A stretch of DNA of 43,157 nucleotides, taken from a virus. A model generated the notes under the pieces. The model ran no database searches, was not told the origin of the DNA, and saw only the letters and a list, made by a program, of their open reading frames with translations. A program made the position numbers and the translations under genes. The stretch lies in the IMG/VR virus record IMGVR_UViG_3300010354_000178, positions 1-43,157 of that record. One strand, written 5' to 3'. Below, one piece after another: positions 1 through 43,157 of the stretch. How positions within the stretch are numbered: position 1 is the first letter of the stretch; every line of letters starts with the position of its first letter.

Positions 1-2176
1 CATGACCTTTAATAGGTCCAATAAGCGCATTGGCTTCTGCTCCTGTACCATACAAACTGTTAGCAGTAATAGATATGTTAGCGAAAGTATAATTATTACC
101 TTTATTAATAATAATTGCATCACTAATAGTATTAGAAGTAGCATTTACAGTTAAGTAAGCTACTGCACCGTTACCATCACCGGTAATAGTTATAGTAGGG
201 CTAACAATAAATTGAGATTCAGAAGATGGTATTGTTGAAAGATATGTTATTGTACCGTTACCTGTAGATGTTGAGCCGCTAAATGAATTTACAGTAAAGC
301 CTACGAAAAATTCATTTGTATTTGCTTGAATTGTAATATTAGGATTGCTAGTAACTGTCTGTGTGGTTGCTCTAGTGTTAGAACTAGCACCTAGTATATA
401 AAGCTGATTAGTTCTTGTTAATGTATGACCAGACTCACTTGACCCAGCAGTTAAAGTAATAACTGATCCATTTGAAACGGTTGAAAGATATAATCCAGTA
501 CTATTTGACTGCACAACATAATAATTAGTATTATTTGCAAGACCAGTGATAACAGTATTACCAACTGAGGTAGAATAGTTTACTATATCATTATTAACGA
601 AAGGGTTAGAAGATATGCTAATTCTACCGTTAGCTGCAACGTTAGATGAGGCGTTAAAACTAGAAGATGTAGTAGTATTAGCGGCCCATGACCCGCCTAC
701 AGAAGAAACTATTAGGGTAGTATTATTAGCAAATGATACAATACCGTTAGCACCTTGTGCGCTATTATTAGCGTCAACTTGAGTTATCTTCTCACCAAGC
801 TTAAACACACCTGAAGTAGATGCTTGATCAAAATCTAATCTTACACCGGTAAGATTGGAATAAACGATAGAACCGTTAGCATTTTTTCTAGAAATAGAAG
901 TAGGAGTTAATGCATTACCCATTATATAATGAGTATTACCAGCTAATGTAGCACCCCAAGAAGTTGACACTGTTAGCAACGTTGAGTTTGTAATACTTGT
1001 AATTCTTCGTATATTTGTGCCCGATACAGTGCCTATTTTTATGTAATCACCTAAAGCATATTCTGTGTTAAATGATGTACCTACACCAGTAACATTTGAC
1101 TGTCCAGTAGTAACAGATACAGTGCCAGTTTTAATAGTACCTGAATCACTTATCTTCGTAATAGGATAATTCGCACTAATTTCTGTAGTGCTTGTAGGTC
1201 TTGCTCTAATAACTGAAGCGTTAGCAGACATAATTTCAGAAGTAGCTAGTGTATCACTCTGAATTATACTATCACCTGTTTGAAAGTATCCGTTTTTAGC
1301 AGTATAAATTACGGTATCCGTAGTTTGCTTAGCTGATTGCCCAAGCTGGAATGAAGTGGTGTTAGATGATACGTTTGATAGCCCGATATTAACGTAAAAG
1401 GTGAGCGGCTCATCTAATGCTGCTGCTTTTGTATCGCCATCATATGCTACTATAGTTCTCTTTTGTCCAGAACCTAACCCAGTAGTAAAATAGATAGAAG
1501 AACCTACATAAAAATTAGAATTAGAGCTAGCTGTAGGAGGTAAAATTACTAGAGTGCTGTTAGCAACAGAAGTAATAAACCCTTCTATATAAGTTCTATA
1601 ATTTGAACCTGAACTAGAAATTTCAATAGCATCTATTGAACCTGGCGTAGCAGCTGAAGTAATAGTAGCGTTAGCAGTAACCGGCACATAATTTTGAGTA
1701 GCAAATTTAGTTATATTAGAAGATGTTATAGTAAACATATACTTCCACTTATAACCATCCGGAGTTTCAAAAATATCTAAATCTTTTAATGTAGGCTCGT
1801 AGATAGAATAACTACCTTTATTATTATAGATACATTTATATACATCATTTGATGAATTTATAGCATAAAAACTTTTAGTAAATAAATCACCGTCGTTTTG
1901 ATCGTATTGTTCGTAAATTGTACCAGAAACCCACAGGATTTTTTCAATGCCAAATGCAATATCTTGCGGTCTTATTCTTTTACCGTAAATAAGATGCTTG
2001 TACAGTTCAAGCTCTAACTCATTAAAAGAAGAAGATGCTTGAGGAGGTGAGTTATCATCATCCCAAGGAATATGTCTAGAAACAAAAACAAAAGACGATA
2101 TTAACTCAGAAATAGAGTGAGTTATAAAATTATTTGTTGTATCAATATTATGTTTAATTGTTGTTACTGTAGTCAT
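1..2176 (-). CDS. 8: Baseplate wedge protein gp8-like (3' end beyond window)
   Basis: This minus-strand frame is open from an ATG at 2176 to the window edge, giving at least 725 residues with the C-terminus missing. The N-terminal part has the gp8 pattern: a WDDD motif near the start, then YKCIYN and, about 30 residues on, DGYKWKYMFTI, which matches the DGYVWEYLFEI segment of T4 gp8. The visible end reads GAEANALIGPIKGH, a motif I associate with marine gp8 proteins. T4 gp8 is 334 residues, so this homologue is much enlarged by beta-rich modules; one copy of the dispersed FNAS...ETGH module lies at 409-658. The product would link gp6, gp7 and gp10 in the wedge. It starts 2 bases after the gp7-like stop, matching the T4 order 6-7-8. 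Family call is by motif and order, without a search. Confidence 0.8.
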   Translation of the reverse strand, partial: MTTVTTIKHNIDTTNNFITHSISELISSFVFVSRHIPWDDDNSPPQASSSFNELELELYKHLIYGKRIRPQDIAFGIEKILWVSGTIYEQYDQNDGDLFTKSFYAINSSNDVYKCIYNNKGSYSIYEPTLKDLDIFETPDGYKWKYMFTITSSNITKFATQNYVPVTANATITSAATPGSIDAIEISSSGSNYRTYIEGFITSVANSTLVILPPTASSNSNFYVGSSIYFTTGLGSGQKRTIVAYDGDTKAAALDEPLTFYVNIGLSNVSSNTTSFQLGQSAKQTTDTVIYTAKNGYFQTGDSIIQSDTLATSEIMSANASVIRARPTSTTEISANYPITKISDSGTIKTGTVSVTTGQSNVTGVGTSFNTEYALGDYIKIGTVSGTNIRRITSITNSTLLTVSTSWGATLAGNTHYIMGNALTPTSISRKNANGSIVYSNLTGVRLDFDQASTSGVFKLGEKITQVDANNSAQGANGIVSFANNTTLIVSSVGGSWAANTTTSSSFNASSNVAANGRISISSNPFVNNDIVNYSTSVGNTVITGLANNTNYYVVQSNSTGLYLSTVSNGSVITLTAGSSESGHTLTRTNQLYILGASSNTRATTQTVTSNPNITIQANTNEFFVGFTVNSFSGSTSTGNGTITYLSTIPSSESQFIVSPTITITGDGNGAVAYLTVNATSNTISDAIIINKGNNYTFANISITANSLYGTGAEANALIGPIKGH
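409..658 (-). repeat. Dispersed structural module, copy in gp8
   Basis: Encodes an about 83-residue module, FNASSNVAANGRISISSNPF, VNNDIVNY, GNTVITGLANNTNYYVV, LYLSTVSNGS, ending SSESGHTLTRTN. It aligns with copies in gp7 and the 335-residue structural protein. Confidence 0.85.
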
Positions 2177-2178
2177 TA

Positions 2179-5100
2179 TTACACTTGAGTTAAACTTGAT
2201 TGAACTGAAGAACTGGATTCATTATCTGATACTTCTGAAAGTAGAGCAAACTTACCAAACAACGCGATACCTGCTGGGTGAACTAATTGTTTTACTATAT
2301 CTTTATATTTATCAAACAATTTAGTAGATCTAATCTCATATGAGTATTCTTGATAATAATAACTATCTGTTAAATACTTGTCTGAAGATAATTGCCCTCT
2401 TGTGTCTGTCCAGAACCCGGTACCTTTACCGTATTCATCAACTACTGCTGCACCAGTAATAGAGATAGGGTTAATTACAGTATTAGCTAGAGTTACTTGT
2501 TCTTCTGGGATATATCCATATCCAGATTTGATAATTTCAACAGCGGTTACAATACCATTAGCGTTTGTAGCTTGTGCAGTAATAATAGCGTTATTACCCT
2601 TAGTACCACCTTTAACTAGGTCTGGTCTACCAAGAGCAGCAACCAGAGGTTCAACTACTGTTACTGTTGGATTGCTAGAATAACCAGAACCTGTATTAAT
2701 TTCAGATAAGAATTGAATAGTTCCTACTTCTAATTCATCAATATTTAATGCTTCATCTATAACTTGTTGAAGATTATCGAAGTCATTAATAGAAATTTCA
2801 GGGAATCCCCAGTTAGTTCTCTCAACTACAGATGTAATGTTTGCTGTAGTTGTAGTAGCACTCCCTGTAATAGTGGTATTAATCATAAATCCACTACCAA
2901 GGCTAGAAACTGTAGGAGAAAGATAAGCGCCAGTAGCTGCATATGCTCTTAGGTTAGCGTTAATACCAGCAGAAGTTGTAATTGTAGTTGGTATACCAGA
3001 TACTCTAGTTAAATAATGCCCAGTTTCAGAAGAGCCAGCAGTTAGTGTTATTTTAGAACCGCCTGAGGTAGTAGAGAGATATAGATGTGTTGAATTAGCA
3101 TCAACAACGTAATATTCTCTACCATGAATCAATTCTGTTATTACTGTATTACCAGGCGCAATTAAATAAGCAACTATATCATTATTAACAAATTGATTTG
3201 AAGTAACAGCAATTCTACCGTTAGCTGCTACCGCAGATGAAGCATTAAATGATTTTTTATCATAGTTAGTACCAGGAGTAGTAATTGTTACACTTGTAAT
3301 AGTGCCATTAGAATCGGTAACTATAGCTCCGGTACCATCAGCATTACCCCCGTTAAATGCTACAGTCTCACCGTTAGCGTATAATGAACCACCGTTGTAA
3401 ACTACTACTCTACTTACTATATCATTGTTTGCTATAACTGCACTAGGAGTAGAAGTATAATTACTTCCGTTATCTCTCATTTGTATTGTAGTAATTTTAC
3501 CGTTGGCATTAGTATATGCAAAAGCAGTTGCGTTACCAGAACTAAATGATATTTGTATGCCGTTGGAATAACTATTGCCGCCTGCGGGGCTATTAGTAGC
3601 CGGTATAGTATTAGGTACTTGAACTGAAGTTACTGCAAGGTATTGGTTACCTATACCATTTATATCACCTACTAAAATAAAATCTGATGTAGTGTTTACT
3701 TGTAATACTTGAGCATTACCTGCATAAACTTTAGCAGGATGAACAGTCTTAATAAGTGCGGTAGCACCAGATGAGTCCCCTTCAATTGTTTCACCTGTAA
3801 TTTCAAAGTAGTTAGCATTATAATTGAAGCTTTGAAATGGATAGGTGTTACCTTGAATTTCAATTAAACTTAAATCTTTATAAACCACAATACCATTGTT
3901 AGATAGAGTAGTTCTTATTAATTCGTGACCAGTTTCAGAAGAGCCTGCTGTTAATGTTATCTTAGAACCGCCTGATGAAGTTGAAAGATATAGATGTGTT
4001 GAATTAGCATCAACCACATAGTATGTTGTATTATTAGCAAGCTCAGCTAAACTTGTATTTGATGTATCAACTCTATAAGTTACCTGATCGTTGTTTGCAA
4101 ATGGATTAGAAGCAATCGCTATTCTGCCATTTGCATCCACGCCTGTACTAGCGTTAAAAGTTTTTCTAGTTTTATTTTTTATTTTTTCACCGAGCGTAAA
4201 TGTACCTGAGATAGTAGAAATATCTAAGGGTATGGTATTAGCAGAAGTAACTGAAACATATTCTGTTTGTTTAGTAATATTATGCCCGGTCTCAGATGTA
4301 GAACTAGCAGTAATATCAATAGGAGAGCCGCCTCTAGTAGTTGATAGCTTTATAGTAGTTGAGTTTGCACTCACTACATAATAAGAACCAGTATTTGTTA
4401 ACCCAGATATAACTGTATTACCAGTATCAGTAGTATATACAACTAAATCATTATTTACAAATGGATTAGTCGCAAAGAATATAAAATCATCAGTTGAATC
4501 TACGCCTGTATTAGCATTAAATGTTCTAGTAGCATATGATTGGTTGGAGAAGAATCCTGAGTTAGAATTATAGAAAAGTCTTGTTCCGGCTGTACCGTCC
4601 TGTAAAGTAAGCATATCATAATCATCGATAATATCAGTATTAATAAGAATAAATTCTTTATCAATAATACCACCTACTTTAAATGTAGCACCAGAACCAC
4701 CACCACCTGCCACCGTAACAATAGCATTGAGCGAATAGCCTGATCCGCCGTTTTCTAACGTAAAGAGCACTTTACCGTTTTCGTTTTTAATAGCAGCTAC
4801 TCGAGCTAAACCTTCAGTTCCTTGACCATTAATTCTTAATATATCACCAACATTAAAGTTTGCACCACCATTTTTAATACCGATAGCGTTTAATGAACCT
4901 ATAATTCTAGGAGCAGTTTCTGTAGTAGGAAAAAATTCAGGATGAAGAATATAGTCTCCGTAAATAAACCCACCTTGAATATTAGATAATTCAAGAATTG
5001 TAATTACTTTACCACTAATAACTTTAGTTGAAACGTTTTCAATAATTGCAGAGCCGCTTCGAGAAGAAGTAGTTACAGTTTCACCAATTAATTGTTCTAT

Positions 5101-6012
5101 TCCATCTACTTTAGTTATTTCTAGATACTTTGGTATAGTATACTGTCCATCTGATGCTCTTAATAAATCAGATCCTGGTACATAAACTTCTATATCCTCG
5201 TTATAGAGAATTCTAAAAAGTAATTCATAAGCTCTTTTAGTGCCTTTAGTTTTATAAAGATCTTGAATATGCTTAGCTACAAGTCTTTTATCTGCTAAAA
5301 TATCTTTAGGTAAATCATAAAAATATTTTGTTCTAAAATGATCAATGAAATTTTCCATTGTATCATCTATACTAAGAATATTAAATAAATTTCTAGCTTT
5401 CGCTAGAGGTAAAGGTGATTTATAGTTATTTCTTACTTTTACAGGAGAAGAGAGAACATATTTAATTAAATTAGATTCATAATCTTTTTGTTGAATAGTA
5501 AATCTAGTTTTTACAGTTAGTGTATTACTAGTAACTGAGGTTATGAGTCTTGTTTGATTTGCTACTCTAACATAATCTCCAATAGAAAAAATATCAGTAA
5601 ATGACTTATTTGATGATGGTATTAGTTCTACTTTATAACGATCTCTAGATGATAATCTTACTTTTAAATCTAAGTCGCCAGTGTAACTATTCTCAGAAAT
5701 AACTTGATAAAATCTATCATTTTTAGTAAAGGTAGAAATATCTCCTAATACTTTTACAATTGGTAATGGTTTAGAAGCATAACTAGTTACAGTACCAAAA
5801 ATTGAACTGTTATCTAATTTAAATATTTTTGAACCTATTATAAAATCTATAGTAGGAAAATCTACTTCTACAGAATAAGCTTCTTGAGTTTCCATCCACT
5901 CATAATAAGCTTTTAAGAAAGTAATAAATCTTGATCCTTCATCCCTGTAAAAAGAAGGAAATTGTGATTCTATTAACGGTGAAATATATTTTTCTATTGG
6001 TTTTGTAGACAT
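2179..6012 (-). CDS. 7: Baseplate wedge protein gp7-like
   Basis: This 1277-residue protein lies between gp6 and gp8, as in T4, where gp7 has 1032 residues. The first 330 residues form a distinctive N-terminal region beginning MSTKPIEKYISPLIESQFPS, with FITFLKAYYEWME and a helix ending TKGTKRAYELLFRILYNED. The rest is low-complexity beta-rich sequence made of two repeating kinds: three FNAS...NNT-YYVV...ETGH modules (3002-3249, 3911-4158, 4267-4521) and several Gly-rich units such as GGSGYS and GSGYSSNPTVTV. The last 80 residues (YYYQEYSYEIRST, then LVHPAGIALFGKF) look like a conserved end domain. The role is baseplate wedge assembly with gp6 and gp8. The gp7 name rests on order and size. The start ATG at 6012 follows gp6 by 6 bases. 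Confidence 0.75.
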   Translation of the reverse strand: MSTKPIEKYISPLIESQFPSFYRDEGSRFITFLKAYYEWMETQEAYSVEVDFPTIDFIIGSKIFKLDNSSIFGTVTSYASKPLPIVKVLGDISTFTKNDRFYQVISENSYTGDLDLKVRLSSRDRYKVELIPSSNKSFTDIFSIGDYVRVANQTRLITSVTSNTLTVKTRFTIQQKDYESNLIKYVLSSPVKVRNNYKSPLPLAKARNLFNILSIDDTMENFIDHFRTKYFYDLPKDILADKRLVAKHIQDLYKTKGTKRAYELLFRILYNEDIEVYVPGSDLLRASDGQYTIPKYLEITKVDGIEQLIGETVTTSSRSGSAIIENVSTKVISGKVITILELSNIQGGFIYGDYILHPEFFPTTETAPRIIGSLNAIGIKNGGANFNVGDILRINGQGTEGLARVAAIKNENGKVLFTLENGGSGYSLNAIVTVAGGGGSGATFKVGGIIDKEFILINTDIIDDYDMLTLQDGTAGTRLFYNSNSGFFSNQSYATRTFNANTGVDSTDDFIFFATNPFVNNDLVVYTTDTGNTVISGLTNTGSYYVVSANSTTIKLSTTRGGSPIDITASSTSETGHNITKQTEYVSVTSANTIPLDISTISGTFTLGEKIKNKTRKTFNASTGVDANGRIAIASNPFANNDQVTYRVDTSNTSLAELANNTTYYVVDANSTHLYLSTSSGGSKITLTAGSSETGHELIRTTLSNNGIVVYKDLSLIEIQGNTYPFQSFNYNANYFEITGETIEGDSSGATALIKTVHPAKVYAGNAQVLQVNTTSDFILVGDINGIGNQYLAVTSVQVPNTIPATNSPAGGNSYSNGIQISFSSGNATAFAYTNANGKITTIQMRDNGSNYTSTPSAVIANNDIVSRVVVYNGGSLYANGETVAFNGGNADGTGAIVTDSNGTITSVTITTPGTNYDKKSFNASSAVAANGRIAVTSNQFVNNDIVAYLIAPGNTVITELIHGREYYVVDANSTHLYLSTTSGGSKITLTAGSSETGHYLTRVSGIPTTITTSAGINANLRAYAATGAYLSPTVSSLGSGFMINTTITGSATTTTANITSVVERTNWGFPEISINDFDNLQQVIDEALNIDELEVGTIQFLSEINTGSGYSSNPTVTVVEPLVAALGRPDLVKGGTKGNNAIITAQATNANGIVTAVEIIKSGYGYIPEEQVTLANTVINPISITGAAVVDEYGKGTGFWTDTRGQLSSDKYLTDSYYYQEYSYEIRSTKLFDKYKDIVKQLVHPAGIALFGKFALLSEVSDNESSSSVQSSLTQV
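3002..3249 (-). repeat. Dispersed structural module, gp7 copy 3
   Basis: FNASSAVAANGRIAVTSNQF ... YYVVDANSTHLYLSTTSGGS ... SSETGHYLTR. Over about 75 bases (3020-3105) it is nearly identical in DNA to copy 2 (3911-4158), implying recent duplication or gene conversion. Confidence 0.88.
3911..4158 (-). repeat. Dispersed structural module, gp7 copy 2
   Basis: FNASTGVDANGRIAIASNPF ... YYVVDANSTHLYLSTSSGGS ... SSETGHELIR. Paired with copy 3 at DNA level. Confidence 0.88.
4267..4521 (-). repeat. Dispersed structural module, gp7 copy 1
   Basis: FNANTGVDSTDDFIFFATNP ... SYYVVSANSTTIKLSTTRGG ... TSETGHNITK; more diverged than copies 2 and 3. Confidence 0.85.
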
Positions 6013-6018
6013 TGTCTA

Positions 6019-7788
6019 TTATACTGCGCTAGTGTAAACTTTAATACCGTCATTCACGTTTATTAATAATATACTATTTCTTGCTGGAACAACATCTTTA
6101 GATTTAGGGAAGGTAGTGAATCTTATTGAATCGCCCTCATAATCACTGATGCTTAAATCGACAATTTTAACAATACCTTTTTCATAATCTACTGTACCTG
6201 CATTATCTTTTACAACAATATTACCTCTAGAAGTAATATTATAAATTTTTAATTTGCCGCGACTATCATCTCTAATAAAACATGATAATCCATTATATGT
6301 AAAGTTTGTAGATGTAACTACGTAATCTTGGTTTCTAGATTCTAAAGAATTGCCAAAATTTAAAGTAATAGTTTGTAGAGTATTAATAGCAGGTATATAT
6401 TTTTTCATTAAAGTAATAACAGTATCATTACTAATAATAGAAACTACAGTATCATCTATTGATTTAACTAGCTTTGAATATCTAAAAATAGTATCAAACC
6501 CTTCAAGGTTTTCATCATTGAATGTTTTAATATTTTCTATAACTGAATTTTTAACTTCGTTAAGAGTATATTGATAATTTACATTATCAACTCTAATTGT
6601 GCTATTTACGTTAATATAAACAAACTCAGGATCAACAATTACTGGTTCAATACTAATAGGGTTGCGTCTATTAATATAACTATAGATTTCATCTTTAACT
6701 AGTAGTGAAGCAGCTGTACCATCTTGAGTACTTACTGCTATGTATACTTTACCATACTGTGGTGTATCAGTTACTTCTTCACCACCATAAACATATACTG
6801 ATTTAATCTGCGGAAACTGTTCTAAAATAAGAGTCTGATAATCGCTAGGAGTTATAGCTCGTTCTTGAGTAGCATAGTGTCTAGGAGCAAGATACTTAAT
6901 AGATGAAATTGATTCTTCATCGTCACCATCACTAGAAGAAGCAACTACACCAACTGCAGCTGGATACCCGCTAATAGATTGTGCGCTAAAGGCTCTAAGT
7001 CCGTTTGCTTCTTTGCCTTTAGATACTCTATATGTTACAGAAATAATATTTCCGTTAAGCGGTTTAAATCCTAAGACACCATCACCAAATACTAATTCAA
7101 ATTTTCCCCCTGATGAGGCTTGTACAAAATATACTTTAGATTCGGTATTTAAACCAAATACATTTTCTGCTTGAGAGAATAGTGTTTTAGTTTCTAAGTC
7201 ATTAGCTGAATTATGAACGTACACTCTCATCTCGGAAGTATCTACATCTTTATTAGAAAGTATAAATCTTTGATTATCTAATGAGGTGTTTACTTCAAAA
7301 TATTCAGTAATTACTACACCTTCTTTGATTTCAAAAGTATCAGAAACAAATGTACCGTCTGCTGCTCTTACTACTACAATAGGATCATAATTACTGAAAA
7401 CGTATGTTACATTATTACCTTGAGAGGTAAATTTAGTAAACTGAGGAATCTCTACTGATTGAATTTGATTATTAGATACACTTAATTCAACATAAACTTG
7501 TGCTCTAGAAGAAGTTTTTGATCTAGGAGTGTAGTTAAGTTCTTTAGCATGCGAAACTACTGAGTCTCTCAATAATGCAGTATCTAAAAATGATTCATTA
7601 CCTATCATATTAAGGTAAAAAGCATTTTGATATGTGTTATATGATAAAATGTCAAGTAGCATAGAGATGTTAGAAGCATCAAAATCAATATCTGAGAAAC
7701 GTGGGTCGTTTCTTAAAAATGATTTTAAACTATTTTTTAAACTAACAAAGTCTAATTCATCTACTGTAAGAAAATTTGTGTTAGCCAC
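6019..7788 (-). CDS. 6: Baseplate wedge protein gp6 (baseplate J family)
   Basis: The 589-residue product is close to T4 gp6 (660 residues). Its N-terminus, MANTNFLTVDELDFVSLKNS, followed by LLDILSYNTYQNAFYLNMI and ESFLDTALLRDSVVSHAKEL, is the classic gp6/baseplate J opening. The central part has TYRVSKGKEANGL and YATQERAITPSDYQTLI, also typical of baseplate J proteins. gp6 dimers form the inner ring joining wedges around the hub. It abuts gp25 (start 7788, gp25 stop 7789), consistent with one late operon gp25-gp6-gp7-gp8. Nothing unusual was seen in the reading frame. Confidence 0.93.
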   Translation of the reverse strand: MANTNFLTVDELDFVSLKNSLKSFLRNDPRFSDIDFDASNISMLLDILSYNTYQNAFYLNMIGNESFLDTALLRDSVVSHAKELNYTPRSKTSSRAQVYVELSVSNNQIQSVEIPQFTKFTSQGNNVTYVFSNYDPIVVVRAADGTFVSDTFEIKEGVVITEYFEVNTSLDNQRFILSNKDVDTSEMRVYVHNSANDLETKTLFSQAENVFGLNTESKVYFVQASSGGKFELVFGDGVLGFKPLNGNIISVTYRVSKGKEANGLRAFSAQSISGYPAAVGVVASSSDGDDEESISSIKYLAPRHYATQERAITPSDYQTLILEQFPQIKSVYVYGGEEVTDTPQYGKVYIAVSTQDGTAASLLVKDEIYSYINRRNPISIEPVIVDPEFVYINVNSTIRVDNVNYQYTLNEVKNSVIENIKTFNDENLEGFDTIFRYSKLVKSIDDTVVSIISNDTVITLMKKYIPAINTLQTITLNFGNSLESRNQDYVVTSTNFTYNGLSCFIRDDSRGKLKIYNITSRGNIVVKDNAGTVDYEKGIVKIVDLSISDYEGDSIRFTTFPKSKDVVPARNSILLINVNDGIKVYTSAV

Positions 7789-8193
7789 TTAGCGTACTCT
7801 CTCTAAAATAAACTCTAAAACTGTGTCATTAATATTATTAAGACAGTTAAAAATAATTGTGACATTCATGTTATTATTATCAATAGAAGGAGTAACTTTA
7901 ACGTTAAGTAAATTTACTCTAGGTTCAAAGTTTTTTATAGCAGTCTTTATACTGTCTCTTATATCTAATTCTGTAGTTTGTGTAAAGTTTTCAAATAAAT
8001 GCGATCTTACGTTAGAACCAAATAAAGGATTAAAAAATCTTTCATTATAGTTAGTTAAAAGTAAATTTTTTAATGCTCTTTTAACTGCTTCTTCGTTTTC
8101 TAGAACTGCAATATCTTTACGAATTGGATGTAAATCCAAATCGTTTGAGAAATCTTTATAAACTACTGGTGCTTTATTGAGTATGTTTTCCAT
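7789..8193 (-). CDS. 25: Baseplate wedge protein gp25 (GPW/gp25 family)
   Basis: About 134 residues, the usual gp25 size (T4 132). The family signature is visible: LDLHPIRKDIAVLENEEAVK, then NLLLTNYNERFFNPLFG, and the conserved NFEPRV motif. gp25 is the small sheath-like wedge component that primes sheath polymerisation. I choose the ATG at 8193; the open frame also extends one codon upstream to a TTG at 8196, which is less likely. It follows the needle gene by 22 bases and runs directly into gp6. Confidence 0.92.
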   Translation of the reverse strand: MENILNKAPVVYKDFSNDLDLHPIRKDIAVLENEEAVKRALKNLLLTNYNERFFNPLFGSNVRSHLFENFTQTTELDIRDSIKTAIKNFEPRVNLLNVKVTPSIDNNNMNVTIIFNCLNNINDTVLEFILERVR

Positions 8194-8215
8194 CAAAATA
8201 TTTATCTTTTAAAAA

Positions 8216-11200
8216 TTACTTACTATTCAGAACGCATTGAATCCAATACTCACCTGCATCATTATTTTTAAGCTCACAGGTAGCTCCTTTTACAAGGCCT
8301 TGAACTTCTTTAAACCACTTTTCATTATCTTCTTTATTCTTTTTATCTATAGTTTTTCTTTGCACGTCCATAGCTAATCCATAAACGTGCGCACCATAAG
8401 AATTATTTACTTGACTTTGAGATCTATACGCACTAAGAATAACCATGTCTTGCGCATATTTACCGTATAGAGGTTCTGCAATATTTTCTGCTACTTTTTT
8501 AAGATTACAGAGTATATCACCTACATATAAAGTACTTCCTGATTGAGTAGATGCTGGTGAAAGATAATGTCCTAATCCCCCTGCAATATCTCGTGTAAAA
8601 TGTCTTACATAGAAGTTATTAGATAATCTATATGAATAAACTTTATCACCCTCTTCTGCACCAGTTTTAAACTTAGCAAATTCTTCACATCCAACATTTG
8701 TAGCTTTATTGCTTGCACCATATGCTGCATTTTTAGCCCATGGCTCTGCGGTTGCAGAACGACCATTGTTGCCCCATACTGTTAGATTTTGATGATAATT
8801 ATCTACGTGTATAAACCCTTCACTATATGTACCGATACCAGTTGCACCATTTTGAACTGCATTGCTAATAAACTGACTTTTTTGAGCTAGAGTAGCTTGT
8901 CCACCACCACAATCTAAATATCCGTCTAACGCATTACCAGTTGGGTGGTTTTGAGTTCCTGAACCTCTACTGTCTAGTCCCCCATGAGGTGTAACTCTAA
9001 ATGTACAGCCCATAGAACCAGCAGATCTATCTACAATATTGAGAATACCGTCGTTTGGTACGCCAGTAGTACTAGGTATAGTAACATTCTTATAATTGCC
9101 AGGATTAGATCCCCCAGGCATTTGACCGGGGTTTACATTACCAGTATTCTCACCTACTTCATTTCCTGCATCTGATTGATTACCTTGCTGGTTACCAGAT
9201 CCAGAAGGGTTAGCACTTGGTGATTGCTCGTCTAAGCTATCTCTCATTGGCTTATCAGGAGCATTAGGGTGTAAATCTCTTGCTACTTCAGATGGGTTAG
9301 CTCTTTTTTCAATATCACCTGCATCTTTAAATGTCTCTGAATCTATATCTTTAAGATCAAGTATATCACTAGTTGATACAGGGTTTGGATTTTCTCCACC
9401 ACTGTTAACATGTACATTAGTACCTTTTATACTGGTCTCACCTGAAGTTTTAGTAGCCATAGATTTAGCTGTAATACTTCTCTTTGTAGATTCTTCGTTA
9501 TGATTTTCTTTTACTTTATCATTTCTATTTTCAGAATCAGAATATCTCTCTTTCATTTTTTCTGAATATATTCTAGCAACATTGATTGACATGTCATTAG
9601 ACTGAATATCAATATTTGGTGCTTTCATTCTAATAGATTCTTTAGCGTTAATATTAAGGCCGCCAGATGATACTATGTTAAGATCATTACGTGCTTCAAT
9701 ATTTGCATCACCTTGTACAACTATATTTGCTTTATTTTTAAATAAAACTTCTGCAGCACTTTCGACAGTTAAGTGATAATTTCCTCTCACATTTACAGTA
9801 GAATCACCAATTACCTGAATATAACTATCAGAGTTAACTTGAGTAACCAGCACCCCGTCTTTATCAATTTCTATTCTAGTACCTGATGGGTGGAAAATGT
9901 GGTAACGAGGATTACCAGGGGTGTTATCTATTTCTTGAAGAACACCTGCTTGTCCTGAAGTTACTGCGTTAAAAGGATATTGTGCTCCATGTTTGCTTGT
10001 AGGCATGGCAACCACTTTACCGGTAGCTGTAGTAATCTGTGTGTCTACCGTACTATCAATTCTATTTGATACAGTGCTTGGATAATATGCGATACCTCTA
10101 CCTAATCTATTAGTATCAGGTTCGGATCTATAATTAGAATCTGATACAAGATGCGGGCTGTTAAGTAAATTGCCTACAGTAATTGCGCTTTGTTGTGATC
10201 CAGGAGCGTTAGTATTTTGTGTTTGTAATCCATTTAATAATGAACTTACTAACGTAGTACCAGCAGCCATCATTGAATTAAACCCAAACCCATAAAGGTT
10301 AGTACCACCAGCACTACCACCCTTCATAGCAAATGCATCTAATATACTGTAAAATCCTGTATTTAAATACCCTAATACTACTTGAGGGTTATTTGCAGCA
10401 CTTATAAGTCCCGCTGAAGCAAATACATTAAAGTTAGATCTATTATTTCTTAATTGAACTTCTTGCTTAGCTAGATTAGAGCCTAAGAATTCTGCCAATG
10501 TAGTAATTGCTTTTTCTTTAGGATTATCGTATGGTCTTTTACCGGTCCAGAAAAGAGGATCACTTACTGCAGAAGGAGATCTATCATATTTTTCCCACAC
10601 ATTTTTGTTACCAAATCCCATTTTAACTAGAGCTTCTGTACTAATATTTGTACCAGTACCTGGAGAAGTTAATCCTTGAATACCTCCTAGAAGTGATCCA
10701 GAACCACCTAATAAACTACCTGAAAGAAGGCCTGCCATACTAAAATGTAAATCTATAGGTGATGTATAATTAGTAGTTACACTTTCAGATCCATTTTTAC
10801 TATATTTTCTTACTCGCTTTTCAATTGAGTTTAGAGTAATACTAAAATCTATTACAGTTTTACCATTTTGTTTCTGCTTCATAAAAGTATAATTAGCAGT
10901 AATGATATCTGCCATTGCTTTAATAGCATCCGCAATAATTGCAACATTTTCAGTTGTTTTATCTAGTTGATTAATATTGTTAATTAACGCTTTATCTATC
11001 TCAACTACTATTGGTTTTTTATTATCATCAAAAATAGCTACTTGAGAAAGAAAGTTATCATACGTGGTGCCATCAAATAATGATCTAGCGTTAGTAAACC
11101 CAGTAATTCTTGAAGTAATACTTTCTACAGTTTTTATATCATTCTTAAGTGGAGTGAGAGTAATATCATTAACTGCTACGTTATTAAATGCTTCAAAAGC

Positions 11201-11515
11201 AGTAAATGCATTTATAAGTGTAAGAGGGGTCATACCCGCAATAGAACCAGCAAGTTGTAGTGCTTGTGGTACAGCGGGGAATGATTTAGCAATAGCACTA
11301 GTTATATTAGTAAGACCTGCAGTAACGTTAATAAGATCAATTAAATTTAAGTTTTGTAAAGTATTACCAGCAAGCGATCTTACTTGTTCTAATTGTCCAC
11401 CAGGAAGCTGCGCTTTAGCGCTACGTATATCTGCTAAAGCACTTATAAATTTTGACTGACCGGTTTTATAAATCTGTTCTTCACCGCCAGAAATTGCTGC
11501 TGGATCTAATGCCAT
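8216..11515 (-). CDS. Baseplate needle protein with two M15-type peptidase-like domains
   Basis: This 1099-residue protein combines parts not found together in T4. Residues 1-530 are helical or hydrophobic with Gly-rich stretches and unknown function. Residues about 537-640 contain FHPSGTRIEIDKDGV followed by short GD/GN-spaced strands, as in the gp5/VgrG needle beta-helix. Residues about 650-810 are a polar Asn/Ser/Gly linker. A first peptidase-like domain has HPTGNALD at 857-864 and FIHVD at 901-905, the HxxGxAxD and HxD zinc ligands of M15 peptidases. A second has SAYRS and HVYGLAMD at 1043-1050, but its end reads YWIQC where a histidine is expected. It lies just downstream of the gp5-like OB/lysozyme gene, so T4 gp5 functions appear split over two genes. 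Peptide cleavage in the host wall is inferred. Confidence 0.75.
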   Translation of the reverse strand: MALDPAAISGGEEQIYKTGQSKFISALADIRSAKAQLPGGQLEQVRSLAGNTLQNLNLIDLINVTAGLTNITSAIAKSFPAVPQALQLAGSIAGMTPLTLINAFTAFEAFNNVAVNDITLTPLKNDIKTVESITSRITGFTNARSLFDGTTYDNFLSQVAIFDDNKKPIVVEIDKALINNINQLDKTTENVAIIADAIKAMADIITANYTFMKQKQNGKTVIDFSITLNSIEKRVRKYSKNGSESVTTNYTSPIDLHFSMAGLLSGSLLGGSGSLLGGIQGLTSPGTGTNISTEALVKMGFGNKNVWEKYDRSPSAVSDPLFWTGKRPYDNPKEKAITTLAEFLGSNLAKQEVQLRNNRSNFNVFASAGLISAANNPQVVLGYLNTGFYSILDAFAMKGGSAGGTNLYGFGFNSMMAAGTTLVSSLLNGLQTQNTNAPGSQQSAITVGNLLNSPHLVSDSNYRSEPDTNRLGRGIAYYPSTVSNRIDSTVDTQITTATGKVVAMPTSKHGAQYPFNAVTSGQAGVLQEIDNTPGNPRYHIFHPSGTRIEIDKDGVLVTQVNSDSYIQVIGDSTVNVRGNYHLTVESAAEVLFKNKANIVVQGDANIEARNDLNIVSSGGLNINAKESIRMKAPNIDIQSNDMSINVARIYSEKMKERYSDSENRNDKVKENHNEESTKRSITAKSMATKTSGETSIKGTNVHVNSGGENPNPVSTSDILDLKDIDSETFKDAGDIEKRANPSEVARDLHPNAPDKPMRDSLDEQSPSANPSGSGNQQGNQSDAGNEVGENTGNVNPGQMPGGSNPGNYKNVTIPSTTGVPNDGILNIVDRSAGSMGCTFRVTPHGGLDSRGSGTQNHPTGNALDGYLDCGGGQATLAQKSQFISNAVQNGATGIGTYSEGFIHVDNYHQNLTVWGNNGRSATAEPWAKNAAYGASNKATNVGCEEFAKFKTGAEEGDKVYSYRLSNNFYVRHFTRDIAGGLGHYLSPASTQSGSTLYVGDILCNLKKVAENIAEPLYGKYAQDMVILSAYRSQSQVNNSYGAHVYGLAMDVQRKTIDKKNKEDNEKWFKEVQGLVKGATCELKNNDAGEYWIQCVLNSK

Positions 11516-11533
11516 ATTATTCCTCTAACTAAA

Positions 11534-12475
11534 TTATGAACTGCTTACTGGGCAACCTGAGAAGAAACCATATGCAAAGCTTCTTCTATCCGGGTGATCA
11601 ACAGCTACTTCATACTTGTTTCTTACTACATCTACAGCTCTATAAAGATCCCCCACAGTATTACCATTTACTGATTTAAGAGCATTATATGCACCTGTGT
11701 GTGTATTATTCATTTCCCAAACCACAAACGCCATTTGAACTTCTAAGCTTTGCCATGGCTTTTGTAGTCTATTTGCAAACTTATAAAGATTAGTCAATCT
11801 ATCTTGATTCCATTGTGCTAAACCAACACTGTTAGTGCCATCTTTTGCATCCCCAATATTTTCTACTGTAGGACTAAATCCAGCAGATTCATGCGCAAAG
11901 TTACCAACTAATGCAGCAGATTGAAGACGTGAAAGCCCCAATTCTTTTTCAAAGTAATTCATCATATAGCATGGATCAGCTTTTAATTTATTTTTAGCAG
12001 AATTACTTAATGGCAATCTAGACTTTATAGCATCAAGACTTTCACCAGTAGCTCCAGGAGGTGGTACTGGTAGTGGAGAGTTATCTACCGGAACACTACT
12101 TGGTGACCCATCACCAGGACGGCCTTGACTGAGTGTTCCAGAATCTGGTGCTGTTAAATCAGTTTCTCCGTTAATCCCTGGTATAATACCAACTATAATA
12201 GGATATTGACCGCTTGCACCATCAATAAAAAATCCCATAACAGTAGCACCAACATCTAAACCAGGTGTATGTCTAACACCTTGCCCGCCACCAGCAGTAG
12301 TAGGAAGTAGAACTGTAGACCAAGGCAAATCTTCTGTAGTTATTACACTAGAAGGTGCATGTAACCCATGAGCTCTTACTTTAGCTCGACCTATTTGCAA
12401 CGGATCATTAACATCTTCTACTACACCTGTAAACCAAAATGTTTTACCGCCTAAACCCATATAACTATAAGACAT
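11534..12475 (-). CDS. 5: gp5-like baseplate hub protein, OB-fold plus tail lysozyme domain
   Basis: The 313-residue product has an N-terminal OB-fold like T4 gp5: FWFTGVVEDVNDP, IGRAKVRAHGLH, then PGLDVGATVMGFFIDG and YPIIVGIIPG (residues 13-100). A Pro/Ser/Gly linker (105-145) leads to a phage tail lysozyme-type domain from about 165: MMNYFEKELGLSRLQSAALV, NFAHESAGF with the probable catalytic Glu196, and VGLAQWN (217-223). It lacks the beta-helix of T4 gp5, which is in the next gene. The role is to form the hub with the gp27-like protein and cut peptidoglycan during injection. Its ATG overlaps the gp27-like stop region by one base. Fold assignments are from motifs. Confidence 0.85.
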   Translation of the reverse strand: MSYSYMGLGGKTFWFTGVVEDVNDPLQIGRAKVRAHGLHAPSSVITTEDLPWSTVLLPTTAGGGQGVRHTPGLDVGATVMGFFIDGASGQYPIIVGIIPGINGETDLTAPDSGTLSQGRPGDGSPSSVPVDNSPLPVPPPGATGESLDAIKSRLPLSNSAKNKLKADPCYMMNYFEKELGLSRLQSAALVGNFAHESAGFSPTVENIGDAKDGTNSVGLAQWNQDRLTNLYKFANRLQKPWQSLEVQMAFVVWEMNNTHTGAYNALKSVNGNTVGDLYRAVDVVRNKYEVAVDHPDRRSFAYGFFSGCPVSSS

Positions 12476-13911
12476 TAAATAGGCCCTCCAAATCTAGGAC
12501 CAACCCCACCAACATTATAGAACGGATCGGTAGGATTAATTCTTTCTTTGTAGCTTTCTTTAAATATATTTAGAGTCATTTTATAAGTATCTACTTCAAT
12601 AGTGTGGCATACTCTACCAATTAAAAATCTGCCGGAAATGTATTTTGACATTTCATCTTTATGCATTTCAACGGTATTATGCGTAACTGTAGGAATTAAT
12701 AATTCTACTACTGCTCCTGCAGTAAGTTTTGGGTTTCCAAACATTTGAATAGTTAAAGGCAATTGTTGAAGCATTTCATTATATGCTGATCTTCTAGCAG
12801 CAAAATCTAAAATACCAGTTACACCTCTATCAGAATTTTCTGGAAAAAGAAAGTTTCTACCTACATAAATTGCAGGGTCGGCTCCTGAACCTATACCTGA
12901 TGTAGCTTTACTAATCTCTTCTATAAAATAATTTGAATTTTTAGGGCCTGCTTGTTTTCTATTTGCAGTTCTAAATCTAGGATCTAAACCTAACCCGTCA
13001 TCTAAATGAGCAAAAGTATTAAAGTCAGAAGCTATTTTATAATCTCTAGTAGATGTGCTTTTATACGGAAAATCAAATATGGTAGTCTGAGATGTAAATA
13101 CACCTCTCTTCATACTTTCTAGGGTATCATTAATATTATTATATACTACTGCTTGAGCTGTGTTAATAACATCTTCTGCACTTTGTTCTCTAGGGTTTAC
13201 TTGTGATACAGAATAGTGACGTAAAACAACAACATCATCTTTGTTAACTGGATTTCTAATTAAGTCGTCTATTGTTGTAAAGTTGAAACCATTTTGATTT
13301 TGAAAAAATACATATGCACTAGATGGATCATCAAATTTATAAGCATTCAATCTAAAATATTCTATTATTTCAAAACATGATTGGTATGGAAAAGTAAACG
13401 TTCCTTTTGACCCAGTTGAATCGGTCCATCTTGCTACAGGTATTTTAGATCCTAAAAATACACTATCTGTTAATAATCTTTTTACGTGATTAGAAAAACT
13501 ATCATTTTTAAAAGCATAACTGACTAGCTTTTTAGCGTTCTCTAAATGCTCAGCACTAATAAAATGTAGAGTAACTAATTGACTTTTTCTATCTTCTGCA
13601 GGCACTACATCAGATACAGCATATATAAAAAAATTAGCAGAGAATTTTTTTCCAATTATATTTGGATTTTCAAATTCAACTTCAAAAAATTCTTCACCTA
13701 AAATTGGCAGCTCTTGTAGTGAATTCATTCTATCTATGAACGTTACGGTACCGTACATAGTATTTTTAAATATGTCTTCATATATTTTAAGAGATACTAA
13801 CTGAAATGAAATATCAAATCTTCTTTTTCTATCATGAGTAAAGATTGTAGCTTTCTTTACATCGACATCACCAGGTTTTCTAGTATCTTTCGTAGAATTA
13901 TAACCTGCCAT
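12475..13911 (-). CDS. Baseplate hub protein, gp27-like by position
   Basis: This 478-residue protein has segments ISFQLVSLKIYEDIF, GTVTFIDRMNSLQELPILGE and FFIYAVSDVVPAEDRKSQLVTLHF, consistent with a hub beta-barrel like that of gp27 and related tail proteins. Residues 115-215 hold a helical insert with CFEIIEYFRLNAY. The C-terminal part has AGAVVELLIPT and SGRFLIGRVCHTIEVDTYKM, as in hub proteins with a second barrel. It is directly upstream of, and overlaps, the gp5-like gene, its expected partner. I do not see clear sequence similarity to T4 gp27, so the name is a structural and positional inference. Confidence 0.65.
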   Translation of the reverse strand: MAGYNSTKDTRKPGDVDVKKATIFTHDRKRRFDISFQLVSLKIYEDIFKNTMYGTVTFIDRMNSLQELPILGEEFFEVEFENPNIIGKKFSANFFIYAVSDVVPAEDRKSQLVTLHFISAEHLENAKKLVSYAFKNDSFSNHVKRLLTDSVFLGSKIPVARWTDSTGSKGTFTFPYQSCFEIIEYFRLNAYKFDDPSSAYVFFQNQNGFNFTTIDDLIRNPVNKDDVVVLRHYSVSQVNPREQSAEDVINTAQAVVYNNINDTLESMKRGVFTSQTTIFDFPYKSTSTRDYKIASDFNTFAHLDDGLGLDPRFRTANRKQAGPKNSNYFIEEISKATSGIGSGADPAIYVGRNFLFPENSDRGVTGILDFAARRSAYNEMLQQLPLTIQMFGNPKLTAGAVVELLIPTVTHNTVEMHKDEMSKYISGRFLIGRVCHTIEVDTYKMTLNIFKESYKERINPTDPFYNVGGVGPRFGGPI

Positions 13912-13913
13912 AA

Positions 13914-14462
13914 TTAATCTTCTTTAAATAAAACTTGCAATTCTTTTTCAGCTCTTTCTGCAAATTCTGGTAATAGAACTTTAACAAATCTTTTTTCTAA
14001 GTTATTTTCTATCTCAATATTAAAAGAATTTACTTCGGTGTAGGTATATGAATTATTGGCGCCCTCTAAAGTCTTAGTAAGTTCAGTAACTCTAGCATTA
14101 TAGTGATCTATATCAGTGCTGTTACCATCTAATTTTGTTACTTCACAATATTCAATATTCTCCTGTGCTGCTTCTAGAGATCCATATTTCTTTTTCATAT
14201 GCTCATTAAGCTGATCGTCAGTTAAATACCAATCATAATAAGGATCAACTACATCATTACTAAAAGCGATTACCCAGTCTTTAAATGAATCTTGAAATGC
14301 AAATTGTGCAATATTATCCATTCTATCACCTTCGCGCATTTCGTAAGGAAAAAATGCAGTAGAAGATTTAAGAGCTTCTATATTAATTTTACCCCTGTTT
14401 AAAAGATTAACAGCGAGCTTATTATTATACATAACTTTATTAAAATTGTTAAAATATGACAT
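13914..14462 (-). CDS. 53: Baseplate wedge protein gp53
   Basis: The 182 residues (T4 gp53: 196) show the gp53 N-terminal pattern: FFPYEMREGDRMDNIAQFAF, a LysM-like segment, then VIAFSNDVVDPYYDWYL. gp53 holds neighbouring wedges together when the baseplate hexagon closes. It is 2 bases upstream of the gp27-like gene, recalling the T4 53-5 linkage with a hub gene inserted between. The start ATG at 14462 gives MSYFNNFNKVMYNNK, a usual gp53 opening. Confidence 0.9.
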   Translation of the reverse strand: MSYFNNFNKVMYNNKLAVNLLNRGKINIEALKSSTAFFPYEMREGDRMDNIAQFAFQDSFKDWVIAFSNDVVDPYYDWYLTDDQLNEHMKKKYGSLEAAQENIEYCEVTKLDGNSTDIDHYNARVTELTKTLEGANNSYTYTEVNSFNIEIENNLEKRFVKVLLPEFAERAEKELQVLFKED

Positions 14463-14477
14463 TTAATAGCCTTTAAC

Positions 14478-15401
14478 TTATCTTCTATTTTCGGTAGCAG
14501 TGTTATCATTACCTTGAAGTCCGTTGCTCGTATTAGGTAGATCGTCTCTAAGAATAGTCTCTACCTCACTTAGACTTAATGAACATCTGTACATAACTGG
14601 CATTTGTGAATCTTTAAAGAACGCAGGCTGCCCAGAGGCTGTTCTATCTACACTAAATCCTGTAATAACACATCTTTTAAAATAAAATAGATGTTGCTCA
14701 ACACCTATAACGTCAATTTCTACTTCAGAAGGATATTCAATAACATATTCAGTTGCACCTTTAGGTGGATGCATATGAAATCTAATAATACTAAAAATGT
14801 TTTCTAATGATCTGCTTTCAGCTTCATTTTTAGGAGCTAAAAACCATTGAAAATTATGTGTTCTTAAATTCATTCCATGAAAAGCAGAAACAGTTCTAGG
14901 GTTAACAATTCTACCTAAAAGCTGCTCTGTAGCTGTTTGTATACCGCCGCCGCCTAGACCAAGTGACCCAGCGACGCCTGCAGTATAACCCGCAAATCTA
15001 ACTAATAATAAAGTTGCAATATCATTAGCAACTGATGGTGTAAGAGATTTATACATCTCTTGAACTTTAGATGATACTTTGTCTATAGAGAAATCAGAAA
15101 AAATTTCTTTTGTAGCAGAGCCTGCATCCATTAAAAGCCCACCTAAAATACCAAGATCGACACCTGTAAATCTAGCAACATATTGATCTAATAAACTGAT
15201 AGGTAGTGGCATATTAATAGTAGCTTGAATTTGCTCATTGCTACTAGCACCTGACGTTGCAGGTCTATTATATTTAAAAAATGATAATCTAATAAACTTA
15301 TTAGGTAGTGTACTAGGAAAAGTTGAATAAGAGGACGGTATAGAGGTCTGTGATGTAAGAGCTCTATTTGCTTCTATCATTTGTTGTGCAGGGCTAGCCA
15401 T
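14478..15401 (-). CDS. 48: Baseplate tail-tube cap protein gp48-like
   Basis: A 307-residue protein with an N-terminal polar tail, a hydrophobic Gly/Ala stretch near 135-155 (AGYTAGVAGSLGLGGGG), and a tube-like C-terminal half: NPRTVSAFHGMNLRTHNFQW, then FLAPKNEAESRSLENIFSII and RFHMHPP. These match the gp48/gp54 tail-tube initiator families, which share the gp19 tube fold. I call gp48 because a second tube-like protein (16394-17290) is the better gp54 candidate, but the two could be swapped. It is the first gene of the minus-strand baseplate block and lies 36 bases downstream of a perfect TATAAATA late promoter. Confidence 0.75.
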   Translation of the reverse strand: MASPAQQMIEANRALTSQTSIPSSYSTFPSTLPNKFIRLSFFKYNRPATSGASSNEQIQATINMPLPISLLDQYVARFTGVDLGILGGLLMDAGSATKEIFSDFSIDKVSSKVQEMYKSLTPSVANDIATLLLVRFAGYTAGVAGSLGLGGGGIQTATEQLLGRIVNPRTVSAFHGMNLRTHNFQWFLAPKNEAESRSLENIFSIIRFHMHPPKGATEYVIEYPSEVEIDVIGVEQHLFYFKRCVITGFSVDRTASGQPAFFKDSQMPVMYRCSLSLSEVETILRDDLPNTSNGLQGNDNTATENRR

Positions 15402-15416
15402 AATTCTCTCATTGTT

Positions 15417-15424
15417 GATAAATA
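15417..15424 (+). promoter_or_regulatory. T4-type late promoter (GATAAATA) for gp4
   Basis: GATAAATA matches the T4 late consensus TATAAATA at seven of eight bases. It lies 33 bases upstream of the gp4 ATG at 15457 and faces the plus-strand late genes. Its position argues against a start at the upstream in-frame ATG (15412), which would lie before the promoter. Confidence 0.55.
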
Positions 15425-15436
15425 CTTATACTGTTA

Positions 15437-15444
15437 TATTTATA
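15437..15444 (-). promoter_or_regulatory. T4-type late promoter (TATAAATA) for the baseplate block
   Basis: On the minus strand this is an exact TATAAATA, the T4 late -10 element. It is about 36 bases upstream of the gp48-like ATG at 15401. With 15417-15424 it forms a divergent late promoter pair in a 55-base gap. No recognisable -35 element is expected for this class. Confidence 0.75.
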
Positions 15445-15456
15445 GAAGATTTAATA

Positions 15457-15900
15457 ATGGCTAGTTACAAAGGAAGATTTAAACCGAAGTATCCTGAAAA
15501 ATACAAGGGTAACCCTACTAATATTATTTATAGAAGTCTGTGGGAATTGAGAGTTATGAGGTATTTTGACCAGCATCCAGGGGTAATTGAGTGGGGATCT
15601 GAAGAAATAATTATACCTTATATTTCACCAGTTGATAATAAAATTCATAGATATTTTCCAGATTTTTATGTTAAAATGAGAAATAGAACAGGCACTTTAG
15701 AAACTATGATTTTAGAAGTAAAACCATCAGGTCAAACTAAAGAGCCTGTTAAACAAGATAAAGTTTCTAGACGCTACATTAAAGAAGTTTTTACTTATGG
15801 TATAAACCAAGCCAAATGGAAGGCAGCAGAAGAATTTTGTAAAGATAGAAAATGGATTTTTAAAGTGTTGACAGAAAAAGAACTAGGTATTAAAAATTAA
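15457..15900 (+). CDS. 4: Head completion protein gp4
   Basis: From the ATG at 15457 the product is 147 residues (T4 gp4: 150) and begins MASYKGRFKPKYPEKYKG, the usual gp4 start. Family segments are visible: NIIYRSLWELRVMRYFDQHP, EEIIIPYISPVDNKIHRYFPDFYV and the ILEVKPSGQ strand. The PDFYV...EVKP layout is that of a TnsA/PD-(D/E)XK-like nuclease fold. gp4 acts in head completion before tail joining. The frame continues 15 codons upstream to an ATG at 15412, but that region carries the late promoter, so 15457 is preferred. Its stop overlaps the next ATG (TAATGG). Confidence 0.9.
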   Translation: MASYKGRFKPKYPEKYKGNPTNIIYRSLWELRVMRYFDQHPGVIEWGSEEIIIPYISPVDNKIHRYFPDFYVKMRNRTGTLETMILEVKPSGQTKEPVKQDKVSRRYIKEVFTYGINQAKWKAAEEFCKDRKWIFKVLTEKELGIKN

Positions 15901-16385
15901 TGGCTGATGAAAACACAAAAAATTGGTTTAGAGAAAAAGTAATAGAAGCAGCATCTGCTCCTGCATTAATTTCTGGCGCTAGTAATAATACTGTTTCTAG
16001 TATTGTTCCTGGCAGTTTATATTTGTTTGTTTACGATCCTAAATTTAAAAATATTCTACCTATCTATGACAAGTATCCTCTAGTTTTTCCTATAAATTCA
16101 GACGGATCTTCTTTTCTAGGAATGAATATGCATTATTTAAATCCTTTACAAAGAATGTCATTAATGAATTCTTTAAGAGATTTAAGAACAAATTCACAAT
16201 ATGATGAAACTACTAAAATAGCTTTATCATATCAAATATTAAATGGTTCTGCTAAGTATAAATATTTTGATAAAACATTGCATAGATATTTGTATGGTCA
16301 TGTGAGATCTCGATTTCTTTTAATTCCTCCTAAAGAATGGAACTATGCTATGAGTTTACCACTAGCAGAATTTGTTACAAAATAA
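15900..16385 (+). CDS. Conserved marine T4-like phage protein, function unknown
   Basis: 161 residues starting at an ATG that overlaps the gp4 stop by one base, with a second candidate stop/start junction before the tube-like gene. The core SLYLFVYDPKFKNILPIYDK, then LVFPINSDGSSFLGMNMHYL and HRYLYGHVRSRFLLIPP, resembles a family I know only as uncharacterised in marine T4-like phages near gp4. The location between head-completion and tail-tube genes suggests a role in virion assembly, but nothing in the sequence gives an activity. No signal peptide, membrane segment or cysteine motif is seen. Confidence 0.75.
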   Translation: MADENTKNWFREKVIEAASAPALISGASNNTVSSIVPGSLYLFVYDPKFKNILPIYDKYPLVFPINSDGSSFLGMNMHYLNPLQRMSLMNSLRDLRTNSQYDETTKIALSYQILNGSAKYKYFDKTLHRYLYGHVRSRFLLIPPKEWNYAMSLPLAEFVTK

Positions 16386-16393
16386 GGTATCAC

Positions 16394-17290
16394 ATGGCAA
16401 CTCTAGGTAACCCGTTTATAGATTATTTCTTATTTCAAAGACCTGAATTACAGCCAACATCATCAACTGTATCTGGTATTTCAAGAATTAAATCAGCAGT
16501 AGCTAGCTACAATAATGGTGTGTTGCAAAACAACCGTTTCTTAATGTTTATTACTGCACCTGCTAGCTTAAGATATAATCTAGGAGCTCCAGACTCAGAA
16601 GAAGAAGATTTTATTGGTAGTAGTATTGCTGCAGCAAGCGGTAATATATTACCATTTTTATGTTATAAAGTTAACTTGCCTGGTGTTACAATTAACAATA
16701 GAGACGTTTTACCTAACGGTTTTGGTGTTTCAACAAAAATGCCATACTCACAAAGTTTTGGCCCTCTAATGCCAAACTTTTTTGTAGATCAAAATTTATC
16801 AGCTCATAATTTTTTTACTAAATGGGCACAGAGCGTAATTAATTTTGGTGGTAATAAAGCTATAAATGCACCTTCAACAGTTAATGGTGCTCAGATGTTT
16901 GATGTGTCTTATAAAGATGACTATTCAACTATTATCGATATCTACGTGTATAATAATGTTTCTGAATCGTTAATTGAATATAAATTTTATAATGCTTTTC
17001 CAACTGCATTAGGTGATATTGAACTGTCTTGGGAATACAATAATGAAATTATGTCAATGCCTGTAACTATTAACTATGATTATTGGACTTCTAATTTTAT
17101 TAAACCATCTACCCAATATGATAATTATAGCCCTGGTATTAACTATTTTAACAGTTTATTCCCTTCTGGGTTTGCTGGATATTCTAATGATCCTGGTTAT
17201 AATAGACAAGTACAGAGAGATTCGCTGGTATTATCTACATTTGCGGCACGCTCACCTTTAAATAGATTTAGAAATAGAAATGCAATTTAA
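16394..17290 (+). CDS. Tail-tube-like protein, probable gp54 baseplate tube initiator
   Basis: The ATG at 16394, with AAGGTA just upstream, gives 298 residues beginning MATLGNPFIDYFLFQRPELQ. The middle and end follow the T4 tail-tube fold pattern: LCYKVNLPGVTINNRD, YSQSFGPLMPNFFVDQN, FTKWAQSVINFGG, YKDDYSTIIDIYVYN, FPTALGDIELSWEYN, then INYDYW. T4 gp19, gp48 and gp54 share this fold; at about 300 residues with a long N-terminal part it fits gp54 better than gp19 (163 residues). The open frame extends upstream to 16337 over the previous gene's end, which I treat as non-coding shadow. Neighbouring gp26 and gp51 support a tail-core role. Confidence 0.65.
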   Translation: MATLGNPFIDYFLFQRPELQPTSSTVSGISRIKSAVASYNNGVLQNNRFLMFITAPASLRYNLGAPDSEEEDFIGSSIAAASGNILPFLCYKVNLPGVTINNRDVLPNGFGVSTKMPYSQSFGPLMPNFFVDQNLSAHNFFTKWAQSVINFGGNKAINAPSTVNGAQMFDVSYKDDYSTIIDIYVYNNVSESLIEYKFYNAFPTALGDIELSWEYNNEIMSMPVTINYDYWTSNFIKPSTQYDNYSPGINYFNSLFPSGFAGYSNDPGYNRQVQRDSLVLSTFAARSPLNRFRNRNAI

Positions 17291-17311
17291 AATGATTAAT
17301 TGGAGTATATT

Positions 17312-18010
17312 ATGCCTTTACCTAAAATAAAACTACCTGTTTTTAGCTGTCAAATAGTTTCACATAAAGAGCCGGTACAATTTAAACCATTTACAGTTAA
17401 AGAAGAAAAGATTCTTCTTATTGCGAAAGAGAGCTCTGAAGATGATTATATTCTTTTAGAAGCAGTAAAACAAATTATCAATAATTGCCTTATTACTAAA
17501 ATAGATGTTAATAAACTTCCTATTTTTGATATTCAATATTTGTTTATTCAATTAAGAAGTAAATCTATCGGTAATATTGTTGAATTAAGTTTAAGAGACA
17601 CAGAAGATAAGAAACTCTATAAAGTAGAAGTTAATTTAGATGATGTAAAATATACTAAACCAGAAAATCACACTAATACAGTTAAAATAAATGATGATAC
17701 TGGTATTGTTATGAAGTATCCAACGGTTGATATGCTTAAAGGTAAAGACTTTAAAAAAGATCCATTAGCTACATTTGAATTAGTAAAAGATTGTGTAGAT
17801 TATGTCTATAGCGGCGATTCTATTTACAAAGCATCTGAAACCCCTAGAAAAGAACTTGATGATTTTTTTGAGGGAATGCCTAGCGAGATGGTAGGCAAAT
17901 TTAATGATTTTCTCGAAAGCATGCCTACAGTATCTCATAAAGTATCGTATGTAAATTCAAATGGTAAAAAAGTTGATTATGAGGTAAACAATTTAAAGAA
18001 TTTTTTTTAG
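17312..18010 (+). CDS. 26: Baseplate hub protein gp26 (T4 gp26 family)
   Basis: 232 residues from the ATG at 17312, which has GGAG 7 bases upstream; a TTG-started extension to 17300 is unlikely. T4 gp26 has 208 residues. VSHKEPVQFKPFTVKEEKIL and IFDIQYLFIQLRSKSIG are the hallmark segments of the gp26 family, which acts in hub assembly. The gene ends AAG AAT TTT TTT TAG, with eight T residues (18001-18008) just before the stop, and the -1 frame continues without a stop into gp51. A frameshifted 290-residue gp26-gp51 product is therefore possible, resembling the tail assembly chaperone G/GT arrangement. That frameshift is a proposal, not demonstrated. Confidence 0.85.
   Translation: MPLPKIKLPVFSCQIVSHKEPVQFKPFTVKEEKILLIAKESSEDDYILLEAVKQIINNCLITKIDVNKLPIFDIQYLFIQLRSKSIGNIVELSLRDTEDKKLYKVEVNLDDVKYTKPENHTNTVKINDDTGIVMKYPTVDMLKGKDFKKDPLATFELVKDCVDYVYSGDSIYKASETPRKELDDFFEGMPSEMVGKFNDFLESMPTVSHKVSYVNSNGKKVDYEVNNLKNFF
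18001..18008 (+). promoter_or_regulatory. Candidate -1 ribosomal frameshift site (T8) joining gp26 to gp51
   Basis: The heptamer T TTT TTT (18001-18007) is in the correct zero-frame phase for a canonical X XXY YYZ slip, one codon before the gp26 TAG. After slipping -1 the ribosome reads TTA GTA AGC ATG..., entering gp51 with no stop. No strong Shine-Dalgarno is visible before the gp51 ATG. I did not identify a clear downstream pseudoknot. Confidence 0.55.
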
Positions 18011-18015
18011 TAAGC

Positions 18016-18183
18016 ATGTCTCATAATACGATAGCTAATTACTATAATATTAATTTTTTGCTCACGTATTATCATAAATATTCATTAAGTGATATAGAAA
18101 GAATGATACCCTTTGAAAGAGACATTTATATAGGGTTACTAGAAACTGAATTGCAAAAACAAAAAGAAGCAAATAAAGAATAA
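18016..18183 (+). CDS. 51: Short baseplate hub assembly protein, gp51-like
   Basis: A 55-residue frame, MSHNTIANYYNINFLLTYYH..., with YSLSDIERMIPFERDIYIGL and a Glu/Lys-rich end. The IERMIPFERDIY segment is characteristic of the short protein usually annotated as gp51 in marine T4-like phages, much shorter than T4 gp51 (249 residues). Its ATG is 5 bases after the gp26 stop and in the -1 frame relative to it; no good ribosome binding site precedes it, so expression may depend on coupling or on frameshifting at the T8 run. gp51 acts as a catalyst or chaperone in hub assembly. Confidence 0.7.
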   Translation: MSHNTIANYYNINFLLTYYHKYSLSDIERMIPFERDIYIGLLETELQKQKEANKE

Positions 18184-18192
18184 GAGATATAA

Positions 18193-19563
18193 ATGCAAGG
18201 ATTAGCTGGATTAGGGGCTAGATTATTTGGGGCTGGCGGCAGAATGCTTAAAGGAGGCTGGCAGAATCTCAAGAGGATGTTTGGTTTAGGAGGGGCTGCT
18301 ACTGGCGGTGGGCTGTTAGCTAATGCATTGAATGGCCAGCAAAACCAGCAAGGTCAAGATGGTGAAGAAGAGCAACAATTAAATATTGAAGAGCCAGAAG
18401 TAAGCCCTAATGTAACTCCTATCCAGCAATTAAACATGGGAGCTTCTGGTGTTATATCACCTATGGTATCAGGTGGAACACCAGATGAAAAATTAGATTA
18501 TATTGTAAGTTCAGTAGATAGTATGAGAAGAACTATAAGTACGCTAGTATCTTCTATAAGAAGTTTAGCTATCGGACAAGCAACAGTAAATCGTAATGTT
18601 GCAGCTACTGCTGAAAGACCTCAAAGACAAGGATTTATAAGAACTACTGTAGGCGGTGCACTAAAAGCAGCTGGTCTAGGTACAGCTCTTGCTTTAGGTA
18701 TTGGAGCTGCTGCTGGATTATTGAGCAATAATGTAGAAGATGTTGAAAATATTGACGCAACTTTAGAAAATATAACCCCTTCTATAGCTGAGATAAAAAG
18801 TGGTCAAGTTAAACCAGAAGAATCTAACTTATATAAAACAGCTGAGAGTTTAGTAACTAGATTTGATCAATCTTACGGGCTGCCGGTAAGCTTAGAGACT
18901 CCAATAGAAAAAGCAATGGAAGAAAACGAAAACATAAAAACTTTCGTTGAAGGGCTTAGAAGTAATGGTGTTGAAGTTGATCCTAACGCTACACTGTATT
19001 CACTACCTGAAATAGTTAAAAGTATAGCCCCTGCTACTACTCAAGAACCCGGACAACCTGCAACACCTCCTGCTCCTGGTACTGAGCAACCACAGCCAGA
19101 AGCATCAACACCACCTGCAGCTACACCTAATATAACACCTCAACCAGGGCAAGAAGAAACTACGTTAGAAAACAGTACAGCGGCTCCTACTACTATTGCT
19201 CCTCCTGCTTCTTCACCAGCTAATGAAGATGCAACTATAGAGCAACCTATCGAGGGTGAAACTCAAGAAGATGAGATGAGAGGTATAGAACAACAATCCT
19301 CACTTCGAGATACACTACAAGAACCAGGTGCAGGCAATATATTACCCTCTACACAGTCTATAAGAGATAGATCTTTCGAAACTGCTACTAATACTAAAAC
19401 TGTAGTAGCTCCTGTTGTAATTAATGGTCCACAAGCACCTGCTCAGCAAGTTATGCCACAAGTTGCATCTGATGGCAGAGGTAGAGGTGCTACGTTAACT
19501 GTAGCGTATAAAACACCTGCAGATTCTCGAACATACTCGCAAGATAATTTTGCATCTGTATAA
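18193..19563 (+). CDS. Tail tape-measure/hub candidate (unrecognised family)
   Basis: 456 residues in the position where T4-like and other tailed phages place the tape measure or gp28/gp29, directly after the hub assembly genes. The N-terminus is Gly-rich and basic, residues 95-130 are helical (DYIVSSVDSMRRTISTLVSS), and residues about 150-180 are a strongly hydrophobic Ala/Gly/Leu segment. Residues 280-400 are Pro/Thr/Glu-rich and probably disordered. Hydrophobic segments within helix fit a tape measure, but the protein is shorter than T4 gp29 (590) and has a long disordered tail. It ends 5 bases before a bidirectional terminator, so it is the last gene of the plus-strand block. I do not recognise the family. 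Confidence 0.5.
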   Translation: MQGLAGLGARLFGAGGRMLKGGWQNLKRMFGLGGAATGGGLLANALNGQQNQQGQDGEEEQQLNIEEPEVSPNVTPIQQLNMGASGVISPMVSGGTPDEKLDYIVSSVDSMRRTISTLVSSIRSLAIGQATVNRNVAATAERPQRQGFIRTTVGGALKAAGLGTALALGIGAAAGLLSNNVEDVENIDATLENITPSIAEIKSGQVKPEESNLYKTAESLVTRFDQSYGLPVSLETPIEKAMEENENIKTFVEGLRSNGVEVDPNATLYSLPEIVKSIAPATTQEPGQPATPPAPGTEQPQPEASTPPAATPNITPQPGQEETTLENSTAAPTTIAPPASSPANEDATIEQPIEGETQEDEMRGIEQQSSLRDTLQEPGAGNILPSTQSIRDRSFETATNTKTVVAPVVINGPQAPAQQVMPQVASDGRGRGATLTVAYKTPADSRTYSQDNFASV

Positions 19564-19568
19564 AATAA

Positions 19569-19590
19569 AAACGGGGCTTGCGCCCCGTTT
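19569..19590. terminator. Bidirectional Rho-independent terminator
   Basis: A perfect 9-bp stem AAACGGGGC / GCCCCGTTT with a TTGC loop. It is flanked by a T-rich run on the right (TTTCTTTT) and an A-rich run on the left (TAAAATAAAA), so it can stop transcription from both sides. It lies exactly between the convergent plus-strand tail block and gp32. Confidence 0.93.
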
Positions 19591-19593
19591 CTT

Positions 19594-20520
19594 TTAGCTG
19601 TCTTGTGCAAGCTTCTTAAAGAAGCTAAGTTCATCGTCATCATCTTCTTCCCATGGAGCACTCTGCTTAGGTGCTTCCTTAATAGGAGCTGACTTTGAAG
19701 GAACCGGGAATGCCTCCTCTTCTTGCTCAAGCATTTGATCTGCATGACTACGGTTAGATCCAGATGCACCTGCAAGATCGATTGCTTTCTCAAGGCGCAT
19801 CTTAAGTTCTTCATATGACTTAAAGTGCTTTGGATCAACAAGCTCTTGCAATGAGTGCTGCTGTTCCCACACCTTTTCAATAGCGCTATCATCATCAAAG
19901 AGAGCTGAAGGTGAGTCAAATTCAGACTTATCATAGTTACGATAGCCCTCTACATTACGAATCTTAAGCTTGAAGTTGGCTCCCTCCCAAGGATCAAACG
20001 GGTTAAGAGCAGCCTCATCTTCATACTGAGGGTGCATAGCTTCGTTGATCTTATCAAAGATCTTCTTACCATACTTGAATAGGAATACCTTACCGTCATT
20101 TTCTGGTCGAGTAGGATCCTTAACTACGTAAATATTAGAGTAGTAGCTAAGACGACGCTTCTGCTTACGTACAAGATCTTTATTAGACTCAATACCAGAG
20201 TTCCAAAGCTTAGTATTATACTCAGACAGTGGATCTGGCTTACCGAGAGTTGTCAGTGACTTCTCAATATACCAGCCGCCGGGGCCCTGAAAGCCATGAT
20301 CCCAAATGCGTACGAAAGGTACATCTTCATTCTTTGGTGCAGAAAGAAAACGAATAACTGCATAACCGTTACCTGCCTTATCTACATCAGGCTTCCAAAA
20401 ACGATCATCAGAAGAATTATCTTGATTGTTATTATTTGACTTGAGCTTGGTAAGCTCAGAGGTAAGCTTATCGAAAGAGGATTTACGATTCTGCTTAAGG
20501 GCTTCAAAATTACTTGCCAT
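19594..20520 (-). CDS. 32: Single-stranded DNA-binding protein gp32
   Basis: 308 residues (T4: 301) with the gp32 layout: a basic N-terminal cooperativity region, a core with YAVIRFLSAP, LSYYSNIYVVKDPTRPENDG, FKYGKKIFDKINEAM and DPWEGANFKLKI, then an acidic tail EEDDDDELSFFKKLAQ. It coats single-stranded DNA in replication, recombination and repair. The T4 zinc ligands are lost: the T4 CPVCQY segment reads DPLSEY here (residues 96-101) and the protein has no cysteine at all. A GGAG Shine-Dalgarno precedes the ATG. Third-position GC is visibly higher than in neighbours, as expected for an abundant protein. The 51-base leader holds a small GTATA-AGTG-TATAC inverted repeat (20545-20558). Confidence 0.96.
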   Translation of the reverse strand: MASNFEALKQNRKSSFDKLTSELTKLKSNNNNQDNSSDDRFWKPDVDKAGNGYAVIRFLSAPKNEDVPFVRIWDHGFQGPGGWYIEKSLTTLGKPDPLSEYNTKLWNSGIESNKDLVRKQKRRLSYYSNIYVVKDPTRPENDGKVFLFKYGKKIFDKINEAMHPQYEDEAALNPFDPWEGANFKLKIRNVEGYRNYDKSEFDSPSALFDDDSAIEKVWEQQHSLQELVDPKHFKSYEELKMRLEKAIDLAGASGSNRSHADQMLEQEEEAFPVPSKSAPIKEAPKQSAPWEEDDDDELSFFKKLAQDS

Positions 20521-20571
20521 ATCTAATCTCCGTTGTATGACGATGTATAAGTGTATACGTTGTATATAATA

Positions 20572-21144
20572 TCATGAGAACTTTTCTCTCAAGATACTAC
20601 AATATTTAGCTTTATCATAATCCATGAAGGGATAAAGCTTTCTACAGTTAAGTGCTATTGTAGGCCACAAAACTGGATCGTTAATTTGTTTATTCCATTT
20701 ACCAAAGAAGCGTACACAGTCGTTAATAATAATAAATGTTTCTTTAGTAATTTTATTACGAACAAGCAAATTAAGAAGGTGAGGATAGTTGCCAGATTGA
20801 ACTTCAAAATTACTATCAAAGTTCTCTAACATATTACCGATATCATTTTGAAAGTTATACGAGAGTGATTGTTTACGTTTTAAGTATTTACTATAGACTA
20901 ACTCATACTCACTATTAAACAAATCACCTACCCATATTTTAGGATTTTCTGATAAATTTGCAACTAAAAAAGTTAAAGGGTCTTCATGCTTAGATAGTTT
21001 ATAAAATTGATATTTGTCTTTACGAGTCTCAAAAGTGTTTTCTGATGCTCTCACTTTACCATTATATTTGAAGTAGTCGTAAGATTCTGTAGTAAAGTGG
21101 TTCTTAATAGCATTATAAAGTTTATATGCTTCAAATGGTGTCAT
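20572..21144 (-). CDS. 59: Helicase loader gp59
   Basis: 190 residues (T4: 217). The N-terminal pattern PFEAYKLYNAIKNHF, YDYFKYNGKVRASENTFETR and KDKYQFYKLSK matches T4 gp59, as do PKIWVGDLFNSEYELVYSKY and the later NKITKETFIIINDC. gp59 loads the gp41 helicase onto gp32-coated DNA; its partner gp32 is the next gene. Its ATG overlaps the gp33 stop by four bases (ATGA), so the two are translationally coupled. Confidence 0.92.
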   Translation of the reverse strand: MTPFEAYKLYNAIKNHFTTESYDYFKYNGKVRASENTFETRKDKYQFYKLSKHEDPLTFLVANLSENPKIWVGDLFNSEYELVYSKYLKRKQSLSYNFQNDIGNMLENFDSNFEVQSGNYPHLLNLLVRNKITKETFIIINDCVRFFGKWNKQINDPVLWPTIALNCRKLYPFMDYDKAKYCSILREKFS

Positions 21145-21377
21145 ATTGGAAGTCTTGCACCTGTCTTCTTCATTAATCTAAGATCTTCAGCCTCATGTTG
21201 AATCTTTGTCTTTAAGAACGTGCTTTGTTTAATAATAGAAGCCGCTGTTTCAACTTCAATATTATTTACTTCACAATATAATACAACTGCTTCAAAAAAG
21301 CTAATACTTTTTGAAGACGATATTTTTTCTATCTCTTTAGCAAAATCCGCAGAGGTTTTAAATTTAGGAATATTCAT
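21141..21377 (-). CDS. 33: Late transcription coactivator gp33
   Basis: 78 residues, shorter than T4 gp33 (112) but with the same core: a stretch like the T4 SYLEATTAFLEENSI segment (SFFEAVVLYCEVNNIEVETA), then KTKIQHEAEDLRLM, and ending ARLPI. gp33 links the sliding clamp gp45 to host RNA polymerase carrying gp55 at TATAAATA promoters. Several such promoters are present in the window. It begins just downstream of the tmRNA and overlaps gp59 by four bases. Confidence 0.85.
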   Translation of the reverse strand: MNIPKFKTSADFAKEIEKISSSKSISFFEAVVLYCEVNNIEVETAASIIKQSTFLKTKIQHEAEDLRLMKKTGARLPI

Positions 21378-21390
21378 TTATGCTGCACTT

Positions 21391-21704
21391 TAAAAAGGGA
21401 GGTGGTGGGATTCTGTTTCCAAGCTCCCACCGAGCTCATGTTAGGCCGCTAAGGCGTAACGAGATGCAACATTATCGTTTGCATTTAGATTAATGGTCTA
21501 TAACGCGACCAATCGACTATCTCAAGTTACCTATTACACGCCTGTCGATCCTGTTTCGCCCCCATCAAAGATACACCGAGTTCATCCTTTAGCGTCACTA
21601 AGCGCTTAGTGCGGATATAACGAGTTATCGCGGTGTACCTTTGGTGGAGGCGCGGGGTACCGCCCCCCGGTCCAGATCGTCTTTCGATTTCCGTCAACGA
21701 TAGT
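21391..21704 (-). ncRNA. ssrA: Circularly permuted (two-piece) tmRNA, tag ANDNVASRYALAA
   Basis: The minus strand of this gap reads as a permuted tmRNA. First comes an acceptor piece: a 5-bp arm CGGGG/CCCCG (21669-21653), acceptor strand CGCCTCC (21652-21646), then ACCA ending at 21642. Next is a 78-base intervening loop whose ends pair (AAGGTACACCG with CGGTGTATCTT). The coding piece starts at 21563 with GGGGGCGAAACAGGATCGAC; its GGGGGCG pairs with CGCCTCC over 7 bp (one G-U). The tag frame at 21482-21441 is GCA AAC GAT AAT GTT GCA TCT CGT TAC GCC TTA GCG GCC TAA. A GGTGGGA/TCCCACC hairpin (21404-21431) and T5 follow. The order is that of alphaproteobacterial two-piece tmRNAs. Oddity: the T-loop position reads GGCGGTA, not the usual TTCRA type. 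Exact outer ends are approximate. Confidence 0.93.
21441..21482 (-). other. tmRNA proteolysis-tag reading frame
   Basis: Thirteen codons plus TAA, resuming at GCA, encode ANDNVASRYALAA. The ANDN opening and ALAA end are typical of proteobacterial SsrA tags; the terminal LAA is the ClpXP recognition signal. SmpB and ClpXP would be supplied by the host, as no SmpB gene is seen in this window. Confidence 0.92.
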
Positions 21705-21708
21705 ATCT

Positions 21709-21716
21709 TATTTATA
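21709..21716 (-). promoter_or_regulatory. T4-type late promoter (TATAAATA) for the tmRNA
   Basis: An exact TATAAATA on the minus strand, 5 bases before the apparent 5' end of the pre-tmRNA. It lies between the exonuclease stop and the tmRNA, and could also read into gp33, gp59 and gp32. Confidence 0.7.
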
Positions 21717-21729
21717 ATATATATTTTGA

Positions 21730-22359
21730 TTAAATGCCATATTTAATTTTGTATTCTTTGCGTACTTCTAGCAGTTTATTTACAAAATTGTCTCTGCGCT
21801 CTTCAAATATTTGTGGTTGCTCATCATCGACTGATATGAGAATAACTATTCTCGATACTGGTATATTAAAACGCTCTTCATACATAATTGCATAAGCGGC
21901 TGCTTGGCAAAAATAATTAGTAATATAATTCTTATCTTTTAGTTTGCGAGCTGTTTTAAAATCAACAATAGCTAATTTACCATTATACTCAGCTACACAG
22001 TCTACAGTACCTGCCATCTCAAGATAATCTGAATATAATCTTTCTTCTTGAAGATGTACGTTGTCGATATTACTATCAATAACTTGTTTTAAAAGTTTAA
22101 AATTAAACGCATCATTAAAGTTATACTTCGCAGTATCTATAATACTGCCGTTAATATAATCTTCACACAACTGGTGTATACGTGTACCACGTCTTGCAGC
22201 TGTTGAACTAATCCTATTAGCTTCTTCCTCACCTACGCGCAGTCTCCACTCTTTAATTGCATCAGCACCTAAAAGACCGGTTACCGTTGTTACAGAAGGG
22301 TAGAGTTTACCGGCAGGCGTTTTGTAATACCTGCCGGTATCTGTATTTACTTGTTCCAA
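21730..22359 (-). CDS. PD-(D/E)XK exonuclease, RecB/Cas4-like
   Basis: The conserved region begins near LEQVNTDTGRYYKTPAGKLY and contains SVTTVTGLL, RGTRIHQLCEDYI, MAGTVDCVAEY, LAIVDFKTARK (the D-x-K core) and CQAAAYAIMYEE (QxxxY). These are the motifs of the RecB-type nuclease fold found in many marine T4-like phages. The open frame extends upstream to 22494 (TTG), but that part overlaps phoH and looks like its shadow. The best in-frame start I see is a TTG at 22359, giving about 209 residues; no ATG is available near the domain start. An ATG overlapping the phoH stop is in another frame. A role in DNA recombination or host DNA degradation is inferred. Confidence 0.8.
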   Translation of the reverse strand: MEQVNTDTGRYYKTPAGKLYPSVTTVTGLLGADAIKEWRLRVGEEEANRISSTAARRGTRIHQLCEDYINGSIIDTAKYNFNDAFNFKLLKQVIDSNIDNVHLQEERLYSDYLEMAGTVDCVAEYNGKLAIVDFKTARKLKDKNYITNYFCQAAAYAIMYEERFNIPVSRIVILISVDDEQPQIFEERRDNFVNKLLEVRKEYKIKYGI

Positions 22360-22375
22360 TACGTCTTTGTACTGC

Positions 22376-23179
22376 TCATTCTTTTTGAGCAGCGTGAAGT
22401 GCTTCCGCTCCTGCAAAATGCCCTGAAGTAAAGATTGGTGTTCTAAAATTTGTTGCTTCAAGTTGTGTTTTCTTAATAATAAACTCTTTAACAAGACCTG
22501 ATCTTACGATATCATCTTCTGTAAATTCGATACAAGAGAAATATTTTGGCATCTTGTTGATAATTTTCATAAAGTTTTTAAGCCCTGACTTATCATCATC
22601 GTATGATAGATCAGTTTGTCTATAATCGCCACTAAAAACTATTTTGGTATTTTTACCTACGCGAGTAATAATTGTTGTTAGTTCATGATAGGTCATATTT
22701 TGACATTCATCAACAATAACAATACTATTATCAAAAGTTACACCGCGTAGGAATGATGATGTCTCAAAAGTTACTAAACCTTTACCTTTTAAAATATCAT
22801 ACGCGTCTTTTCTTCCATAGAGCTCAGTACATATTGATTGATATGGAGCTTCATAAACTTTAGCTTTGTCTTTAACTGAGCCTGGAAGGAAGCCCATGTC
22901 TCTTGTAGGTACTACTGATCTAATAATTACTATATTTTTATATTCATGGTATTCTATAAGCTCATTTAGTGCGAGATAAAGTGATATGAAAGATTTACCT
23001 GTGCCTGGTAGTCCGTGGATGAAAAGATTTTTACCATTTGTAAAGTCTCTAAATACTTGCTCCTGATTTTTTGTTTTTGGAGAAATGGATCTTAATGAAA
23101 GATAGTTTTTTTGCTCTTTTGCCTCCTGACGCTTTTGTTCTCTTAAAAGTCTTTTTTCAGCGCGGGTTAGTCTTTCCAT
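22376..23179 (-). CDS. phoH: PhoH family P-loop ATPase
   Basis: 267 residues. After a basic N-terminal 30 residues there is a PhoH ATPase core: Walker A GLPGTGKS (56-63), VIIRSVVPTRDMGFLPG, Walker B IVIVDECQN (D157, E158) and the FSGDYRQTD sensor motif. PhoH proteins have RNA helicase-like folds and are common in marine phages; their function in infection is unsettled and a phosphate-starvation link is not shown by this sequence. The next gene, an exonuclease, follows without a gap. Confidence 0.95.
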   Translation of the reverse strand: MERLTRAEKRLLREQKRQEAKEQKNYLSLRSISPKTKNQEQVFRDFTNGKNLFIHGLPGTGKSFISLYLALNELIEYHEYKNIVIIRSVVPTRDMGFLPGSVKDKAKVYEAPYQSICTELYGRKDAYDILKGKGLVTFETSSFLRGVTFDNSIVIVDECQNMTYHELTTIITRVGKNTKIVFSGDYRQTDLSYDDDKSGLKNFMKIINKMPKYFSCIEFTEDDIVRSGLVKEFIIKKTQLEATNFRTPIFTSGHFAGAEALHAAQKE

Positions 23180-23193
23180 ATGATACCTCTATG

Positions 23194-23427
23194 TTACCAT
23201 GTATTGATAGAGCTCCTTCTATGCTTGCTTTTCATATCTTTCATTAAATCACGAAACCCGCTATCAGGCTTTTTAAGGCCTAAGCGGGTTGGGTCTGCAA
23301 TAGCGGTTGCTCTAAGTTGTTGAATGAGATGTGGATTGGCTTTTTTGTAATTATCTAGTTCAGAAATTGACATTGAAATGTCAAACTCTTCATTAGTATT
23401 AGTATCTAAAAACGTATAATTAGCCAT
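23194..23427 (-). CDS. Conserved small protein, FmdB-like but without zinc cysteines
   Basis: 77 residues: MANYTFLDTNTNEEFDISMS, then IADPTRLGLKKPDSGFRDLM and a basic end KSKHRRSSINTW. The opening resembles FmdB-type zinc-ribbon proteins, but the cysteines that would bind zinc are absent. Similar short proteins occur in marine T4-like phages; function unknown. Its ATG overlaps the stop of the next upstream gene by one base. Confidence 0.7.
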   Translation of the reverse strand: MANYTFLDTNTNEEFDISMSISELDNYKKANPHLIQQLRATAIADPTRLGLKKPDSGFRDLMKDMKSKHRRSSINTW

Positions 23428-23624
23428 TAATTAACGATACCTTTAGACGCCCAGTATGCTTTGACGTCATTACTATTTAGGGGATCATACCCCTCAGCAC
23501 GCATATCTCGCTCAACTAATTCTTGTAAATTTTTATTTTCTTCAAGCTTATTTGGTCTAAATTGTTCGTCAATAAGATGTCCAACATTAAGACTATCACT
23601 ATTACTATCAATTTGCTTCTGCAT
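23427..23624 (-). CDS. Small hypothetical protein
   Basis: 65 residues, charged, no cysteines, beginning MQKQIDSNSDSLNVG and ending VKAYWASKGIVN. The end could be a short helical domain. It overlaps the upstream membrane-protein gene by 17 bases and the downstream gene by one, so it looks like part of a coupled cluster. No family recognised. Confidence 0.6.
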   Translation of the reverse strand: MQKQIDSNSDSLNVGHLIDEQFRPNKLEENKNLQELVERDMRAEGYDPLNSNDVKAYWASKGIVN

Positions 23625-23826
23625 TAGTAGTTCTTTCTTGTTTAAGTTTTTTTAATACTCTTTGTGTAGCTTCGCGCTCATGGTGATTAAAAATAATAAG
23701 CATTTCTTGAATGCCTTCTTTCATCCCACTAACATAACCAAAATGCTTGTATAACATGCTTACTAAAAACGTAAGAGCGGTCCAAGCAATTGCTTGATAT
23801 AAGTTTAATTCTAGCATCTCAATCAT
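23608..23826 (-). CDS. Small single-pass membrane protein, unknown
   Basis: 72 residues with one hydrophobic segment (YQAIAWTALTFLVSMLY, residues 10-26) followed by a glycine-rich turn and a charged helix (HHEREATQRVLKKLKQERTT). Two in-frame ATGs (23826, 23817) are possible. A short N-terminal anchor with a cytoplasmic helical tail is inferred. It sits in an early-type cluster between phoH and RNase H, away from the lysis genes. Unknown function. Confidence 0.6.
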   Translation of the reverse strand: MIEMLELNLYQAIAWTALTFLVSMLYKHFGYVSGMKEGIQEMLIIFNHHEREATQRVLKKLKQERTTNAEAN

Positions 23827-24019
23827 CTTCGTAATCCATTAATGCGTCAATATCTTTTGAACGCAATACGTTGTTAAAATTGCGATACTTCTTTTGTTCA
23901 AAGTTGCGCTTTACATCACGAAGAGTAGTTTTCTCTTCTTCAAAATATTGATAATTTTTGTTATTAAAGGTCTTTTTAACTGGCTTATTATCAAACTTTG
24001 TATGCTTATTGTTAATCAT
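23819..24019 (-). CDS. Small basic hypothetical protein
   Basis: 66 residues, Asn/Lys-rich N-terminal half (NKHTKFDNKPVKKTFNNKNY), ending with an acidic DALMDYEDD tail. It overlaps its neighbours by 4 and 8 bases, consistent with translational coupling. Composition suggests a nucleic-acid or acidic partner contact, but no domain is recognised. Confidence 0.55.
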   Translation of the reverse strand: MINNKHTKFDNKPVKKTFNNKNYQYFEEEKTTLRDVKRNFEQKKYRNFNNVLRSKDIDALMDYEDD

Positions 24020-24432
24020 TTCGGAAACAATCCTGGGTATACTGCTAATACAATATCTGGGGTCAGTCCTTTGAATGGATTCTTTCTATCCTTAATAGCA
24101 AGGAGCAACCTAGCTTCATCTTCATCTACGTTTTCTAAGATGTCGAGGAAAAGTGTTTCTCTTTTTAAAGGAGTTAATCCTGGATGCCCACCTTCAATAA
24201 AGAGATAGAGTTTACGAACTTCTGGATATAATCGAGTATGATCTTTAAATTTTGATACCTTAAAAGGTGGATCACCTTTAGGTAGAATAAATTTAGCGCG
24301 TTTATCAAACATATATTGAAGTAAAACTTTAATAGCGCCGTGATTGTTTTGTGCTAGAGCCTTTACTCGCTCTTGCTTAGTAGGAAGCTCAGAGATCTCT
24401 TTAAGAGTCTGAGCAATAGACTGTCTAATCAT
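24016..24432 (-). CDS. Conserved T4-like phage protein (DUF6433-like)
   Basis: 138 residues. FILPKGDPPFKVSKFKDHTR, VRKLYLFIEGGHPGLTPLKR, LFLDILENVDEDEARLLLAI and NPFKGLTPDIVLAVYPGLFP match a family I know from marine T4-like phages as uncharacterised (from memory DUF6433). It is immediately downstream of RNase H (stop and start adjacent) and overlaps the next gene by four bases. A replication-related role is a guess from context only. Confidence 0.7.
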   Translation of the reverse strand: MIRQSIAQTLKEISELPTKQERVKALAQNNHGAIKVLLQYMFDKRAKFILPKGDPPFKVSKFKDHTRLYPEVRKLYLFIEGGHPGLTPLKRETLFLDILENVDEDEARLLLAIKDRKNPFKGLTPDIVLAVYPGLFPK

Positions 24433-25272
24433 TTAAAAGTCACCAATATTTTCCATCAAATTTTTAAGCTTGTAGGCAATAAAGTAATTAAACAGCTTGC
24501 TTTTATCCTTACCTGATTCTTCCTGATATTTATTAATTACTTCTTTTCTAATAGCATCAGGTATCATGTTAAGATCAACTAGCTGTTTATTACGCATATA
24601 ATTACGATCAATAGCTTTATCAAGCATCATTACACCGTCATTATAGATAGTATCTATCTTCTTTTGAGTCAAGGGCTTTTGTCTCTTTTCAGTAACAAAA
24701 GTATCATCATCAGAGAGAACATTAGGAATACCATCACCCTGGTCTCCTTTTAGAATATGTTCAAAAAGATATCTCTTTGGATCATTATGTGCAATCCACT
24801 TCTTACGAACTGGATCATACTGCTTTACGTTATGATTAGATTGTAGCTGGACAAAATCTTTATCGCCAGATAAAATTAATACATCTTCAGCGCTTGATTG
24901 TGTGAGAGTAGCAATAACATCATCTGCTTCTGCTGTATCTACTTGAATAACTCTGTAAGGAAAATTTTCTTTGATCTCTTGCTTAACCTTATTAAAGATA
25001 TCATATACATGCGTCCAGTTAATCTCAGACGCCTCTCGATTCTTTTTACGGTTAGCTTTATAATAAGGAAAAACTTGCTTACGCCAGTAATTTTTATCAT
25101 CACAAGCAATTATCAAATCGCCAAAGTCATTACCAAACTTTTGTTTGTATGTGCGAAGCGAGTTAATAACCATGTGACGAAACAAGCCCTCTTCTATAGG
25201 GATGTTTGTGTGATTACCAATCTGCATCATGAGATTAGATATCATTACTTGATTAAAATCAACAATTATCAT
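24433..25272 (-). CDS. rnh: RNase H, T4 rnh-type 5'-3' FEN-like nuclease
   Basis: 279 residues from the ATG at 25272, which has GGAA 8 bases upstream; a further ATG at 25287 adds six residues and is less likely. The FEN-family acidic residues are visible: MIIVDFNQ, LIIACDDKNYWRKQ, YYKANRKKNRE, DTAEADDVIATL and ILSGDKDFVQLQ, then GDQGDGIPNVLS. T4 RNase H (305 residues) removes lagging-strand RNA primers. A good sigma70-like promoter (25302-25330) lies just upstream. Confidence 0.93.
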   Translation of the reverse strand: MIIVDFNQVMISNLMMQIGNHTNIPIEEGLFRHMVINSLRTYKQKFGNDFGDLIIACDDKNYWRKQVFPYYKANRKKNREASEINWTHVYDIFNKVKQEIKENFPYRVIQVDTAEADDVIATLTQSSAEDVLILSGDKDFVQLQSNHNVKQYDPVRKKWIAHNDPKRYLFEHILKGDQGDGIPNVLSDDDTFVTEKRQKPLTQKKIDTIYNDGVMMLDKAIDRNYMRNKQLVDLNMIPDAIRKEVINKYQEESGKDKSKLFNYFIAYKLKNLMENIGDF

Positions 25273-25301
25273 TTTTAAGTTCCACATTAATTTGCACTAT
25301 T

Positions 25302-25330
25302 AATATATAGTCAAATTAATAATTAATCAA
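25302..25330 (-). promoter_or_regulatory. Sigma70-like early promoter for RNase H block
   Basis: On the minus strand: TTGATT, 17-base spacer, TATATT. It overlaps the end of the upstream gene (25323-25673). The AGTTGATT context is shared with the promoters at 26892-26922 and 34873-34900. Confidence 0.6.
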
Positions 25331-25673
25331 CTGTATTTAAGGCTTTCTTCTTTTCAAGATCTTCCATTGCTTCATCTGTGAGTGTAATAACACTCTCAGT
25401 TATTTCTTGAAACTGGTGTGGAAGTTTTTTGTATCTATAGACTAAAGCCTTTAACGTCTCTTCTAGAAAAACAAAATCTTTAACGTGTGCTTCTTCTGCT
25501 TTTATATGTATATTATAAGAGCCTAATACACCTATCACTGCATCTGTAACATCTTGACACACTTCATCACAAAAGTGTTGTCTAACTGCATTAATATGTT
25601 CTTTTGATTCTTCTATTGTAGACGGATAAAGTTCACTAGTATTGTTTGGAAAATTTACTACATTATCTGTCAT
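25323..25673 (-). CDS. Conserved hypothetical protein of marine T4-like phages
   Basis: 116 residues beginning MTDNVVNFPNNTSELYPSTI, with EESKEHINAVRQHFCDEVCQ, a helical middle and KDFVFLEETLKALVYRY. Mostly helical and acidic with two cysteines near residue 35-40. A protein of this pattern is common in marine T4-like phages, but I know no function. It is preceded by AAGG and by a long stem-loop (25685-25726) that separates it from the 377-residue gene. Confidence 0.65.
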   Translation of the reverse strand: MTDNVVNFPNNTSELYPSTIEESKEHINAVRQHFCDEVCQDVTDAVIGVLGSYNIHIKAEEAHVKDFVFLEETLKALVYRYKKLPHQFQEITESVITLTDEAMEDLEKKKALNTVD

Positions 25674-25684
25674 CTGTACCTTCT

Positions 25685-25726
25685 TAATTATCAGAGGTCA
25701 ATACTATTTATTGTTTCTGATAATTA
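25685..25726. repeat. 11-bp perfect inverted repeat, composite stem-loop
   Basis: TAATTATCAGA (25685-25695) and TCTGATAATTA (25716-25726) are perfect inverted repeats. On the minus strand the loop can also pair CAATA with TATTG, giving a two-tier stem. It has no T tract after it and ends next to the AAGG of the downstream gene, so it is more likely an mRNA processing or stability element than a terminator. The loop also contains AATAAATA, a late-promoter-like octamer. Confidence 0.7.
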
Positions 25727-25730
25727 GAAA

Positions 25731-25756
25731 TGCTGCTCAAGTCACCCTGAGCAGCA
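25731..25756 (-). terminator. Stem-loop over the stop codon of the 377-residue gene
   Basis: Perfect 9-bp arms TGCTGCTCA / TGAGCAGCA around an 8-base loop, with the TGA stop inside the structure and TTTCT after it on the minus strand. The T tract is short, so it may be a weak terminator or a 3'-end stabiliser. Confidence 0.6.
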
Positions 25757-26870
25757 CAGTGTTTTCGTTAATCCGATCTGCAAACTTAGCAGGATCGGAG
25801 TTAATATCTTCCATGAGACGTCGAAGCACAATCTTACCACCAGTAAGTACTTGCTTGAGATAATGCTCAGTCTTACGGCCGATACGCTTTGATACTGAAG
25901 TAGTATCATCATATCCATTAATAGAAGTACGGTTAATAGTGAGACCAGCCGGCCCGCGAGCACGGAACACAGTCAGCACATTGTACTTAGTATTAAACGT
26001 CCAGAGTTCCTGTGAACCTATAATGGTAGCAGGAACAATAGATTTAAGCTTATGCTCATTAGACTCGAGCTGATACTTGAAGTACTTGAGCAGCTTCTCG
26101 GTAGAAGGCGCCTTCTTCTTGCGAGGAGAGCGCGCCTTCTTAACGTTACCAGAATACCGCTGAGCATCATCTACCAACTCAGAATACTTAGCCAGAAGTT
26201 TATTGAGCTCTGACTTAGAGTATCGACGATACCCTTCCTTAAGATCGGGATCAGAGCCTTCGATTGCATCAGCGATCTCATCACGAATAGGAAGATAATA
26301 CTCGGCTATCTTCTTAGCATGAGCTGCAGGAATTTGATTCTTCTGCAGCCACTCATACATCTCGATATCTTTACCCTCATCGAGCATTTCCTCGACAGAG
26401 CCAATAATATCGCTAACGCGATCCTTGATACGATCTTGAATAGAAGGCTTTTCTACCTTCACTTCAGCATCCTCTTTCTTCTCTGCTTCGACGTAAGCAA
26501 AGCTTTCCTTAACACGCTCATGAGCACGCTTGACCATATCGATATCAAGCTCTGCTCCACGCATATGCAAGCGGAAAATCCATGCAGACGTCAACGGAAG
26601 ACGCATATAAGGTACACGCTTAATCTTCTTAAGCGTAGCCTCATCTTTCATCATTTTATAGAAGTCAGAAAGATACTCACGCACATCAGACTCTTCTGAC
26701 ATAACGTTATACCAGTTAAAAGCTCGGCAAAGCTCAGCGTTAGGCACCTTGCCTTTGAACGCAGGCTCTTGACCTAGATACTTAACGTTAACGAGATAGT
26801 TCTCGTTTTTAGTACGGCGAGGAGCTTTAGGGGCTCGCTTCGCACGAATAACAGCTTTTCGCGCCATCAT
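25737..26870 (-). CDS. Basic, probably highly expressed protein, function unknown
   Basis: 377 residues. The N-terminus is strongly basic (ARKAVIRAKRAPKAPRRTKN), residues 115-160 are charged helix, and residues 235-265 form a second Lys/Arg/Pro patch (KKARSPRKKKAPSTEKLLKY). The C-terminal 100 residues contain IIGSQELWTFNTKYNVLTVF and KRIGRKTEHYLKQVLTGGK. Proteins with this arrangement occur in marine T4-like phages without known function. Nucleic-acid binding is inferred from the basic patches. GC content and codon choice (GAG, CGC, CTT, AAG) differ from neighbours and resemble gp32. It has a sigma70-like promoter, a GGAG site and two 3' stem-loops. Two ATGs (26870, 26867) are possible. Confidence 0.75.
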   Translation of the reverse strand: MMARKAVIRAKRAPKAPRRTKNENYLVNVKYLGQEPAFKGKVPNAELCRAFNWYNVMSEESDVREYLSDFYKMMKDEATLKKIKRVPYMRLPLTSAWIFRLHMRGAELDIDMVKRAHERVKESFAYVEAEKKEDAEVKVEKPSIQDRIKDRVSDIIGSVEEMLDEGKDIEMYEWLQKNQIPAAHAKKIAEYYLPIRDEIADAIEGSDPDLKEGYRRYSKSELNKLLAKYSELVDDAQRYSGNVKKARSPRKKKAPSTEKLLKYFKYQLESNEHKLKSIVPATIIGSQELWTFNTKYNVLTVFRARGPAGLTINRTSINGYDDTTSVSKRIGRKTEHYLKQVLTGGKIVLRRLMEDINSDPAKFADRINENTVLLRVT

Positions 26871-26891
26871 GCTTTCTCCACTATATCTATC

Positions 26892-26922
26892 ATTATAATA
26901 GCTGCTTTCGTTAAAAAATCAA
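26892..26922 (-). promoter_or_regulatory. Sigma70-like early promoter for the 377-residue gene
   Basis: Minus strand: AGTTGATT, then TATTAT at 16 bases (26900-26895) overlapping TATAAT at 19 bases (26897-26892). It lies in the 146-base gap upstream of the ATG at 26870. The rest of the gap shows an AT-rich palindrome and nothing else I can assign. Confidence 0.6.
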
Positions 26923-27016
26923 CTGGAAAAAAAGCTAATGATTTCAATGAGTTAGAATCCGTGTTTTTCTTAAAAAAACAGTGGCTATTTTATACAGAAT
27001 ATGCGATAATAATAAT

Positions 27017-27139
27017 ATGATGAGAACAACGATATTCATATCTGCGCTGTTTTGTTTTACTACAGGTCTTATGCCTGCAGTACCTATTGGTCTAGCTTAT
27101 ATAGACTATCTGCTCAGGTTACGAAGTTCTATAAATTAG
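27017..27139 (+). CDS. Possible 40-residue membrane peptide on the opposite strand
   Basis: An open frame of 40 codons, MMRTTIFISALFCFTTGLMP..., almost entirely hydrophobic with a short polar end. It is on the plus strand among minus-strand genes and overlaps the end of the glycosyltransferase gene by 21 bases. TGCGATAAT upstream is an extended -10-like element, but it lies within 20 bases of the ATG and no ribosome binding site is seen. It could be chance; alternatively a small membrane toxin-like peptide. Confidence 0.25.
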   Translation: MMRTTIFISALFCFTTGLMPAVPIGLAYIDYLLRLRSSIN

Positions 27140-28105
27140 AACTTCTTCTCTGTTATTAAGAAGATTACTATCTTTCATCTTTTTGAGAGACTCTAAAAGA
27201 GTCTTCCATTCGATGAGACGTTTGTGCCAATTAAATTTAGCATCTGCATACACCTTGATGAATTCAATTTCATTGAGGTGTCTTTTTTCGCGAACATCGT
27301 TGATAGTTTGAGATAGAACTCCAGCAAATTTGCTAGCGTGAATATTCTTATCTTCATCCCACTGATACATTCTAGTAATACCACCACCTGTATCATACAG
27401 AGCACCAAGATTAGGATGCACACATACACATTTAGCGCTCATTGCTTCCATAAGAGCAATACATGAGCTCTCTACCCATATATTAGGGTAAGCAAAAATA
27501 TGCGCTTCTGCTAAAGCTTTCTTTATTTGCTCATTAGGCACGGATCCATAATAGTTAATTTTTGGATTAGATTTGCAGCGGTCAAAGAGAGCTTTATACT
27601 GCTCATCACGCTGCTCCCACCCATAAATCTTAAAACTAGAATATACATCAAGCTCGATATCATCATGCTCTTGGCATAATGCTTCAAAAACAGGAACTAG
27701 AAGTTCTAGACCTCTATGAGGTGTTGGGTGGTATATAAGCTTAATTTTATCTGATGGCTTCTCTAAAGGCTCAATAGGTTCAATAGCATTATTAAGCACG
27801 ATTGATTTAAAATATGGAATACCTAATACCATATTAAAGATATTCATCTGCCAATTAGAATTAAATACAAAATAATCAAACTTCTTCCATCCGTTATTTT
27901 TTAGATGGTCGCATGCGGGATCCCAAGGTAGATCTTGGTGCCAGTAGATCTTAATCTTATTAGGATCAAGTTCTTCCTCTACTCTTGAAACAAAAATTTG
28001 AAAATCACTAAGATAATCTTCTCCGAGTTCTTGCACTAGCCTAAATTTCATAAGCTCTGAACCACCCATTGCTTTAGATGAAAGTGTGTCTTTAGCTAAC
28101 GGCAT
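27119..28105 (-). CDS. GT-B family glycosyltransferase
   Basis: 328 residues from the ATG at 28105, which has GGAG about 9 bases upstream; the longer TTG start (28135) lies in the epimerase gene. IYWHQDLPWDPACDHL and DYFVFNSNWQMNIFNM are acceptor-domain segments. The donor domain has IKLIYHPTPHRGLELLVPVF, NYYGSVPNEQIKKAL and AYPNIWVESSCIALMEAMSA, the E-x7-E type motif of GT4-like enzymes. It overlaps the epimerase by 14 bases. Likely substrates are sugar nucleotides, with the acceptor being phage DNA, virion protein or host surface; the sequence does not decide. Confidence 0.85.
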   Translation of the reverse strand: MPLAKDTLSSKAMGGSELMKFRLVQELGEDYLSDFQIFVSRVEEELDPNKIKIYWHQDLPWDPACDHLKNNGWKKFDYFVFNSNWQMNIFNMVLGIPYFKSIVLNNAIEPIEPLEKPSDKIKLIYHPTPHRGLELLVPVFEALCQEHDDIELDVYSSFKIYGWEQRDEQYKALFDRCKSNPKINYYGSVPNEQIKKALAEAHIFAYPNIWVESSCIALMEAMSAKCVCVHPNLGALYDTGGGITRMYQWDEDKNIHASKFAGVLSQTINDVREKRHLNEIEFIKVYADAKFNWHKRLIEWKTLLESLKKMKDSNLLNNREEVLIYRTS

Positions 28106-28958
28106 TTTCTTTTCTCCATAATTTAATATGCTCAATCACACTATCTTTAGGCTGCCAGCCAGAAATATTTTGCTTTGTGCATAATGTGTCTTGTAGTTCG
28201 TATTTTCTATCTTCTATCTGAATATAAGGATGATCGAAAGCTTTTGCAATATCTATAATAGCAACATTTTTACCTGTACCTAAGTGGTAGTCAGTTTCAT
28301 GTTCATTCTTATACAAAAGTAACTCTAGACCTTCTATAGTATCATTAACAGAGGTAAAATCTCTTTTACGCAATCCGTTTCCTACAATTGTAAGAGGTTT
28401 ATTTTGAAGATATTGTTGTTTAAATTTACGTATAACTGTAGTGTGTTCTCCGAGATCTTTTTCTCTCATTGAACCATATACGTTATAAAATTTAATAAGA
28501 CTGCTCTGTACGTTAAATAAACGTCTATACATTTCTAAAAGATCGTCACATACAAACTTTGAAAATGTGTATGGGTTATTATATTGATCTGTGAATTCTG
28601 TTGTTGAAGATGATGCAAAGAACATATGACCTGAGTCAGTTCTTCTAATATACTCACAAAGTGCTACTGTGCTGGTATAATTGTTGAGAAGTGTTTCTTC
28701 AACATATTCAAAAGATCTAGCAATACGAGCATTGTTTGCTAGATGAAAGATTTTATCGTATTTAATATTATTATTTTTACAGAAGCTTACAACATCTGTT
28801 ATATAATAATTAGCTTCTTGATTTATATTATCTGCTGAGCCTGTAGATAAATCATCAACCACATCTACTGTGTAGCTCTTTACTAATCTATCTACTAAAT
28901 GACTACCAATAAAGCCGAGACCGCCGGTAACTAGTATTTTCTTTTTCACATCATTCAT
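28092..28958 (-). CDS. NAD-dependent epimerase/dehydratase (extended SDR)
   Basis: 288 residues. KILVTGGLGFIGSHLVDRL is the Rossmann dinucleotide motif near residue 8-26, VVDDLSTGS follows, and FHLANNARIARS, FFASSSTTEF and YTFSK supply the Ser and YxxxK catalytic triad of extended short-chain dehydrogenases. SLIKFYNVYGSM and KRDFTSVNDTIEGLELL fit nucleotide-sugar 4-epimerases or dehydratases. It feeds the coupled glycosyltransferase. It follows the holin-like gene and its late promoter, so sugar modification may be late. Confidence 0.9.
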   Translation of the reverse strand: MNDVKKKILVTGGLGFIGSHLVDRLVKSYTVDVVDDLSTGSADNINQEANYYITDVVSFCKNNNIKYDKIFHLANNARIARSFEYVEETLLNNYTSTVALCEYIRRTDSGHMFFASSSTTEFTDQYNNPYTFSKFVCDDLLEMYRRLFNVQSSLIKFYNVYGSMREKDLGEHTTVIRKFKQQYLQNKPLTIVGNGLRKRDFTSVNDTIEGLELLLYKNEHETDYHLGTGKNVAIIDIAKAFDHPYIQIEDRKYELQDTLCTKQNISGWQPKDSVIEHIKLWRKENAVS

Positions 28959-28969
28959 AATATACTATT

Positions 28970-29299
28970 TTATTTGCGTTCTAAATAATCCGGTAATTTT
29001 ATTTTAACTTTTTCGTCTTGAATATCTATTAAAAATCTCGCTAAAAGCGAGAGAAGGCTCCAAGAACAGAAACCTATTACAACTGATGCTCCTAGTGTAT
29101 TATTCATAGATTGCATAAATTTAAACCATTCTAGCACAATAGGTGAAAATACAATAGCTGTTGTAACACTAAGACCAGCTCTTATAGCTGCATCCCAAAC
29201 ATTTTTAGGTCTATAAAACGCCATAAAAGATGCTCCTCCTACAAGACCACCTATCCCGGCTATAAGCTTTATCATAATAGGTGTTATTGGCTCAGTCAT
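28970..29299 (-). CDS. Holin-like small membrane protein
   Basis: 109 residues with probable membrane segments at about 8-29 (IKLIAGIGGLVGGASFMAF), 42-61 (GLSVTTAIVFSPIVLEWF) and 68-88 (LGASVVIGFCSWSLLSLLAR), then a charged C-terminal tail. Size and topology fit a three-pass holin. AGGAG lies 6 bases upstream of the ATG, and a perfect late promoter (29327-29334) is 28 bases upstream, the timing expected of a lysis gene. The spanin pair is 6 kb away and no endolysin is next to it, so holin is a reasoned guess. Confidence 0.55.
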   Translation of the reverse strand: MTEPITPIMIKLIAGIGGLVGGASFMAFYRPKNVWDAAIRAGLSVTTAIVFSPIVLEWFKFMQSMNNTLGASVVIGFCSWSLLSLLARFLIDIQDEKVKIKLPDYLERK

Positions 29300-29325
29300 A
29301 ATAGCTCCTAGAAGTTTAATTATAT

Positions 29326-29574
29326 CTATTTATAAACTTCTAAGACTGAGTCATATCTAAAGGAGCGCCAAGCTGATTTTTCAAGATCCCACACAGAAAC
29401 GATATTATCGTTCTTAGCTTTTGATACTTCTGTTTTCTTATCATACGGTATTACCGTATCTTCTCTAAGAGTGCATTTCATAGAGCGTTCCGTACCGTCA
29501 ATTTTAGTAAATTTAACAGTAACATTATGTTCTTTAAGTGTGTTGATTAGTTCTTCTTTAGATGGGATGGCCAT
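29326..29574 (-). CDS. SH3 beta-barrel/WYL_2-like small protein
   Basis: 82 residues: KEELINTLKEHNVTVKFTKI, MKCTLREDTVIP, then IVSVWDLEKSAWRSFRYDSV. The ending WRSFRYDSV after a tryptophan-rich strand is the signature of the SH3-like small-barrel family (DUF2693/WYL_2) common in marine phages. The role is unknown; small barrels often bind nucleic acid or protein. Its last codons TAT AAA TAG form the late promoter of the holin-like gene. It overlaps glutaredoxin by 17 bases. Confidence 0.75.
   Translation of the reverse strand: MAIPSKEELINTLKEHNVTVKFTKIDGTERSMKCTLREDTVIPYDKKTEVSKAKNDNIVSVWDLEKSAWRSFRYDSVLEVYK
29327..29334 (-). promoter_or_regulatory. T4-type late promoter (TATAAATA) embedded in a gene end
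   Basis: An exact TATAAATA on the minus strand made of the last two codons and stop of the SH3-like gene (TAT AAA TAG), 28 bases before the holin-like ATG. Confidence 0.75.
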
Positions 29575-29809
29575 AATTATTCATCGTCTCTTCAATATAT
29601 GTTTCAAGTTCATTATAGCCACCAATCCATTTATTGTTGACTACTACAATAGGTACAGTTTTAGCTGTAGGAAAAGATTCAATAAGCTCTTCTACTGTTA
29701 GATCTGTACCAAGACTAAAGTATTGATAGTCTAGGTTATATGATTCTAGTAAAGATTTTGCTTGAGTGCAATAAGAACAATTTTCTTTACCGTAAATTTT
29801 AATATTCAT
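29558..29809 (-). CDS. Glutaredoxin
   Basis: 83 residues with the dithiol site CSYC (C11, C14), the cis-proline TVPIVVV and the WIGGYNEL glutathione-site segment. It reduces disulfides and is the likely electron donor for the nearby class II ribonucleotide reductase, as T4 nrdC is for its enzyme. That pairing is an inference from proximity (2 kb) and shared strand. Confidence 0.93.
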   Translation of the reverse strand: MNIKIYGKENCSYCTQAKSLLESYNLDYQYFSLGTDLTVEELIESFPTAKTVPIVVVNNKWIGGYNELETYIEETMNNYGHPI

Positions 29810-30073
29810 TTATACCTCTAGCTTTTCTACGTAAAGTGCATCTCTTGACTTTTTAGCTGACTTTACCAAAGAGTCAAATTCACTAGCAATATTATTAACC
29901 CTGATAACGAAAGGGTTTTCACTAGCGTCTTCAGTTTTTTTAGCCTTCAAAACAATTTTAGCATTAGTAGGCGTTAGATGACGGGGCATACCCCTGAATC
30001 GATTTTTATTATAAATCTCATCATATTCTGACTTGAGGTTGCACGCTTGTACAATTTCACTAAACGAATTCAT
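29810..30073 (-). CDS. Small hypothetical protein
   Basis: 87 residues, directly adjacent to glutaredoxin. RGMPRHLTPTNAKIVLKAKK, then NPFVIRVNNIASEFDSLVKS and a basic end. One cysteine (C11), no membrane segment. The stop abuts the glutaredoxin start, suggesting coupling. No family recognised. Confidence 0.6.
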   Translation of the reverse strand: MNSFSEIVQACNLKSEYDEIYNKNRFRGMPRHLTPTNAKIVLKAKKTEDASENPFVIRVNNIASEFDSLVKSAKKSRDALYVEKLEV

Positions 30074-30075
30074 AA

Positions 30076-30288
30076 TTAATCCTCTGTTACTTCTCTAATT
30101 TGTTTTTGATGAACTGTATTACAGCATATACATCTTAGATATACTGTACTAAATTCATACCTGCTTCTATTAGGAACAAAGTCAATAAGTATCATAGACC
30201 TATCACCCTTCTTACAGGAAGGGCAATTGCCTACGACTGAGGGTACCCCTCTATCATCAACTATATAGATGTTATTACTTTGAATCAC
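30076..30288 (-). CDS. Small zinc-ribbon-like protein, unknown
   Basis: About 70 residues from a GTG at 30288 (preceded by AAGAAGA), or 79 from a GTG at 30315. Two cysteine pairs, CPSC and CICC, are separated by about 29 residues (GDRSMILIDFVPNRSRYEFS between them), a zinc-ribbon arrangement. It overlaps the stop of the upstream gene by 14 bases if the first start is right. Function unknown; transcription or nucleic-acid contact is plausible. Confidence 0.6.
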   Translation of the reverse strand: MIQSNNIYIVDDRGVPSVVGNCPSCKKGDRSMILIDFVPNRSRYEFSTVYLRCICCNTVHQKQIREVTED

Positions 30289-30493
30289 TCTTCTTTGGCT
30301 TTTTTGCTGGGCCACGCTTTTTCTTCACTTTATCAATAGTCTTTTCTACTGCAGCTTCTACTTTAGTAATTTCTGTCTTTACTTCTTGTACTACTTCTTT
30401 TACTTCAGCTTTAACTTCATTAACAACTTTTGATACAGTTGGCTCAACATTATTTAAACCAATACCAAAAAACTCTTTAATCCATCTGAACAT
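30275..30493 (-). CDS. Small amphipathic, lysine-rich protein
   Basis: 72 residues from the ATG at 30493, which has AGGAG 8 bases upstream. It opens MFRWIKEFFGIG, an amphipathic membrane-seeking helix, then a long coiled-coil-like helix of Val/Glu/Lys repeats (VNEVKAEVKEVVQEVKTEIT) and a basic tail KKKRGPAKKPKKSDSK. A phasin-like or membrane-surface protein is conceivable. It overlaps RuvC upstream by 17 bases and the zinc-ribbon gene downstream. Confidence 0.6.
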   Translation of the reverse strand: MFRWIKEFFGIGLNNVEPTVSKVVNEVKAEVKEVVQEVKTEITKVEAAVEKTIDKVKKKRGPAKKPKKSDSK

Positions 30494-31037
30494 TTTTTTT
30501 CTCCTGTTCATATCCATATTTACAAATGAAATAACTGTCTATTATGTCAGAAGAAGGATTCCATTGCTTATCTGTCATTGATAGCTTCTTCTTGATATAA
30601 AATCCAGTACTTTCTTCAAAACAATCTTGTAGAAGTTGCTTGTTTGCATTACCCTTACCTGTCGCAAACTTCTTAATAACAGTTGGGGGAACTATTGTAA
30701 CATCGTAGTTGCTTTTCCAAAGATAGTGCTTAAGAAGGCCTGCATTTTCTGCAATATTAAACACCATACCTGTAGAGCCCATTGAATACCCTTCTAGATA
30801 TACTATATCTCCATCATTAATTTTATCTAATGCCCATTGCGTTATGTTCATATAACGACCTTCATTAGTATACCATTCTCTATGGAGATCACCTTTTATA
30901 TTATCAACATCTATATCAAATTTTTTATTATCTGTTAAATAGTAAAAAACACAATTATAAAAACTAAATTGTTTTTTAGTATCAAAGATGCAAACGCACG
31001 GCGATGTTAAACTATAATCAATACCTACTATATTCAT
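30477..31037 (-). CDS. RuvC-like Holliday junction resolvase
   Basis: 186 residues with the RNase H-fold resolvase tetrad: IVGIDYSLTS (D7), IVYLEGYSMGS (E82) and SSDIIDSYFI (D164, D167). VPPTVIKKFATGKGNANK is the substrate-contact segment of RuvC (WxPxxVKKxxTGxGxAxK pattern). T4 itself resolves junctions with endonuclease VII (gp49), so this enzyme probably replaces or supplements it before packaging. It abuts the upstream acidic gene (1-base overlap). Confidence 0.85.
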   Translation of the reverse strand: MNIVGIDYSLTSPCVCIFDTKKQFSFYNCVFYYLTDNKKFDIDVDNIKGDLHREWYTNEGRYMNITQWALDKINDGDIVYLEGYSMGSTGMVFNIAENAGLLKHYLWKSNYDVTIVPPTVIKKFATGKGNANKQLLQDCFEESTGFYIKKKLSMTDKQWNPSSDIIDSYFICKYGYEQEKKNVQMD

Positions 31038-31270
31038 TATCTATCAAATTCGTAGTCTTCATCTTCGTTAGATAAAAAATCAACTACCTCTTCATCTTCA
31101 AAATACTCATTAAATACATCATCAAAGATTTCGTCCTGACCGACACTTTCGCTAATTAACTCTTTTTCAGAATATTCTGAAGATTCAATAAATCTTTTAT
31201 AAATTTCAGCTTTTGTATTATCATCTTTCACTAAATCCGAAATGATACTAATTAGTAAATCCCAATCCAT
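31037..31270 (-). CDS. Small acidic hypothetical protein
   Basis: 77 residues, strongly acidic (FDDVFNEYFEDEEVVDFLSN, DEDYEFDR), no cysteines. It overlaps its neighbours by one base each (DUF1289 gene upstream, RuvC downstream). The composition recalls DNA-mimic or chaperone-like acidic phage proteins, but nothing more can be said. Confidence 0.6.
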   Translation of the reverse strand: MDWDLLISIISDLVKDDNTKAEIYKRFIESSEYSEKELISESVGQDEIFDDVFNEYFEDEEVVDFLSNEDEDYEFDR

Positions 31271-31440
31271 TATTTTTTGATCCTTCTAGCTTTAGATTCT
31301 TTTATTATTTGCTTTCTTTCATTATCAGTATATATCATCCAATTTTGAATATGTATAGTTGTCCTACCACACACTATACAAAACTGTGTGGTAGGATCTA
31401 GTTCACAAATTTTTAGACATGGACTTAGAACAGTTCGCAT
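31270..31440 (-). CDS. DUF1289-like cysteine-rich protein
   Basis: 56 residues from the ATG at 31440 (a TTG at 31455 is the alternative). SPCLKICELDPTTQFCIVCG carries four cysteines in a C-x3-C ... C-x2-C order, followed by GRTTIHIQNW and a helical DNERKQII end, the pattern of DUF1289, a small metal- or Fe-S-type family widespread in proteobacteria. It overlaps the nrdJ stop by 16 bases. Host capture is inferred. A perfect 12-bp inverted repeat (31362-31396) lies across the cysteine codons. Confidence 0.75.
   Translation of the reverse strand: MRTVLSPCLKICELDPTTQFCIVCGRTTIHIQNWMIYTDNERKQIIKESKARRIKK
31362..31396. repeat. Perfect 12-bp inverted repeat inside the DUF1289-like gene
   Basis: TCCTACCACACA (31362-31373) and TGTGTGGTAGGA (31385-31396) flank an 11-base loop. 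The structure sits within the coding region for the cysteine-rich segment. It is not followed by a T tract. Confidence 0.8.
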
Positions 31441-33638
31441 CCGCCACCAACACAAGCAGCAGAACCTATAGTATCAACATCTACATATTTAACTTCTTTA
31501 AGCTCTTCATCCCACTTAATATCAGAAATAGTTTGTTGAATCTTCTCCCATTTATGAAGTAGATAAACATCCTTAAAGCAATACTCAGTTTTCTTAAGAT
31601 CACCATTAAAGTAGTTTGAAGAGAATTTTTTAAATCTACGAATCCAATCTTTCTTCATAGTATTTTCATGATTATCCGCGGTGAGATCTTCTCCGTAACC
31701 ATTTGCAGTCATGCATGCAAGCCAAAGATTATCAAATGACTTTAATGCTTCTACGATAAGACCAGATGCCATAATAGCCCCTGCACCATACTTATCTACA
31801 ATCTCTTGTGATGTGAGTACTTGTGCATTAGGTGCTTGGAAATAATCTTTATCACCAGTCATTGGAAGAAATGATATGCCAGCAAAGTGATTGCGGTTAT
31901 TAAATACATAATCCTCAATAGCATCGTAGTCGTCAACAATGACAGTATTAGATACGTTGTGGCGAATACCAGGATGAGCGCATCTATCGATATTAGTGCC
32001 AGCATTTACCCAGTGCTCCTGTGCTTTCTTAATTAAATCGAGGTGTTTAACACCAATAAGGTCATTTTTAAATATAGATCCAGATTTAGAAATAACTGGG
32101 AATGAAATTGCATAATCAGTCTTACCTGAAGACCAAGCAGACTCTTCTACCATATTTGGATTCATTCTCTTAATAAGCTTAGCTACTTCTGTATCCTTAT
32201 TAAGCTGAATAGTACGAATATACATTGGTGCATGTTCTGCGTGAATACCAGAAGCGGTCATTAATAGTACAGATGCATTACCAGAAGGCTTGACGCAAGT
32301 TGTTCTGGCGGCGGGGTTGATTCCAAGAAGCGCTGCAACCTCAGCATTAGTTTCTCTAACAATTTGTGCACCTTTCTCTAGAATCTTTTCATCAAAAAGA
32401 ATACTAGGGTTATTCATCCACCCGGTAATTGAAACGCCGAGTAGAGCTTCTCTATCAAAGATTTCTTTAGAAGTTGAAGATAAAAATTTAAAATCTGTAT
32501 AACCTGCTTGAAGAGTTCCAAGGATAGAACCTGCACGACATGCGCGATAAAATACTTCCTCACTATCACACATACCACCATTAATCTCTGTTAGGTTGCA
32601 CCCCTGCCAGCCTGACTTACCGTTAATTTGAGGATACATACCAATCTCTACGCAAGGATTAGTAGTAATATCCTTATCATCAACGAAAAAGAATCCAGGC
32701 TCACCAAACTCTTTAATAGAAGTCATAAGTTTATTAAATTGTTCTCTAGTTATTGTGTCACGTACAATAACAGCGCTATTATTAGAACGGCCACGCTGTG
32801 GATTATCAATATACCAAGACCCGGTCTTTGCTGTAGCCATTTCGTCATCCTCAGGGGAGAAGAGACAGATTGTCGCAGAACGTCGTACACCACCAGAAAG
32901 CACAGCATCAGCAGCGTGCATAACAATATCGTATACATGGATTGGCCTCAATGAAACAGTCTTATCCTGGATAGTAAGACCTGTTAAAATATACTCGATA
33001 CGGTCCAGCGAGCGACGAAGAGGCTCAGGGCCTGGAGCTTTAAACCCTCCAGAAATCTTAGCACCCTTAGGACGAATTTGAGAAAGATCAAAATAAATTT
33101 TTCTACCTGCATATTCAGAGTACTTACCACCATTTTCAAAATAAGAAGACATAAGAACATCAAGCGCGGTTGCCCACCCCTCAATGGAATCTTCAACTAC
33201 GTGAGTCTTTGGCTGCTTAGTACGCGGCGCAATCTTAGGAAGCTTGTCAATATGATGCTTCTGTACTGAGAACCCTGCGCCAGCCCCACAAAGAAGAATA
33301 TAGAATACTTCACCAAAAAATTCAGGGCGATCTGCATATGAAGAAGTGCAATTATACATTTTCATTTGATGACGAATAAGCTGATCTCCACCAAACTGTA
33401 GTGCGCGTTGTGCACCAAGAACTAATTTCTGCTTATAAGCAGTAGCTGCTTCATCCATTAATGCCATTAACTTTGATGACATTTTGTCAGCGTAGAATCC
33501 TGTATGCATATGCATTACACGATTAACTGCTTCTGACCAAGTTTCGTATCGACTTTCACCTTCTACAAATCGAGCATATCCTTCATAAAACTTCGCATCA
33601 GAGAGAAGTTTTTTCGTATCTTTATATAAAGCAGTCAT
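31425..33638 (-). CDS. nrdJ: Class II (adenosylcobalamin-dependent) ribonucleotide reductase, monomeric type
   Basis: 737 residues, nearly the length of Lactobacillus leichmannii RTPR (739), and the same residue plan: C97 in MYNCTSS and C347 in GCNLTEING (active-site redox pair), the thiyl cysteine C329 with E331 in TTNPCVEIGM, and the C-terminal shuttle CVGGGC (C729, C734). It reduces ribonucleoside triphosphates to deoxynucleotides for phage DNA synthesis using cobalamin, so the host must make or import B12. Codon use is somewhat GC-richer than the small genes around it. Glutaredoxin lies 2 kb downstream. The ATG at 33638 follows the AbrB-like gene by one base. Confidence 0.95.
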   Translation of the reverse strand: MTALYKDTKKLLSDAKFYEGYARFVEGESRYETWSEAVNRVMHMHTGFYADKMSSKLMALMDEAATAYKQKLVLGAQRALQFGGDQLIRHQMKMYNCTSSYADRPEFFGEVFYILLCGAGAGFSVQKHHIDKLPKIAPRTKQPKTHVVEDSIEGWATALDVLMSSYFENGGKYSEYAGRKIYFDLSQIRPKGAKISGGFKAPGPEPLRRSLDRIEYILTGLTIQDKTVSLRPIHVYDIVMHAADAVLSGGVRRSATICLFSPEDDEMATAKTGSWYIDNPQRGRSNNSAVIVRDTITREQFNKLMTSIKEFGEPGFFFVDDKDITTNPCVEIGMYPQINGKSGWQGCNLTEINGGMCDSEEVFYRACRAGSILGTLQAGYTDFKFLSSTSKEIFDREALLGVSITGWMNNPSILFDEKILEKGAQIVRETNAEVAALLGINPAARTTCVKPSGNASVLLMTASGIHAEHAPMYIRTIQLNKDTEVAKLIKRMNPNMVEESAWSSGKTDYAISFPVISKSGSIFKNDLIGVKHLDLIKKAQEHWVNAGTNIDRCAHPGIRHNVSNTVIVDDYDAIEDYVFNNRNHFAGISFLPMTGDKDYFQAPNAQVLTSQEIVDKYGAGAIMASGLIVEALKSFDNLWLACMTANGYGEDLTADNHENTMKKDWIRRFKKFSSNYFNGDLKKTEYCFKDVYLLHKWEKIQQTISDIKWDEELKEVKYVDVDTIGSAACVGGGCELF

Positions 33639-33639
33639 A

Positions 33640-33810
33640 TTAGTCCTCTTTCTTTTCTTCTTTTTTTCTTACCGTGAAAGTACCGTCTTTATTATCAATC
33701 CATTCAACTATATCATTCTCTTTCCATCCAAGCTCATCAGCTATATCAGAAAGATCAATAAAGTATTCATCAAGCTTTTCGTCGTAAATAATATTTGTTG
33801 TACGCTTCAT
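33640..33810 (-). CDS. Small AbrB/MazE-like protein
   Basis: 56 residues from the ATG at 33810, which overlaps the primase stop as ATGA and has GGAG 8 bases upstream. ELGWKENDIVEWIDNKDGTF resembles the swapped-hairpin end of AbrB/MazE-type DNA-binding proteins. A transcription-control role or an orphan antitoxin is possible; no toxin gene is next to it. Confidence 0.6.
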   Translation of the reverse strand: MKRTTNIIYDEKLDEYFIDLSDIADELGWKENDIVEWIDNKDGTFTVRKKEEKKED

Positions 33811-34844
33811 ACTCGACTCCATTGCTGCAATCTCATCTTTGCAGCTAACCCGTTAAATGTATTTTGATCAATAACAGCTTGAATTGAAGCCCCGTCTAAA
33901 TCTTGTTTAAGTACCATATCATTAATATCTTTCTGCTCAATCCAATCAGGCCAAATACAAACATTATACCCATTGTCGATAGCTTTAGATATTTTCTTAA
34001 CTATTTCTTTATTACGTGGCTCATTATCATAAACAATAACAATTTTATCTCTTTCTGCTATTAAGTTTAAATTAATATCAGAACCTGCCATTGCAATACA
34101 ATTAGTAAGGAATAGGCTATCGATCGGTCCTTCAACAATATAGACTTTTTTAGTCTTATCAATTGAATCTAAACCGAATACCTTTTCCTTTGTGTCGTCG
34201 AGAATTACAGTTGAATATCGTAGCCCGGATTTCTTACTTACAGCTCGTCCAGTAAATCCAAAAACGTATCCCCTACTATCAATAAAAGGGAATACGATGC
34301 GCGGCTCATCGAGAGCGAGCGCTTTTTCATTAAACTTGTCTGGTAGTACTGTATTAACCCAGTGATAATATGTAGGCGAATAATAAATTCTAAAATGCGT
34401 ATTTGAGGGTATTTTACGCTCTAAAATATATTTTTTTGCTGGGTGTTCATGTTTAAGTTGAGATATTTTTTTAAGATCTTTGAACGGATCAAAATGATCT
34501 ATACGTCTCGTAGCAAACTTATCTATAGCGGGTACAAACTGCTCTTCTTCAGGCTGTCCTTGTTCTTTTAACGATTCTATACGATATTCAGAATATAGAA
34601 GTGGGTTAGTAGTCTTAATAAACTTACTTAGAGATGTGCTGTAACTACAGTTGAAACACTTGTAGTTAATACGCCCTTCATTTTCATAGAAATGACCGCG
34701 AGTTTTAAATTTATTGCTCTGTGAATCACCACATATAGGACATCTAAACTTAGCAATATAAGGCTTAGTTTTTACTATCTTAAACTGTTCAAGTGTTGAA
34801 CCAGCAAGTGATGCATATTTCTGTTCTAACCATAACAAATTCAT
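33807..34844 (-). CDS. 61: DNA primase, gp61-like
   Basis: 345 residues (T4 gp61: 342). An N-terminal zinc finger has CPIC (C35, C38) and CFNC (C63, C66). A TOPRIM-type region has KVYIVEGPIDSLFLTNCIAM with the catalytic Glu, and KIVIVYDNEPRN. RIVFPFIDSRGYVFGFTGRA is the usual primase segment before it. It makes lagging-strand primers with the gp41 helicase. A consensus early promoter (34873-34900) is directly upstream, suggesting this gene leads an early operon with the AbrB-like gene and nrdJ. Confidence 0.92.
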   Translation of the reverse strand: MNLLWLEQKYASLAGSTLEQFKIVKTKPYIAKFRCPICGDSQSNKFKTRGHFYENEGRINYKCFNCSYSTSLSKFIKTTNPLLYSEYRIESLKEQGQPEEEQFVPAIDKFATRRIDHFDPFKDLKKISQLKHEHPAKKYILERKIPSNTHFRIYYSPTYYHWVNTVLPDKFNEKALALDEPRIVFPFIDSRGYVFGFTGRAVSKKSGLRYSTVILDDTKEKVFGLDSIDKTKKVYIVEGPIDSLFLTNCIAMAGSDINLNLIAERDKIVIVYDNEPRNKEIVKKISKAIDNGYNVCIWPDWIEQKDINDMVLKQDLDGASIQAVIDQNTFNGLAAKMRLQQWSRV

Positions 34845-34872
34845 ATTACTCTATCCTTATTCGAACAGAGTT

Positions 34873-34900
34873 ATTATATAGTAGCTAGAAAGAAAATCAA
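34873..34900 (-). promoter_or_regulatory. Sigma70-like early promoter for primase/nrdJ block
   Basis: Minus strand: TTGATT, 16-base spacer, perfect TATAAT, about 30 bases before the primase ATG. The -35 element overlaps the stop of the spanin lipoprotein gene. Confidence 0.75.
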
Positions 34901-35184
34901 CTCTTTTTATTTGCTGCTAGTGTTTTTTCTGCATCTTCGTAAAACTTACGAATTGCTTCAATATTGTTTTTACAAGTTACATTGTAGCGTTGCTGTTTTA
35001 CTAATAGCTGGCCGAGCTCTTTTTCTGTAAGTGTGCTAGGATTAGGAAACTTTGTAACTGTAGGGCATTTGTAAAAGTCGTCTGGTGCTTTAATAACTTT
35101 GTATTCAGGAGCAACTAATTTTACTTCTTTAGTAGCACACGCAGATAAAATTAATGCTAAAGGAATAATTATTAAATATTTCAT
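34897..35184 (-). CDS. Outer-membrane spanin lipoprotein (Rz1-like)
   Basis: 95 residues with a lipoprotein signal: MKYLIIIPLALILSACATKE, lipobox LSAC with C16 as the lipid site. The rest is a short Pro/Lys-containing and helical stretch (ELGQLLVKQQRYNVTCKNNI). Its ATG overlaps the upstream inner-spanin stop by four bases (35181-35184), the tandem arrangement of many i-spanin/o-spanin pairs. Together they would fuse inner and outer membranes at the end of lysis. The size is at the upper end for Rz1-type proteins. Confidence 0.8.
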   Translation of the reverse strand: MKYLIIIPLALILSACATKEVKLVAPEYKVIKAPDDFYKCPTVTKFPNPSTLTEKELGQLLVKQQRYNVTCKNNIEAIRKFYEDAEKTLAANKKS

Positions 35185-35579
35185 TTTACACCGTATGTAG
35201 AGTCTAATTCTTTGACAACTTCTTTAAGATATGGTGATACTTGATTATTGCCATCATTAGTAGTTGTTGTACCACTTTCTGTAGTTATAACTTTAGTTGT
35301 TTCCATTCTTCTTTCAAAATTATCTAATTCTCGTTCTCTCTCAGCAATAGCGTCTCGAATACGTTGAGCATTATCATCAATTACTACTGTTTGCTGCTTA
35401 AATTCTTCTTCTTTTTTAGCAACTAATTCTTCTTGAGCTTTATTAAAAGCTTCAGTCGCTTTATTCCATACTTCACTATCATGCCATGTAAGCCATCCAA
35501 AAAATAATCCTGATCCTAAAATTACTAGTGTAATAATAGTACCTATTTTACTTCCGAACATTAATCCTAGTAATGGCAT
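35181..35579 (-). CDS. Inner-membrane spanin (Rz-like)
   Basis: 132 residues: one N-terminal membrane segment (IGTIITLVILGSGLFFGWLTW, residues 12-32) and a long periplasmic coiled coil (AFNKAQEELVAKKEEEFKQQ ... RERELDNFERRM), ending in a Thr/Asn-rich linker and a terminal helix. The layout is that of i-spanins. It overlaps the o-spanin gene by four bases and follows the nucleotidyltransferase-like gene by one base. Confidence 0.8.
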   Translation of the reverse strand: MPLLGLMFGSKIGTIITLVILGSGLFFGWLTWHDSEVWNKATEAFNKAQEELVAKKEEEFKQQTVVIDDNAQRIRDAIAERERELDNFERRMETTKVITTESGTTTTNDGNNQVSPYLKEVVKELDSTYGVK

Positions 35580-36784
35580 TATAGAGAAAGTCCTTTATCC
35601 ATTTTTGATCTTTCATAATCATTTATCTTATCTAAATAACCTTGATTGCGGAGATCTTTGAAAATTAAATTACCAAACGCAAACTCACCGCTTTTAGCAA
35701 TAGAATCACCACGCATAGTTCTTATTTTCTTTTTAAGAGAATCAATAGCATCAGTATCTGCTTGTTGATCAATAAGCTTATCAATCATGTCTTTATAAAA
35801 TTGTACTTTATTTTGCAAACTAGCATTGCTGCCAAAATCTAAACCTAGATATTCGGGTGCTTGAAGCCATGATTGTTTCATTACAGAGTACACACCTTGA
35901 CCGTAATGCGCATGTTCTTCTGGATCTTGAGCGTATAACTCTACAGGATAACCATATATGTGAATATCTGGGTGAGTGAGAGTCCATAAAATCTTTTTAT
36001 CTTGTAGATACTCATCTACAAATTCTCTATTAGGATTAAGTGAATCTCTATTAACAATTAAATGTAAATCAATATCTGATTGTGGTGTGTAATTATAATT
36101 AACGTTACCACCAGTAATAATTATATCTTGAATTTTATCATCAGGAATTTTTGCAAAATTTTTCCACGCATCAGCTATTTGAAGTAACTTGCCTCTCACT
36201 TCATCTTTTAAAATATTACCGTCCCATAATTTACTATTTAATTCTTTATGATACTCTAAAGATGTATCTTCACCTACCATAGCAGGCATTCTACGACGAA
36301 TTAGCCCCATTAAAAGATTGGTAGTTTTTTCATTATTTTTGATATATTTACGTCTTGATTTAGGGGGTATTTTAAGATCAGAAGGTCCTAATCCTGCAAT
36401 TCCAGCAGTAGAATTAACTGGCGCGTCTTCATAGACTTGTTTTACTTCGTTAAATATTTTATTAAAATTTTCTTCTAATTCAAAAAGAGAATTTTCTAAA
36501 TTATTCTCATTAATGTTTTTTTCTTCTCTCATCAAATAGATAGCAGCAGCAATTGATGCAAGTTGAGATTGCCCGCCTGGAATCATACCTATAAGTTTTT
36601 TAAGATTAATTATTAATATGTCAAATTTACTTAAAGCTCTTGACTCTTCATAATTAAAAAGTTCTCTACGTTTTAACACGTTGCCGTTTGCATCTATAAG
36701 ACCTAATCTATATGCATCCATTTGAGTAAATGGTGTTGTAAGTCTTTTTAAAAATTCGTATAAAATAAAAGTATCTACAAACAT
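35579..36784 (-). CDS. Nucleotidyltransferase-fold protein of marine T4-like phages
   Basis: 401 residues in two parts. Residues 1-90 (MFVDTFILYEFLKRLTTPFT, YRLGLID, FDILIINLKKLIGMIPGGQS) form a helical domain known from other marine T4-like phages. Residues about 185-295 hold a Pol-beta-type nucleotidyltransferase signature: ITGGNVNYNYTPQSDIDLHL (G225, G226, then D237-x-D239) and a third acid, E280 in YPVELYAQD. The metal-binding triad looks intact, so activity is possible, but substrate is unknown. It overlaps the i-spanin gene by one base, and sits with structural genes. Confidence 0.75.
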   Translation of the reverse strand: MFVDTFILYEFLKRLTTPFTQMDAYRLGLIDANGNVLKRRELFNYEESRALSKFDILIINLKKLIGMIPGGQSQLASIAAAIYLMREEKNINENNLENSLFELEENFNKIFNEVKQVYEDAPVNSTAGIAGLGPSDLKIPPKSRRKYIKNNEKTTNLLMGLIRRRMPAMVGEDTSLEYHKELNSKLWDGNILKDEVRGKLLQIADAWKNFAKIPDDKIQDIIITGGNVNYNYTPQSDIDLHLIVNRDSLNPNREFVDEYLQDKKILWTLTHPDIHIYGYPVELYAQDPEEHAHYGQGVYSVMKQSWLQAPEYLGLDFGSNASLQNKVQFYKDMIDKLIDQQADTDAIDSLKKKIRTMRGDSIAKSGEFAFGNLIFKDLRNQGYLDKINDYERSKMDKGLSL

Positions 36785-36785
36785 T

Positions 36786-37178
36786 TTAAATCTTCTTTAA
36801 TGCATTTCTAATAGATTGATCGGGGGTTATGTTTTCTATTATAACAGTTTTATTTTCAATACCAATACCGTCAATTCGAGTAGGTAAATAACTTAATAGT
36901 TCTAAAAAGGGTAATAATAAACTTTCCATACCTTTTAATTTAAAAAACAATAATCTAGTAGCAGCAATAGGTTGAAATACATTATATATTACTATAATAT
37001 GATTTAATATTAATCGTTCTTTTAAATCACCCTCTTCAAGATATCTATTAAAAAGTCTTTTTATATATTTAAATCTTTTTAAATCTTCATAAAATTCTAT
37101 TGTATCAAAACATTGCGCGTTTTCATAGTTTTTAGCTGCATAAAGTAAAAAATTGGATTCATCAAGTCTATCAACCAT
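36786..37178 (-). CDS. Conserved T4-like phage protein, unknown
   Basis: 130 residues: NFLLYAAKNYENAQCFDTIE, FYEDLKRFKYIKRLFNRYLE, then GDLKERLILNHIIVIYNVF and LLPFLELLSYLP. This helical family is common in marine T4-like phages, next to the nucleotidyltransferase-like gene. No function known; a structural or assembly role is suggested by neighbours. Confidence 0.75.
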   Translation of the reverse strand: MVDRLDESNFLLYAAKNYENAQCFDTIEFYEDLKRFKYIKRLFNRYLEEGDLKERLILNHIIVIYNVFQPIAATRLLFFKLKGMESLLLPFLELLSYLPTRIDGIGIENKTVIIENITPDQSIRNALKKI

Positions 37179-37186
37179 AATATTGT

Positions 37187-38053
37187 TTAAGCGCCTGTAC
37201 CACCATTTAATGATTTAACAACTGCTGCTATTCTATCAATAGCATCTTCTATAGTTGATGGAGGAGAGCCTGTCCAGTTACTAGAGTTTGCGACGTATGT
37301 TGTGCCAGTAGCTGAAAATGTAGTATTAACAGTACTATTACCAATAGTTAATGTAGTAGAATTAGCTATAAAAGTAGTACCAACTTTAAAATCTGTACTT
37401 GTATTTACATACACTGAGCTAGCGTTAATTGTAAGCTTGATAGATTGTGTATTAGCACTTCCAGCGTGAAGTTTAAGCTCTTTAGCGGCTCCTAAAACAC
37501 CTACTGTAAAGTTCCCATTACTTGCATAGATATAGCCATCTCCACCCCCACCTATATTGTAATCAGGATTATTATATGTAGAGCTGTTAATACCAAAGTC
37601 AACATAATCAACAGTATCATTACCAGTGTCAGCGGTAATGACTAAATCGCCGGAAGCGTTTGTACCGCTATTAGCATTTTGAATAACACTTTGTAGATAG
37701 CTATTTGTTGAGCCATCAATCTCAATAAGTGAATTATTAAAAGCAAACCCTGCTGCATTACCCACTTGTATTTTTGAAGTAGCAGTAATAGCATTTACTG
37801 AAATATCTGAGTTAACGCTTAGGTGGCCTGTAGCGTTAACAGTTAAGTTGGTACCTACTTTAATAGTACCATTTGAAGAACTATTAGCATAAGGTAATTG
37901 TCTTAACGTAGCATTAGCTAAAGAGTTAACTAAGTTATTTGCAGTTATTTTTTTAGTTGTAGGTGAACCAGAAGGATCAGTAACAACTACTAATATATCG
38001 GTATTAGCAATAGTAGTAGCAGCTGTTAACTCAGTTATTTTAGTCGTTGCCAT
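37187..38053 (-). CDS. Virion structural or fibre-like protein
   Basis: 288 residues, Thr/Ser/Asn/Gly-rich beta sequence. The opening MATTKITELTAATTIANTDI, LVVVTDPSGSPTTKKITANNL is common at the N-terminus of phage fibre and structural proteins. The middle has repeating strands (FKVGTTFIANSTTLTIGNST) like a fibre shaft, and the end TIEDAIDRIAAVVKSLNGG is a short helix. It likely forms a trimeric fibre or decoration; no catalytic motif is seen. Confidence 0.65.
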   Translation of the reverse strand: MATTKITELTAATTIANTDILVVVTDPSGSPTTKKITANNLVNSLANATLRQLPYANSSSNGTIKVGTNLTVNATGHLSVNSDISVNAITATSKIQVGNAAGFAFNNSLIEIDGSTNSYLQSVIQNANSGTNASGDLVITADTGNDTVDYVDFGINSSTYNNPDYNIGGGGDGYIYASNGNFTVGVLGAAKELKLHAGSANTQSIKLTINASSVYVNTSTDFKVGTTFIANSTTLTIGNSTVNTTFSATGTTYVANSSNWTGSPPSTIEDAIDRIAAVVKSLNGGTGA

Positions 38054-38075
38054 CCTGGTTCACCTAAATTAAGTA

Positions 38076-39083
38076 TTAAGAATCTTTAAAGATTGTATCT
38101 TCTGCGTCATTGGTTACTGAACCAGCTGCTACAAGAGTTTCGTACTGAATACGGCCAGCACGACCACCTGTACCTCTAATTCTTCTTACCCAACCAGCAT
38201 GGAATCCACCCTTGTTGGCTGCACCGCTGATTACTGCTTCTGCAGTTGCAGTTTCACCAGTAAGTGAGTGACCTGTTTCGTCTACACCTGCAGTAAGATC
38301 AATTGCAGAACCACTTGAAGTAGCAGCGAGCTTAACTGTAGTTGTATTTGATGACTGGATGTAGTAGTATGATCCGTTTGAGAGACCACCAACTGCAGTA
38401 TTACCAGCAGCAACTAGATAGCGAACTCTGTCACCAGCTAGGAAGAGACTGTTTGCAGTAGAAATTGCAATTGTATCACTTGTGTTTGAAACTGCAGATA
38501 ATCCGTTAAAAGTTACTGCAGAAGGTGCTGCGATAGCTACTGTTGGTGAAGTTAGGAACCCTTGACCAACTTGGTTAGCATTTACAGCTTCAATTCTACC
38601 TGATGAGTTAGCAGTAGCATTTGCAGATGCACCAGAGCCACCATTAGTTACTGTAAGAGTAACTGCAGCGTTTGCGCCATATCCGGAACCCGGTGAAGTG
38701 ATAATATATTCTACGATACTACCGTTTGATACACCCATTTCAGTTGTATCAACACCATACACTTGATTAGCGTTTACACCAGTTGCATCTGTAAGAGCAA
38801 CATAAGATGGCTTTTCGCTAAATGAATAAGCATTACCTGCTGAGGTAGCAGTTACTGAACCGTTACCCTGGTTAATACCTGAAACAACCTGAAGTGAGGT
38901 TGAGTTAGTAATTGAAACTATTGCATAGTTTAAGTTTGCAGTTGCGCCTGCAGTTACTTTAATATAGTTACCGATAACTGCTTCTGTATCGAAAGCAGTA
39001 CCAGAACCAGTTACGAGACCGTTAGCAGCAATAGTAACAGTACCGCTTCCAGTCTTAGTATCTTTATTTCCCCATAGAGACAT
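38076..39083 (-). CDS. Abundant-looking virion structural protein
   Basis: 335 residues. N-terminus MSLWGNKDTKTGSGTV and C-terminus HAGWVRRIRGTGGRAGRIQY, ETLVAAGS, EDTIFKDS are hallmark ends of a structural protein family of marine T4-like phages. Between them are a Gly-rich unit (GSGYGANAAVTLTVTNGGSG) and one copy of the dispersed module (38251-38510). GC and codon use are higher than in neighbours, as for gp32, suggesting strong expression. A head or tail surface role is inferred. Confidence 0.8.
   Translation of the reverse strand: MSLWGNKDTKTGSGTVTIAANGLVTGSGTAFDTEAVIGNYIKVTAGATANLNYAIVSITNSTSLQVVSGINQGNGSVTATSAGNAYSFSEKPSYVALTDATGVNANQVYGVDTTEMGVSNGSIVEYIITSPGSGYGANAAVTLTVTNGGSGASANATANSSGRIEAVNANQVGQGFLTSPTVAIAAPSAVTFNGLSAVSNTSDTIAISTANSLFLAGDRVRYLVAAGNTAVGGLSNGSYYYIQSSNTTTVKLAATSSGSAIDLTAGVDETGHSLTGETATAEAVISGAANKGGFHAGWVRRIRGTGGRAGRIQYETLVAAGSVTNDAEDTIFKDS
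38251..38510 (-). repeat. Dispersed structural module, copy in the 335-residue protein
   Basis: FNGLSAVSNTSDTIAISTAN ... GNTAVGGLSNGSYYYIQSSN ... DETGHSLTGET. Same module plan as in gp7 and gp8 although about 34 kb away. Confidence 0.8.
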
Positions 39084-39086
39084 TGT

Positions 39087-39236
39087 TTATTTTCCTTCTC
39101 CTAATAAATCTTTGATGTAAGTTGATTCTTTATAAAAAACAGATTTATCTTTAATATATTTAGGTTTTATAAGACCTGCGGTATTATTAGACGTCACATT
39201 ATTAGAGCTGTTATTAGCTACTTGTTTCTTGCTCAT
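39087..39236 (-). CDS. Small basic hypothetical protein
   Basis: 49 residues, MSKKQVANNSSNNVTSNNTA, GLIKPKYIKDKSVFYKESTY, ending GEGK. Its ATG overlaps the dps stop as ATGA (39233-39236) and AGGAGAAGG near its end provides the ribosome binding site of the next gene. Asn-rich linker then a basic/aromatic motif. Unknown function. Confidence 0.65.
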   Translation of the reverse strand: MSKKQVANNSSNNVTSNNTAGLIKPKYIKDKSVFYKESTYIKDLLGEGK

Positions 39237-39820
39237 TTTCTTGAACTTTTAATAGCATTAGTGATTGCAGCTCTTCTCTTAGCAATATAATCGTCTGTTT
39301 TATCATTTTTACCGTCATTGTTAACATCAGCGTCTTCTTTACCTACTGGATCTAAAGCCTCTGTTGTAACAACTGCAATAATCGGCGTCTTAGAAGATGC
39401 TCTCAACATCCAACCATGCTTTTTATGAATATCAATGCGGTCTTGTAAAAAATTAGCAAGACCTAATTCATTAGCTGCTTCTGCAGATTTATATGCTATA
39501 GTTAAACTTGTAATAACTTTAGCATTATCCATTAAAGCAATTCTAATCATTTCATCTGCATTAATTACAATATTTTGATCTTCAATTGAAGTGAGATCTG
39601 AATATCTAGAAAGAGAACCAGGTGCATACCCACCTGCTGCTCTGATATGTTCAGCAATAGAATCTATTGCGCCAAACACTTCTTCATAAAGATTACCAAA
39701 CAACTCATGATACTGAGGAAAGTTGGGCCCTTCTACATTCCAATGAAAGTTATGAAGTTTCAAATAGAATGCAAAAGAATCAGCCAATACTACTTTCATA
39801 TTATTAATTAATTCTTCCAT
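39233..39820 (-). CDS. dps: Dps-like ferritin-family protein with EF-hand/dockerin-like tail
   Basis: 195 residues. The Dps ferroxidase set is complete with canonical spacing: H26 (NFHWNVEGPNF), H38, D53 and E57 (AIDSIAEHIRAAG), equal to H51/H63/D78/E82 of E. coli Dps. After the four-helix core, a tail (163-195) contains DVNNDGKNDKTD, a calcium-loop pattern with ligands D165, N167, D169 and D176, then a basic helix YIAKRRAAI. Dps stores iron and protects DNA from oxidants. It lies among structural genes behind a late-type promoter, so packaging in the virion is possible but unproven. Confidence 0.88.
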   Translation of the reverse strand: MEELINNMKVVLADSFAFYLKLHNFHWNVEGPNFPQYHELFGNLYEEVFGAIDSIAEHIRAAGGYAPGSLSRYSDLTSIEDQNIVINADEMIRIALMDNAKVITSLTIAYKSAEAANELGLANFLQDRIDIHKKHGWMLRASSKTPIIAVVTTEALDPVGKEDADVNNDGKNDKTDDYIAKRRAAITNAIKSSRK

Positions 39821-39842
39821 GTCTAATTCCTTTGTTTTATCT

Positions 39843-39850
39843 ATTTATTA
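39843..39850 (-). promoter_or_regulatory. Late-type promoter (AATAAATA) before dps
   Basis: AATAAATA on the minus strand matches the late consensus at seven of eight bases and lies 23 bases before the dps ATG, overlapping the end of the upstream gene. Confidence 0.4.
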
Positions 39851-40036
39851 ACTATCGCCACCATCACCTGCAGGTCCACCTCCGCCAGAACTACCACTTT
39901 TTCCAGGAGGCAATTTTTTAATAGTACCATCAGCCATTCTAATACCTTGTAAAGGCGGATTCCATTCTATTCTTTTACCTGTAGTACCCTGTGCAACTGA
40001 TAGTTCTGTAACTAGCTGCTTGTAAGTTTTTACCAT
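39848..40036 (-). CDS. Small Gly-rich hypothetical protein
   Basis: 62 residues, MVKTYKQLVTELSVAQGTTG, GKRIEWNPPLQG and a Gly/Ser-rich tail (GKSGSSGGGGPAGDGGDS). It overlaps the upstream gene by seven bases. The tail is probably disordered. Function unknown. Confidence 0.55.
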   Translation of the reverse strand: MVKTYKQLVTELSVAQGTTGKRIEWNPPLQGIRMADGTIKKLPPGKSGSSGGGGPAGDGGDS

Positions 40037-40530
40037 GCTTTACAACTCCAGTATCTAGCTTTTGTTCTTGGGCCTGGATTATCACAATTATGTCTAGCGC
40101 GAAATGATCTTCTACGTGCTGGAATGTTCTTTTTAATTCTCATATTAGGGTCGCCAAAGTTAACTTTAATTACATTACCTTTTTCATTCTTAACATATAC
40201 AGCTCTTTTCTTAGGACCGCCTGGTGTTAAAAATGGCTTACCTAATGAAACTTTACGCCCGCTTTTTTCAGCTTCTTCTAAAGGTTCACCCCAATCTTCG
40301 TAAAGCTCATCACCGCTAATAAGAAATTCTTCTTCTATTAATTCATGAATCTCTTCTTCTATAAGAGAACAACCTTGAAGAAAATCACTAAAAGTTTTTA
40401 ATGTGTTTTCCTGTACATTATCTTCGACTGGAGTTTCTCCAGGAGTATCATTCTTATATGTGTTTGTCAAGGAAGCGGTCCCCCATTCTCTTTTATATGT
40501 ATTTGAGCGATCAATCTGACTTTTTGGCAT
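40030..40530 (-). CDS. Conserved phage protein with C-terminal RRRSFRARHNC domain
   Basis: 166 residues. The first 100 are acidic and variable; the last 60 contain VIKVNFGDPNMRIKKNIPAR, RRSFRARHNCDNPGPRTKAR and YWSCKAW. This ending, with two cysteines and many arginines, is strongly conserved in phage structural regions, but I know no function. Overlaps of 7 and 20 bases with the neighbours point to coupled translation with the 861-residue gene. Confidence 0.7.
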   Translation of the reverse strand: MPKSQIDRSNTYKREWGTASLTNTYKNDTPGETPVEDNVQENTLKTFSDFLQGCSLIEEEIHELIEEEFLISGDELYEDWGEPLEEAEKSGRKVSLGKPFLTPGGPKKRAVYVKNEKGNVIKVNFGDPNMRIKKNIPARRRSFRARHNCDNPGPRTKARYWSCKAW

Positions 40531-43096
40531 TTTTTTCTCTATCCAAAATTGCTTGATAATCAGCTCCAGCTTGTTTTAGTCCCCTAATAGCTTCTTTAGC
40601 TCTTTTATCAGAAGCTTCTAGATCAACACCCTTTGATTTCATAACTTTTACAATTTTTTCCCAGGGAGTCTTTTTAGCTTCATCTATTATTTTCTTTTGA
40701 ATAGATTGTTCACGGTAAGGTCTATCACAATCTTTTCTATCACCTTCTCTGGGAACTAATTGTTTCTTTTTAGGATCTTGATTAGAGCGTGAGATTGCTT
40801 CTCTATTTCTTGGAGTATCGTTTTCATCATTTTCTGCTTCATTAAACAATGATGTAAATTTACTATTAATATCTGTCTCTTCTTGTCTGCCCGCTCTAGC
40901 ATATCCTGCTTCGCTCGGTTGAACCATTCTATTCATTGCATTACTCCATTTTTGAGTATGCTGACGAGAATCTCTTTCTCCAGGGACGCCAAATAAAATA
41001 GGTCTCATACTTCTTGTTTCAGAAGAACCTGGCGGAACTACTGGTAAAGGAGGAACTGGAGGAACAATAGGAGGTATAATTCTTGGAGGCACGTTTAAGC
41101 GTGGAGGAGTAGCTGGCTGAGGTCTAGCTCTAGGAGCAGGAGCAGGAGCTGGTTCTGGAGCTGGTGCTGGTTTTGGAGCAGGACCTGGTTCAGGTAAAGG
41201 CTGGGGCTTCTCTAACTCTTTTGGCTTAGGTCCTGGTGCTGGTTCCGGTGCTGGACCCGGCTTAGGAGCCGGAGCTGGAGCTGGATTAGGAGAAGGATCT
41301 TCACCTGGCTTAGGAGCTGGTTTTGGTCCAGGCTTAGGTTTAACACCTGGTCTAGGCTTAGTTTCTGGCTTAGGTGCAGGAACTTGCTTAGGTGTAGGAA
41401 TTTCTATAGGTGTGGGTAAATCACCAGGTTTAGGTGCAGGCTCCGCTGGTTTTGGTTTACTAGGAACTGGTTTTGGAGGAACAACAACTGGAGCACCTGG
41501 AGGTGGTTCTACCTCTGGTTTTACTGGAATTACCTCTGGCTCTGGCTTAGGTCTAGGCTTGAACGGTATTACTGGAGCTGGCTCTCTAGGAACAGGAACT
41601 GGCTCAATTGGTTTAGGAGTTGGTGTTACTGGTCTAGCTGGTGCTGGTCGTACTTTAGGTAATACCTCATCTGATGGTTTAAGCCACTTTAAAGCATCAT
41701 CACCATACTTTAATGCATCATCTCCGTATTTAAGTACACCACCTATTATTGTTTTTAAAAACTCATTTAATTGTTCTTCATGCAAGTCTTTATCTGCACC
41801 ATGGTAAGTTCCTTTACCTTTAGTGATATATGAATTAACTCTTGCAAAAGCCCATTGCTGAGGAGTTGTACCTGGACGGTGACCGGTTCTCCAAGCAGCT
41901 AATCCTCTATTGTAAACTTTCTTTAAAGTGCTATAAGAAATACCTGATTTTTCAGCTTTCTTTCTTAAAGCAGAGACTTCTTCTTCTGTTAATTCTTCTA
42001 ATTCTTCTGCAATATGATTAAATAAAGCATTTGCAGTTAATACTAATGATGCTAGATCTTCACCATAAAGTTTTCTATATCTAAGAGTGTGCTTAGATAA
42101 TTTATTTGATTCTTTTTCATCACCTGGTGCTAATTTGTATGCATCAGGGTCTCTTGAATCCATTGAAGCTTGTTTTTTAAATTGGTTGTATCTATCTTGC
42201 TTTTCATCTCTACTTAACCCAGCATAATACTTTGCAGGCTGAGTTCCAGGTAAGTGACTAATTTGTTTATCTTGAGGTACTTCTGTCTTTTCATCTAAAT
42301 AATCTTCAAAAAAGTTATTAATATCTTCTTTAATAGATTTAATATGGTTTGCAATCTCATCTGCATGAGGATGAAGTGCTTTAGGGAGACCGGGCTTGAT
42401 GTCTCCACCAGCTCTAGCTACACTTCTAAGCTTTGTACCTGACATACCAGATGCACCTTCAGCATCTGGGTCTCTATTACCTGCTGAAACTACTTTAATA
42501 GATTTAAAATTGTAAAGTCCGTGTTTTGATTCTACACCGTTATACTTGTGAAGTAATTCATGATATTCCGGCACTCTATCTGAACCAGCAACCATAACTA
42601 GGTGCTTATGTCCTGCATTGTGCAGTTTTACTGCTGCATGTAATACGGACGGAGCTTGTCCAGAAGAACTACTAACATTAACATCTTTACCTGCGACTTT
42701 CTTTAAGTATTCTACTTTTTTATCTTTAGGTAGCGGATTTTTAGCGGAATTTTCTGAATGAGAGGCAATAATATGTGCAGAGCCGTTTTCTTTAGCTGCT
42801 ACTTCTTTTACTTTGTTTATAAGTTTTTCATGGCCAATAGTAGGCGGATTGTAACGACCGAATGCCATTACAGCTGTTGATTCTTTAGCTTCTTTTAAAA
42901 CGTTACCTGAGCGTTCTACGCTATTAGTAAGATTAGGTTTATTTAAAACAGGGTTAATTTCTATTTGATCTACAGGTGTGCCAAGAAGTGTTTTATTACT
43001 ACTCTTCTTTTTTACACTATCAATAACCGTGTTCTTTAATGACTTACCATTATTTGAAGATTGAGCAGTTTGCTGCTCTTTATTATTATCTGCCAT
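40511..43096 (-). CDS. Large fusion: HIGH-type nucleotidylyltransferase domain plus Pro-rich virion protein
   Basis: 861 residues. Residues 75-230 form a HIGH-superfamily nucleotidylyltransferase-like domain: AFGRYNPPTIGHEKLI (78-93), the late SGTKLRS (219-225), as in NMN adenylyltransferases. Residues 385-430 contain LKKVYNRGLAAWRTGHRPGT and QQWAFARVNSYI, a domain known from phage head-region proteins (DUF5824-like from memory). A duplicated KYGDDAL follows. Residues 480-690 are a Pro/Lys/Glu/Ala low-complexity stretch with Pro at nearly every second position. The last 150 residues are charged and helical. Tandem late promoters precede the gene. NAD synthesis is one possibility, cytidylyl transfer another; a mainly structural role cannot be excluded. 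Confidence 0.75.
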   Translation of the reverse strand: MADNNKEQQTAQSSNNGKSLKNTVIDSVKKKSSNKTLLGTPVDQIEINPVLNKPNLTNSVERSGNVLKEAKESTAVMAFGRYNPPTIGHEKLINKVKEVAAKENGSAHIIASHSENSAKNPLPKDKKVEYLKKVAGKDVNVSSSSGQAPSVLHAAVKLHNAGHKHLVMVAGSDRVPEYHELLHKYNGVESKHGLYNFKSIKVVSAGNRDPDAEGASGMSGTKLRSVARAGGDIKPGLPKALHPHADEIANHIKSIKEDINNFFEDYLDEKTEVPQDKQISHLPGTQPAKYYAGLSRDEKQDRYNQFKKQASMDSRDPDAYKLAPGDEKESNKLSKHTLRYRKLYGEDLASLVLTANALFNHIAEELEELTEEEVSALRKKAEKSGISYSTLKKVYNRGLAAWRTGHRPGTTPQQWAFARVNSYITKGKGTYHGADKDLHEEQLNEFLKTIIGGVLKYGDDALKYGDDALKWLKPSDEVLPKVRPAPARPVTPTPKPIEPVPVPREPAPVIPFKPRPKPEPEVIPVKPEVEPPPGAPVVVPPKPVPSKPKPAEPAPKPGDLPTPIEIPTPKQVPAPKPETKPRPGVKPKPGPKPAPKPGEDPSPNPAPAPAPKPGPAPEPAPGPKPKELEKPQPLPEPGPAPKPAPAPEPAPAPAPRARPQPATPPRLNVPPRIIPPIVPPVPPLPVVPPGSSETRSMRPILFGVPGERDSRQHTQKWSNAMNRMVQPSEAGYARAGRQEETDINSKFTSLFNEAENDENDTPRNREAISRSNQDPKKKQLVPREGDRKDCDRPYREQSIQKKIIDEAKKTPWEKIVKVMKSKGVDLEASDKRAKEAIRGLKQAGADYQAILDREKNAKKSD
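41027..41659 (-). repeat. Low-complexity proline-rich coding repeat
   Basis: About 210 codons dominated by PKP, PAP and PEP units in the 861-residue gene. On the plus strand this reads as GGT/GGA-rich sequence and gives a spurious Gly-rich frame. The region is prone to length change. Confidence 0.9.
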
Positions 43097-43127
43097 ATTA
43101 TCCTCGAGGATTGCCTTAGCCTAACTC

Positions 43128-43135
43128 TATTTATA
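43128..43135 (-). promoter_or_regulatory. T4-type late promoter, proximal copy
   Basis: Exact TATAAATA on the minus strand, about 32 bases before the ATG at 43096; the first of two copies 11 bases apart. Confidence 0.7.
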
Positions 43136-43138
43136 CTA

Positions 43139-43146
43139 TATTTATA
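43139..43146 (-). promoter_or_regulatory. T4-type late promoter, distal copy
   Basis: Second exact TATAAATA, one helical turn upstream of the proximal copy. Whether both are used cannot be told from sequence. Confidence 0.65.
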
Positions 43147-43157
43147 AAAACTTATAA

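Follow-up and report, generated by a model that had tools for sequence, protein, structure and literature searches.

A conserved poly-T slip site and a probable programmed −1 ribosomal frameshift joining gp26 and gp51 in a T4-like phage

The frameshifting cassette of E. coli dnaX consists of an internal Shine-Dalgarno-like (SD-like) motif about 10 nt upstream, a slippery heptamer and a downstream stem-loop, and the slippery sequence of phage lambda is G GGA AAG. Among T4-like phages, frameshifting is reportedly conserved in several groups (Vladimirov et al. 2022). In lambda, one gene located between those of the major tail protein and the tape measure yields the short chaperone gpG and the −1 frameshifted, long gpGT (PMC5009743); the same 2016 review describes G-T frameshifting as widespread, with T4 excepted. 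SD stimulators have been sought 6 to 17 nt upstream of slip sites (PMC4066793). Further, the PRFect paper (PMC10885494) describes T4-like phages in which one gene is short and another is a long fusion, and another paper (PMC12846349) describes TAC-N genes of T4-like phages with poly-T slippery sequences; both cite Vladimirov 2022 (in full, Vladimirov, Gautam, Davidson 2022, Virology 566:9-15). The initial annotation of the locus studied here had pointed to such chaperone frameshifts in other tailed phages, and these reports bear it out, T4-like phages included. T4-like phages were already known to have the gp26/gp51 frameshift arrangement and, because of these prior TAC-N/TAC-NC reports, the present locus is a further member of a known system and not a new arrangement.

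The window, which is the whole stretch of DNA analysed (43,157 nt), is a 43 kb fragment of a T4-like phage from IMG/VR; a megablast comparison of the region to named phages gave no match. On its plus strand, the gene order is tail tube, gp26, gp51 and then a candidate tape-measure gene assigned by position only, which is the tail-chaperone position that the initial annotation had pointed out. In particular, the gene for a gp19-like tail tube protein (16394–17290; phrog_45 tail tube, 1.5e-34; PF23849 and PF06841 above cut-off) precedes the chaperone gene gp26 (17312–18010), whose 0-frame product is the 232-aa TAC-N (PF12322 T4_baseplate, 6.5e-54; phrog_150, 8.5e-57). The 0 frame ends in AAG AAT TTT TTT TAG, where the slippery heptamer T TTT TTT (18001–18007), with codons TTT TTT that would re-pair as TTT TTT in the −1 frame, is followed immediately by the stop codon TAG (18008–18010). 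The eighth T of the run (18001–18008) is the first base of this stop. Eight Ts in slippery phase had been described correctly, but their placement one codon before the stop had not, as zero codons separate the heptamer from TAG. After a slip, the −1 frame would continue through TTA GTA AGC ATG TCT to a stop at 18181–18183; this open continuation (18007–18183, 58 codons plus stop) encodes the putative TAC-C domain, or 'gp51', and matches phrog_634 (2.8e-20) and the C-terminal part of phrog_150. The passage through TTA GTA AGC into the gp51 ATG and the predicted 290-residue fusion (232 + 58) can be read directly from the sequence, as had been proposed. At the predicted junction, NFF is joined to LVSMSHN, and the tryptic peptide across it is NFFLVSMSHNTIANYYNINFLLTYYHK.

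Very probably, gp26 and gp51 belong to a single locus for tail assembly chaperones in which a −1 ribosomal frameshift is programmed; the slip site, the open −1 frame, their conservation, a −1 coding signature and selection on the local RNA are each observed in the sequence. The majority of ribosomes would end at TAG 18008, yielding gp26 (TAC-N, 232 aa). Some ribosomes, with tRNA-Phe in both the P and A sites on TTT TTT, would slip back by one base, re-pair perfectly and read TTA GTA AGC ATG to the end of the frame at 18183, yielding a 290-aa TAC-NC. The two products would be made in a fixed ratio. By analogy to gpG/gpGT of lambda, the tape-measure protein would be coated by the N part, and tail-tube subunits would be recruited by the C part and loaded on the tape measure. 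We infer the chaperone role of the gp26/gp51 products, as well as the translational nature of the slippage and its efficiency. Such a mechanism would explain the production of gp26 and gp51 in a marine or freshwater type of T4-like phage.

The T4-like TAC-N/TAC-NC system, to the extent that the papers citing Vladimirov 2022 describe it, shares with the window the gp26/gp51 family, the genome position and the poly-T signal. The likeness to lambda is one of arrangement, and the gp26/gp51 slip sequence is poly-T, unlike that of lambda. The parts of the dnaX cassette match those found in the gp26/gp51 family, although the window lacks a well-placed SD; moreover, the dnaX frameshift leads to the shorter product, whereas the gp26/gp51 frameshift would lead to the longer one. 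The gp26/gp51 sites show both upstream SD-like and downstream stem signals, in contrast to certain tailed phages that seemingly lack stimulators (PMC5009743).

Two scans of IMG/VR and named phage records yielded 172 loci with a gp26 relative, from which 94 representatives with mutual identity under 70% were drawn; these are not fully independent, and counts over them are not to be taken as exact probabilities. The initial annotation had suggested checking the conservation of the slippery run, and an in-phase TTTTTTN is present close to the gp26 stop in 170 of the 172 relatives. The two others are L173, whose contig ends before the site, and L042, which diverges abruptly. L042 (3001–3890), the sole full-length relative without the heptamer, has a gp26 that matches that of L046 up to GVE and diverges after it, close to the C terminus, and is probably a rearranged or misassembled contig. 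Among the 94 representatives, the heptamer takes the forms TTTTTTT (55), TTTTTTC (36), TTTTTTG (2) and TTTTTTA (1), the T-run has a length of six in 39, seven in 42 and eight in 13, and 0 to 3 codons separate the heptamer from the stop in 92. The heptamer is also present in relatives with about 50% GC (Stenotrophomonas DLP6, Pseudomonas pf16, Rhizobium P10VF and Sinorhizobium phiM19), and the slip site is retained in the KVP40-like Vibrio phages V05 and D484. Moreover, all 94 representatives use TTT for the first Phe, compared to a 69% background in the same genes, and the codon preceding it has a final T in all 94; elsewhere in these genes, just 7 of 106 FF pairs create a TTTTTTN. Synonymous resampling of the three codons gave an expectation of 41 ± 4 of 94 (maximum 58) versus the 94 observed. 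As judged from these sequences, the amino acids alone do not account for the codons used at the heptamer.

All 94 representatives have an open −1 frame, with two truncated by contig ends, and no slip-site relative has a −1 stop ahead of the gp51 core; the continuity that the initial annotation had wished to see in related phages is there. The 0 and +1 frames past the slip are open for 40 codons in none of 90 representatives. After removal of the two truncated representatives, ATG is missing from the first 12 −1 codons in 62 of 92, and all three of ATG, GTG and TTG are missing in 42 of 92. Across 10 independent start-less pairs, the −1-frame substitutions past the gp26 stop fall at third (31), first (7) and second (2) codon positions, a third-position bias between relatives by which this stretch is judged to be coding without a start codon of its own. 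The ATG of the gp51 call (18016–18018) sits 5 nt 3' of the gp26 stop, and its upstream sequence (ATTTAAAGAATTTTTTTTAGTAAGC) contains no Shine-Dalgarno at a usable distance, in agreement with the earlier remark that gp51 has no clear ribosome binding site. Of 92 representatives, 74 have Leu and 8 have Met at the homologous position, and ATG 18016 is probably an internal methionine of the fusion. Because the −1 frame is open in all representatives, many of them start-less, 'gp51' is very probably, by this comparison, the C-terminal part of a frameshift product (TAC-NC), with gp26 as TAC-N.

The RNA downstream of the slip site carries a further signal. In the family, a 9-bp stem pairs nt 8–16 with nt 55–63 after the heptamer (typically GCUGAGUCA/UGGCUCAGC), starting 7 nt downstream and enclosing a 38-nt loop. 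It forms with 8 or 9 pairs in 35/92 representatives, versus 3.1 ± 1.6 in synonymous resampling and at most 11 when the partner is slid by up to 12 nt. Covariation in the stem amounts to 18 cells changed on both sides versus 4.0 in shuffles; these 35 representatives were chosen for pairing, and the unselected resampling test is the firmer of the two. When the 63 nt from 4 nt past the heptamer were compared to synonymous variants, the mean stability z was −4.5 in the 35 with the stem and −1.95 in the other 57; controls inside gp26 or farther downstream were mostly near zero, the largest being −0.8 for one long window in gp26. A single downstream structure common to all relatives was rejected, as the 9-bp stem fits just 35/92 and the remaining 57 form diverse hairpins. 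Overall, these comparisons indicate that the local RNA downstream of the slip site is under selection.

Upstream, an SD-like 4-mer occurs 4 to 20 nt before the heptamer in 65/94 representatives, compared to 21% at other gp26 positions, and mostly 8 to 11 nt before it. Under the amino-acid constraint, 63 motifs are observed versus 56 ± 2.3 expected from synonymous resampling, and the Glu codon in the motif is GAG in 30/45 versus 11.3 expected. Purely nucleotide-level selection on the motif is only partly supported, as a conserved Glu-Gly accounts for much of it. The motif is commoner without the 9-bp stem (45/57 versus 16/35 with it) and with a nearby gp26 stop (51/62 versus 10/30), associations that are suggestive, with groups set after looking and phylogeny ignored. 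The window itself has neither a well-placed SD-like motif nor the family 9-bp stem. Its GAGGT (17981–17985) lies 15–16 nt 5' of the heptamer, more distant than in most relatives, and is a doubtful stimulator. Its own candidate stimulatory stem, weaker and displaced, spans 18023–18072, 15 nt past the heptamer, and pairs ATAATACG (18023–18030) with CGTATTAT (18065–18072); the minimum free energy is −8.8 kcal/mol, and 0.3% of synonymous variants are equally stable (P 0.003). The relative L001 keeps 7/8 pairs (P 0.03), and L002 is weaker (P 0.08). Our literature search found no description of a stimulatory element at T4-like chaperone slip sites, Vladimirov et al. 2022 being represented through the papers that cite it. 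If confirmed, the downstream RNA signal would offer a testable determinant of how much short chaperone is made relative to long.

Three other explanations bear on these observations. That the T-run arose by chance between two ordinary genes of an AT-rich genome might be suggested by the window's 19 T7 matches on both strands, with one more in phase within gp26 (17863–17869). These runs are nevertheless scarcer than dinucleotide shuffles predict, by about two to seven times, with 19 T7 seen versus 39 expected on both strands and 2 T8 seen versus 13.5 expected, the slip site being one of the two; U7 has likewise been reported as rare in E. coli genes (PMC4066793). A T-run by itself in an AT-rich genome is, on sequence grounds, little proof, and conservation carries the case. 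The run's retention in 170 relatives, those with about 50% GC among them, and the synonymous resampling refute a chance origin, to which we give a negligible probability. Alternatively, RNA polymerase could add or drop a U in the T8, and the mixed mRNAs would encode the fusion. Such slippage is one reason for the rarity of U7 in E. coli genes (PMC4066793), and T8 is present in the window and in 13/94 representatives; it may be long enough in the window for some transcriptional slippage. However, 39/94 representatives have six Ts and 42/94 have seven, yet all have the in-phase heptamer, and codon phase is irrelevant to a polymerase. Because the T TTT TTC form (36/94) has six Ts only, polymerase slippage is not needed; the position-specific downstream structure and the upstream SD-like motif point instead to the ribosome, and we consider this explanation quite unlikely.

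The last alternative is that re-initiation (translational coupling) at ATG 18016 yields gp51 as a protein of its own, and that the T-run is incidental. It agrees with the nearness of stop and start, with the annotation of gp51 as its own gene in public records and with the ATG being kept in the window, L001 and L002. It is nonetheless very unlikely, as the 62 of 92 representatives without ATG at that place, and the 42 without any of ATG, GTG or TTG, argue against it, and the constraint on the heptamer would be left unexplained. A free 55-aa gp51 could still arise by re-initiation as a side product in the window. Programmed −1 frameshifting on the ribosome remains the preferred reading.

Two other T-runs of the window deserve description. 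Its second T8 (30493–30500) lies towards the 3' end of a minus-strand gene for a RuvC-like resolvase (30477–31037), where it reads as A8 on the coding strand. The in-phase T TTT TTT inside gp26 (17863–17869, in DDFFEGMP) would, upon a −1 slip, meet a TGA at once, and a truncated gp26 could come from that site. This internal heptamer looks unselected because it is kept in L001 but absent in L002.

T4 offers a comparison in which frameshifting appears to have been replaced by gene duplication. Both T4 gp26 and T4 gp51 belong to PF12322, as does the window's gp26, and direct BLASTP aligns the two T4 proteins with each other. T4 gp51 carries the PF12322 domain and the same C-terminal tail in one frame, whereas T4 gp26 lacks the tail; in particular, T4 gp51 matches the tail's family, phrog_634, at 1.2e-23 (2.8e-20 for the window), and its residues 209–244 align with the −1 profile. 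An hhalign comparison of the gp26 profile to T4 gp51 gave a weak, misplaced match only, and the paralogy of gp26 and gp51 rests on Pfam, PHROG profiles and BLASTP. T4 encodes its short and long forms in two genes that are transcribed divergently and have no slip site, whereas the window has one locus with a slip site. The in-phase T6 at the end of gp26 is absent in the 8 separate-gene phages checked, seven with the T4 arrangement plus Vibrio phage TDDLMA. Because the slip site is kept in phages such as V05 and D484 but absent in the separate-gene phages, these sequences indicate that most of the T4-like groups sampled obtain their short and long chaperones by frameshifting, and the T4 group from two separate genes. 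We lean slightly towards a broader proposal, in which selected stimulators at T4-like chaperone slip sites turn over between lineages (the 9-bp stem, unrelated hairpins, the SD-like motif), and phages would use exchangeable parts to tune one short/long ratio, up to the point at which a gene duplication took the place of the slip in the T4 lineage. Vibrio phage TDDLMA (L179:1311-2653) has a gp26-like gene and, after it on the same strand, a fused gp51-type gene, and the slip site is absent; this is a tandem form of the duplication that is divergent in T4.

The AlphaFold2 model of gp26 is of high confidence (pLDDT 90.8). Comparison of this model to the PDB (Foldseek, VIA-align) gave nothing significant, and the gp26 profile gave chance-level matches only to the sequences of solved structures; because there is no significant PDB match, no argument from fold is made for kinship with solved chaperones. 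In BFVD, the model matches mainly gp26/gp51-like proteins. Downstream, the 456-aa ORF (18193–19563) is a candidate tape-measure protein by position only. It has no match among named phages and a Pro/Thr-rich, low-complexity middle that is unusual for a tape measure; many relatives have an ORF of 450 to 780 aa at the same place.

The frameshift reading would correct a systematic annotation error, in which gp51 is called as a separate gene and the frames are left unjoined; none of the public records inspected joins gp26 to gp51 across frames. The annotations at issue are those at 18016 in the window and in L082–L084, L090, L182 and L183. Because many relatives lack a start codon there, gp51 annotations begin inside the conserved core and leave stubs. 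For example, named-phage records treat gp51 as a separate gene, often a 30–47 aa stub from an internal Met (P-HM2, Mosig, S-RSM4, HTVC008M), with 30 aa annotated in P-HM2 and 44 aa in both Mosig and S-RSM4.

Follow-up and report, generated by a model that had tools for sequence, protein, structure and literature searches.

The stretch of DNA analysed here (the window; IMG/VR record IMGVR_UViG_3300010354_000178, 43,157 nucleotides, G+C content 34%) is part of a T4-like myophage genome, and the proteins it encodes include gp32, gp59, gp33, PhoH, a PD-(D/E)XK (PDDEXK) nuclease, RNase H, tail tube and baseplate proteins. Its minus strand, from 21750 to 21401, holds a complete circularly permuted two-piece tmRNA of the alphaproteobacterial type, located between the PDDEXK gene (end at 21730) and the gp33 gene (start at 21377). 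The gene order PhoH - PDDEXK - tmRNA - gp33 - gp59 - gp32 is common to Methylophilales phage Melnitz and many IMG/VR relatives. The features of the locus are the following.

22376-23179, minus strand: PhoH-like protein, upstream of the tmRNA (PF02562, E = 1.4e-44)
21730-22494, minus strand: PD-(D/E)XK nuclease, a conserved neighbour directly upstream of the tmRNA (PF12705, E = 1.5e-5)
21709-21716, minus strand: late-promoter box TATAAATA at the 5' end of the tmRNA gene (exact match)
21699-21704, minus strand: ACTATC, pairing as 5' strand with GATAGT (21521-21516) in the outer helix of the tRNA-like domain (RF04321 alignment)
21642-21704, minus strand: acceptor piece (3' half of the tRNA) with the 5' strand of P2, the T-arm and CGCCTCC-ACCA; mature 3' A predicted at 21642 (Rfam alignments, P2 covariation)
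21564-21641, minus strand: spacer between the two pieces, a long hairpin that is presumably excised (fold)
21557-21563, minus strand: GGGGGCG, which opens the mRNA-like piece and forms the 5' side of the acceptor stem, within GGGGGCGAAACAGGATCGAC beginning at 21563 (pairs with CGCCTCC)
21404-21563, minus strand: mRNA-like piece (5' half of the tRNA, tag, post-tag hairpin), 3' end approximate (RF01849 match to 21401, fold)
21441-21482, minus strand: tag frame ANDNVASRYALAA with resume codon GCA and stop TAA (translation)
21404-21431, minus strand: post-tag hairpin GGTGGG...CCCACC around GGAAACAGAA, similar to the alpha_tmRNA consensus (Rfam alignment, fold)
21141-21377, minus strand: gp33-like late-transcription coactivator, directly downstream of the tmRNA, the same neighbour as in Melnitz (PF16805, E = 3.9e-17)
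20572-21144, minus strand: gp59-like helicase loader (PF08993, E = 4.7e-13)
19594-20520, minus strand: gp32-like single-strand DNA-binding protein (PF08804, E = 5.8e-45)

Elsewhere, the window encodes a ferritin-like domain protein (39233-39820; PF00210, E = 3.3e-24), a protein with a match to the B12-dependent ribonucleotide reductase insertion domain (31425-33638; PF21995, E = 3e-7) and, at 27119-28958, adjacent glycosyltransferase group 1 and NAD-dependent epimerase genes, possibly involved in surface or DNA sugar modification. A protein with a TnsA-like endonuclease N-terminal domain (15412-15900; PF08722, E = 6.5e-22) is encoded between the baseplate and tail tube genes; the TnsA-like protein of T4-like phages may be used otherwise than in Tn7.

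Structure of the tmRNA

In cmscan searches of Rfam, both permuted-tmRNA families match over their full model length and above their curated cut-offs: alpha_tmRNA (RF01849) at 21750-21401 with 126.5 bits (cut-off 50, E = 2.8e-34) and tmRNA_permuted (RF04321) at 21704-21441 with 115.7 bits (cut-off 47). An earlier, sequence-only reading had proposed such a permuted two-piece tmRNA, to be abandoned if no permuted-tmRNA model matched, and these matches bear it out. ARAGORN finds no tmRNA and no tRNA in the window despite the clear Rfam match, so that this gene finder misses the phage tmRNA. A second place matching RF01849 (33063-33198, 14.9 bits) is below the cut-off and was taken as chance.

The permuted order is apparent on the minus strand, where the CCA end at 21642 precedes GGGGGCG at 21563. 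The anatomy read from the letters alone holds throughout. The acceptor piece, with its T-arm GGACCGGGGGGCGGTACCCCGC followed by CGCCTCCACCA, ends in CGCCTCC-ACCA at 21642; the second piece begins with GGGGGCGAAACAGGATCGAC; the 7-bp acceptor stem GGGGGCG/CGCCTCC is paired at 7/7 positions, including the G3-U70 wobble, the alanine identity pair; and the tag frame translates from 21482 to 21441 as ANDNVASRYALAA-stop, with a resume codon, an open frame and a hydrophobic C-terminus ending in ALAA. The spacer between the pieces (21641-21564) is self-pairing, as claimed, with a fold of -22.8 kcal/mol that is better than 199/200 shuffles (1/200 as stable; z = -2.75), and for the whole tmRNA z is -3.03, with 0/100 shuffles equally stable. 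All elements named in the sequence-only reading are thus present; two points had to be refined: the gene lies on the minus strand, and the transcription unit reaches beyond 21704 to at least 21716, taking in TATAAATA.

Conservation among phage relatives

Related loci were gathered with one exact motif, GGSGAAAYAGGATCGAC, yielding at least 120 IMG/VR stretches and at least 118 bacterial ones, and the counts given below describe these samples rather than a census; two of the viral matches listed (L070, L104) were rejected as chance matches. Among the matches listed, one or more of the T4 neighbour genes were detected in 75/120 viral stretches, and in 74 of these 75 loci every detected neighbour is in the expected order and on the expected strand, with PhoH/PDDEXK before the tmRNA and gp33/gp59/gp32 after it.

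There is little variation in the acceptor stem, and all 95 distinct phage sequences among the matches listed keep G3-U70 (95/95). In the same 95 sequences, the P2 helix is paired at 92% (inner part) and 91% (outer part), vs 74% and 60% with shuffled partners, although the phage sequences are kin to each other and the shuffles therefore serve as a guide, not as a probability. The changes in P2 are coordinated on both sides (CTG/CAG, CAG/CTG, ATG/CAT and others), and this covariation supports a helix between the two pieces. A tag ending in -AA was found by an automatic test in 96/99 distinct genes with enough downstream sequence among the matches listed, which carry 75 different tags, and the remaining 3/99 (L073, L086, L103) apparently have unusual tags, as judged by eye. 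Tag-less relatives had been suspected, but most proved to carry tags, some of them long or unusual, that a narrow search had missed. Such conserved structure and tags would have the look of a working tmRNA rather than of a relic or a tag-less decoy.

Several relatives depart from the common pattern. By eye, the tag of three permuted phage tmRNAs (L073, L103, L108) appears to comprise ~29 residues, beginning with AKK instead of ANDN and ending in ..ASA. Four others (L081, L093, L124, L109) have unusually long tags of 29-31 residues with the ALAA end retained. In L039, a close relative of the window phage by gp59 and gp32, the tRNA-like T-arm reads GGTTCGAAACC instead of the usual GGGGCAGTACCC, the acceptor stem has one mismatch and the tag ends in KIAA. 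Three loci related by gp33 (L131, L132, L134) carry a permuted tmRNA whose score also exceeds that required by the betaproteobacterial model RF01850, which suggests that more than one tmRNA type exists in these phages.

These data bear on the possibility that the phage RNA is a decoy that shuts off host trans-translation by competing for SmpB, a role proposed for the RNA of mycobacteriophage DS6A, which consists of a tRNA domain only. An RNA of that kind has been reported as a strong tmRNA inhibitor (PMC4131195; PMC11915505). Neither the window nor any of 13 related records, including 4 annotated phage genomes of 141-150 kb, yielded an SmpB gene, whereas the positive controls were detected; consequently, host SmpB is presumably used, and a decoy would indeed have to share it. 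However, a decoy requires neither the protease-type tag end kept in nearly all distinct genes listed nor a resume context and post-tag hairpin that fit the functional family model, and we regard this explanation as highly unlikely.

Promoter signals of the tmRNA gene

The most interesting side of the window tmRNA is how the gene is switched on. The word TATAAATA is the T4 late-promoter box. It was treated as such in the description of Melnitz (PMC9004378), and its occurrence in the window at the -10 position (21716-21709) marks a candidate T4-type late promoter. Promoters of this type depend on a gp55-type sigma factor, gp33 and the sliding clamp; gp33 is among the window proteins. One such word is unremarkable alone in an A+T-rich genome (7 in the window vs 10.6 expected), so that the case for a late box rests on position and conservation. 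Among the matches listed, TATAAATA occupies a fixed position ahead of the tmRNA in 67/94 distinct phage loci, starting 64-84 nt before the CCA end, and likewise in Melnitz; it is absent from the remaining 27/94 and from all bacterial tmRNAs listed (0/103), of which 24/103 are A+T-rich upstream. The runner-up among the 56 words composed of these letters has a count of 20 in the 94 loci listed and overlaps TATAAATA. A close relative, contig IMGVR_UViG_3300021962_003158, shares TATAAATA and the bases after it with the window tmRNA and has an identical gp33, but its upstream sequence differs. All six other copies of the box in the window are 28-124 nt upstream of ORF starts on the same strand, including those of tail tube and baseplate genes, against a background of 7.5% of window positions within 130 nt of an ORF start; as two pairs are close together, they amount to about four independent sites.

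A purely late promoter was nevertheless dropped as a general reading, because a test for -35 elements showed that most relatives combine late and sigma70 signals. Among the matches listed, 47/94 phage loci have a -35 element with at least 5/6 identity to TTGACA 16-18 bp upstream of the late box, and in 6 more the late box is abutted by a distinct -10-like word that has a -35 of its own, so that the two signals are fused or abutting in 53/94; the other loci listed have a late box only (14), a sigma70-like promoter only (9) or neither (18). Counted by site, 48/68 late boxes listed are preceded by a -35 of at least 5/6, vs 2.3 expected. Away from the tmRNA, in the same contigs, TTGAC(A/T) is combined with TATAAT at 46 sites and with TATAAATA at 3, compared with 0 and 48 at the tmRNA, and a -35 of this kind accompanies TATAAATA at 5/141 sites. 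The pairing of a -35 with TATAAATA, rare elsewhere and frequent at the tmRNA, is thus a composite form largely particular to this gene. The window phage itself belongs to the late-box-only class, its best -35 being ATGGCA (4/6, 18 bp before the box), and four relatives (L017, L046, L052, L126) have TTGATT at 17 bp from the box.

Early expression of the Melnitz tmRNA from a sigma70 promoter has been argued, and from this early promoter it was proposed that the RNA is an early-infection tool that tags host proteins for degradation and thereby recycles amino acids early (PMC9004378). The good sigma70 -35 box found before the tmRNA in most relatives among the matches listed, and in Melnitz, would accord with this proposal, but the late box is present in the majority of the relatives listed and in Melnitz as well, usually in the same promoter, and the -35 of the window phage is poor. 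Moreover, the target of tmRNA in trans-translation is the stalled ribosome, with no selection of host proteins. An exclusively early role in recycling host proteins is therefore very improbable; rather, the phage probably makes its tmRNA through much of the infection, to judge from the promoter signals.

A literature search conducted mostly outside subscription journals yielded no description of a late or composite promoter for a phage tmRNA. Accordingly, the promoter is the part that was not found described, whereas phage two-piece tmRNAs themselves are already known.

Origin of the phage tmRNA

In a comparison with 289 alphaproteobacterial genomes, even the best match extends over only about 41 bases. 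In annotated phages, similar DNA is limited to 35-base matches to the acceptor region, in DSS3_MAL1 and MD18, and none was found for the tail region. Trees of the conserved parts split the 100 phage from the 116 bacterial sequences among the matches listed across one branch, or nearly so: with longer alignments the support of this branch is 0.75-0.94 and 0 or 2 sequences are misplaced, and with shorter ones 9 and 20 are, a dependence on alignment length that gives the split moderate weight. With that weight, a long-separate phage lineage of tmRNA is favoured. Conversely, capture of a host tmRNA fragment, a remnant of an integration site or a functionless passenger, for which one could invoke the frequent integration of phages and islands into tmRNA genes (PMC9004378; PMC11915505), is already disfavoured and hardly credible in view of the complete gene, its fixed position across divergent T4-like phages, its phage-type promoter box, the short bacterial match and the tree.

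Proposed function

The locus very probably represents a functional gene for a permuted two-piece tmRNA, which has long resided in this lineage of T4-like myophages and is embedded in a block of replication and late-transcription genes, and ordinary trans-translation during infection appears to be its most likely function. The transcript would begin just after TATAAATA, the spacer would be cut out by host tRNA-processing enzymes, and the RNA would be charged by host alanyl-tRNA synthetase. Host SmpB would then bring it to stalled ribosomes, which would be freed, and the unfinished peptides would receive ANDNVASRYALAA and be passed to host ClpXP-type proteases. From this arrangement we infer, as the sequence-only reading had suggested, that the phage may control ribosome rescue and tagging during infection: its own control would keep ribosome rescue going into the late phase, when rescue may be of benefit, and in most relatives the sigma70 promoter would add early expression. 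Few host transcripts are stable in T4-infected Escherichia coli, and the host tmRNA is one of them (PMC9697503), as would fit a demand for ribosome rescue in infected cells.

On the basis of these comparisons, we consider it likely that T4-like phages of alphaproteobacteria and OM43 possess a tmRNA lineage that has long been separate and is driven by a composite promoter, in which the sigma70 -35/-10 is either fused to the late box or adjoins it. The RNA would be made both early and late, from a gene beside that of the late-transcription coactivator, with the late half of the promoter dominating in the window phage. If so, the published early-only reading would be corrected, and continuous ribosome rescue would emerge as a phage need. 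The early and late signals, combined in a phage-type promoter that is conserved over very divergent T4-like phages, suggest when the RNA is wanted.

Comparison with known systems

Two-piece tmRNAs accounted for 53/133 distinct phage tmRNA structures in a 2022 survey, and the Melnitz tmRNA, its location before the coactivator gene and the two-piece tmRNAs of other marine phages were described in the same work (PMC9004378). The question of prior description, left open by the sequence-only reading, is thereby settled for the class, with Melnitz at the same gene position. The ssrA of Methylophilales phage Melnitz EXVC044M (MZ577097; PMC9004378) resembles the window gene: both encode a two-piece tmRNA of the alphaproteobacterial type, belong to a T4-like myophage and lie between PhoH/PDDEXK and the genes for the late-transcription coactivator, gp59 and gp32, with TATAAATA at the same place. 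It differs in its tag, in a perfect TTGACA 17 bp before TATAAATA, where the -35 of the window is poor, and in a reported glutamine riboswitch, whereas the window has no riboswitch match at the Rfam cut-offs. In the Melnitz record, the late box (46000-46007) is inside the deposited tmRNA feature (45984-46436), and the intergenic filter of PMC9004378 could have removed it; a promoter box within the deposited feature could thus hide the promoter class.

Bacterial two-piece tmRNAs (RF01849/RF04321, for instance, that of Caulobacter) share with the window tmRNA the acceptor stem, G3-U70, the T-arm, P2, the ANDN start of the tag and the post-tag hairpin. However, the 5' hairpin of the model, ahead of the tRNA domain, is largely unmatched in the window, and a T4 late box takes the place of the bacterial promoter arrangement. 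In roseophage DSS3_MAL1, where ssrA is annotated, and Phaeobacter phage MD18, phage DNA matches the acceptor region of the window tmRNA, but these loci have tRNA genes nearby and other surroundings, and the likeness is confined to the 35 matching bases. Finally, mycobacteriophages (Bxz1, Wildcat and others) and DS6A also carry a tmRNA or part of one (PMC4131195); unlike the window gene, these tmRNAs are not listed as two-piece in that work, and the DS6A RNA comprises little beyond the tRNA-like domain.
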